Source: an uncultured Geobacteraceae bacterium
Lineage (GTDB): Bacteria; Desulfobacterota; Desulfuromonadia; Geobacterales; Pseudopelobacteraceae
NCBI GenBank assembly: GCA_903845365.1
Contig: CAIMXI010000482.1
Location: forward strand, 1-40,811
DNA: 40,811 nt
Direction of reading: 5' to 3'
This document shows positions 1 through 40,811 of this stretch, in pieces. Within the stretch, counting starts at the first letter, position 1, and each line of letters starts with the position of its first letter. Both the position numbers and the translations under genes were made by a program. The notes below the pieces were generated by a model that did no database searches, was not told the DNA's origin, and saw only the letters and a program-made list of their open reading frames with translations.

Positions 1-9
1 TGAAGGCAT

Positions 10-35
10 AGTAGACTAAGATATGTTAGTTTACT
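10..35. promoter_or_regulatory. Candidate operator of the Phd/PIN toxin-antitoxin pair
   Basis: An imperfect inverted repeat, AGTAGACTAA (10-19) and TTAGTTTACT (26-35), pairs at 9 of 10 positions around a 6-nt centre. It ends 15 nt before the antitoxin ATG. Phd/YefM antitoxins are known to bind palindromes in their own promoters, so this is a plausible autoregulation site. No binding evidence can be seen from sequence alone. Confidence 0.5.
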
Positions 36-50
36 GTTGGAGGTTCCACC

Positions 51-299
51 ATGTTGGCAGTTAATATTCACGAAGCGAAAACGCATCTCTCACGTCTGGT
101 CGAGGACGCTGCCCACGGCAAACCTTTTATTATTGCGAAGGCCGGCAAGCCGATGGTCAAGGTAATACCCTTCTCGCCTGAAAAACAGGGTTCGGAGCGA
201 CGTCTTGGCTTCATGTCTGGCGAAATATCCGTTCCGGATGATTTTGACAGTATGAACACCGGTTCGATAACGGCATTGTTTGAGGGGAGTGGAGAGTGA
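51..299 (+). CDS. Type II antitoxin, Phd/YefM family
   Basis: This 82-residue protein has the Phd/YefM N-terminal pattern, with VNIHEAKTHLSRLVEDA near residues 4-20 followed by an IIAKAGKPMVKV strand. That fold dimerises, binds the operator DNA and neutralises the toxin through a C-terminal tail. A good GGAGG Shine-Dalgarno lies at 40-44, before the ATG. Its stop overlaps the GTG start of the PIN toxin, giving translational coupling. A palindrome at 10-35 is the likely operator. The family assignment is confident; activity is inferred. Confidence 0.88.
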   Translation: MLAVNIHEAKTHLSRLVEDAAHGKPFIIAKAGKPMVKVIPFSPEKQGSERRLGFMSGEISVPDDFDSMNTGSITALFEGSGE

Positions 300-682
300 A
301 ACTGCTACTAGACACTCATATTCTCCTCTGGTCAGCCGGTCAGCCGGATAAGCTTTCCACTGAAGCTCGAACTCTTTTACTTGACTCGACAAATTCACTT
401 TTTTTCAGTTCTGCGAGCATCTGGGAGATTGTAATCAAGAGAGGCCTGGGTCGCGACGACTTCAAGGTGGATCCGCTTCGCTTGCGGAAACAGCTAGTCA
501 TCAACGGATACGAGGAAGTCGCTGTTTCTGCAGATCATGCCCTTGCCGTTGACGTGCTTCCCACTTTGCACAAAGACCCTTTTGACCGTATTCTGATTGC
601 CCAGGCTCGCACGGAAGGTATGCTGTTGCTGTCTGCAGACTGTCAGGTATCGAGATACGGTAATGGAATTATGACGGTTTGA
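296..682 (+). CDS. PIN-domain ribonuclease toxin (VapC-like)
   Basis: This 128-residue PIN-domain protein is the expected partner of the Phd antitoxin just upstream. The acidic PIN residues are visible: Asp6 in LLLDTHILLW, the Glu of ASIWEIVIK near residue 44, the aspartates of HKDPFDRILIAQA and the Asp of LLSADCQV. PIN toxins are Mg-dependent RNases that cut tRNA or other RNAs. The GTG start at 296 overlaps the antitoxin stop by 4 nt. The length is normal and nothing looks broken. The RNA target cannot be read from sequence. Confidence 0.87.
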   Translation: MKLLLDTHILLWSAGQPDKLSTEARTLLLDSTNSLFFSSASIWEIVIKRGLGRDDFKVDPLRLRKQLVINGYEEVAVSADHALAVDVLPTLHKDPFDRILIAQARTEGMLLLSADCQVSRYGNGIMTV

Positions 683-719
683 GAATCAAAACAAATAATA
701 CAAGGGAGATCGTCACTAT

Positions 720-1547
720 ATGAAACAGACACGCGCAATCGTCATAACCGGCAACGGTACCAACTGCGAGATGGAGGCGGCGCATGCCTGCCGGTTGGGC
801 GGTTTTGACGAAACTGTAATTGCCCATATTGCCGAAATACTTTCCGGTGAAATTCAACTGGATGATTTCCACTTTCTTAATCTGACAGGTGGTTTTCTCG
901 ACGGCGATGATCTGGGGAGCGCAAAGGCTCAGGCCAATCGCTTGAAACATGCTGCTGTAAGTGGCAGCGGCGAAAAACTGGTTGACCAGTTTAGTCGTTT
1001 TATTGCTGCAGGAAAGTTGATCCTCGGAGTCTGCAACGGTTTCCAGTTGATGGTAAAAATGGGAATGCTGCCTGGCTTTAACGGCGAATATCTGCAACAG
1101 ACCGTTACGCTGACGCATAACGACTCTGGCCGTTTTCAGGATCGCTGGACTTATCTGCAGGTGGATTCCGCGTCATCCTGCGTGTTTACCCGTGGGATCG
1201 ACAGGGGGATATATCTACCGGTACGTCACGGTGAAGGGAAGTTCCTCTGCGATTCAGATGCTACTCTGGCGCGGATTGAGGATGAGCATCTTGCCGTGTT
1301 ACGATATAGCGATGCTGATTATGCCAATGTAGTGATGGAGTTTCCCGCCAATCCTAACGGTTCAGTCAACGCCATTGCCGCCCTCTGCGATCCAAGCGGT
1401 CGCTTGATGGGGTTGATGCCGCACCCGGAGGCGTTTGTGCATTATACCCAGCATCCTCGTTGGACGAGAGAAAATCTGCCGGAAGAGGGTGACGGGTTGA
1501 TCCTGTATAAAAATGCCGCAGAGTATGTTAGAAAAAATCTAGTCTGA
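720..1547 (+). CDS. purQ: Phosphoribosylformylglycinamidine synthase, glutaminase subunit PurQ
   Basis: PurQ hydrolyses glutamine and passes ammonia to PurL for the FGAR to FGAM step of purine synthesis. The class I amidotransferase signature is clear: the nucleophile Cys105 in GVCNGFQ and the His/Glu pair in MPHPEAF near the C-terminus. At 275 residues it is longer than the roughly 230-residue Bacillus type and resembles the glutaminase domain of large PurL proteins. The start is ATG 720, with a GGGAG about 11 nt upstream, which is a rather long spacing. No purL is in the window. Its stop codon lies inside a long inverted repeat (1546-1689). purF follows in the same direction. Confidence 0.9.
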   Translation: MKQTRAIVITGNGTNCEMEAAHACRLGGFDETVIAHIAEILSGEIQLDDFHFLNLTGGFLDGDDLGSAKAQANRLKHAAVSGSGEKLVDQFSRFIAAGKLILGVCNGFQLMVKMGMLPGFNGEYLQQTVTLTHNDSGRFQDRWTYLQVDSASSCVFTRGIDRGIYLPVRHGEGKFLCDSDATLARIEDEHLAVLRYSDADYANVVMEFPANPNGSVNAIAALCDPSGRLMGLMPHPEAFVHYTQHPRWTRENLPEEGDGLILYKNAAEYVRKNLV

Positions 1548-1689
1548 ATAACACGGAGCAACGGAGCAACAGAGAAAGGCAATAAATAGATTTTTTTGAG
1601 AGTGGCTTTGAGCTAATCTAATATTCAAATCTCATATTTTGTCCCGAAAATTTGGTTTTTCTCCGTTGCTCTGTTGCTCCGTGTTATTC
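1546..1689. repeat. 32-bp imperfect inverted repeat between purQ and purF
   Basis: The left arm (1546-1577) and right arm (1658-1689) are reverse complements at 30 of 32 positions. The arms carry a tandem GGAGCAAC motif and are separated by an AT-rich 80-nt spacer. The left arm begins inside the purQ stop codon and the right arm ends 24 nt before the purF ATG. The spacer has no convincing ORF. The transcript would form a very stable long stem. It could be a repeat element, an RNA-processing site or a regulatory stem. Confidence 0.85.
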
Positions 1690-1713
1690 CATTCAAAGTG
1701 GAGCCTTTAAACT

Positions 1714-3141
1714 ATGAAATTATCCCGTCCCCAAGAAGAATGCGGCGTTTTTGGAATTTACAATCACACAGAGGCATCAAACCTGACCTATCTCGGTCTA
1801 TATGCCCTGCAGCACAGAGGTCAGGAGAGCTGCGGCATTGTCTCCTCTGATGGCAATTCCCTCCATGCTCACAAGCGGATGGGACTGGTCGCCGATGTCT
1901 TCAGCAATCCTGACGTGTTCAAGAAACTGCCCGGGAAGTCAGCGATCGGCCATGTTCGCTATTCTACCACTGGAGCATCGGTAGAGAAAAATGTGCAGCC
2001 GATCATGGTAGATTATTCTCGTGGTTCGATTGCGGTCGCCCACAACGGAAATCTTGTCAATGCCCAACTGCTGAAGGCTGAATTGGAAGCCTACGGATCG
2101 ATCTTCCAGACGACGATGGATACGGAGATAATCATCCATCTTATTGCCGCGTCCAAGACAAACTCACTTGTTGATCGAATCACTGATGCTTTAAAGCGTG
2201 TTCAGGGTGCCTACTGTCTTCTGTTTTTAACCGAGACCCGCATGATTGCGGTGCGTGATCCAAATGGCTTCCGTCCGTTATGCCTCGGCAAGCTGGGTGA
2301 TGCCTGGGTTGTTGCCTCCGAAAGCTGTGCGCTGGATCTCATAGAAGCCGACTTTGTTCGTGAGATAGAGCCTGGCGAAATGGTGCTCTGTTCAAAAGAA
2401 GACGGTGTAAAGTCCTTCTTCCCGTTCAAAGAGATAGAACAGACCCCGTGTATCTTCGAATTTGTATATTTTGCCCGTCCTGATTCGTACATATTCGGCA
2501 GAAATGTCTACCTGGCTCGCAAGGAGCTGGGTCGGCAGTTAGCCCGTGAATACCCGGTGGATGCCGATGTCGTCATTGCCGTTCCCGATTCCGGTGTGCC
2601 TGCCGCAATGGGCTTTGCCGAGGAATCCGGAATTCCTTTCGAACTCGGATTGATCCGTAACCACTACGTTGGCAGGACTTTTATCGAACCTGCACAGTCC
2701 ATTCGTCACTTCGGGGTCAAGATCAAGCTTAATCCTGTGCGGGAGCTGCTTAAAGGTAAACGCGTGGTCATAATTGACGATTCTATCGTACGCGGCACCA
2801 CCTCACGCAAGATTGTCAAAATGGTTCGCAATGCCGGAGCGTTGGAGGTGCACCTCCGGATATCTTCACCGCCAACCAGCTACCCCTGCTATTACGGAAT
2901 TGATACTCCAAACCGCAAGGAACTTATTTCGTCATCTCATACAATTGATGAAATATGTCGCTATGTTACTGCCGATACACTTGGCTATCTCTCAGAAGAG
3001 GGGCTGAGTTCCTCGATCGGGCATGGTGATACCCGCTACTGTAAAGCCTGTTTTGGCGGGGATTACCCGGTTGCATTCCCAAAACCTGTTGTGAAACCCC
3101 AGATGGGACTATTTGAAGAGGAGGATGTAGAATATGAATGA
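1714..3141 (+). CDS. purF: Amidophosphoribosyltransferase PurF (Fe-S type)
   Basis: PurF catalyses the first committed step of purine synthesis, PRPP plus glutamine to phosphoribosylamine. The 475-residue protein starts with a 9-residue propeptide before Cys10 in EECGVFGIY, the N-terminal nucleophile after cleavage. The glutaminase motifs [15 protein letters not shown] and AHNGNLVN follow. The C-terminal half has the PRPP loop [14 protein letters not shown]. Cysteines in TPCIFEF, YPCYYG and YCKACFGG match the four [4Fe-4S] ligands of the Bacillus-type enzyme. It overlaps pyrE by 8 nt, so the two are probably co-translated. Confidence 0.95.
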
Positions 3142-3685
3142 ACGTGAACAGTTAAAGAAGATCATCCTGGATTTATCGTACGAAAAGCGTTTGGTAACAC
3201 TGGCTTCTGGTCGTCAGAGTGACTTTTATTTTGATGGCAAGCAGGCTACGCTCCATGCAGAAGGGGGCTTTCTGGTCGGCAAGCTGTTCTATGAAGCCAT
3301 CAGGGACGTTGAAAATGTTCAGGCGGTTGGCGGCATCACTATGGGAGCGGATCCTATTGCCACGGCTACCTCAATTGCTGCTCATCTGGCCGGCGCACGC
3401 ATGCATGCCTTTATTATCCGCAAGGAGGCAAAAGGGCACGGCACCGGTCAATGGCTGGAAGGGCGCAAAAACCTTCCAGCTGGCACCAGAGTTGTCATTG
3501 TGGAAGATGTCGTTACCACCGGCGGATCCTCCATGAAGGCGGTGCGGCGTGCTGAGGAGGAGGGGCTGGTCGTACTCGGTATCGTAACGTTAGTAGACCG
3601 CGAAGAGGGTGGCCGCGAGAATATCGAGGCGGAAGGGTACTGGTTGAGAGCGCTCTTTACCAAGAGCCAATTGGTTGGTGGGTAA
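3134..3685 (+). CDS. pyrE: Orotate phosphoribosyltransferase PyrE
   Basis: PyrE joins orotate to PRPP to make OMP in pyrimidine synthesis. The 183-residue protein has the type I PRTase PRPP-binding motif [18 protein letters not shown] near residues 118-135, the [11 protein letters not shown] flexible-loop region, and an N-terminal [15 protein letters not shown] substrate segment. ATG 3134 lies within the end of purF (8-nt overlap). A strong intrinsic terminator follows at 3697-3726, so the gene closes the purine/pyrimidine transcription unit. Length and motifs are normal. Confidence 0.95.
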
Positions 3686-3696
3686 TAACTTTGAAT

Positions 3697-3726
3697 AAGC
3701 CTCGTGGAATTCTGCGAGGCTTTTTT
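3697..3726 (+). terminator. Intrinsic terminator after pyrE
   Basis: An 8-bp stem, AAGCCTCG (3697-3704) with CGAGGCTT (3715-3722), has a 10-nt loop and runs into a T-tract through 3726. It starts 12 nt after the pyrE stop. This is a textbook rho-independent terminator and separates the nucleotide genes from the kinase island. Confidence 0.9.
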
Positions 3727-3761
3727 GATCATTTCACATATTCTCTTGAACGAGGGCATTG

Positions 3762-5354
3762 ATGAACATCACCCTTACCGTCATAGAAGGCCCGCAAAAA
3801 GGGAAAAAGTTTGAGTTCCGCGAGCCGGATAACTTTCTGCTGGGGCGTGACAAAGCTGGCAGCAACGCTCACTTCCGATTGGACAACAACGACACCCAAG
3901 TTTCCCGCAATCATTTCCTCCTCGAAATAAATCCCCCCGACTGTTTCATACGCGATGCAGGTAGTCTGAACGGCACCTTTATTGTGCGACCTGTTGACAA
4001 ACGGGTCTATTTCATGGCTGGGCGTAACGATAATAAAAACGAATATGAGTCAAGCGGTGCAAAGTTGAAGGACAAGTTGGGTTTTGCTTCTCTGCAGCGC
4101 GCTGATGAGCGGCTCAAGCTAGCTGACCAGGACATTATTCATGTCGGTCAAACGGCCATCTTGGTGGAGATACTTGCTCAGGTTCGCCCACAGGCAGCAC
4201 AACAGGCCGCTGACTCTGACAGTCACTGCATCGAATGCGGTGCATCCATGCTCAATCCCGCTAGCGTGAAGCGAGCAGACATGCTCTGTGTGGATGACTT
4301 CATCTGCAATGCCTGTAAAGCAAAGCATGAGCAGGCTCGTCGTCCGGTTCGTGGCGTAAATTGCTGCGACTGTGGTTGCGATGTCACCAGTCAAGCCGAT
4401 TCTGATGGCAAGGCTGATGAATTGAAATTGATTGCGCTCTACCTGTGCCCGTCATGCGCTAAAAAACGTATCAGTGGGCAACTGCCGGTGGAGCGGATCA
4501 AAGAGTATCGCCTACTGACCCAACTGGGTGAAGGCGGTTTCGGCATGGTGTTTCTGGCCTGGCACGCCACAACCAATCGGGCCGTTGCCCTGAAGATAAC
4601 CAAGGAGGTTATCAAGGATGATCCTGCCTTGGTAAAACGTTTCAAGCGCGAGATCGCCGTTATGCAGCGACTGAAACATCCCAACCTGGTCAGACTGCTG
4701 GATGAGGGGATTGCTGATTCGGGCAACTACTTCTTTATATCTGAATATCTTCCAGCCGGAAGCCTCACGGACTACACTTGGCATTACTTTAACGGTATCC
4801 TGCCGGTTGCCAAGGCCTGTCAGATTTACGCTCAAGCTCTTGAAGGGCTGGCATTCCTTCATAGCAAGGGATACATTCACCGTGACATTAAGCCGGAGAA
4901 CATAATCCTCACCAAAGACAGCAGCGGCAAGCGGATTGCGAAACTGGGTGATTTCGGTCTGGCCAAGAACTACCTGGTTCATGGCGGTACGCTGACAGGC
5001 GCCAATGAATGGATCGGCACTATTTTCTATTGCCCGCCGGAGCAGATACTTGACTTCAAACACTCGTCTCCAGCCTCGGATGTGTATGCCATGGGGATTG
5101 CCTTTTACAACTCCGTTACCGGGCAATTCCCGTATGACTTCCCAAGTCGTGAGGAGTGCGCCCGCATGGTCCGGCGCGGCGAACGCCCCCGTGATCCGAT
5201 CTCATTTATTCTGGGGGATGATAAGCCGATTTCGATAGAAAAGCGGTTGCCGGGGATAGATGGTAAGGTGGCAAAGGCGGTGAATGGGGCGATTGTGAAG
5301 GATGTGAAAAAGAGAATCGGGATTGCGGAGTTTGTCAGGGCGTTGGCGGGATAG
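3762..5354 (+). CDS. FHA - zinc cluster - Ser/Thr protein kinase
   Basis: This 530-residue protein has three parts. Residues 1-130 are an FHA phosphothreonine-binding domain, with Gly28-Arg29, Ser48-x2-His51 and Asn70-Gly71 in place. Residues 156-232 hold cysteine pairs (C156/C159, C182/C185, C201/C204, C229/C232) that look like two zinc-binding knuckles. Residues 249-520 are a Hanks-type kinase with GEGGFG loop, His373-Arg374-Asp375 and Asp397-Phe-Gly, so it appears active. There is no membrane segment, unlike PASTA kinases. I prefer ATG 3762 over TTG 3759 because GAGGG at 3752-3756 is well spaced for it. A decayed copy of its 3' end lies at 6539-6649. Confidence 0.88.
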   Translation: MNITLTVIEGPQKGKKFEFREPDNFLLGRDKAGSNAHFRLDNNDTQVSRNHFLLEINPPDCFIRDAGSLNGTFIVRPVDKRVYFMAGRNDNKNEYESSGAKLKDKLGFASLQRADERLKLADQDIIHVGQTAILVEILAQVRPQAAQQAADSDSHCIECGASMLNPASVKRADMLCVDDFICNACKAKHEQARRPVRGVNCCDCGCDVTSQADSDGKADELKLIALYLCPSCAKKRISGQLPVERIKEYRLLTQLGEGGFGMVFLAWHATTNRAVALKITKEVIKDDPALVKRFKREIAVMQRLKHPNLVRLLDEGIADSGNYFFISEYLPAGSLTDYTWHYFNGILPVAKACQIYAQALEGLAFLHSKGYIHRDIKPENIILTKDSSGKRIAKLGDFGLAKNYLVHGGTLTGANEWIGTIFYCPPEQILDFKHSSPASDVYAMGIAFYNSVTGQFPYDFPSREECARMVRRGERPRDPISFILGDDKPISIEKRLPGIDGKVAKAVNGAIVKDVKKRIGIAEFVRALAG

Positions 5355-5379
5355 ATTTTCTGACAATGACGGAACATTG

Positions 5380-5409
5380 TTGAAAATATTGTTTAAAATA
5401 CTGTATAAG
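5380..5409 (+). promoter_or_regulatory. Sigma-70-like promoter for the second PIN module
   Basis: TTGAAA (5380-5385) and TATAAG (5404-5409) are separated by 18 nt in an AT-rich stretch 31 nt before the antitoxin ATG. AACATTGTT (5373-5381) overlaps the -35 box and is nearly palindromic, so it may be part of an operator. This is motif reading only. Confidence 0.5.
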
Positions 5410-5439
5410 TAATTATTGAAAATGAGATGAGGTATCGCT

Positions 5440-5673
5440 ATGGCAACCGTTAATTACAGTATTCCCGATGATGTGAAAGAGTTGTTCAATACTGCGTTTG
5501 CTGGTGCTAATCGGAGTGCTGTCATTTCTGGTCTGATGCAGCAGGCTGCCGAGCACGAGTTGCGCCTTAAACGCCGCAGAGAATCTGTTGATGCATTGTT
5601 GGCGGTTCGTGCCACGGCACCACACGTATCAGCGGAGGCCATTCATGCCGCACGGGAAGAGGTACGCCATTGA
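5440..5673 (+). CDS. Antitoxin-like small protein paired with a PIN toxin
   Basis: This 77-residue protein begins with a short strand (VNYSIPDD) followed by helices with NRSAVISGLMQQAAEHELRL. That is the layout of a ribbon-helix-helix type antitoxin, and the tail is charged (RRRESVDALLAV). It overlaps the following PIN gene by 4 nt, as is usual for antitoxin-toxin pairs. GAGATGAGG sits upstream of the ATG. The antitoxin role is inferred from shape and context; the exact family was not confirmed. Confidence 0.75.
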   Translation: MATVNYSIPDDVKELFNTAFAGANRSAVISGLMQQAAEHELRLKRRRESVDALLAVRATAPHVSAEAIHAAREEVRH

Positions 5674-6107
5674 AACCGGTCGTAGTGGTTGATGCCAGTG
5701 TCGCTATCAAGTGGTTTGTCTTTGAGTCACCTGATGAAGAAGACACAGATGAAGCTCTTGAACTTTTGCGGGCATATCGGGATGATCGGATAGATTTTTA
5801 TCAGCCGCCAATCTGGCGCGCCGAAGTATTGGCAGTTCTTGCCCGGATCGTGCCAGATAAGGTAGATCAGCACACATGGAAACTTCTGGCGTTCGATCAT
5901 ACCGAAGCAACGGGAAGTTCCGTGTATCTCAAAGCGGTTCAGCTTTCAATCCAGCTCAATCATCATCTTTTCGATACCATGTATCATGCCGCCGCACTGA
6001 CTCATCCCTCAGCAACCCTGATAACTGCCGATGAAAAATACCGTAGCAAGACTGACTCCTTCGGCAGGGTTCTTTCGCTCAAAAGGTGGAACGAGGTGTT
6101 TTTATAA
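5670..6107 (+). CDS. PIN-domain ribonuclease toxin
   Basis: This 145-residue PIN protein has Asp8 in VVVDASVAIKWF, a Glu in PIWRAEVLAVLAR, the Asp of HHLFDTMYHAAAL and the Asp of LITADEKYRS, the usual four acidic positions. The TTG start at 5670 overlaps the stop of the antitoxin-like gene, so translation is coupled. With its partner it forms a second toxin-antitoxin module, lying between two kinase genes. It differs clearly in sequence from the PIN toxin at 296-682. Substrate unknown. Confidence 0.83.
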   Translation: MKPVVVVDASVAIKWFVFESPDEEDTDEALELLRAYRDDRIDFYQPPIWRAEVLAVLARIVPDKVDQHTWKLLAFDHTEATGSSVYLKAVQLSIQLNHHLFDTMYHAAALTHPSATLITADEKYRSKTDSFGRVLSLKRWNEVFL

Positions 6108-6155
6108 CCCTATTGATTTTACATTTGCTACGGAGGTACGACAGTTATAACACAT

Positions 6156-6377
6156 TTGGCAAGTGATACAGTAATTCGGGAAAAAGGGTTGAAAGTTCTT
6201 TACAAGCATCTTGGTGAAGCAGATGCCGTGCGGTTTCTATCGCAAGTTTCCACAGAAAAAAAGATTATCTGCAAAGCACAACAGAAATTATTTCAAGGTA
6301 TTTCGGTTGATCAGTTTTATGAACAGGCGGCGGCGAGTTGTGCCGAGACTTCTGCTGAATATAAGGGTAAGCGGTAA
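6156..6377 (+). CDS. Small conserved-looking protein, possibly antitoxin-like, start codon decayed
   Basis: The frame encodes about 73 residues with the pattern IREKGLKVLYKHLGEADAVRFLSQ. This resembles small proteins often seen next to toxin-like genes, but I cannot name a family with certainty. The only standard start nearby is TTG 6156, 19 nt after a strong GGAGG (6132-6136). In the same frame ATA at 6147 sits 10 nt after that GGAGG, which is where an ATG would be expected. The start may have mutated, leaving the gene weakly expressed or dead. No partner gene follows; a palindromic repeat does. Confidence 0.5.
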   Translation: MASDTVIREKGLKVLYKHLGEADAVRFLSQVSTEKKIICKAQQKLFQGISVDQFYEQAAASCAETSAEYKGKR

Positions 6378-6439
6378 CGAATTGTTGCTTCTGGGGATTT
6401 TGTGTTCACAGAATTACTGCGGATTGCAACCTCAACAGC

Positions 6440-6530
6440 AAATTCCCTAACCTCTTTTGCCCAGAGGGGTGTCTTTGAAAATGGGGGGAATTTAAAGCAT
6501 CCCCCTTGATAAAGGCGGATTGAGGGGGAT
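6440..6530. repeat. Two small G/C-tract palindromic repeats, intergenic
   Basis: Unit one pairs AAATTCCC (6440-6447) with GGGAATTT (6486-6493) and contains a GCCCAGAGGGGT core. Unit two pairs ATCCCCC (6499-6505) with GGGGGAT (6524-6530). The core and flanks resemble the repeats at 16449-16510 and 16843-16890, so all belong to one short palindromic family. They lie directly before the decayed kinase fragment at 6539. Confidence 0.65.
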
Positions 6531-6538
6531 TTGCTTTT

Positions 6539-6649
6539 AAGCCGATTCCGATGAGGAGCGGTTGCCGGCGATTGATGGGAAGGTGCACGGGCGATGGATG
6601 GGGCGGTCGTGAAAGATGTGGGGAAGAGAATCGGAATTGCGGGGTTTGT
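6539..6649 (+). pseudogene. Decayed copy of the 3' end of the FHA-kinase gene
   Basis: This stretch aligns with 5223-5335, the end of the FHA-kinase gene. Shared runs include GCGGTTGCCGG, ATGGGGCG and AAGAGAATCGG. At least two single-base indels break the frame, and by eye identity is roughly 80 percent. Only the kinase C-terminal coding end remains. The open frame that runs from 6594 into the next kinase is a by-product of this remnant, not a real N-terminus. Confidence 0.85.
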
Positions 6650-6671
6650 GAAATTTAGGACAGGAGATAAA

Positions 6672-8720
6672 ATGGGATTGTTTGATATCTTTAAAAAGAA
6701 TGAGCAAGCGCAACCTCAACGCGACCAACAGTCACCTGCGACACAAGTTGAAACGTCCCGTGAATATAAGAAAGGCGATTTAATTGGCAATAAGTACCAA
6801 GTTTACGATGTGCTGGGTAAAGGGGGCTGCGGAATTGTTTACCTGGCATTTTGCACTGAATCCGGTTCCGTATATGCCCTCAAGTCTTTTTTGGATAAAT
6901 TCAACACTAATATAGCCATCAGAGATCGATTTAAGAAAGAAGCGTTGGTATGGGTCAGTCTTGGTAGGCACCCATTTATCGTCAATGCCCGTCTTGTCGA
7001 TGAAATATCAGGGCGTCTGTTTATAGCAACTGAATTTATTGCCCCCAGTGAAAATGGCCTTAACAGTTTGGAGTCGTATCTTGAAAAACAGCCACCTGAT
7101 TTTGAGCAAAGCCTACTCTGGGCTATTCAATTTTGCCACGGTATGGAATACGCATATTCGAAAGGGATCAAAGCTCACCGTGATATTAAGCCAGCTAACA
7201 TACTGATTGATGGAGATAAAAATATAAAAATCTCCGACTTTGGTTTGGCTGGTGTAGTTGATTCAAATACCATTTCTGGTTTCTCCGCAGGAAACGATGC
7301 GGAAGGAATGCAGACAGCTTTTGGCACAGGTATGGGGACGCCTACCCACATGCCACCGGAGCAATTTATCAATGCGGCTGAATGTGATGAAAGAAGTGAT
7401 ATCTACAGTTTCGGAATCGTACTGTATCAGCTGGTGAATAATGGCAGACTGCCATTCTATACAGAAAACAGATCACAATTTTGGCAAATAATGCACCACC
7501 TTCATGGAAATACTCGAGTTCCTGCTTCTGACTCAAAACTATCGCCTACAATAATAAAATGTTTAGAAAAGAATCCGAGTGGGCGCTTCAAAACTTTTGC
7601 TGATTTGAGAAATGAATTGCAGTCAATGTACAGCCATCTGACTGGGAAGCATGTTTTTGTGCCTAAAGTTGGGGAGATGAATGCATCTGACTGGAATAAT
7701 ATGGGTGTCTCTTTAGATAAAATAGGCAAAACAGATAAAGCACTCGAGTGTTATGAAAAAGTTATTGCTTTGAATCCAAACCACTTTAAAGCTTGGAATA
7801 ATAAAGGTTTAATATATATCAAACAAAATATCCTTGATAACGCTATAAAATGTTTTGACAAATCTATGGAACTTTCTGGCGTTAATGCACTGGTCATGAC
7901 CAACAAAGCTATTGCACTTGAATTACAAGGAAGGCTTGATAATGCGATTGGGTGTTACTTGCAGTCGATACAGTTAAATCCGAATTACTTGGGCACTTGG
8001 ATGAGTTTAAGCATATGCCAGTGCAAAATAGGTAGTTATCATGAGGCATTAGTATCTGTTGATAAAGCACTGGAGATCAGTCCTGACTATGCCAACGCTT
8101 GGAATACTAAAGGACATATTTTATACGTTTTTGATAGAGATCAGGACGCGTTTATCTGTTTCAATAAGGCAATTCAGCTTGATCCTTTTAATATCCCTGC
8201 ATTAGAGAATCTGGCAACAATGTCATGCGATCTTGGTCGTCATGACAAGGTGATAGATTTTTATAATGGCATATTGGCGATAAACTCTAACCATTTGAAC
8301 GCGTGGATAAAAAAAGCTCAAAGCTTAGTTTTATTGGAGCAGCTAGACGAAGCGTTGTGGTGTTTTGGTAAGGCAACTGAAATAAATATTCATACTTTAG
8401 AAGCTTGGATTGGTTGCGCCGATATTTTCTGGAAGAAAGATGATTTAAAGCAGGCATTCAATTCTTACCATAATGCACTGCTTGTTGATCCGGATAATAC
8501 ACATGCGCTGTGTCAGCAAGGTGAAATATATTTACTGGCCAATAGTTATGAGGATGCTCTGGAACGATTTGAAGCTGCAATATCTGTTGATGACTCATAT
8601 GCTGATGCGTGGCTCGGGAAATCTCATGCGTTAGGTGAGCTTGACAGAGAAGATGAAGCTGATGAAGCTTATTATCGCTACGAGGAACTAAAATCTCCTG
8701 ATGACGAAGTGGCTGATTAA
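6672..8720 (+). CDS. Ser/Thr protein kinase with TPR repeats
   Basis: This 682-residue protein has a short N-terminal tail (MGLFDIFKKNEQ), a Hanks-type kinase domain at about residues 38-320 and then roughly nine TPR repeats from about 337 to the end. Kinase motifs are intact: GKGGCGIVY, the Lys in YALKSF, His169-Arg170-Asp171 and Asp189-Phe-Gly. TPRs are recognised by repeats such as AWNNKGLIYIKQN and ALECYEKVIALNPN. ATG 6672 is chosen because AGGAG (6662-6666) precedes it by 5 nt; longer readings enter the pseudogene upstream. No membrane segment is visible, so it is probably cytosolic. The TPRs likely bind partner proteins. Confidence 0.9.
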   Translation: MGLFDIFKKNEQAQPQRDQQSPATQVETSREYKKGDLIGNKYQVYDVLGKGGCGIVYLAFCTESGSVYALKSFLDKFNTNIAIRDRFKKEALVWVSLGRHPFIVNARLVDEISGRLFIATEFIAPSENGLNSLESYLEKQPPDFEQSLLWAIQFCHGMEYAYSKGIKAHRDIKPANILIDGDKNIKISDFGLAGVVDSNTISGFSAGNDAEGMQTAFGTGMGTPTHMPPEQFINAAECDERSDIYSFGIVLYQLVNNGRLPFYTENRSQFWQIMHHLHGNTRVPASDSKLSPTIIKCLEKNPSGRFKTFADLRNELQSMYSHLTGKHVFVPKVGEMNASDWNNMGVSLDKIGKTDKALECYEKVIALNPNHFKAWNNKGLIYIKQNILDNAIKCFDKSMELSGVNALVMTNKAIALELQGRLDNAIGCYLQSIQLNPNYLGTWMSLSICQCKIGSYHEALVSVDKALEISPDYANAWNTKGHILYVFDRDQDAFICFNKAIQLDPFNIPALENLATMSCDLGRHDKVIDFYNGILAINSNHLNAWIKKAQSLVLLEQLDEALWCFGKATEINIHTLEAWIGCADIFWKKDDLKQAFNSYHNALLVDPDNTHALCQQGEIYLLANSYEDALERFEAAISVDDSYADAWLGKSHALGELDREDEADEAYYRYEELKSPDDEVAD

Positions 8721-8826
8721 GAAGTTTTTAATGAGCTCGTAAAGCTATCAAATGAGCTGAATGCAGCAAAAACCACAAATAACAGCTAGGCGACATTTTC
8801 TCAATCAACCAGTACAGTGACAAAAT

Positions 8827-9543
8827 ATGGCAAAAACACCAAATCCGGGCAAATGTGTCCACTGTCTTAAATTCCATAAGGAGTTGACCTGGGACCACGT
8901 ATTTCCAAAAGCGTGGTATCCGTATACAACCAGGCAAAATCTGTACAAATGGCAAGTTCCGAGCTGCAAGCGCTGTAACAAAATGTATGGTGAACTTGAA
9001 GAGGATCTGATGATCAGGCTTGCCATGTGCCTTGATCCTCTTGACCCAAGCTGTGCAGGTATCGTCGAGAAAGGACTGCGTGCCGTAAATCCTTCTTATG
9101 CAAAAAACGAGAAAGACGGGCGAGCGCGATTGGCAAAAAGAAATGAAATCCTCAAAGGCGCATTTGAGGGTAATGCTATTCCTCTTCAAGCAGTTTATCC
9201 AAATTTTGGGGTGCATCAACAGCTACCCCTGCAAGCACAGACAGCAATCTCTATTCCTGCAAAGGCTGTTCAGCGTCTTGCCGAGAAAATAGTGAGAGGA
9301 ATCTTCTTGATAGAAGATGGGAAACTGATAGAACCGCCATACGAAATATCATATTACGTTCTTCATGATGCGGGGACGGCAGAAATCGTTCAAATGCTCG
9401 CACAATATGGAAGTATTCATGCGAGGGAGCCGGGCATTGTAGTCCAACGGGCAGTAGCCCACGAAGATGCAATTTCGTCATTTTTTCTCATTGAGATTTG
9501 GAACAGGTTCAAAATTTATGCTGCAGTTCAAGAGGATATGTAG
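8827..9543 (+). CDS. HNH endonuclease-like protein
   Basis: This 238-residue protein has an N-terminal HNH/treble-clef motif: Cys10-x2-Cys13, Asp23-His24 in LTWDHVFPK, Asn38 and Cys47-x2-Cys50. That layout fits a zinc-stabilised metal-dependent nuclease. The C-terminal 190 residues are not recognised. It sits between two kinase genes on the same strand, 106 nt after the first, with no clear terminator between. The ATG has only a weak ribosome site. Nuclease activity and target are inferred; it could be an effector of the island. Confidence 0.75.
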   Translation: MAKTPNPGKCVHCLKFHKELTWDHVFPKAWYPYTTRQNLYKWQVPSCKRCNKMYGELEEDLMIRLAMCLDPLDPSCAGIVEKGLRAVNPSYAKNEKDGRARLAKRNEILKGAFEGNAIPLQAVYPNFGVHQQLPLQAQTAISIPAKAVQRLAEKIVRGIFLIEDGKLIEPPYEISYYVLHDAGTAEIVQMLAQYGSIHAREPGIVVQRAVAHEDAISSFFLIEIWNRFKIYAAVQEDM

Positions 9544-9583
9544 GTTAGAAAACTGATAACACCATTTCAGATAAGAGTTGGCC

Positions 9584-12500
9584 ATGCATACAAACTGGGA
9601 AGTCGGCCAGACAATTGACGGTTTATATGAGATTTTCGGTTCTTCCTCTGGAGGTATGGGAGCGGTCTATTTTGTCAACCACCTGAAGTGGAAAATTCCT
9701 CTTGCTGTCAAAACACCGCTGCTTACTCTCATCAACTCACCTTCAGCATACCGGCGCTATATCAAAGAAGCTGAAACATGGATAAATATCGGGATGCATC
9801 CTCATATCGTGTCCTGTTTCTATGTACGTGACCTGGACGGGATTCCGCGAATTTTCATCGAATATGTAAGCGGTGGCACCCTAAAGGATCTGATTGACAA
9901 TAAACAGCTTGGAGACATCAACTACTTACTTGATTTGGCGATTCAGTTTTCCATGGCAATGGAGTACGTCCACGAGCTCGGCATTATTCATAGAGATATA
10001 AAACCGGCAAACTGCATGATCACGGGCGATGGCGAGCTGAAAGTCACTGATTTCGGCATAGCCAAACTTGGGGATGATGTGCCGGATACGGATGACAAGC
10101 CGCACTTTGCAACAAGCTATGAAGGACTGACCATGACGGGCACAGGATTTGGTACTCCCGAATACATGGCTCCGGAGCAGTTCCTGGATGCGAAGAACAT
10201 TGGTAAAGAAGCTGACATATATGCATTCGGAGTGATGCTGTACGAAATGGTTTGCGGTTCCCGACCTTTCGTGATGCCCGCTGGAATGAATGCCCAGGCC
10301 AGAGATTACTTTTATCGAAATGCCCATTTCAACGAAACCCCACGCCCGCCCGCTGAAATAAACAGACACATTCCGCTGTCATTAAACCGCTTGATATTGA
10401 AATGTCTTGAGAAAGACGTTTCAAAACGATTACAAAGTTTTGCCCAAATCTCTGCGATGCTGTCGGATTGTTGCAAGGAGGTAGGTACTTCCAATCACAG
10501 AATAAAGCCTGATACACTAAAGTTAAAGGCCGACAGTCTTAACAACAAAGCGATTTCTTATCTCGATTTGGGAAAAAGCGACGAGGCATTTTACTGTTGG
10601 CAACAAGCCCTTGCGGAAGATCCACAACATTTTGAAGGGACTTTTAACTATGGTTATTGTCAGTGGCAACAAGGCGCGTTGTACCGTGATGTATTAAGAT
10701 CGCAAATGGAAAATCTGAAGAGCAAACATGAAGAGAACTATGCGTTTTGGCGAATCCTTGCATGGCTCTACTACGAGGTAGGTGATATTGATGCACTTGA
10801 AAAGTTACAAAACTCATCTCATAGAGTTACTACTCCTGAATTTATAGAACTCTATAATGAACTAAATACACCAAACTGTAGGTGGTTACGTATATATAAG
10901 GCGACTAATTTCCGAAATGCAAAAACTGTTTCCTTTTCTGCTGATGGTAGATACCTCTTTTCAGTCAGTTATGCAGTAGGACTTCGGCAGTGGGGGACAA
11001 CAAGCGGGAAGGAGTTCACGCATTTTGAAATACCTAAGGGATATGTAAATTCCTTTATCTTTTCACCCGATGGCAAATATGCACTTGCAGGCTGCCGAGA
11101 AGGGTTGATTATCCTTTTGGATGTGATAACGGGAAAGGAGATCAGAAGTTTTGAGTGGAGTGGTGAACATGTGGATATCAATGATTTTCAAATTGACCCT
11201 GAACGAATAGATGAGGATTTTTACAATCGAATAGTTACCAGAAAAATTAGAATTACTAACATAGTTCATTCACTCGGATTCTCGTTAGGCAGCACCTCGA
11301 TTATAGCGTCTGGGAGCACATCATATACTTGTGTGCTTAAATGTGACCAGAATTGCACTATTAATCTCAACGACCATCCTGACTATAACGCTATTATTCA
11401 ATGGGATACAAATACAGGTCGTGAGGTTCAGCGCCTTAAAGCATGTGGAAAAATCAATTCCGTCGCTTTTTCTCCTGATGGCAAATATATCCTTTCTGGG
11501 AGTTCTCAAAGCAATAATTCAGGCGAAAACACTCTTAAACTTTGGGACGTCATTACCGGAAAAGATCTCAGGAGGTTTGATGGATATAATGAAAGCATAA
11601 ATTCGGTTGCTTTTTCCTCGGATGGAAAGCTCGCCATCTCTGCAGGTACACTCAGAGTTTGGGAATTGGCTACAGGTAAAGTTCTGTCACTATTTGAGGA
11701 CTATCATGATCCAATCGCTTTATCGCCCGATGGCAGATTTATTCTGGCGGGCAGTAATAAGAATGGTTACGAAAATACAATCACCCTCCTGGACGCTATG
11801 ACAGGTGATGAAGTCAGTCGTTTTGAGGGGCATAGTGTGACTGTGTACGCGGTTGCTTTCTCCCCAGGCGGCCGGTACATTCTCATTGGCGGGTGGGGTG
11901 GTATAAAACTTCAGTCGTGGGGACGCCCCTTGAAAAAAGCATCAGATGTCGGTCTATATCCTGTACTATGCCGTATCAGGCCAACGCTGGATATGTTAAC
12001 AGAATCAAAAGAAGCTCTGAGTCATCTGACTGTTGCTAATACTCTCATTGGGAAGGGGAGCTATAAAGAGGCTTATCAGTATTTAAGAACAATCCAACGT
12101 ATTAGTGGCTATGAAAAAAACGAGGAAGTACTTGATCAGATTAATCTTTGCGGTATTAAAGGCAATGGGGTTCGTAAAAATTTTAAAATTGCATGGGCTA
12201 TAGCTTCGTTTTCGGGACATAGTGCTTATGTAACCACGATCGCTTTCTCCCCCGACGGTAAACATATTATTTCTGGCGGTGCTGATAACCAAATAAACCA
12301 AATAGAGGACTCAATAGAAAATTGCAACATCAGACTATGGGAAATATCAAGTTGCAAAGAAATGAGATACAGAAATGTATCTGAAGGCGTTGTCGATTAT
12401 GTCAAATTTTCACATTGCGGAAAATATGCTCTGACGGGTATAAGCGCTCCTTCAGATGAAAGCTATGATGAAACTATTCATGATGCCAGCAGATGTATCA

Positions 12501-13198
12501 TTATTGTTTGGGAAGTGCTTACCGGTATTGAGATCAGACGTTTTGAGGTTTATGGTAGAGAGATATGTAACTTTAAATTTTCATCTGACGCCAAGTTCGT
12601 CCTTTCATGGGGGTCTGATGAAAATAATATCTGGCTTTGGGATATAGAAACAGGGAATGAGATCAGGCATTTTGAAGAATATACTGGAAGAGTAACAACA
12701 CTGGCATCCTCTCCTGATGGCAGGTTCATTCTCGCTGGCGATGTTGATAAAAAAGTAATTATTCTTTGGGAAGTATCGACAGGTAGGAAGCTCAAACAGT
12801 TTGCAATTTACGGTACGTTCTTGGCAGGTTCTTTCTCGACAAATGGTAAGTACGTTCTTTTTAGCGGGGAGGAAAGTCGCAGCATCAGACTCTGGGAAAT
12901 TGCGACCGGTCGAGAAGTCAGGCAATTTGAGGGGCATAATGGTAATCAAATAAGGAGTGCTATTTTTTCCCCTGATGGCAATTATGTTCTCACTCGTGAA
13001 GTGAATTATATAGACCAGAATATGGAAGAGAAACTAAGCCTTTGGCATGCAGCTACTGGGAGAAAGTTTCATTTATATAATTCAGCTGCACGTATTACAG
13101 CTTTTTCTCATGACAACAGATACCTTGCATTTTCTAATCGTGATAATTCGATAACGCTACTGGAACTTGACTGGGAATGGGAATTCCCAGAAGGATAA
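9584..13198 (+). CDS. Ser/Thr protein kinase with TPR-like and WD40 repeats
   Basis: This very large protein (1204 residues) has a kinase domain at residues 1-300 with SSGGMGAVY loop, His136-Arg137-Asp138 and Asp156-Phe-Gly. A TPR-like segment follows at about 310-400. A first WD40 block spans about 430-785, a second TPR-like link lies near 790-860, and a second WD40 block runs to the end. WD40 units are marked by FSPDGKYILSG and LWDVITGK-type motifs, about 6-7 per block, enough for two propellers. ATG 9584 is preferred over TTG 9578 because AAGAG (9573-9577) is spaced for it. No membrane helix is seen. The repeats suggest a scaffold that senses or assembles partners. Confidence 0.9.
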   Translation: MHTNWEVGQTIDGLYEIFGSSSGGMGAVYFVNHLKWKIPLAVKTPLLTLINSPSAYRRYIKEAETWINIGMHPHIVSCFYVRDLDGIPRIFIEYVSGGTLKDLIDNKQLGDINYLLDLAIQFSMAMEYVHELGIIHRDIKPANCMITGDGELKVTDFGIAKLGDDVPDTDDKPHFATSYEGLTMTGTGFGTPEYMAPEQFLDAKNIGKEADIYAFGVMLYEMVCGSRPFVMPAGMNAQARDYFYRNAHFNETPRPPAEINRHIPLSLNRLILKCLEKDVSKRLQSFAQISAMLSDCCKEVGTSNHRIKPDTLKLKADSLNNKAISYLDLGKSDEAFYCWQQALAEDPQHFEGTFNYGYCQWQQGALYRDVLRSQMENLKSKHEENYAFWRILAWLYYEVGDIDALEKLQNSSHRVTTPEFIELYNELNTPNCRWLRIYKATNFRNAKTVSFSADGRYLFSVSYAVGLRQWGTTSGKEFTHFEIPKGYVNSFIFSPDGKYALAGCREGLIILLDVITGKEIRSFEWSGEHVDINDFQIDPERIDEDFYNRIVTRKIRITNIVHSLGFSLGSTSIIASGSTSYTCVLKCDQNCTINLNDHPDYNAIIQWDTNTGREVQRLKACGKINSVAFSPDGKYILSGSSQSNNSGENTLKLWDVITGKDLRRFDGYNESINSVAFSSDGKLAISAGTLRVWELATGKVLSLFEDYHDPIALSPDGRFILAGSNKNGYENTITLLDAMTGDEVSRFEGHSVTVYAVAFSPGGRYILIGGWGGIKLQSWGRPLKKASDVGLYPVLCRIRPTLDMLTESKEALSHLTVANTLIGKGSYKEAYQYLRTIQRISGYEKNEEVLDQINLCGIKGNGVRKNFKIAWAIASFSGHSAYVTTIAFSPDGKHIISGGADNQINQIEDSIENCNIRLWEISSCKEMRYRNVSEGVVDYVKFSHCGKYALTGISAPSDESYDETIHDASRCIIIVWEVLTGIEIRRFEVYGREICNFKFSSDAKFVLSWGSDENNIWLWDIETGNEIRHFEEYTGRVTTLASSPDGRFILAGDVDKKVIILWEVSTGRKLKQFAIYGTFLAGSFSTNGKYVLFSGEESRSIRLWEIATGREVRQFEGHNGNQIRSAIFSPDGNYVLTREVNYIDQNMEEKLSLWHAATGRKFHLYNSAARITAFSHDNRYLAFSNRDNSITLLELDWEWEFPEG

Positions 13199-13268
13199 AT
13201 GTAATCAGAAAGACCCGTTCAGTAAAAAATCAGCAAGCAGCATTATATAAGCTTAAAAAAGGAAATAT

Positions 13269-14021
13269 ATGACGCCACAAAACACGCCAGTATCATCTCA
13301 AACAGCCACTTCAAACGTTGAACAGGCAATTCTGGAAAGAATGACGGAAAGACTTTTGAAGATGCAAAAACTTTTACAAGAAGGTCGAATGAACCAAGTC
13401 GCACTGCAAATGTGGGTATTATTTCTTCGTGCGAATTTATCCAAATTATACGGCAAAGACAGTGATGTAATTCAATTATTACAGCCGATTAAAGGAAAAG
13501 TGGACCCTCAAACAATAATTGAAACTGCTAGAATTTCTCTTGAAAACGTTGGAAATTATATTCGTACCATACAAGACACTGGGAAGTTATCATTTGGAAT
13601 TAGAAGTCACGGAAAAATATTTATTGGTCACGGTAGATCACCACTATGGCGTGAGTTAAAAGACTTTTTATCAGATCGACTCGGTTTAAGCTGGGATGAG
13701 TTTAACCGCGAAGCTGTTGCAGGTTTTCCTACCTTTGAACGAATTACGCAGATGCTCTCAGAAGCCGAATTTGCCTTCCTTATCATGACTGCAGAAGATG
13801 CCCATCTCGACGAATCAATACACGCTAGAGAGAATGTTGTTCATGAGGTTGGCCTGTTTCAAGGTAAATTGGGGCCAAAGAAGGCTATTATTCTGTTGGA
13901 AGATGGCTGCGAGGAATTTTCTAACATTGTTGGCCTCTCACAGATTCGTTTTCCGAAAGGCAATATTTCAGCGGTATTCGAGGAAATTCGGAGAGTGCTT
14001 GAGATGGAAGGTATGATTTAA
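13269..14021 (+). CDS. TIR-like domain protein, predicted nucleotide-binding/NADase
   Basis: This 250-residue protein has a helical N-terminal half and a C-terminal TIR-like domain from about residue 116 (KIFIGHGRS) to the end. The pattern ARENVVHEVGLFQGKLG, then KAIILLEDG and SNIVGLSQIRFP, matches the predicted nucleotide-binding TIR-like family (PF10137 type). Members of that family serve as NAD-cleaving effectors in some antiphage systems, including STING-linked ones. Glu193 in HEVG, or Glu188, is the candidate catalytic residue. The gene follows the WD40 kinase by 70 nt on the same strand, with AAAAAAGGA before the ATG. NADase activity is inferred. Confidence 0.8.
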   Translation: MTPQNTPVSSQTATSNVEQAILERMTERLLKMQKLLQEGRMNQVALQMWVLFLRANLSKLYGKDSDVIQLLQPIKGKVDPQTIIETARISLENVGNYIRTIQDTGKLSFGIRSHGKIFIGHGRSPLWRELKDFLSDRLGLSWDEFNREAVAGFPTFERITQMLSEAEFAFLIMTAEDAHLDESIHARENVVHEVGLFQGKLGPKKAIILLEDGCEEFSNIVGLSQIRFPKGNISAVFEEIRRVLEMEGMI

Positions 14022-14243
14022 GGGCTGTCTTCTTTGTTTCCCCATGTTTAGGTGTGGTTGAGCGGAGAACCACCAGCCCATCTCCAAAGTACCTCAAAGG
14101 AGTCAGCCCTTGACACGTACAAAGGCTCAGCACGATGGTTCTACCAGGCAAAAGGAACGCACAAACCCGTCGATGTGCTCCAAAAACGTAATAACAGGAA
14201 CTAAACAATACAAACTGCTCAATTGTCAAAAAGGAGAATAACT
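14022..14243. other. Gene-free stretch with nested hairpin potential
   Basis: No convincing gene is seen here. GGGCTG (14022-14027) can pair with CAGCCC (14074-14079), directly outside an inner GTGGTT (14054-14059)/AACCAC (14068-14073) hairpin. The rest, up to AAGGAG at 14231-14236, is the leader of the next gene. The minus strand is open for about 100 codons, but its protein is not recognised and lacks a ribosome site. It may be a recombination scar or a structured leader. Confidence 0.4.
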
Positions 14244-14630
14244 ATGGTACCAACTAACTACGAAGCACTCTGCTCAGCTCTCGACAAAACCGAAGACATC
14301 AAAGCAAATTTTAAAAAACTTTTTACCGAGAGGTTTTCAAACTTCATGAGTTGCCCTTCTGAATGCGTTGAAATCATAATAAACGAAACAGCGACGTCAC
14401 TTAACCCAGTTACATTCAGGGCTGATTTAAAATTTAAAGTAACTACAGGAGCAAACGAGACAACTCTTTGCGTAAATGGACTTGTATTTAAGCACCATTT
14501 AGACAAAGCCGTTAACTATCAAGATGCATGTTCATACAAAGGTACAGATATTCTTTTTACATCAAATCCATCGCCAATGTTTTTTGAGGTTTTGAAAGAC
14601 CTACGGAAAACCCTTGTCACTGAAGACTGA
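14244..14630 (+). CDS. Hypothetical protein, 128 residues
   Basis: I do not recognise this protein. It is 128 residues, soluble, with a helical N-terminus (TEDIKANFKKLFTERFSNF) and a strand-rich C-terminal half, and no signal peptide. ATG 14244 is chosen because AAGGAG at 14231-14236 gives 7-nt spacing; the in-frame TTG at 14223 lies before that site. It is AT-rich like the TIR gene and unlike purF or ilvD, suggesting a shared foreign origin. It lies between the TIR gene and broken toxin-antitoxin genes, so an accessory role is likely but unproven. Confidence 0.6.
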   Translation: MVPTNYEALCSALDKTEDIKANFKKLFTERFSNFMSCPSECVEIIINETATSLNPVTFRADLKFKVTTGANETTLCVNGLVFKHHLDKAVNYQDACSYKGTDILFTSNPSPMFFEVLKDLRKTLVTED

Positions 14631-14647
14631 CATAGCGTGGTCAACAT

Positions 14648-14696
14648 TTGGGGACGCCCTTAATATATTCACATTTGAGGAAAAGGGATGTCCCAA
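14648..14696. repeat. Hairpin-forming inverted repeat, REP-like
   Basis: TTGGGGACGCCCTT (14648-14661) and AAGGGATGTCCCAA (14683-14696) are near-perfect reverse complements around a 21-nt loop. A related GGGACGTCCC palindrome occurs at 38808-38817. Such sites recall REP-type or Y1-transposase-associated hairpins, but no transposase is visible here. Confidence 0.55.
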
Positions 14697-14770
14697 CTCT
14701 GTGTGGACTCGGTTGCGACGGAAAAACTGCCGCGCCGGTAACACTCATAGCCGTTCAACGGAGAAATCTG

Positions 14771-14932
14771 ATGCAATACCAACCCATAACCAAAAAGCTC
14801 CTCCAGAAAATGACCTCAAAAATCCCCCGCGCAATCAAACCCCGCAAGGTAGTGCTGTTCGGCTCACACGCACGCGGTACGGCTCGCCCTGACTCTGATC
14901 TGAGTTTTCTGATTCTCGAGGATAGCAAATGA
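14771..14932 (+). pseudogene. Truncated nucleotidyltransferase (MntA-like) fragment
   Basis: The frame gives 53 residues, starting at ATG 14771 with GGAG at 14760-14763. It holds the nucleotidyltransferase signature VVLFGSHARGTARPDSDLSFLI, then stops where about 45 further residues are expected. The full-length relative at 15633-15953 is 106 residues. Its TGA overlaps the ATG of the next PIN gene, so a deletion probably joined the two. It may still be translated, but a normal enzyme is unlikely because the third acidic strand is missing. MntA-type proteins act as antitoxins to HEPN toxins. Confidence 0.75.
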
Positions 14933-15411
14933 TGAAACGAACCGTATACCTTGAAACCAGTGTTGTCAGTTATCGAGTAGCTCGTCCGAGCCGAGATATA
15001 ATCGTGCTTGCCCGACAGGAAATTACCTCGGAATGGTGGGACAACGTTCTTCCTCATCTTGATGCATTCGTGTCACCCGTTGTGCTTGAAGAGATTGCCG
15101 GTGGCGACCCACATGCACAGATATTGCGACAACTGCTTGTTGCGAATATGTCGATACTTGCTGTTGATGAGCGCATCATTGCTCTTGCCGAAGCAATCTG
15201 CAAACAAATCCAACTGCCGGAACGGGCACAGGCGGATGCTTATCATATTGCTATACCTGCTGTGCATGGCGTTGATTACCTGGTGACATGGAACTGCAAA
15301 CATATCGCCAATGCTTTTATACTGCGAAGAATTGAACAGATTGTGCGGACAATGGGCTATGTAATGCCTGTGGTATGTACGCCGGAAGAACTGATGGAGG
15401 AGATACCATGA
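14929..15411 (+). CDS. PIN-domain protein, toxin-like
   Basis: This 160-residue protein begins RTVYLETSVVSYRVARPSRD, a PIN subfamily in which the usual first Asp is Glu. Further PIN features are the Glu of VVLEEIAGGDP, the acidic ERAQADAYHIAI segment and the VDYLVTWNCKHIAN strand. It starts at ATG 14929, overlapping the truncated nucleotidyltransferase, with a second ATG at 14932. It overlaps the next small gene by 4 nt. It is probably an RNase toxin whose antitoxin is the downstream small gene, a reversed order compared with the other PIN pairs here. Confidence 0.8.
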   Translation: MMKRTVYLETSVVSYRVARPSRDIIVLARQEITSEWWDNVLPHLDAFVSPVVLEEIAGGDPHAQILRQLLVANMSILAVDERIIALAEAICKQIQLPERAQADAYHIAIPAVHGVDYLVTWNCKHIANAFILRRIEQIVRTMGYVMPVVCTPEELMEEIP

Positions 15412-15596
15412 AAGATCCGATAGTAGATGAAGTCAGACAAATACGCCTGCGAATAGAAAAAGATTGCGCATTGGCGGGGACTTCATACAAAGACCACCTC
15501 TTGGCAGTTCAAAAAAAGTGGGAAGGTCGTTTGATCTTTCCACTAGATGAAAGAGTTTATGCAAAAGAAAATTCGACAAAGTATGAGTCGAAGTAG
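15408..15596 (+). CDS. Small protein paired with the PIN gene, possible antitoxin
   Basis: This 62-residue, charged protein begins MKDPIVDEVRQIRLRIEKDC and includes AGTSYKDHLLAVQKKW. Short proteins of this pattern often sit beside PIN genes of the YLETS type. ATG 15408 overlaps the PIN stop (4 nt), and GGAGGAG lies just before it, which decides the start. The antitoxin role is inferred from position only. No DNA-binding motif is evident. Confidence 0.65.
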   Translation: MKDPIVDEVRQIRLRIEKDCALAGTSYKDHLLAVQKKWEGRLIFPLDERVYAKENSTKYESK

Positions 15597-15632
15597 TCTT
15601 AAACTAAGTTTTCTGCAACTCAGGAGAAACTA

Positions 15633-15953
15633 ATGACCTCACTGGTACAATCCATCATCCCAGAAATCCGTACCACGTTATCGACCATCTACGGCACTCG
15701 CATGGTCAAACTGTTGTTATTTGGCTCCCAAGCGCGGGGAGATACAGATCCTGGTTCTGATATTGATTTATTGGTGGTACTGAAAGACCCTGTAAATCCA
15801 TGCGAAGAGATTTCACGAGTCAGCGAGGCTACTTCCCGCATGTCTCTGGCATACGACACGGTGATTTCCTGCCTGTTCATGCAGGAAGAGCGCTACCTCC
15901 ACGAAAATAGTCCGCTGTTGCTGAATATTCGCCGGGAGGGTTTGGTGCTATGA
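15633..15953 (+). CDS. MNT-type nucleotidyltransferase, MntA-like antitoxin
   Basis: This 106-residue protein has a complete minimal nucleotidyltransferase signature, LLLFGSQARGDTDPGSDIDLLVVL at about residues 26-49, with the Asp-x-Asp pair. In MntA/HepT modules the nucleotidyltransferase AMPylates and silences a HEPN RNase. CAGGAG lies before the ATG. The next frame (15950) overlaps it by 4 nt, as a HEPN partner would, but that partner is truncated. It is therefore an antitoxin without an intact toxin. Confidence 0.83.
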   Translation: MTSLVQSIIPEIRTTLSTIYGTRMVKLLLFGSQARGDTDPGSDIDLLVVLKDPVNPCEEISRVSEATSRMSLAYDTVISCLFMQEERYLHENSPLLLNIRREGLVL

Positions 15954-16078
15954 CGACTGATCAACAGACATTGATTAGCAAAGCGGAAGAAAACATTGGT
16001 GCTGCTGGACGACCAACAAAAGCTCGTGTCTTTCTTCAGGCTGTGTCTGAGTTTTTGTTTCAGCTAAAGCAGGCATGA
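15950..16078 (+). pseudogene. Truncated HEPN-like ORF, 42 residues
   Basis: ATG 15950 overlaps the stop of the MNT gene, as a HEPN partner would. The first 20 residues (MTTDQQTLISKAEENIGAAG) resemble HEPN N-termini. Then the sequence changes to an unrelated tail ending QLKQA, and TGA 16076-16078 overlaps the ATG of the PP2C gene. A full HEPN protein is about 120-140 residues and carries an Arg-x4-6-His motif, which is absent here. The best reading is a deletion that fused a HEPN start to the end of another gene. Confidence 0.6.
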
Positions 16079-16851
16079 CCTCCGCTCACGCCACCCATCC
16101 CGGCCTCGTCCGCCAGAACAACGAAGATTCCCTCCGCACTGACGACAACCAGGGAATATACCTGCTGGCCGACGGCATTGGCGGTCACAATGCCGGTGAG
16201 ATAGCCAGTGCCCTTGCGGTTGAGACCGTTTACACCGCATTAAGCTCGTGTATTGCAAACTGCTCTTCCGATGACCTGTTTGACCTCATGGCACATGCCC
16301 TGCGCACCGCTCATGCTGAAATAGCAGCCAAGGCTCGATCAAGCCTGTCTTTTATGGGAATGGGAACGACGCTGGTTGTTGCAGTGGTGCGGGAGAATAT
16401 GGTGTATATTGCTCATACCGGGGATAGTCGGGCTTACCATTACAGCCAACCCCATCCCCTCCCTAACCCTCCCTTTATGCCCCAGAGGGTACTTGAAAGG
16501 GAGGGAACTCTGTTGCGGCGAATCACCAACGATCACACCATGGGAGATCAACTACTGGCAAACGGAGTTCCCAGAGAACAAATACAAGAGAAACAGTTTC
16601 ATAATCTCACCCAGGCGATTGGTTGCGGAGCGCCACCTCTCCCGGATTTCAGCACTGTTGAATTTGACCGGGGCGATCTGCTCCTCCTCTGTTCAGACGG
16701 TCTGACTGATATGCTTGCAGATAGCGAGATTGAAGCAATTCTTACAAATGGAGATGCTGACCTTGATACACTGGCCGGAAATTTAGTTGCCGCAGCCAAT
16801 GCAAATGGCGGGCGGGATAATGTGTCGGTGGTGCTGGTAAAATCCCCCTAA
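16075..16851 (+). CDS. PP2C-family Ser/Thr protein phosphatase
   Basis: This 258-residue PPM phosphatase would reverse Ser/Thr phosphorylation, with two Mg/Mn ions. Motifs in order are GLVRQNNEDS, LLADGIGGHNAGEIAS, GMGTTLVVAVV, AHTGDSRAY, LLLCSDGLTDML and GGRDNVSVV, all intact. Residues about 125-147, rich in Pro, are an insertion encoded by a palindromic repeat (16449-16510). The final residues and stop also lie in a related repeat at 16843-16890. ATG 16075 overlaps the truncated HEPN-like ORF. It is the natural counterpart of the three kinases upstream and lies 80 nt before the Clp ATPase. Confidence 0.92.
   Translation: MTSAHATHPGLVRQNNEDSLRTDDNQGIYLLADGIGGHNAGEIASALAVETVYTALSSCIANCSSDDLFDLMAHALRTAHAEIAAKARSSLSFMGMGTTLVVAVVRENMVYIAHTGDSRAYHYSQPHPLPNPPFMPQRVLEREGTLLRRITNDHTMGDQLLANGVPREQIQEKQFHNLTQAIGCGAPPLPDFSTVEFDRGDLLLLCSDGLTDMLADSEIEAILTNGDADLDTLAGNLVAAANANGGRDNVSVVLVKSP
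16449..16510. repeat. Palindromic repeat inserted in frame in the PP2C gene
   Basis: CCCTCCCTTT (16467-16476) pairs exactly with AAAGGGAGGG (16496-16505) across a loop that carries GCCCCAGAGGGT. The same core is found at 6459-6470 and 16864-16874 outside genes. The repeat encodes about 22 residues between the GDSRAY strand and the RRITNDHT strand of PP2C, a surface hairpin in other members, so the enzyme may tolerate it. Confidence 0.75.
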
Positions 16852-16890
16852 ATCCCCTTTAGGCCCCAGAGGGTCCTTTCTGAAGGGGGA
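16843..16890. repeat. Palindromic repeat at the end of the PP2C gene
   Basis: TCCCCCT (16843-16849) pairs with AGGGGGA (16884-16890) around a GGCCCCAGAGGGT core. It supplies the last PP2C codons and its TAA stop. As RNA it could also end transcription, since CTTTTT follows at 16891-16896, but the long loop makes that uncertain. Confidence 0.6.
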
Positions 16891-16908
16891 CTTTTTGAAT
16901 ACATTCGC

Positions 16909-16920
16909 TATTCGCGAATA
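16909..16920. promoter_or_regulatory. Perfect palindrome before the Clp ATPase
   Basis: TATTCGCGAATA is a perfect 12-bp palindrome abutting the AAGGA ribosome site of the Clp gene (ATG 16932). It could be an operator or an RNA hairpin that masks the ribosome site. The function is a guess from position. Confidence 0.3.
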
Positions 16921-16931
16921 AGGAATAATCT

Positions 16932-19247
16932 ATGAAACCGTTTTCCATTGCCGTCGATACCGCCTGGAAACTTGCCGTGTGGGAGGCCTCTGCTGCCAAA
17001 TCAGAGTTTGTTGAGAAAGAACAAGCTGTAATCGGGCTATTGAGTCTTGAAAAAGTCGCTGCAGGTAAACCTGACGACATGAAACTGTCCAGGAAACAGT
17101 GGAACAGCGTGAGGGCTGAATGGTCTGCACTGCAGGAAGTATTTACAACTTGTTCCCTTGAGGCCTCCACCCTGCGCCGTGAGCTGAGAAAAAGAATCGG
17201 CAAAGGTTCACATCAGCATACCGAAAACGTTATTCATCGCAGTCCGGAGTGTAAAGCATTCTTTCAAATAGCCGCTGCTCTGTCAGGTGAAGTTGAGCCA
17301 GTTTCAGCATTACATCTGCTGGCAGCAATTGTCGGAGAGCCAGGTTATCTGATGGGCCTTTTACTAAGAGATCATGCTGTTACACCGGCAGACCTGAAAG
17401 CAAAACTACTGGAGCGAGTTACACTGGGATTTAAAGTCCCTGTCGAGGAAGGGCCGATGAAGGAACAACCGAAATCATTTCTGGCAAAATTCGGTAAAGA
17501 CCTTACCCAGTCTGCACGGGATGGCAAGCTTGGTCCATTTATCGGGCGCCGCGATGAACTGCTTCAAGTCATTCAAACACTGGCTCGAAATTCCAAGAAT
17601 AATCCGGTATTGGTTGGAGAACCGGGTGTCGGTAAGACAGCAGTGGTGGAATCCTTGGCAGTACGATTGGTGGAGGGAAAGGTACCCGAATTTCTCAAGG
17701 GGAGCCGTATCATTGAATTGAGCATGGGGGTGCTGGTAGCCGGAACATCCTATCGTGGCGAATTTGAGGAACGACTTACCGGTATTATACGTGAGGCAAC
17801 TGAACAGAAAGACGTGATCCTATTTATTGACGAAATTCATACTCTGATTGGCACTGGCAAAGCAAGTGGCAGTATGGATGCAGCCCAGATCCTGAAGCCT
17901 GCCCTTGCCAGAGGAGAGCTGCGTTGTATCGGAGCAACCACCATAGCTGAATATCGCAAGCATATTGAAACCGATGCGGCCTTGGAGCGCCGCTTTGAAA
18001 AGGTGATCGTGGAAGAGCCGTCTCAGAACGAATGTATCGAGATGCTGAAAGGAATCAGATGCAAGTTGGAAGAACATCACGGCTGCATAATAGATGACGA
18101 TGCCATAAGTAGCGCGGTTGACCTCTCTATCCGCTTTGATAGCGACCACCGCCTGCCGGACAAAGCCATTGATCTGCTTGACCGAGCTGGAGCCAAGCAG
18201 CAGGCACCACGCCTGACGATGGTGGGTCAGAATGCATCCGTAGGCACGGTCAACGCCGAATCCATTGCCGATGTATTGGCAAGCAAACTGGGTATGCCAA
18301 GAGATATTATCTCCGGCCATCTGGGAAGCAATTTCAAGTCCCATCTACAAGGGCTTGCTGCCCGGTTGAAACAACGAGTTATCGGTCAGGATGTCGCTAT
18401 TGATTCAGTTGTTAATCGGCTGATAATGGCCTATAGCGGCATATCTACCCGAAAAGGGCCGTTAGGTGTGTTTCTGTTTCTTGGACCTTCTGGTGTCGGC
18501 AAGACTGAGCTTGCCAGGTCGCTGGCCTTTGAACTCTTTGGTAGTGACAAATCCATGATCCGTTTGGACATGTCGGAATATATGGAAGAGCACAGCACGT
18601 CAAAACTGGTTGGTTCACCACCTGGGTATGTGGGTTATGAAGATGAGGGGCAACTGACCGGTAGGTTGCGGACAAAACCCTATTCCATTCTGCTATTGGA
18701 TGAAGTCGAAAAAGCCCACCCCAAGATATTCGACATATTTTTGCAACTCTTTGACGAAGGGCGTATCACTGATGCCAAAGGGCGCACCGTGGACGCCAGT
18801 AATTGCATCATTATTCTGACCAGCAATATTAAGTCTGGCAAATCGAAAAAACTGGGCTTTGGTGCTGTGGACGAGCCAGCAAAACCGGATGATATCCCGG
18901 AACTAAAGCAGTTCTTCCGACCTGAACTGTTAAACCGACTGGATGAGCAGATACTATTCCGTTCTCTTGAGAAAGACGATATTCAAAGAATACTTGAACC
19001 GATTCTAGACGCTATCCGCAAGAGGCTCAAGGATCAGCACGGCATCACTCTTGAAATTGATGCACAAGCAAAGGAACTTCTGGCAGACAAAGGCTACAAA
19101 CCTGAATATGGAGCACGAGAGCTACGGCGGGTTGTTGAGCGGGAACTTGAGATGAAGCTGGCAGAAATTATATTGAATTTTGAAAACCACTCGCATACTC
19201 TGGCTGTACTGTTAAAGAATAATAGATTGGTGTTGACGTGGCGCTGA
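16932..19247 (+). CDS. ClpA-like AAA+ unfoldase
   Basis: This 771-residue Hsp100 protein has a divergent N-domain (1-150), AAA1 with Walker A GEPGVGKT near 230 and Walker [10 protein letters not shown] near 296, and AAA2 with [10 protein letters not shown] near 518 and [10 protein letters not shown] near 588. No long coiled middle domain separates them, so it is ClpA-like rather than ClpB or ClpC. Leu641-Gly-Phe643 occupies the place of the IGL/VGF loop that docks ClpP, so a protease partner is possible. It follows PP2C by 80 nt and overlaps tlyA by 10 nt. The unusual N-domain suggests specialised substrates. Confidence 0.88.
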
Positions 19248-19975
19248 AACAACGCCTCGATAAACTGATTTTATCGCGCGATCTGGCTCTGTCGATCGAA
19301 AAGGCGCGTGCCCTGATAATGGCCGGACTGGTGGTTGTTGGCGACCACACCGTTGACAAACCGGGCCATCAGGTGGCTGTAGATGCGGATATCCGGCTCA
19401 GGGGTGAGGTTCTCCCGTATGTAAGTCGCGGTGGCCTCAAGCTGCGGAGAGCGTTGGATGAATTTGCTGTTGATGTGACAGGGCTTGTCGCAGTTGATGT
19501 CGGATCATCCACAGGCGGCTTCACCGATTGTCTGCTACAGGCGGGTGCGGCTAGGGTTTTTGCCATTGATGTCGGTTATGGTCAGTTGGCCTGGAAGCTA
19601 CGGCAGGATGCGCGTGTAGTCAGCATGGAGAAAACCAATATCCGCTCTGTAACGCCGGAACAGCTTGATGATATACCTGTTTTGGCCGTCATTGATGCTT
19701 CATTCATCGGGCTGGCCAAGGTGCTGCCAGCGACGATTGGTCTGCTGAAGCCGGGTAGTCGGATCATAGCACTTATCAAGCCGCAGTTTGAGGTCGGTAA
19801 AGGCGAAGTAGGGAAGGGGGGGGTGGTGCGCGATCCTGCCGCCCACGGTAAAGTAATCGAAGATGTCCGCCGTACCGCATCTGAGCTTGGACTGACCGTC
19901 TCCGGTCTCTGCGAATCGCCGATAACCGGGGCGGATGGCAATCGCGAGTTTCTGATACTGCTGCAACTACGATAG
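19238..19975 (+). CDS. tlyA: TlyA family rRNA methyltransferase
   Basis: TlyA-type proteins 2'-O-methylate rRNA cytidines and are often annotated as hemolysin A. The 245-residue protein has an N-terminal S4 RNA-binding domain (LDKLILSRDLALSIEKARALIMAG) and an FtsJ-like methyltransferase domain with SAM motif VAVDVGSSTGGFTDCLL near residue 90. The IALIKPQFEVGK motif holds the catalytic Lys region. The GTG start at 19238 lies within the end of the Clp gene (10-nt overlap), so translation may be coupled. The length is normal. Confidence 0.92.
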   Translation: MALKQRLDKLILSRDLALSIEKARALIMAGLVVVGDHTVDKPGHQVAVDADIRLRGEVLPYVSRGGLKLRRALDEFAVDVTGLVAVDVGSSTGGFTDCLLQAGAARVFAIDVGYGQLAWKLRQDARVVSMEKTNIRSVTPEQLDDIPVLAVIDASFIGLAKVLPATIGLLKPGSRIIALIKPQFEVGKGEVGKGGVVRDPAAHGKVIEDVRRTASELGLTVSGLCESPITGADGNREFLILLQLR

Positions 19976-19999
19976 TTCCATGAAGAAAGGGAGGCTGAT

Positions 20000-20344
20000 A
20001 TGGAGAACTGTATCTTCTGTAAAATAATTCGTGGCGAAATACCGTCAAAGAAGGTTTTTGAAGACGAACGTCTGCTCGTGATTGAAGACTTGTCACCTCA
20101 AGCGCCGTTACACCTGCTGCTGTTACCGAAAAAACATTTCGTCAACTGTCTCGACATGACTGCAGAGGATGATGCGTTAGTCGGGTACATCTTCAGGAAG
20201 GGTGGTGAGATTGCCGGTAAAGACGTTTACGCACAATCAGGGTTCAGGATTGTGCAAAATAACGGGTCAGGAGCCGGTCAGTCGGTCTTTCACATCCACT
20301 TTCATCTGCTGGCCGGGAGAAACCTGGTCTGGCCTCCGGGTTAG
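20000..20344 (+). CDS. HIT family nucleotide-binding protein
   Basis: This 114-residue protein has the histidine triad HIHFHLL near the C-terminus and an N-terminal CIFCKIIRGEIPS, typical of HINT-type purine nucleoside phosphoramidases. AAAGGGAGG precedes the ATG. It follows tlyA by 24 nt and is probably co-transcribed. The next gene, rodA, is convergent, and no clear terminator was found in the 86 nt between. Its physiological substrate is unknown, as for most bacterial members. Confidence 0.93.
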   Translation: MENCIFCKIIRGEIPSKKVFEDERLLVIEDLSPQAPLHLLLLPKKHFVNCLDMTAEDDALVGYIFRKGGEIAGKDVYAQSGFRIVQNNGSGAGQSVFHIHFHLLAGRNLVWPPG

Positions 20345-20430
20345 ACCTGAAAACCGTTTGCAATGATGAATTCTGGTCTGCACTGTTCCAATGAACGCCG
20401 GAATTGCATGTCACGCCCATGCCCGGCCTG

Positions 20431-21531
20431 TCAGAACATGAAGCGCCGCATACTGATATTTTGAAGAAGTCCTATACCAACCATGGATGTTATCATCGAC
20501 GTTCCTCCATAGGAAAAAAAGGGCAGTGGAACTCCGACTACCGGAAACATCCCTATCACCATTCCCATGTTGATGACGGTATGCCAGAAGAGCATGGCGG
20601 TGACCCCTATCGCAAGTAGTCCGCCAAAACGGTCGTTGCAGCGATTGGCAATATTTAGTCCCCAGAGCACCAGCATAAAATAGATGGCAATGAGCAGCAG
20701 GCAGCCGATGAAGCCCCATTCCTCAGCGAATACGGAAAAAGCAAAATCGGTATGCTGTTCAGGAAGGAATCGAAGCTGTGACTGGGTTCCTTTGACAAAG
20801 CCTTTGCCGGTAAGCCCACCTGATCCTACCGCTATTTTACTTTGAATGATGTGATAGCCACTGCCAAGGCGCGACCGTTCCGGGTTCAGAAAGTCAAGGA
20901 CACGGTTTTTCTGGTATGGTCGGAAGACGAACGCCCAGCCGAGCCAGGCCATGGGAATAGCAACACAGACAAAAGTAACAATGGTGTACCAGCGCAGGCC
21001 AACGTACATGATCATTGATAGTGCGATAAGCGAAATTAGAGTGGCGGTACCTAAATCCGGCTGTTTCATGATTAATGCTACTGGCAGGGCAAGAAGGCTT
21101 AACGGAATGAGCACATCTTTTACAGTCAGGCTGCCGACCGCGTGAAAATTATTAAAAAATCTGGCGAACGTCACAATTATGACGATCTTCATAAGTTCGG
21201 ACGGCTGGATATTAAAAAAACCGAGGTTCAGCCAGCGGGTTGCCCCCATCGATCTCCTGCCTATTACAAGCACCGCAATCAGCAGTAGTACCAGAAAACC
21301 ATAAAACCAGTAGGAAATATCCTCCAGAATGTGATAGTCGCGGCTGCAAACTGCCAGTGAAATGGCAATTCCGACCAGCATCCAGTAAAGCTGCTTCAAA
21401 TAGTAGGGCATACCAACAATTTTATAAGGTGTCGTGGCGCTATAAATATTCAAAACCCCGAGCAGGCATATCGTCAACACCAGCCCTGCCAGAACCCAGT
21501 CAATACTTGTCAGGAGGCGGCGATCAATCAT
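20431..21531 (-). CDS. rodA: Rod shape-determining protein RodA (SEDS glycosyltransferase)
   Basis: RodA is the inner-membrane SEDS peptidoglycan polymerase that works with PBP2 in cell elongation. About 366 residues carry many hydrophobic helices and the SEDS signatures NLGFFNIQPSELMKI, KQPDLGTA and the C-terminal PFFSYGGTSM. I choose ATG 21531 because GGAG precedes it at good distance; an ATG at 21546 would add five residues. It overlaps the end of mrdA by 8 nt and is the last gene of the minus-strand operon. Confidence 0.93.
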   Translation of the reverse strand: MIDRRLLTSIDWVLAGLVLTICLLGVLNIYSATTPYKIVGMPYYLKQLYWMLVGIAISLAVCSRDYHILEDISYWFYGFLVLLLIAVLVIGRRSMGATRWLNLGFFNIQPSELMKIVIIVTFARFFNNFHAVGSLTVKDVLIPLSLLALPVALIMKQPDLGTATLISLIALSMIMYVGLRWYTIVTFVCVAIPMAWLGWAFVFRPYQKNRVLDFLNPERSRLGSGYHIIQSKIAVGSGGLTGKGFVKGTQSQLRFLPEQHTDFAFSVFAEEWGFIGCLLLIAIYFMLVLWGLNIANRCNDRFGGLLAIGVTAMLFWHTVINMGMVIGMFPVVGVPLPFFSYGGTSMITSMVGIGLLQNISMRRFMF

Positions 21532-23455
21532 GGGGGGCAGCTCCATTAACGCTTGGTGCTTTCACAACCGCTGGCACACTGATTTCTTCAGAGTCAACAT
21601 CATCCTCATCCTCTTCTGCAGAACCGCCTGTTTCTTTGCGGGGAGGTTTTTTACCATCAAAATAGGTTCTCAGTATTCTTCCGGCTATAGGCGCTGCTGC
21701 AGATCCGCCATGCTCACCATGTTCAACGACTACAGCGACGGCTATTTCCGGCTTTTCAAATGGTGCAAATGCGACAAAGATGGCGTGATCACGGTATTGG
21801 TATTTGGAGTTATTTTTACCGTTACGCATTTTTACCACCTGTGATGAACCTGTTTTTCCTGCCACTTTGACGTCATAGAGTCTTGCCTTGGCTCCTGTCC
21901 CGCCCGGTTCATTGACAACCGCCAGCATCCCCAGTTTTACAAGGCGGAACGATTCTTTTGGGAAAGATGCGGTGCCGATAATTTCATTTTTGGTTTCTTT
22001 GAGGGTAATCCCGTCTGCATCAACAATCCGTTTAACAAGGTGGGGGCGATAGATTGTTCCTTCGTTGGCTATTGTTGCTGTCATGGAAGCAAGCTGGATA
22101 GGGGTCATGGTAACAGCGCCCTGACCTATCGAAACAGGGAGGGTTTCGCCATGATACCATCTTTTGCCGAATCGTTTCTGCTTCCACTCAGAGGTTGGGA
22201 TGAGCCCGCTCTTCTCGTTAAGCAGTTCAAGGCCGAGAGGAGAGCCCAGCTTGAATGCATGTGCGGCTGCGGCTATTTTATTCACGCCAAGTTTTTCACC
22301 CAGTTGGTAATAAAATACATCACATGATTCCCGTAGTGACTTGTGCAGATTCGTTTTTCCGTGCCCTTTTCTGTTCCAGCAGTTGAACGTTGATCCCCCT
22401 AAAGTATGGCTGCCATCGCAGTTTATCGATGTTGTCTCATCGATAGTGCCATCTTGTAATCCGGCCAGAGCGGTAATTACCTTGAAGGTGGAGCCTGGAG
22501 GATATTGGCCGCTGAGAGCTTTATTTTCAAGCGGATGGCGTATATCGTCAAGATATCCCTGCCAGATATCTGCAGGCAGTTTGCCGCTGAACAGTGCCGG
22601 TTCAAGACCGGGATTGCTGACAAATGCCAGAATTTCGCCGGTTGTGACGTCCATGGCAACCGCTGCGCCGGCCTGATCGCCAAAAGCTCTCTCAGCCTGT
22701 TTCTGTATCGCAGAATCAATTGTTAGTATAACGCTGTTGCCGACGGTTGGACTGCTCTCGGAGATAGTTCGCAATATTCTGCCGCGCGCGTCAACTTCAA
22801 GCTGACGTCCACCGTCACCGCCATGCAGTTCATTCTCCAGAGCCCGTTCGATCCCGTTTTTGCCAACGTAGTCTCCGGAATTGTACCCTTCAAATGCCTC
22901 TGAATCCAGTTCCTTCTCTGAAACTTCGCCGATATAACCGAGGAGATGTGCGGCATGTTCTTTGCTGCTGTACTCACGAACCGGTTTCATTTCAATCTCG
23001 ATTCCTGGCAGGCGCAAGCGGTTTTCTTCAATAATCTCAACATGGTCGCGGGATATATTGGATGCCAGAACAATTGGATAGTACTTGGCGCGGTTAGTAC
23101 CTTTATTCCATCGTTCCGCCATTTCAGTGCGGTCAAGCCCAAGCAGAGTCGAGAGAAGTGTGAGAAGAGCATCCTTGTCCGTCACCTCCTGCGGAATGAC
23201 GGCAAGACTGAACGACGGTCGGTTGCTTACCAGCACTTTTCCGGCACGATCCAGTATTGTGCCACGGGAAGCGGCCACCGGTACGAAGCGGAGCCGATTC
23301 TTTTCCGACATGGAGTGATAATCTTCCGCGTTCAGTATTTGCAGATGCCATAGCCTTGTCACCAGAAGCAGAAAGGCGATACCAACTACGAGCGAAAGCA
23401 TCATTACACGCTGTTTTGAGTCAACAGATTCTTTGGCAAAGCGGCGCTCTTTCAT
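21524..23455 (-). CDS. mrdA: Penicillin-binding protein 2 (MrdA)
   Basis: PBP2 is the transpeptidase of the elongasome. The 643-residue protein has a short cytosolic tail, a membrane anchor near residues 17-38, a dimerisation domain with RGTILDRAGKVL and RLPGIEIEMKPVREY, and a transpeptidase domain with the Ser of PPGSTFKV, SCD of LRESCDVFYY and KTG of VAGKTGSSQVV. The C-terminus carries an acidic tail (EEDEDDVDSEE) not essential to the fold. Its ATG overlaps the mreD stop by 4 nt, and its end overlaps rodA. Confidence 0.95.
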   Translation of the reverse strand: MKERRFAKESVDSKQRVMMLSLVVGIAFLLLVTRLWHLQILNAEDYHSMSEKNRLRFVPVAASRGTILDRAGKVLVSNRPSFSLAVIPQEVTDKDALLTLLSTLLGLDRTEMAERWNKGTNRAKYYPIVLASNISRDHVEIIEENRLRLPGIEIEMKPVREYSSKEHAAHLLGYIGEVSEKELDSEAFEGYNSGDYVGKNGIERALENELHGGDGGRQLEVDARGRILRTISESSPTVGNSVILTIDSAIQKQAERAFGDQAGAAVAMDVTTGEILAFVSNPGLEPALFSGKLPADIWQGYLDDIRHPLENKALSGQYPPGSTFKVITALAGLQDGTIDETTSINCDGSHTLGGSTFNCWNRKGHGKTNLHKSLRESCDVFYYQLGEKLGVNKIAAAAHAFKLGSPLGLELLNEKSGLIPTSEWKQKRFGKRWYHGETLPVSIGQGAVTMTPIQLASMTATIANEGTIYRPHLVKRIVDADGITLKETKNEIIGTASFPKESFRLVKLGMLAVVNEPGGTGAKARLYDVKVAGKTGSSQVVKMRNGKNNSKYQYRDHAIFVAFAPFEKPEIAVAVVVEHGEHGGSAAAPIAGRILRTYFDGKKPPRKETGGSAEEDEDDVDSEEISVPAVVKAPSVNGAAPHD

Positions 23456-23946
23456 GTTGATGGCACTTGTTCGTCAAAACCGGGGAATACGGTAACAATT
23501 GATGCGACAAAGGCATTTACGAGGAGAAGGGGGAATAAACCTGAAAGCATGGAATAAACAATTCCGGGGGACGCCGTAAACATGGTTATCAGGATCAGGC
23601 TCAAGGCGAAATTGACAAACGTCACGCCGATAACGGTCAGGACAAAGAGGAAGGCACTTTCAGCGTATAAACGATCTGAGGCACTCTTTATGATGAGAAA
23701 TGAAATCAGAAAAGTGGTGGCATTAAGGCCGAGGAACAATCCACTACAGACGTCATTGAGCATGCCAAGCATCCAGGCCAGAGGTGCCCCCACTTCAGAT
23801 GATCCGCGCAGTGCCATGAAAACCATGATGACGAGCAGCAGATCCGGCTTGAATGAGGGGTGGATGAAGACCGGAAGCAATGATACCTGAACAACAATTG
23901 ATGAAATAATGGCACAGAACAGCAGTAAGACGGCACGACTACTCAT
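23452..23946 (-). CDS. mreD: Rod shape-determining protein MreD
   Basis: MreD is a small inner-membrane protein of the elongasome that partners MreC. The 164-residue protein has about five hydrophobic segments and an FKPDLLLVIMVFMAL helix typical of the family. It overlaps mreC by 8 nt upstream and mrdA by 4 nt downstream. Sequence conservation in this family is low, so position in the operon carries much of the evidence. Confidence 0.9.
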   Translation of the reverse strand: MSSRAVLLLFCAIISSIVVQVSLLPVFIHPSFKPDLLLVIMVFMALRGSSEVGAPLAWMLGMLNDVCSGLFLGLNATTFLISFLIIKSASDRLYAESAFLFVLTVIGVTFVNFALSLILITMFTASPGIVYSMLSGLFPLLLVNAFVASIVTVFPGFDEQVPST

Positions 23947-24760
23947 AGCCGCCCCGCTGTACGATCAGAACTTCCTCAAGATGGGAAAGATTAACGGCGG
24001 GGCGAATCGATACGGTCTGAAAAATCCCGTATTCCCCACGCTTTACCATGGTAACTTCTCCTATTGGAATACCTTTGAGAAAAACGCCACCGATTCCTGA
24101 TGTAATAACGGTGTCGCCGATTTTTACATCTTCCCCTCTGGTTGTGAATTCGAGTGTGCAGTTCATCTCGCCTTTGCCCTTAACGACACCTCTGGCCCGG
24201 GAGCGTTGAATTGTCGCCGAGATGCCGCTGGCATGATCAGTCAGTAGAAGAACGCGAGAAGTCGTGGGAGAGACTTTCACTGTCTGACCGACAACTCCCT
24301 CGGCAGAGATAACCGCCATTCCTTCGCGAATACCGCTTGAACTGCCGCGATTAATTATCAGTGACCTGAACCAGGAGGTAACATCTTCCCCGATTACGGA
24401 AGCAGCTACCGTAGGTTCTTTAACGCTCTTCTTCATATCCAGAAGCTGCTCAAGGCGCTTGTTTGCCAAAAGCGCCTCATTCGCCTCCAGCAACCTTAAA
24501 TTGAGAGCGCGGATATCTGCCCGCAAGAAAAGGTTTTCATTATGAGTATCGACCAGGAGTAAATAGCGATCCCTTATATCCTCTACAAAACCACTAATCC
24601 GGTAAACCGGTTGAAGAAGCGGCGAGAGTGCCCCTAGAGCCGTACGCTCGATTACATTTGCCTCCCGGTTACGGGGAACATTCAGCGAAAAAAACAGCAG
24701 GGCAGCCAGGATACAACCGCCGGCCAGGAGCGGATACATATATTTTTTCAGAAAATCCAT
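23939..24760 (-). CDS. mreC: Rod shape-determining protein MreC
   Basis: MreC is a bitopic periplasmic scaffold that links MreB, PBP2 and RodA. The 273-residue protein has one N-terminal membrane helix (about 10-28), a coiled coil around 65-105 (RLLEANEALLANKRLEQLL) and the beta-rich domain with ITSGIGGVFLKGIPIGEV near 220-240. mreB, usually upstream, is absent; rfbA is found instead, 18 nt away. Length and layout are normal. Confidence 0.93.
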   Translation of the reverse strand: MDFLKKYMYPLLAGGCILAALLFFSLNVPRNREANVIERTALGALSPLLQPVYRISGFVEDIRDRYLLLVDTHNENLFLRADIRALNLRLLEANEALLANKRLEQLLDMKKSVKEPTVAASVIGEDVTSWFRSLIINRGSSSGIREGMAVISAEGVVGQTVKVSPTTSRVLLLTDHASGISATIQRSRARGVVKGKGEMNCTLEFTTRGEDVKIGDTVITSGIGGVFLKGIPIGEVTMVKRGEYGIFQTVSIRPAVNLSHLEEVLIVQRGGYE

Positions 24761-24778
24761 AAAATCGTTCTCGTACTG

Positions 24779-25672
24779 TTACATCCCGTCCAATACGGCT
24801 TCGTTGTAGACCCGTTGGAGATATTCCTTGTAAGAAGAGTTGGGTGTTGCTTCTATGACATCTCCCATCTGCTGACATGTGATAAAGCCGCGGCGCAGAG
24901 CGATCTCTTCCAGGCAGGCAATCTTCAGGCCCTGCCGCGATTCAATGGTTTCGATGAAATTGCTGGCCTCCAGCAGGCTCTTGTGTGTACCGGTATCAAG
25001 CCACGCAATACCGCGGCCGAGACGCTCAACCATCAATTCGCCACGTCGCAGATATTCAAGGTTGACATCAGTAATCTCAAGCTCGCCGCGCGGCGATGGT
25101 TTAATAGCTTTTGCAATTGCGACTATGCTCTTATCGTACAGGTAGAGTCCTGGTACCGCAAAATGTGATTTTGGGAGCTTCGGTTTTTCTTCGATACTGA
25201 GAACATTTCCCTTTGCATCGAAGGCAACAACACCATAGCGTTCCGGATCGTTGACCTGATAGCCGAAGACCCGGGCTCCGGTCGTAAAGCCGGAGACGAT
25301 CTTGTCCAGGTTCATCTTGCCATAAAATATGTTGTCACCCAGAATCAGGCAGACCGGCTGGTTGTCGATAAATTCCTCGCCTACCAGAAATGCCTGGGCA
25401 ATACCCTTCGGCTCCGGTTGAACTTTGTAAGTTATCGTAATCCCCCAGCGGGAACCGTCACCTAATAGCGCCTCAAAGCGCGGAGTATCGAGCGGTGTTG
25501 AAATCAGCAGGATATCCCGAATGCCGGCAGTCATGAGGGTTGCCAGTGGATAATAGATCATCGGCTTATCATACACCGGCTGCAACTGTTTGCTGGCAAC
25601 CAGAGTCAGTGGGAAAAGTCGGCTGCCAGCGCCGCCGGCGAGAATGATTCCTTTTTTAATTCCATGGGACAT
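24779..25672 (-). CDS. rfbA: Glucose-1-phosphate thymidylyltransferase
   Basis: RfbA (RmlA) makes dTDP-glucose from glucose 1-phosphate and dTTP, the first step to dTDP-rhamnose. The 297-residue protein has the nucleotidyltransferase loop [16 protein letters not shown], the [13 protein letters not shown] segment, the [10 protein letters not shown] metal-binding motif and [10 protein letters not shown] 25672 is chosen because GAGG lies 9 nt before it; a further upstream ATG would add five residues. The other rml genes are not in the window, and rfbA stands between gmhB and mreC, an unusual place. Confidence 0.93.
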
Positions 25673-25710
25673 AAATAGTAACCTCACACATTATTTTGTA
25701 ACTGCTTTTA

Positions 25711-25738
25711 GGTAACATGTTACCCGGAGCGGTGTCAA
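25711..25738 (-). promoter_or_regulatory. Palindrome and possible promoter upstream of rfbA
   Basis: GGTAACATGTTACC (25711-25724) is a perfect 14-bp palindrome 38 nt before the rfbA ATG. On the minus strand TTGACA (25738-25733) precedes it, and a weak -10 (TTACCT, 25715-25710) would lie within it at 17-nt spacing. A repressor bound there could control rfbA and the cell-shape genes. The palindrome is certain; its function is inferred. Confidence 0.45.
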
Positions 25739-25744
25739 ATTTGA

Positions 25745-26287
25745 TTACACGATGCATTTAACAGCCGAGAGCAGGTCATCGAATACGATTGCCTGATGGC
25801 TGACGTGCGGCTCTTCTTCTCTGCCGTAACCGGTACGAACCAGAATTGTCCGGCAGCCGGCGGCCAGCCCTGCTTCAATATCAGCACGTTTGTCGCCAAT
25901 CATAGCAGAATTATGCAGATCGATGTTATAGCGACGGGAGGCCTCTTTGAGCATCCCCGGTAGCGGTTTGCGACAGTTACACGGCAGGGCATAGCTATCG
26001 CGACCGGACGGGTGATGAGGGCAGAAAAGCCAGGCGTCAATATATGCTCCGGTGCGCTCAAGCTCGCTGGCGATATGGCGATGCAAGATTTCTACATCGT
26101 CCTCAGTATAGTAGCCACGTGCGACTCCGGACTGATTGGTTACAACAATTACCATGATTCCGGCTCGATTGAGAATTTTAATCGCTTCAGGCACTCCGGC
26201 AATAAATTCAAAATCAGCGATCCGGTACAGATAATCTTTTTCCACATTAATGGTGCCATCGCGATCCAGAAAAACGGCGCGTTTCAT
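25745..26287 (-). CDS. gmhB: D-glycero-D-manno-heptose 1,7-bisphosphate phosphatase
   Basis: GmhB removes the C7 phosphate in ADP-heptose synthesis for lipopolysaccharide core. The 180-residue HAD enzyme has FLDRDGTINVEKDYLY with the two catalytic aspartates, VVTNQSGVARG, the zinc loop CPHHPSG...CNCRKP and MIGDKRADIEAG. ATG 26287 is chosen because GGAGG precedes it by 5 nt; an upstream reading of 39 residues has no support. It heads the minus-strand operon leading to rfbA and the mre genes, and is divergent from the DAHP synthase gene. Confidence 0.93.
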   Translation of the reverse strand: MKRAVFLDRDGTINVEKDYLYRIADFEFIAGVPEAIKILNRAGIMVIVVTNQSGVARGYYTEDDVEILHRHIASELERTGAYIDAWLFCPHHPSGRDSYALPCNCRKPLPGMLKEASRRYNIDLHNSAMIGDKRADIEAGLAAGCRTILVRTGYGREEEPHVSHQAIVFDDLLSAVKCIV

Positions 26288-26359
26288 GATTCCTCCGCAA
26301 ACAATTGTTTTATAATAATTAACCTGCTGATTTAGTGGGTAAATAATACAAGAGAAGCA

Positions 26360-26389
26360 TTGACAACGCGCCACTGAAACAACTATAAC
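26360..26389 (+). promoter_or_regulatory. Sigma-70-like promoter of the DAHP synthase gene
   Basis: TTGACA (26360-26365) and TATAAC (26384-26389) stand 18 nt apart, 32 nt before the GTG start at 26422. Both boxes are close to consensus. The region is the divergent intergenic space with gmhB. Confidence 0.65.
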
Positions 26390-26421
26390 ACCAACCAGCA
26401 CCATAAAGGGAGAAGTGTCAC

Positions 26422-27474
26422 GTGATAAAAACCAATAATCTTAAAATTACCGGAATCACCCCCATAATCGCACCTGCAGACCTGCGCCAGGTCTTCCCGC
26501 TGTCAGAAAAAGACCGTGCTTTTGTCAGCAGGAGTAGGGAACAGATTAAAGAAATCCTGCAGCGCAGGGACAAGCGGCTCATGGTGGTCGTCGGCCCCTG
26601 CTCGATTCACGACACCAGGGCGGCTATTGAATATGCCGGAAGACTGGCTAAGCTATCTCACAAAGTTGATGACCAGCTTCTCCTGATCATGCGGGTATAT
26701 TTTGAAAAACCACGCACAACTGTCGGCTGGAAAGGTTTGATCAATGATCCTGACATGAATGGCACCCACCTAATCTCCAAGGGGCTCGGCATCGCTCGGG
26801 GCCTTCTCAGCCAAATGACATCACTTGGTGTTCCTGTCGCCAACGAAATGCTTGACCCGATAACTCCTGAATATGTGGCTGACCTTATCAGTTGGGGTGC
26901 TATCGGAGCCCGCACTACTGAATCCCAAACTCATCGTGAAATGTCAAGCGGCCTTTCATTTCCTGTCGGTTTCAAAAATGGCACTGACGGCAACCTGCAA
27001 ATCGCCATTGACGCCATGAAAGCGGCACAGCATCCGCATAGTTTCCTCGGCATCAACCGTGAGGGGCGCACTTCGATCATTCAGACCAGCGGTAATCCGG
27101 ATGTGCATCTCGTGCTGCGGGGCGGATCAAGAAAAGTTAACTACCACCGCGAGGATATTATCCATACTGAAGAACAGCTTGCCAAGAACGGTCTTCTTTC
27201 TACCATGATGGTCGATTGCAGCCACGGAAATTCAAACAAGGATTTTCATAAACAGCCGGAAGTGCTGGAGTCTGTTGTCGATCAGATTCTTGCCGGCAAC
27301 AGTTCAATCTCTGGGGTCATGATTGAAAGTAACCTTAACTCCGGCAGCCAGAAAATTCCGGTTGATATCACCCAACTGCGCTACGGTGTCTCAATAACTG
27401 ATGCCTGTATTGACTGGGCAAAAACGGAAGAAATTCTGCTGAGAGCCCATGACCGGCTAAAAAATAGAAAGTGA
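26422..27474 (+). CDS. aroG: 3-deoxy-7-phosphoheptulonate (DAHP) synthase, class I AroG type
   Basis: DAHP synthase condenses PEP and erythrose 4-phosphate, the entry to aromatic amino acid synthesis. The 350-residue protein matches the E. coli AroG/AroF/AroH type: VVVGPCSIHD near 55-65, RVYFEKPRTTVGWKGLINDP, GARTTESQTHREMSSGLS and VDCSHGNSNKD. The isozyme and its feedback inhibitor cannot be decided by eye. The start is GTG 26422, with GGGAG 9 nt upstream. A promoter is seen at 26360-26389. Confidence 0.93.
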   Translation: MIKTNNLKITGITPIIAPADLRQVFPLSEKDRAFVSRSREQIKEILQRRDKRLMVVVGPCSIHDTRAAIEYAGRLAKLSHKVDDQLLLIMRVYFEKPRTTVGWKGLINDPDMNGTHLISKGLGIARGLLSQMTSLGVPVANEMLDPITPEYVADLISWGAIGARTTESQTHREMSSGLSFPVGFKNGTDGNLQIAIDAMKAAQHPHSFLGINREGRTSIIQTSGNPDVHLVLRGGSRKVNYHREDIIHTEEQLAKNGLLSTMMVDCSHGNSNKDFHKQPEVLESVVDQILAGNSSISGVMIESNLNSGSQKIPVDITQLRYGVSITDACIDWAKTEEILLRAHDRLKNRK

Positions 27475-27489
27475 CACGAAGGGGAGTCG

Positions 27490-28068
27490 ATGGAAGAGAC
27501 TATAACATTCTGGCTCGATAATAAAATATGTTCCGGTTTCAAAATTGCCGAAATTGGCAGCCAGACTCTGGTTTCGTATCGCGACAAATACTACATTATT
27601 GTCGGCGGGGCGGCTCAGATGAAAGGGGTCCGACCGCTGCACTACTCAAAGACATCAATGCCGCTCCTCTGGAAAAAGGCGATAAAGGGAATACTACCGC
27701 CGCCGGTTGCCGTAACTGAATATACAGAAGACGAATTTCTTCCGATAACGACCTCAACAAAAAAGGAGCGCAAATATATGCAGAAGGATACCATTGAGTC
27801 AGAGCTCTCTGAAATGCCGCCAGTAGCAAAAAAGCCTGCACCTGCTCCGGCAAAAAAGACAGTGGGGGCTGAAATAAAGCCGGCCAAAATCGTTCAGGCG
27901 GTTGTTGCTGCCATCTGCCCATATTGCAGCCACAAACAGGATATCCCCTTTGAAAAAGGGAAAAACGGCAAGCCGTTCTTTGTGGCGTGTATCAGGTGCA
28001 GCTCCGAATTTGCCGTACGCTTCGTACCGGTTACTATGTATCAGGCACAGGTAGCAGCGTTTAAGTAA
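27490..28068 (+). CDS. Hypothetical protein with C-terminal zinc ribbon
   Basis: The 192-residue protein has an N-terminal beta-rich part, a linker rich in Lys, Pro and Ala (about 110-130), and a C-terminal zinc-ribbon pattern Cys143-x2-Cys146 and Cys167-x2-Cys170. The function is not recognised; the ribbon may bind zinc and nucleic acid or protein. It follows the DAHP synthase by 15 nt with GAAGGGGAG before the ATG, so it is co-transcribed. No signal peptide or membrane segment is visible. Confidence 0.7.
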   Translation: MEETITFWLDNKICSGFKIAEIGSQTLVSYRDKYYIIVGGAAQMKGVRPLHYSKTSMPLLWKKAIKGILPPPVAVTEYTEDEFLPITTSTKKERKYMQKDTIESELSEMPPVAKKPAPAPAKKTVGAEIKPAKIVQAVVAAICPYCSHKQDIPFEKGKNGKPFFVACIRCSSEFAVRFVPVTMYQAQVAAFK

Positions 28069-28100
28069 TTCCGAGCAGAACATCTTCAGGGGACTAAAGC

Positions 28101-28589
28101 ATGAACAACAACGATGTGCTACGTAGATTACGCTACGCACTGGATATCAGCAATCCCGGTATGATCGACATATTTAAACTGTCCGGTTGCAGACTGGAAC
28201 AGCCTACTTTGCTCAAATTGCTGAAAAAGGAGGATGAAGAGGAGTTCATCTCCTGTAGCAACCCGTTGCTGTCGTTTTTTCTTGACGGCCTGATTGTACA
28301 TTTGCGAGGTAGACGCGAATCAGCAGAAGCGCCAAAACCGGATGCATCCCTGAATAACAACGCTATCCTAAAGAAATTGAGAATCGCCCTCGATCTGAAA
28401 GAAGATGATATGCTGGCATTGATGAAGCTTGCAGGCGCGACCATTTCAAAATCAGAACTGGGTGCTCTCTTCAGAAATAAAGCGCACAAGCATTACAAGG
28501 AGTGTGGCGATCAGTTCCTGAGGAATTTTTTACAGGGGCTGACGGTTCGGCATAGAAAAATTACCCCTGAGCAAATTACCGTAGCATAA
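28101..28589 (+). CDS. DUF1456 (YehS-like) protein
   Basis: The 162-residue protein consists of two similar helical halves. The first begins MNNNDVLRRLRYALDISNPGM and the second NNNAILKKLRIALDLKEDDM at about residue 86. Each is followed by a CxxxxQFLxxFLxGL-like segment. This is the DUF1456/YehS family, whose function is not established. It lies 32 nt after the zinc-ribbon gene. No close functional tie to its neighbours is evident. Confidence 0.87.
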   Translation: MNNNDVLRRLRYALDISNPGMIDIFKLSGCRLEQPTLLKLLKKEDEEEFISCSNPLLSFFLDGLIVHLRGRRESAEAPKPDASLNNNAILKKLRIALDLKEDDMLALMKLAGATISKSELGALFRNKAHKHYKECGDQFLRNFLQGLTVRHRKITPEQITVA

Positions 28590-28710
28590 CGGTCAACGAG
28601 GCCATTTTGTTTGACACATCCGGTTATCTATATTATTCTTCACAATCCGTGAGATCTGATCAATCAAGGGTTTAGCGGCATCAAACCAATTCCACACCGA
28701 GGACGAAACC

Positions 28711-30372
28711 ATGCGTAGTGATATGATAAAGAAAGGGCTTGAGCGGACTCCGCATCGTGCTCTGCTGAAAGGTACCGGCGTACCGCACAATCAGATGGAC
28801 AAGCCGTTTATCGGCGTAGCAACAAGCTTTACCGACCTGATCCCCGGGCACGTCGGCATGCGCGATCTGGAACGCTTCATTGAAAAGGGGGTTCACTCCG
28901 GCGGCGGTTATGCATTCTTTTTCGGGATTCCCGGCGTCTGCGATGGCATGGCAATGGGGCATAAAGGTATGCACTACTCCCTGCCGACTCGTGAGCTTAT
29001 AGCCGACATGGTTGAATCGGTTGCGGAGGCGCACCGTCTCGACGGACTGGTGTTATTGACAAACTGTGACAAAATCACTCCCGGCATGCTGATGGCGGCA
29101 GCCAGGCTGAACATCCCCTGCATCGTCGTCACCGCAGGGCCGATGATGAGTGGCCGTGGTGCCGCCGGCCGCAAATATTCATTTGTTTCTGACACCTTTG
29201 AGGCGATGGCTCGCTATAAAGCCGGCGTCATTGACGATAAGGAACTTCAGGTTTGCGAAGACAACGCCTGCCCCGGTATGGGTTCCTGTCAGGGTCTCTT
29301 TACCGCGAACACCATGGCGATCCTCACCGAAGCGATGGGGATGAGCCTACCTCGCTGCGGCACAGCACTGGCAGTTTCGGCGCTCAAACGCCGCATCGCT
29401 TTTGCCTCCGGCGAGAAAATCGTCGAACTGGTGCATAATGACGTCAAGCCGCTTGACATCATGACCCGAATGGCTTTTGAAAACGCTATCCGCGTCGATC
29501 TGGCTCTAGGCGGTTCTTCCAACACCGTGCTCCACCTGCTGGCGATAGCCCACGAAGCCGGCGTCGAACTGCCGCTGGAGCTGTTCGATGAGCTTGGCAA
29601 AGATACCCCGCAGATAGCTTCGATGAATCCGGCCGGCGAGCATTTCATGGAAGATCTGGATATCGCTGGCGGTGTCAGTGGTGTGCTTAAGCAACTTGGT
29701 AGTAAAATTAAAGACACGCCCACACTATTTGGCCTGACCACTCATCAACTGGCCGAAAGTATTCAAAATGTTGATGAGGAGGTTATCCGCCCGCTCGGGA
29801 ATCCGATAAAGAAGGAGGGGGGCATTGCCATCCTCTCCGGAAATATCGCTCCCAAAGGGGCCGTAGTCAAGCAGTCGGGAGTTTCCGCTGCAATGATGAA
29901 GTTTGAGGGTGTGGCTCGCTGTTTCGATGCCGAAGAGCTGGCAATGGCGGCCATCATGGAAGGAAAAATTAAATCAGGCGATTGTGTTGTCATTCGCTAT
30001 GAAGGGCCGAAGGGGGGGCCAGGCATGCGAGAAATGCTGGCTCCAACCGCCGCCATCATGGGGATGGGTCTGGGGGACAGTGTCGCTTTGATTACCGATG
30101 GACGTTTCTCGGGAGGGACCAGAGGTCCCTGCATCGGACATATTTCACCCGAGGCAGCCGAAGGGGGGCCGATCGCTCTAGTCGTCGATGGCGATATTAT
30201 TCGGCTCGATATTCCGAACCGGCGACTGGAGCTGCTGGTAGACGATGCCACTCTCGCCGCCCGTCGTGCCTCATGGAAGGCACCCCAGCCGAAAATAAAA
30301 GGTGGCTGGCTTGCACGTTATGCCAAGGCAGTAACGTCAGCTCACACCGGAGCGATTACTACTGCAGACTAG
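28711..30372 (+). CDS. ilvD: Dihydroxy-acid dehydratase IlvD
   Basis: IlvD dehydrates dihydroxy acids to the 2-keto acids in isoleucine and valine synthesis. The 553-residue protein has Fe-S cluster cysteines in TNCDKITPG and [18 protein letters not shown], and the [20 protein letters not shown] motif near the C-terminus. GAGG lies 9 nt before the ATG. A TTGACA at 28611-28616 is upstream, but the best -10 (TATTAT, 28631-28636) is only 14 nt away, so that promoter is doubtful. It is first in the ilvD-B-N run. Confidence 0.95.
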
Positions 30373-30403
30373 ATTAATTACACAAGCTTAGATGAGGTTC
30401 CCA

Positions 30404-32104
30404 ATGAAAATGAACGGCGCACGAATGATGTTGGAATGTTTAAAGAAGGAAGGTATCGATACCATTTTCGGCTACCCCGGCGGCACTGTCATCAATCTGT
30501 ATGACGCCCTCTTTGATTGCAAGGAAATTCATCACATACTTCCTCGGCACGAGCAGGCCGGCACTCATGCCGCCGACGGATATGCCAGGGCAACCGGAAA
30601 AGTTGGTGTTGTTATCGCGACATCCGGTCCGGGTGCCACCAATACCGTCACCGGTATTGCCACCGCCTATATGGATTCAATTCCGATGGTTATCATCACC
30701 GGACAGGTTCCAACGCCACTTATCGGAAATGACGCCTTTCAGGAAGTTGATATTATCGGTATTACCCGACCCTGCACAAAACACAGCTTTCTGATTCGCG
30801 ATGTCAAGGATATCGCAGTGACTATGAAGAAAGCGTTTTACATTGCCCGCAGTGGACGCCCAGGACCTGTTCTTGTTGATTTCCCCAAGGATGTGCAGAT
30901 GGCGCAGGGTGAATTCCATTACCCGGAAACTGTTGAAATCCGTGCCTACAAACCGAATCTTTCCGGACATCCACGTCAGGTGGAAAAAGCGGTCGCGATG
31001 ATTCTCGATTCACGCCGCCCGGTAATGTATGTCGGCGGTGGTGCGGTGCTGAGCGATGCAGCCGAACCTCTGACGACTTTGGCGCGCAAACTGTCACTGC
31101 CGGTTACCACGACATTAATGGGACTCGGTTCCTTTCCGGAAAGCGATGAACTCTCGCTCGGCATGCTCGGCATGCACGGCGCCTATTGCGCCAATATGGC
31201 GATGAGCCACAGTGATCTTATCATTGCTGTCGGGGCGCGGTTCGATGACCGTGTTACCGGTAAACTCTCGACATTTGCTCCACACGCAAAAATTATTCAT
31301 ATCGATGTTGACCCGACATCCATCAAGAAAAATGTACGGGTTGACCTGCCGATAGTCGGTGACGTCAAAGATGTATTGCTAAAGATGATAAAGCAGGCTG
31401 ACAAACATAAAGAAAAGCTGACAGAGTTCGTTGCGGCTCTGACTCCATGGCTTGCGGATATTTCCGCCTGGAAGGATAAACATCCGATCGGCTATAAGCA
31501 GAGCAGCACGGTAATCAAGCCGCAATTCGTTATTCAGAAACTACGCGAGTTATCTGATGAAGACGCCATAATCTCAACTGATGTAGGTCAGCATCAGATG
31601 TGGACGGCTCAGTTTTTTCAATTCAACAAACCACGGACACTCTTAACTTCCGGTGGTCTTGGTACTATGGGGTATGGCCTGCCGGCAGCTATGGGAGCCC
31701 AGGCTGCTTTTCCGAAACGCCAGATTATTTCTATCTGCGGCGATGGCGGTGTGCAGATGAATATTCAGGAGATGGCAACGCTGGTGCAGAACAGGCTTCC
31801 GGTCAAAATTGTCATCTTGAACAACAACTTCCTCGGCATGGTGCGCCAGTGGCAGGAACTGTTCTTCGATAAGCGCTATTCATCAACCTGTATGGAACTC
31901 CCGATTAATTATATCAAGCTTGCCGACGCATATGGCGCCAAAGGATTCCTCGCCACAAAGCCGGGTGATGTCGAGTCTGTCATCAAGCAGGGTTTCAGTG
32001 AGAAGGGGCCGGTCATCATGGAATTTATGATAGCCCGCGAGGAAAAAGTACTGCCGATGGTTCCGGCGGGAGCTTCACTGAATGAAATGGTACTGAACGC
32101 CTAA
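30404..32104 (+). CDS. ilvB: Acetolactate synthase large subunit
   Basis: IlvB is the ThDP-dependent catalytic subunit that makes acetolactate or acetohydroxybutyrate. The 566-residue protein has IDTIFGYPGGTVINLYDAL, the Glu of LPRHEQAGTHAADGYARA, and the ThDP/Mg motif CGDGGVQMNIQEMATL ending in LNNN. I choose ATG 30404 because GAGG at 30394-30397 is 6 nt upstream; ATG 30392 overlaps that site. It follows ilvD by 31 nt and precedes ilvN by 16 nt. Confidence 0.95.
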   Translation: MKMNGARMMLECLKKEGIDTIFGYPGGTVINLYDALFDCKEIHHILPRHEQAGTHAADGYARATGKVGVVIATSGPGATNTVTGIATAYMDSIPMVIITGQVPTPLIGNDAFQEVDIIGITRPCTKHSFLIRDVKDIAVTMKKAFYIARSGRPGPVLVDFPKDVQMAQGEFHYPETVEIRAYKPNLSGHPRQVEKAVAMILDSRRPVMYVGGGAVLSDAAEPLTTLARKLSLPVTTTLMGLGSFPESDELSLGMLGMHGAYCANMAMSHSDLIIAVGARFDDRVTGKLSTFAPHAKIIHIDVDPTSIKKNVRVDLPIVGDVKDVLLKMIKQADKHKEKLTEFVAALTPWLADISAWKDKHPIGYKQSSTVIKPQFVIQKLRELSDEDAIISTDVGQHQMWTAQFFQFNKPRTLLTSGGLGTMGYGLPAAMGAQAAFPKRQIISICGDGGVQMNIQEMATLVQNRLPVKIVILNNNFLGMVRQWQELFFDKRYSSTCMELPINYIKLADAYGAKGFLATKPGDVESVIKQGFSEKGPVIMEFMIAREEKVLPMVPAGASLNEMVLNA

Positions 32105-32120
32105 AGAGAGGATATAAAAA

Positions 32121-32612
32121 ATGCAACACACAATATCGGTTATCGTTGAAAATGATTTTGGTGTACTATCCCGTGTAGCCACACTTTTTTCCGGTCGCGG
32201 GTTCAACATTGACTCACTCTCTGTGGCACCCACGAATGAAGAAGGGCTGTCACGGATGACAATTGTCACTCGTGGTGACGACCAGATCCTTGAGCAGATA
32301 AACAAACAGCTCAACAAGCTGATTGATGTACTTAAGGTGCTTGATTTCTCGGATGGCAGCGCCATTGAACGGGAACTGGCGCTGATAAAAGTAGCTGCCG
32401 AAGATGATGCCCGTGCCGAAGTTTTGAGAGTCGTCGACATATTCAGAGCCAAGATTATTGATGTTACTCCGAAATCATATACCATCGAAGCGACCGGTAA
32501 TCCGCTCAAAATTGACGGCATACTGGAACTTCTGCGGCCACTTGGCCTGAAAGAGGTAGTACGCACAGGCGCGGTTGCCATTGGCAGAGGTGCCAAAGGG
32601 TGGAACGGCTAG
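32121..32612 (+). CDS. ilvN: Acetolactate synthase small (regulatory) subunit
   Basis: IlvN activates IlvB and binds valine for feedback control. The 163-residue protein starts with an ACT domain (TISVIVENDFGVLSRVATLF, GRGFNIDSLSVAPT) and continues with the conserved C-terminal half ending LRPLGLKEVVRTGAVAIGRG. It follows ilvB by 16 nt, with AGAGAGGA before the ATG. Complete and normal in length. Named ilvN; ilvH would be an equally common label. Confidence 0.94.
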   Translation: MQHTISVIVENDFGVLSRVATLFSGRGFNIDSLSVAPTNEEGLSRMTIVTRGDDQILEQINKQLNKLIDVLKVLDFSDGSAIERELALIKVAAEDDARAEVLRVVDIFRAKIIDVTPKSYTIEATGNPLKIDGILELLRPLGLKEVVRTGAVAIGRGAKGWNG

Positions 32613-32631
32613 AAAAAGCCTGGTTATATGA

Positions 32632-33744
<1,113 letters not shown>

Positions 33745-33757
33745 TACACGAACAGCT

Positions 33758-33800
33758 ACGTTCAACGCCCCTCTCCAGCCTGAAGAGGGGTGTTGAACGT
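33758..33800 (+). other. Long stem-loop between ilvC and psd
   Basis: ACGTTCAAC-G-CCCCTCT (33758-33774) pairs with AGAGGGG-T-GTTGAACGT (33784-33800), 17 bp with one G-U pair and a 9-nt loop. It begins 14 nt after the ilvC stop and ends 11 nt before the psd ATG. No T-run follows, so it is not a standard terminator. It may protect the ilvC mRNA 3' end or influence psd translation. Confidence 0.7.
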
Positions 33801-33811
33801 TAGGCAGGTAC

Positions 33812-34468
33812 ATGAACAATTCCTCCCCATTTGCCCGCGAAGGGTATCCATTCATAGCGTACAGCATCGGATTAACAGCATTATTTACTGTTGCCGGCGC
33901 ACGAATTGCTACAGCGCTGTATATACCGGCTGCGCTTTCTCTTCTGTTGGCTCTCTTTGTAATCTATTTTTTTCGCAATCCGGAAAGAGCCCCCCCCTCT
34001 GACGCCACAGCGGTAACTGCTCCGGCTGATGGTGTCGTGATAGTTGCCGAGCGGGTTCCGGAAACACCGCTCGGTGTAGAGGCTTTAAAAATCAGCATTT
34101 TCATGTCTGTATTCAGTGTACACGTCAACCGTGTCCCTTTTGACGGCAAGGTAATTGACACGTTCCATCATGCGGGAAAGTTTTTTGATGCCCGTGATGG
34201 GCGCGCTTCTTGTGAAAATGAACGCAACGGCATAGTATTGGAGATTGCCGGTGGTGCCCGGATCGCGTTTGTTCAGATAGCCGGTCTGGTGGCTCGCCGC
34301 ATTATCAGTTACCCGCTCGTCGGGGATCTCCTGGTGCGTGGCGCACGATACGGCTTGATTCGCTTCGGATCGCGGGTGGATGTTTATCTGCCGGTTGAAG
34401 TCGTGCCTCTGGTAAAGCTTGGAGACAAAACGGTGGCGGGTGAAACCGTATTGGCGAGAATTTGCTGA
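33812..34468 (+). CDS. psd: Phosphatidylserine decarboxylase
   Basis: Psd converts phosphatidylserine to phosphatidylethanolamine at the membrane. The 218-residue short-type proenzyme has two N-terminal hydrophobic segments (about 13-50), SVFSVHVNRVP and the self-cleavage site FGSR, where Gly186-Ser187 would be cut to give the pyruvoyl group. GGCAGGT lies before the ATG. pssA follows by 15 nt, so the two successive steps of PE synthesis are encoded together. Confidence 0.93.
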   Translation: MNNSSPFAREGYPFIAYSIGLTALFTVAGARIATALYIPAALSLLLALFVIYFFRNPERAPPSDATAVTAPADGVVIVAERVPETPLGVEALKISIFMSVFSVHVNRVPFDGKVIDTFHHAGKFFDARDGRASCENERNGIVLEIAGGARIAFVQIAGLVARRIISYPLVGDLLVRGARYGLIRFGSRVDVYLPVEVVPLVKLGDKTVAGETVLARIC

Positions 34469-34483
34469 TCAAGGAATCAGATC

Positions 34484-35290
34484 ATGAGCGTTGAAACTCC
34501 GGATGCAGTGACCGATCGCAAAGAAAACATCAAGCGGGGAATTTATATTCTCCCCAACCTGATTACAGCCGCAAGCCTTTTTGCCGGTTTCTACAGCATG
34601 GTTTCCACGCTTAACGGCAACTACAAAACGGCGGCAATCGGAATCTTTATTTCGGCAGTATGCGACGGACTCGATGGCAAAGTAGCCCGCATGACCGGCA
34701 CTACCAGTAAATTTGGTATCGAATTTGATTCCCTCGCCGACCTTGTCGCCTTTGGCGTCACGCCGGCTTTTCTAATGTATGCCTGGGCTCTAAAGCCGTT
34801 CGGCAGACTCGGCTGGGTTGCAGCGTTTCTTTTTCTTATTTGTGCCGCACTCAGGCTCGCCCGATTCAACGTGCAGGTTGACACCGTTGAAAGCAAGCGC
34901 TTTGTCGGCCTCCCCACTCCGGCGTCCGCATGCATGGTCGCCTCAACGGTGCTTCTCTTTTATCATTTCGGCTGGCCCAGCTCGTATAAGAAACTTGCCA
35001 TTTTACTGCTTATCTATCTACTGGCGTTTCTGAATGTTTCCAACTTCAAATACAATTCATTCAAAGATCCGGCCTTTATAAAACGGCAACCATTCGGGTT
35101 TTTGCTGCTTGCCGTAGTGGTGTTGATTGTTGTGGTCTCCGAACCGGTGGTGATGACATTCAGTATCCTGCTGTTGTACGTTCTCTCAGGACCCATCGGA
35201 TACGTTGTTACCTGGCCAAGACGCTACAGACTGGAGAAGGCGGTACATAAACGGCGGGAGGCACTGCACAGTGAAGATGGCTCAACTTAA
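34484..35290 (+). CDS. pssA: CDP-diacylglycerol-serine O-phosphatidyltransferase
   Basis: PssA makes phosphatidylserine from CDP-diacylglycerol and serine. The 268-residue membrane protein has the CDP-alcohol phosphotransferase motif Asp61, Asp64-Gly65-x2-Ala68-Arg69-x8-Gly78-x3-Asp82-x3-Asp86, followed by several membrane helices. It feeds its product to psd just upstream. Its stop overlaps the stop of the convergent phosphoesterase gene by 4 nt. AAGGAA precedes the ATG. Confidence 0.94.
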   Translation: MSVETPDAVTDRKENIKRGIYILPNLITAASLFAGFYSMVSTLNGNYKTAAIGIFISAVCDGLDGKVARMTGTTSKFGIEFDSLADLVAFGVTPAFLMYAWALKPFGRLGWVAAFLFLICAALRLARFNVQVDTVESKRFVGLPTPASACMVASTVLLFYHFGWPSSYKKLAILLLIYLLAFLNVSNFKYNSFKDPAFIKRQPFGFLLLAVVVLIVVVSEPVVMTFSILLLYVLSGPIGYVVTWPRRYRLEKAVHKRREALHSEDGST

Positions 35291-35757
35291 GCGATATCGA
35301 AATGTTGAACGGTTATACCTTCCTGCGCGATGTTTAATACGGCATAGCTGCGATGGAGTCCATAGCTTGCAAGCGAACCGGGGTTAACCAGGAGCAGACC
35401 AGACTGTTTTCCTAGCAGTGCCTGGTGAGTATGGCCGAAAAGAACCGCGTCAACCCCGATTTCTTCAGCTCTCTGCCGCAACCTGGACAAACCTGACTTA
35501 ACCTGATATCTGTCTCCGTGGGTTAACAGTATCCGCTTCCCTTCACATTCCCACACAAGCTCTCGCGGGGCATTTGCACCAAGGTCACAGTTTCCGGCAA
35601 CATTTACCACAGGTATACCGAGTGCTTGACAGAGCTGAGATGCGTCAGCGCAGCCATCTCCCAGATGTATGATGACGTCAACCGGCTCAGTTAAAGCGTA
35701 GGCTGAAAGAGCGCGATTCACGTCACCGTGAGTATCAGAAATAACGAGAACTTTCAT
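35287..35757 (-). CDS. YfcE/MJ0936-type metallophosphoesterase
   Basis: The 156-residue protein has all calcineurin-like phosphoesterase motifs: ISDTHGD at residues 6-12, IHLGDGCAD, NVAGNCD, LTHGD and FGHTHQA, the two-metal site. It resembles YfcE and MJ0936 phosphodiesterases of unknown physiological substrate. The start at 35757 fits the family (MKVLVISDTHGD), although no good ribosome site precedes it. It converges with pssA, and both stops overlap. Confidence 0.9.
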   Translation of the reverse strand: MKVLVISDTHGDVNRALSAYALTEPVDVIIHLGDGCADASQLCQALGIPVVNVAGNCDLGANAPRELVWECEGKRILLTHGDRYQVKSGLSRLRQRAEEIGVDAVLFGHTHQALLGKQSGLLLVNPGSLASYGLHRSYAVLNIAQEGITVQHFDIA

Positions 35758-35818
35758 AGTCAGAGTTGTAGCAGATCCCCTTCTTTCTCTAAAGAAAATA
35801 TTTTGGTAAGGTGCCGGC

Positions 35819-36703
35819 ATGTTAAAAAAAACAGTTATTATCGCTGCAGTCGCAACTCTTTCAGTTTTACTGTTGTTCATATTTTGCGTGATCATAGCTT
35901 CGAAAATTGTCGGCTCTGATGTAGCGACGAGTAAAGAGGGGGTCGGCTTGATCGAAGTTAAAGGGATGATTCTCGACTCAAAGGAAACGATCCGCCAGTT
36001 GAAATATTTTCTTAAACAGGATTCCGTCAAAGCTGTAGTGCTGCGGGTCGATTCTCCTGGAGGAATTGTGGCTCCTTCGCAGGAGATATACGCCGAAGTC
36101 AAAAAGTTTGCCGCAAAAAAGAAGATCATCGTCTCAATGGGGAGCCTTGCCGCTTCCGGTGGCTACTACATCTCCGCTCCCGCAACGACGATTTATGCAA
36201 ACCCTGGCACGATTACCGCCAGTATCGGAGTCATTCTTAAGCTATCGAACATCGAATCGTTGATGGATAAGATCGGCATCAAGTCCCATACCCTGAAAAC
36301 AGGAAAATACAAAGATTCCGGTTCACCTCTGCGGGAGTTTACGGCGGCGGATCGCGCCATGCTGCAGGCGGTGATTGACAATACCCATGAACAGTTTATC
36401 AAGGCCGTTGCAGAGGGGCGTAAACTCCCGGTTGAAGATGTACGTAAAATTGCCGACGGCCGGATATTGTCAGGGGAACAGGCGATGGGGCATAAACTGG
36501 TGGATCGTCTCGGGACCTTGCAGGATGCAATTGAAGAGGCTGGCAGGCTGGCAGGAATTTCAGGTGATCCCGAACTTCTTCTGCCCCCGAAAAAGAAGAT
36601 TGACTATCTTGATCTTCTGGTTGAAGGGGCGGAAGGAGCTTTTCACGGCCCGCTCGGACGCGCTGCCGTTGGCGGTATGAAAATGATGTACGAGGCGGAA
36701 TAA
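35819..36703 (+). CDS. sppA: Signal peptide peptidase SppA
   Basis: SppA degrades cleaved signal peptides in the membrane. The 294-residue protein has an N-terminal membrane helix (about 5-30), the VDSPGG motif, the Ser113 nucleophile in MGSLAASGGYY and the general base Lys165 in TGKYKDSGSP, 52 residues later as in the short bacterial type. ATG 35819 has GGTAAGGTG upstream. Its promoter must lie in the divergent space with the phosphoesterase. Confidence 0.93.
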   Translation: MLKKTVIIAAVATLSVLLLFIFCVIIASKIVGSDVATSKEGVGLIEVKGMILDSKETIRQLKYFLKQDSVKAVVLRVDSPGGIVAPSQEIYAEVKKFAAKKKIIVSMGSLAASGGYYISAPATTIYANPGTITASIGVILKLSNIESLMDKIGIKSHTLKTGKYKDSGSPLREFTAADRAMLQAVIDNTHEQFIKAVAEGRKLPVEDVRKIADGRILSGEQAMGHKLVDRLGTLQDAIEEAGRLAGISGDPELLLPPKKKIDYLDLLVEGAEGAFHGPLGRAAVGGMKMMYEAE

Positions 36704-36823
36704 TATTTTAAAATATTTTCGTGACTACTAAAATTCTCGTGCTAATGTTGCATTATGAAAACCAATATCCGCAAAGAAATCACAAAATCCCCGGTTTATT
36801 CCCGAAATGAAAGGACGCATAAA

Positions 36824-37054
36824 ATGCCTACCACTGCTGCTGTTACAATAGCATACATGATTGAACCATTGCCGCCACACTCTCAAGAGCAAATAGTAGA
36901 TCACTTGCGCAGTTATATTGAAGAGATACGGGAAGACCTCCAGTGGAATGAATCATTTGCAAAATCCCAGGATTCTCTTGCTGCAATGGCTAAGCAGGTG
37001 AAGTTGGACGTAAAACATGGAATAGCGTCACCGATGGAGATTTCTCTGCTATGA
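36824..37054 (+). CDS. Orphan antitoxin-like protein
   Basis: The 76-residue protein has a hydrophobic start (TTAAVTIAYMIEPLP), a helix HSQEQIVDHLRSYIEEI and the C-terminal pattern SLAAMAKQVKLDVKHGIASPMEI. That resembles antitoxins paired with RelE-like toxins. ATG 36824 is chosen because AAAGGA is 8 nt upstream; ATG 36755 would add 23 residues without a good ribosome site. Its stop overlaps ATG 37051, the start of a toxin that is broken after a few codons. The antitoxin call rests on this context. Confidence 0.68.
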   Translation: MPTTAAVTIAYMIEPLPPHSQEQIVDHLRSYIEEIREDLQWNESFAKSQDSLAAMAKQVKLDVKHGIASPMEISLL

Positions 37055-37167
37055 AATCTGCAACTGTGCCATCTTTCTGGGAGCACTATCGAAAGCTTGG
37101 CCATAAGGAGAATAATAATGATTTACTCACCAGACACACGCTCTATAGTCACAGACATACCACATAG
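37051..37167 (+). pseudogene. 5' stub of a RelE/ParE-like toxin gene
   Basis: ATG 37051 overlaps the antitoxin stop by 4 nt. The first 16 residues (MKSATVPSFWEHYRKL) match the N-terminus common in RelE/ParE-like toxins, where SFW and a Tyr are typical. The frame then enters the ribosome site of the next gene and ends at TAG 37165, giving only 38 residues instead of about 90. The body of the toxin has been lost, probably by a deletion ending near 37100. Confidence 0.65.
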
Positions 37168-37492
37168 AAGAGAATACAATATTTGGCGAGCCCGGATAAG
37201 TGAACAAGATTATTCAGCGATCATGACGGTTCTAAATAATAAAATAGAAGGCGATGAGATAATCACGTCAAGCTGGATCCCTGGGGCGGATTGGACGGGT
37301 ACCGTTTATGAACCAATCTACGAGAAGGCATGCAGGATGAACGAAGACCACGCGGCGAAGTTCTTCGGTTTGCTGCTATGGGAAGTTGTGTTAAACCGTG
37401 AAGACTTTTGGAGTTTTGGCCGTTATCAAAAGGATGGACTCCCCATAGAAGGTATGACTTACTTTAAACTAACAATTCCGCCTCAACTCTAG
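37118..37492 (+). CDS. Hypothetical protein, 124 residues
   Basis: I do not recognise this protein. It is 124 residues, soluble, rich in Trp and aromatic residues (WIPGADWTG, NREDFWSFGRY). ATG 37118 is chosen because AAGGAG at 37105-37110 is 7 nt before it; TTG 37097 lies upstream of that site. It follows the broken toxin gene directly and seems to have moved in with the event that removed the toxin. No partner is evident. Confidence 0.6.
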   Translation: MIYSPDTRSIVTDIPHRREYNIWRARISEQDYSAIMTVLNNKIEGDEIITSSWIPGADWTGTVYEPIYEKACRMNEDHAAKFFGLLLWEVVLNREDFWSFGRYQKDGLPIEGMTYFKLTIPPQL

Positions 37493-37646
37493 TTGTGGAA
37501 TTAATTAACAGCCTGTCACCTAATAGCTCTGCCGCCTGGCGTTCGGTTGTTAATAACATCGGTACTGGTAGATGGTCATTAGGAAACAAAACTACAAGTG
37601 TGTACTCAATATCCGCTTGGCAGAGGAGCACTTCAGGGGAGGAAGC

Positions 37647-38561
37647 ATGAAGAGGATAATTTTATGCGTAATTTTTGTTTCGTTGGTAGGAACAGTAAAA
37701 GCGGAAGAAAGCACTGAATGGAATAGTAAAATTTGTCCGGATGGAATTTTACCGGAGGGTACGCTTTCTACGACCAACCCATACGATAGCAAAGGACAGT
37801 GTTATAACTATGAGGGAGGTATGGTGCAATTATTGAGCAGAAATACGGCTTTATTTTCAAAGTCTGCAACAGACAAAAACCCATTTGCTTTTATCAACTT
37901 TGGCAAAGCAAGCGTTCCCATGGACAACTTGTATAGAACAATTTATGCGCCTGATGGAATAAATTATTATAAGGGAGTTGTTATAAGTAACGGAACATAT
38001 TCATATACTACTGTCAGCGGAATGAATAAAATTATCTTTTCGTTTATCCCGGTGCCAAAATCTAAGGAGAGAGAAGCACGGGATGAAAGAATCACAAAGG
38101 AAAAGCTAGCGGCAAAAGCAGATAAGGCAGCAAAAATTGCTGCAGAGGCTGAAGCGGTCCAGCACTGGAGAGATAATAACCCCACATATACAGATCTATC
38201 AAACGGCTTAATGTGGGTTCGGAACGGTGACATTGCGGGCAAACGTATGCAATGGGATGAAGCTATGAAGTGGGTTCAAAATCTTAATTATGGCGGTTAT
38301 AGTGACTGGCGCTTGCCAACAGGAGATGAACTGTTAGCTTTAGCTCAGTTAGGCGGGGATATTCCAGCAGAATGGTTCAATATAAACGGTTTTTATAACG
38401 TATATCCGTACCCTTACTGGACACAAGATTTCAAGAGTCATAACGGCTTTGTTGTAAGTATGGGTGCAAAATTTAAAATGTTTGCAGACTCGCGTAGAAG
38501 GAGCTCGGCGTCTAGTCCCAGCAGCTACCAATTTGTCTGGCCGGTGCGTACTATCAAATAA
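37647..38561 (+). CDS. Secreted DUF1566 (Lcl C-terminal domain) protein
   Basis: The 304-residue protein begins with a signal peptide (MKRIILCVIFVSLVGTVKAEE, cut likely after KA). A charged helix rich in Ala, Lys and Glu (about 150-185) separates an unknown N-terminal part from a C-terminal DUF1566 domain. That domain has TDLSNGLMWVRNGD, WDEAMKWVQNL, YSDWRLPTGDELLAL and FVWPVRTIK. DUF1566 proteins are common in Geobacter-like genomes; their role is not known. ATG 37647 follows GGGGAGGA. Confidence 0.85.
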   Translation: MKRIILCVIFVSLVGTVKAEESTEWNSKICPDGILPEGTLSTTNPYDSKGQCYNYEGGMVQLLSRNTALFSKSATDKNPFAFINFGKASVPMDNLYRTIYAPDGINYYKGVVISNGTYSYTTVSGMNKIIFSFIPVPKSKEREARDERITKEKLAAKADKAAKIAAEAEAVQHWRDNNPTYTDLSNGLMWVRNGDIAGKRMQWDEAMKWVQNLNYGGYSDWRLPTGDELLALAQLGGDIPAEWFNINGFYNVYPYPYWTQDFKSHNGFVVSMGAKFKMFADSRRRSSASSPSSYQFVWPVRTIK

Positions 38562-38573
38562 TTCATTTACAGC

Positions 38574-38722
38574 CTAGGAGTCTGTCGGACTTACAAGTAT
38601 CGTAATTATAGGTAGTTACTACTGCGAATTTTGCAATTTTACGGGTTTTTAGCTAAAAATCACCTAAAACCACAAATTTAACTGTTAAATATCAGGTATT
38701 TATAAGTCCGACAGACTCCTAG
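38574..38722. mobile_element. MITE-like element with perfect 20-bp terminal inverted repeats
   Basis: CTAGGAGTCTGTCGGACTTA (38574-38593) is an exact reverse complement of 38703-38722. The 149-bp unit has no ORF. CTAG at both ends may be a 4-bp target duplication, which would make the element itself 141 bp. This is the shape of a miniature inverted-repeat element moved by a transposase elsewhere. It lies 12 nt after the DUF1566 stop. The IS family cannot be named without a search. Confidence 0.85.
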
Positions 38723-38807
38723 TAGGGTGAGCAACTGATTCATCGTTACCCACTCTAAACAGCGCATCAACCGACGGCACGGATGAAGTCAGCAACTGGG
38801 AGGAAGA

Positions 38808-38817
38808 GGGACGTCCC
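38808..38817. repeat. GGGACGTCCC palindrome in a gene-free stretch
   Basis: The stretch 38723-38837 holds no convincing gene. It contains the perfect palindrome GGGACGTCCC, related to the hairpin arms at 14648-14696. It may be a remnant of a REP or transposase-linked element. Confidence 0.4.
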
Positions 38818-38837
38818 ATATTTTTACAGGCTTATCG

Positions 38838-38882
38838 AAATTGAACTGTGAACCGAGAAAAGGCCAGCTCACAGTTCAATTT
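38838..38882 (-). terminator. Stem-loop at the end of the DUF2442 gene
   Basis: AAATTGAACTGTGA (38838-38851) and TCACAGTTCAATTT (38869-38882) form a perfect 14-bp stem with a 17-nt loop. It abuts the DUF2442 stop on the minus strand. A short T-run ends the stem, but there is no strong T-tract, so termination is likely rather than certain. Confidence 0.6.
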
Positions 38883-39343
38883 TAGGCGGTTAGTCTGCGC
38901 CGTTCTTCTTCCCAGCCGAGACAAGCAAGCTGAACAGTTCTCGGAATGGGGCGAGCACCAGAACCATAGGCGCTTATAGTACGCACGGTAACTCCAAGTT
39001 CACGACTTGCAGCAGAAAGAGAGAGGCCGTTTCGGATTCGCCAAACGGTGAAGCGGTCAGCAGGAGTCTCGGAACGCTGATCGAGCATGTCGGCAAAGAG
39101 AGTGTCAGCTCCAATCTGAATGTCAAACTGTGGCCATTCAGCTTCCCAGCCGTATTCTCCCAAGACAGCACAAGAAAATGCAGAAGGGTCACGAAGAGGA
39201 GCAAGACCAGATAAAGAAAAAATAAAGTCCTTCATGTTTACTGTGCCGCATGAACCGTCAACGAAACTAACATTGAGGCAATAATCAGCGGCAGGAATTA
39301 CTGCTGTTAATCTTGGGCGGGTTATCCGTGTAGCATGTGCCAT
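38882..39343 (-). CDS. DUF2442 protein with C-terminal helix-turn-helix
   Basis: The 153-residue protein has an N-terminal DUF2442-like domain (YCLNVSFVDGSCGTVNM, FSLSGLAPLRDP) and a C-terminal XRE-like helix-turn-helix (RNGLSLSAASRELGVTVRTISAYGSGARPIP, about 105-135). It overlaps the upstream DUF4160 gene by 22 nt. DUF4160/DUF2442 pairs are often listed as putative toxin-antitoxin modules. The HTH makes this the likely antitoxin and repressor. GAGGAG lies upstream of the ATG at a longish 11 nt. Confidence 0.8.
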   Translation of the reverse strand: MAHATRITRPRLTAVIPAADYCLNVSFVDGSCGTVNMKDFIFSLSGLAPLRDPSAFSCAVLGEYGWEAEWPQFDIQIGADTLFADMLDQRSETPADRFTVWRIRNGLSLSAASRELGVTVRTISAYGSGARPIPRTVQLACLGWEEERRRLTA

Positions 39344-39549
39344 TGTGTAATCAACTCCTCTCTGTTGTCAGTAATCCATTTCATGGCATGACGAAGAACC
39401 TTTGATGGTGCAGAACCATCCATGATTTCCATATTAACAAGATTTATTACCGCTTCAAAATCTGGCCCCATGAGATGCACATGAGGTGGATTATGATCTT
39501 TTTCCCTAAGCGAAATCTTGAAATTTGAAAAGCGGTATTTTGTCGTCAT
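39322..39549 (-). CDS. DUF4160 protein, possible toxin partner
   Basis: The 75-residue protein has the DUF4160 pattern KISLREKDHNPPHVHL followed by EAVINLVNMEIMDG and a helical end (LRHAMKWITDNREELITQW). It is the first gene of the minus-strand pair. No ribosome site precedes the ATG, and the promoter at 39556-39584 would place the transcript start very close to the ATG, so leaderless translation is possible. The toxin role is inferred from pairing. Confidence 0.8.
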   Translation of the reverse strand: MTTKYRFSNFKISLREKDHNPPHVHLMGPDFEAVINLVNMEIMDGSAPSKVLRHAMKWITDNREELITQWHMLHG

Positions 39550-39555
39550 GGAGAC

Positions 39556-39584
39556 AATATATAGAAATAGTTTCTATACTACAA
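39556..39584 (-). promoter_or_regulatory. Promoter with palindromic operator for the DUF4160/DUF2442 pair
   Basis: On the minus strand TTGTAG (39584-39579) and TATATT (39561-39556) are 17 nt apart. The palindrome TATAGAAA-CTA-TTTCTATA (39560-39578) fills the spacer exactly. A repressor bound there would block RNA polymerase. The HTH of the DUF2442 protein is the obvious candidate. Confidence 0.6.
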
Positions 39585-39700
39585 TAAAATTAAAAGCAGA
39601 ATCAAGAAGAAAAAAGCGAATTTACAACCAGAAAGTTGGACCCGCCCAGAAACCGACGGGTCATCTTCATGCCGGTCCGCTGTACAAAGGAGGCTGTTAT

Positions 39701-40306
39701 ATGGCTTTAGCCAGGGAAAAATCACCGGAGCTGTTTTCGTGGCACGAATATAAAGATTGGCCGGAAGACGAACGGTGGCAGATCATTGATGGTCATGCCT
39801 ACTGCATGGCCGCTGCCCCAAATATCAAGCATCAGAAGGTTGCCGGGAACTTTTATGCGACAATCAGGGAAAAGCTTAAGGGAAAACCATGTTCAGCCTT
39901 TATCGCTCCCACTGACGTCGTTTTTGACGACTACAATATCGTCCAGCCGGATGTTCTGGTGGTCTGTAGCAAAAGCAAAATAACGGATGCAAACATTCAG
40001 GGCGCACCGGATCTGGTTATTGAAGTCATATCACCCTCCAATTCCTTCATGGATAAAAAGCAGAAACTGGAGCTGTACGAACGTTTTTCCGTTCCCGAGT
40101 ATCTGCTGGTTGATCCGTCAGGTGATCTTGTTGAACGCTTTCGCCTGGCGGATGGCAGATACGGCCGTTCAGAAATCTTCCCGTGGCATGAGGAATTGCC
40201 ACTGCTCTCGCTTCCGGGGGTAGTTATCAACCTGTGGGACGTTTTCGAGCGGGACCTGGCGGAGCTTAATATTGTGAGAGAAGGGCCGAAAGGATATCGG
40301 GTATAG
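39701..40306 (+). CDS. Uma2 family (DUF820) restriction endonuclease-like protein
   Basis: The 201-residue protein has the Uma2 layout: FSWHEYKDWPEDERWQIIDGHAYCM, IVQPDVLVVC, DLVIEVISPSN and KLELYERFSVPEYLLVDP. These include the Asp, Glu and Lys of a PD-(D/E)xK nuclease fold. Their role in cells is unknown. ATG 39701 follows AAAGGAGG (39687-39693), which excludes the longer reading from 39518. A 6-bp hairpin (GACCCG 39639-39644, CGGGTC 39657-39662) lies in the leader. Confidence 0.88.
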   Translation: MALAREKSPELFSWHEYKDWPEDERWQIIDGHAYCMAAAPNIKHQKVAGNFYATIREKLKGKPCSAFIAPTDVVFDDYNIVQPDVLVVCSKSKITDANIQGAPDLVIEVISPSNSFMDKKQKLELYERFSVPEYLLVDPSGDLVERFRLADGRYGRSEIFPWHEELPLLSLPGVVINLWDVFERDLAELNIVREGPKGYRV

Positions 40307-40316
40307 GAGAAGTGAA

Positions 40317-40811
40317 ATGTTTAATCTGACGCGTTACTATTCCATAGCCAGCCTGTTATGCATAATCGTAGCTGCTGTAATACTTGGTGTTATTGACCAT
40401 CGCCAATCCATAAAATCACTTAAAGAGATGGCAGAAGACCGTAATGTAGCTCTCACAAAAGTATTCGGCAATGCCCTCTGGCCACATTTCTCTCCTTTGC
40501 TCGCCAAGGATAATACCAGACGACCGATTGATCCTTATAGTCCTGCAATAGCGCTCCTTCGTCGCGAGGTCGTTGCCCTTATGAAGGAGACCTCAGTTGT
40601 TAAGGTCAAGGTCTACAATACGGATGGACTGACCGTATTCTCAACGGAGACCAAACAGATCGGCGAAAATAAAAGCAATAATGCAGGCATGCTTGCGGCT
40701 TTAAAAGGGCAAATTGCAAGTGAGTTGACCCATCGTAATAAGTTCAGTGCCTTTGATGGAGTGATTGAGTCGCGAGACCTTTTATCTTCTTACATTCCGT
40801 TTAAACCGGAA
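40317..40811 (+). CDS. Membrane sensor protein, N-terminal part (runs off the window)
   Basis: Reading from ATG 40317 (AGGAGA at 40305-40310), 165 residues are open to the end of the window. There is one N-terminal membrane helix (about 8-28: IASLLCIIVAAVILGVI), then a periplasmic region with VVKVKVYNTDGLTVFSTETKQIGEN, the style of extracellular sensor domains. The C-terminal output domain (kinase, GGDEF or other) is outside the window. It starts 10 nt after the Uma2 gene. Confidence 0.75.
   Translation, partial: MFNLTRYYSIASLLCIIVAAVILGVIDHRQSIKSLKEMAEDRNVALTKVFGNALWPHFSPLLAKDNTRRPIDPYSPAIALLRREVVALMKETSVVKVKVYNTDGLTVFSTETKQIGENKSNNAGMLAALKGQIASELTHRNKFSAFDGVIESRDLLSSYIPFKPE

Follow-up and report, generated by a model that had tools for sequence, protein, structure and literature searches.

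The PP2C gene and the repeats of the window

The window analysed here, a stretch of 40,811 nt from an uncultured Geobacteraceae bacterium, contains a gene for a PP2C-type protein phosphatase and three palindromic repeats, one of them inside that gene. The features needed for the argument are the following, with all positions counted in the window:

16075-16851, + strand: gene for a PP2C-type protein phosphatase of 258 aa, the host gene (PF13672, E 3.1e-15; PF00481, E 6.8e-13)
16449-16511, + strand: host palindrome F9 (CCCCATCCCCnCCCTAACCCTCC..TTGAArGGGAGGGAACT) with a nested core, in frame; F9 with the core recurs in two more genes
16467-16476, + strand: left 10-bp arm CCCTCCCTTT, whose last three bases are part of the 18-nt insert
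16474-16491, + strand: nested 18-nt insert TTTATGCCCCAGAGGGTA, T-A subtype, residues 134-139 (FMPQRV); insert-free siblings have 2 nt in place of 20
16496-16505, + strand: right 10-bp arm AAAGGGAGGG, read from the sequence
16840-16890, + strand: second host palindrome, of the type AAATCCCCCTAAATCCCC..GGGGGACTTT, with the core; read from the sequence and matched by repeats of other genomes
16858-16875, + strand: nested 18-nt insert of the G-C subtype, TTTAGGCCCCAGAGGGTC; an insert-free sibling is identical at 28 of 28 arm bases and has a 2-nt gap
6440-6493, + strand: decayed palindrome of the second type with the degenerate core GCCCAGAGGGG (local alignment score against that type 21.5, a value reached in 0 of 2000 shuffles)

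A sequence-only reading of the window had claimed that a palindromic repeat lies in frame in the phosphatase gene, and the repeat is real: the open reading frame crosses F9 without a stop codon and the 10-bp arms are perfect, arms of that length arising in 1 of 500 codon shuffles of the loop. Its supposed position between two PP2C strands agrees with an AlphaFold (AF2) model built on a 19-row alignment (mean pLDDT 88.2), in which residues 124-146 form a poorly defined loop between strands 119-123 and 147-149, the mean pLDDT of block 131-140 being 50. The catalytic motifs are intact, as had been stated, with D33, G34, G116, D117, D208, G209, D248 and N249 invariant in the same alignment. The repeat is also dispersed, in line with the same reading. 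F9 with the core lies in frame in a YyaL gene of the window's own genome, which we call G000 (G000:C222; other G numbers are relatives' genomes), and in a P-type ATPase gene (G023:C36), and F9 without the core is found in YyaL of G030 and at three places in G000 (at most 3 mismatches). What had been described as a single unit is, however, a composite of two parts, a host palindrome and, nested in it, an 18-nt insert that has its own distribution.

Likewise, the three repeats of the window are not one repeat, contrary to what had been proposed. The core is indeed common to the PP2C repeat and the repeat at 16840-16890, the 20-mer CTTTAKGCCCCAGAGGGTMC occurring exactly in both (16473-16492 and 16857-16876) and, at up to 3 mismatches, in none of 100 dinucleotide shuffles of the window, but the arms differ. 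The repeat at 16840-16890 is another host palindrome, and that at 6440-6493, which has no GCCCCAGAGGGT and no exact core, is decayed kin of this second type. The last codons of PP2C and its TAA stop (16840-16851) come from the left arm of this second palindrome. An Rfam scan of the window gave no match.

Several other features of the window were recorded. The 3' part of an FHA-kinase gene (5242-5335) is repeated at 6557-6649 with 82-90% identity, just upstream of and into a TPR-kinase gene and adjoining the decayed palindrome. A CAP12/Pycsar-type TIR-domain protein (PF10137, 13269-14018) is encoded beside a WD40 protein kinase, within a cluster of Ser/Thr kinases and the PP2C. Two longer inverted repeats, at 1546-1689 and 38574-38722, with arms of 32 nt (94% complementary) and 26 nt (92%), respectively, are unlike the core-bearing palindromes.

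Ends, subtypes and distribution of the 18-nt insert

The insert was characterised on 130 copies with at most 3 mismatches, of which genomes supplied 123 and viral contigs 7 (11 of 133 genome matches lie outside this set). Where a core copy has 20 bases, its insert-free siblings have 2, in nearly all cases CC, from which the unit reads, on this sequence comparison, as C^TTTAKGCCCCAGAGGGTM^C, i.e., 18 nt between two C's in C-rich arms. When up to 2 mismatches were allowed over 28 arm bases, the 2-nt gap was the best in 52 of the 55 copies with a unique best gap, and at up to 3 mismatches in 66 of 73; the other 3 of the 55 gave gaps of 1 or 3 nt, which we count against the reading as a mobile insert. 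Siblings with at most 4 mismatches were found for 100/130 copies, compared with 2/130 random positions and 3/130 random CC positions. Among hand-picked arm pairs the 2-nt gap was the best sibling in 10 of 14, which was also counted against; the remaining four gave a gap of 0, a gap of 5 (wrongly cut arms), the copy itself only, and none.

On the strand as written, the core hairpin has a 5-bp stem and the loop CAGA (KGCCC-CAGA-GGGTM). K and M covary, with the pairs G-C in 80, T-A in 42, T-G in 4, A-C in 2, T-C in 2 and G-A in 0 of the 130 copies, thus 122/130 are G-C or T-A, and just this one pair varies much. Because two 20-mers make up 97 of the 130 copies, the covariation may go back to two old subtypes and not to numerous compensatory changes. 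A test for a stem around single copies was weak: 49/130 exceeded the random 95% mark, and swapped flanks scored almost as well as the copies' own (means 3.88 and 4.54, against 2.89 at random). This statistic was counted against the mobile reading, and no conclusion was built on it. Sites of this kind also hold a rarer core form with the loop TTT (TTTAGGCCCTTTGGGTA, 17 nt), seen on the minus strand of L050 from about 1442, and one further TTT-loop variant has G-C ends.

The core was found in 21 of the 39 genomes of the genus, with 133 matches, and 18/39 gave no match; the window's genome (5.5 Mb, 511 contigs) holds 8 at up to 2 mismatches. The same pattern read backwards matched once in all 39. 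In a phylum sample, 2 of 395 genomes had the core at up to 1 mismatch, namely the window's own and one other, whose only match has a mixed T/C pair and resembles a chance occurrence, and no core was seen there in one other genome of the genus or four of the family. Six viral contigs carry the core as well, and its presence there and in 21 genomes led us to reject an assembly artefact. One viral contig (L109 and L110) has several cores. Two of them (L109, 6772 and 6833) face each other in a single palindrome pair where a Mu-type portal ORF ends, and another lies in a GH108 ORF. Alignment of the 130 copies revealed unrelated host palindromes around the 20-mer, for instance GGCCACCTTCTC|TCAGGGAGAAGG, CCCCTCCCCGCTCC|TTATCAGGGGAGAG, CACCCACCCCTCAATCC|TCCCGTCAAGGGAGGGG, GCCGTTATCC|TTCATCCCTGTT and GGGTCGC|CTGCGA-like repeats.

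The core measures 18 nt, exactly six codons, and therefore its copies can lie in frame in unrelated proteins; five of its six frames are stop-free and the sixth contains TAA. In 44/130 copies, at least one frame stays open for 40 codons in both directions. A Pfam scan covered the window's PP2C and 20 long ORFs out of 30 distinct ones (32 rows), and matches extended across the core or flanked it on both sides at 15 loci (16 copies). The bracketed genes encode PP2C, HypF (three genomes, one scanned), a P-type ATPase, UvrA, CobB/CbiA-like proteins (two genomes), a molybdopterin oxidoreductase, an AMP-binding enzyme, a nitrogenase-type protein (two matched stretches, one position shown), a polyketide synthase with two cores, a MacB-type transporter, a phage GH108 protein and a methyltransferase, the last being a 2-mismatch copy and the least sure. 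Others have a match on one side only, among them YyaL and the Mu-type phage portal, which contains two cores. The coding copies use all five stop-free frames, in both orientations and in unrelated proteins, which argues for tolerance and not for a selected peptide.

Orthologous sites and the history of the PP2C loop

Flank-to-flank BLAST of the fetched loci returned mostly self matches and pointed to HypF, of which 30 loci were fetched and one partial locus was dropped. Among the 29 remaining, 18 are empty at the site, 7 have the palindrome only and 4 have the core (one degenerate). The sequences CCCCCC-TTTCTCAAAGG of G059 and CCCCC-TTTAGGCCCCAGAGGGTC-CTTTCTCAAAGG of G034 are exactly 18 nt apart, and the protein changes from PPAPLSQRGGY to PPAP-FRPQRV-LSQRGGY. 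The G059 HypF site (L229) also contains four near-identical hairpin-derived units in tandem and in frame (LSQAGGYNH-like). YyaL (DUF255), the gene that bears F9 with the core in the window's genome, has a match in 38/39 genus genomes, and in the 30 loci read the same states recur: G023 is empty, G030 has the palindrome alone (LPHPHPNPPLEREG), and G000 has palindrome and insert (LPHPHPNTL-FMPQRV-LEGEG). These three genomes are joined in the HypF tree (99/97).

In UvrA, where 28 of 30 loci were readable, the segment between two fixed motifs measures 57-60 residues in 16/28 genomes and 63-85 in 12/28. G030 has a CCCTCACCCGGCCGTTGGCCACCCTCTCC palindrome without the core, and the closely related palindrome of G027 contains the core in reverse orientation. 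By eye, palindromes of several families lie in the linker of 11/28 readable genomes (G030, G027 and nine others), and G018 has a longer segment with no clear palindrome. The linker (L252-L281) shows different in-frame palindromes per species, including GTAGGGGC..GCCCCTAC types. This linker is a recurrent insertion site in a DNA-repair gene, and its palindromes in 11 of 28 genomes suggest that protein loops in this genus regularly arise from inserted palindromes.

The history of the PP2C loop is less simple than the gain of about 23 residues that had been claimed. Orthologs were found in 8/39 genus genomes including its own (E<=1e-40), and the loop interval already measures 17-32 residues in nine close orthologs versus 31 here. 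The alignment of the G017 loop with the repeat spans 49 positions and has a single 9-nt gap; 0 of 2000 codon shuffles reached its score, and by its sequence the loop is a clear relic of the PP2C repeat. The G036 loop is probably a relic too (0/2000 against the window copy, 4/2000 against the C222 copy). L048 gave 2/2000 against the C222 copy and 78/2000 against the window copy, and no clear relic of the window copy was detected in G005 (98 of 2000 shuffles), G006 (284), G001 (182), G012 (509) or G035 (126). Other palindromes occupy the loop in G012 (15 of 500 codon shuffles had one as long) and G035 (0/500). In the PP2C tree, the window's row was not resolved against G012, G035 and L048. Since relics exist in relatives, the insertion is not private to the window's genome, and the relics together with the other palindromes mean that insertion into the loop either happened repeatedly or predates the separation of these lineages. 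The same residues in orthologs of distant relatives had been named as the sign of an ancient loop, and this was seen in part, with a clear relic in G017, a probable one in G036 and none that is clear in the others.

Origin of the insert and comparison with known systems

We consider it probable that a REP/REPIN-like palindrome sits in frame in a tolerant PP2C loop and carries a nested 18-nt insert that is itself a dispersed element. The 18-nt unit would be a mobile element of very small size, of which a hairpin copy (KGCCC-CAGA-GGGTM) in ssDNA or RNA is made and then placed at C^C by an enzyme acting in trans; genic copies would persist where loops or linkers tolerate them, the hexapeptide itself not being selected. 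We put forward only tentatively that it is an 18-bp transposable unit with its own machinery, using the C^C of palindrome arms, frame-neutral and stop-free in five of six frames, which peppers the proteins of the genus with hexapeptides (F[MR]PQRV); we know of no smaller transposable unit.

Two candidate mobilisers were considered. Core counts showed no correlation with Y1 transposases (rho -0.04), which gave no match in 2 of the 21 core-bearing genomes, and 30 fetched Y1 loci contained no core at up to 4 mismatches, therefore a Y1/RAYT transposase was rejected, although a Y1 match outside these loci lies 1.3 kb from a core copy (G000:C142). Reverse transcriptase was rejected in the same way (rho 0.05); PF00078 matches occur in 28/39 genomes, and 6 of the 21 core-bearing genomes gave none. 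That neither family tracks the core weighs against the mobile reading.

In the main rival explanation there is no transposition, and template switching or gene conversion carries the 18 nt from one palindrome to another: a replication strand that stalls in a C-run hairpin would copy the core from a different repeat and return. The hosts share C-runs and G-runs, the insertion point always lies in or beside such runs, and the Y1 and reverse transcriptase counts disclosed no enzyme, all of which this explanation accommodates. Yet both ends are exact in 52 of the 55 decidable copies despite differing right-hand host sequences, the exact right ends are not easily explained by it, and the GTAG-type and ATCC-type hosts have little in common with the others, so we regard it as unlikely. 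Insertion sequences that target REPs exist, and the fixed ends and fixed target of the unit would also suit a scar or minimal remnant of a larger hairpin-targeting element with a fixed footprint; no larger split-core version was present among arm-to-arm gaps of up to 60 nt in the fetched DNA, and we find this origin improbable.

Still less credible is a core that serves as a conserved binding site or RNA signal, which selection would maintain in hairpin loops and which would spread along with the palindromes. The near identity of the core across genomes, where the arms vary, is what such a signal predicts, but 18 of the 39 genus genomes are devoid of a core match, coding copies occur in five frames and both orientations, and many palindromes are without it. 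An ancient protein loop with no DNA insertion would account for the length of the close orthologs, all long there (17-32 residues), and for FMPLE in G017 and LERDGKFKRL in G005 at the same place; it is contradicted by the dispersed DNA copies, given that unrelated genes contain this very repeat and more than 100 other places hold the 18 nt, and the loop is not conserved among orthologs, G012 and G035 carrying other palindromes. We therefore give it almost no weight.

If the 18-nt unit does move on its own, it would be close to the smallest size that mobile DNA can have, and orthologous sites that differ in the presence of the core would open its mechanism to testing. Its length and open frames give it entry into genes, here those for HypF (hydrogenase maturation), UvrA (DNA repair) and a signalling phosphatase, and it would thereby also record where proteins tolerate insertions. 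The more novel unit at this locus is the possible 18-bp mobile element and not the palindrome.

By description, the 18-bp unit comes closest to the small dispersed repeats (SDR) of cyanobacteria. Elhai et al. 2008 (Genome Res 18:1484) reportedly described SDR of 21-27 nt with hairpins backed by compensatory changes, embedded in other repeats and minitransposons, and are said to have proposed an RNA intermediate. Like SDR, which are also described as about 20 bp and possibly mobile in a passage of PMC2884548, the core is 18 nt long, has many dispersed copies (133 matches in 21/39 genomes) and is inserted precisely into other repeats, with empty siblings and orthologous series. Unlike them, it combines 18 nt with a C^C target in C-rich palindrome arms in a Geobacter-like genus, and it has a frame-neutral length and in-frame copies in proteins. 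The terminal inverted repeats of MITEs are given as 15-30 bp (passage in PMC3733652), whereas the whole unit here is 18 nt and at most one duplicated target base (C) fits.

The host palindromes resemble REP/REPIN sequences, which are portrayed in parts of PMC3733652 and PMC3116915 as hairpins of 20-40 bp, often in inverted pairs and sometimes in genes including DNA-repair genes; GTAG..CTAC palindromes lie in the UvrA linker. The 18-nt core differs from a REP in that it sits within REP-like repeats of many families, and from the REP/RAYT system in that its counts do not track Y1 and the 30 fetched Y1 loci contain no core. Multicopy sequences of Geobacter metallireducens, both intergenic and within genes, include the palindrome GRCGTAGCGCTGCTACGCC (passages of PMC2700814), which resembles the host of core copy L190; the main-text passages of that paper on multicopy sequences do not mention the core. 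Among open-licence papers, the full texts that matched the 12-nt core on either strand include none whose title concerns bacterial repeats, and those that matched nested tiny mobile repeats include none with this subject in the title.

Rickettsia palindromic elements (RPE) are dispersed palindromes in frame in unrelated genes (passages of PMC10969869 and PMC3733652), about 150 bp long and grouped in ten families (PMC10969869, in the part concerned). The palindrome here is about 60 bp instead of about 150 bp, belongs to another phylum, has many intergenic copies and holds a nested separate element. F9 is nevertheless in frame in PP2C, YyaL and the P-type ATPase, as are other palindromes in further genes, and the empty, palindrome-only and core-bearing states of HypF, UvrA and YyaL thus uphold the likeness first drawn from the sequence, the in-frame palindrome working like an RPE.
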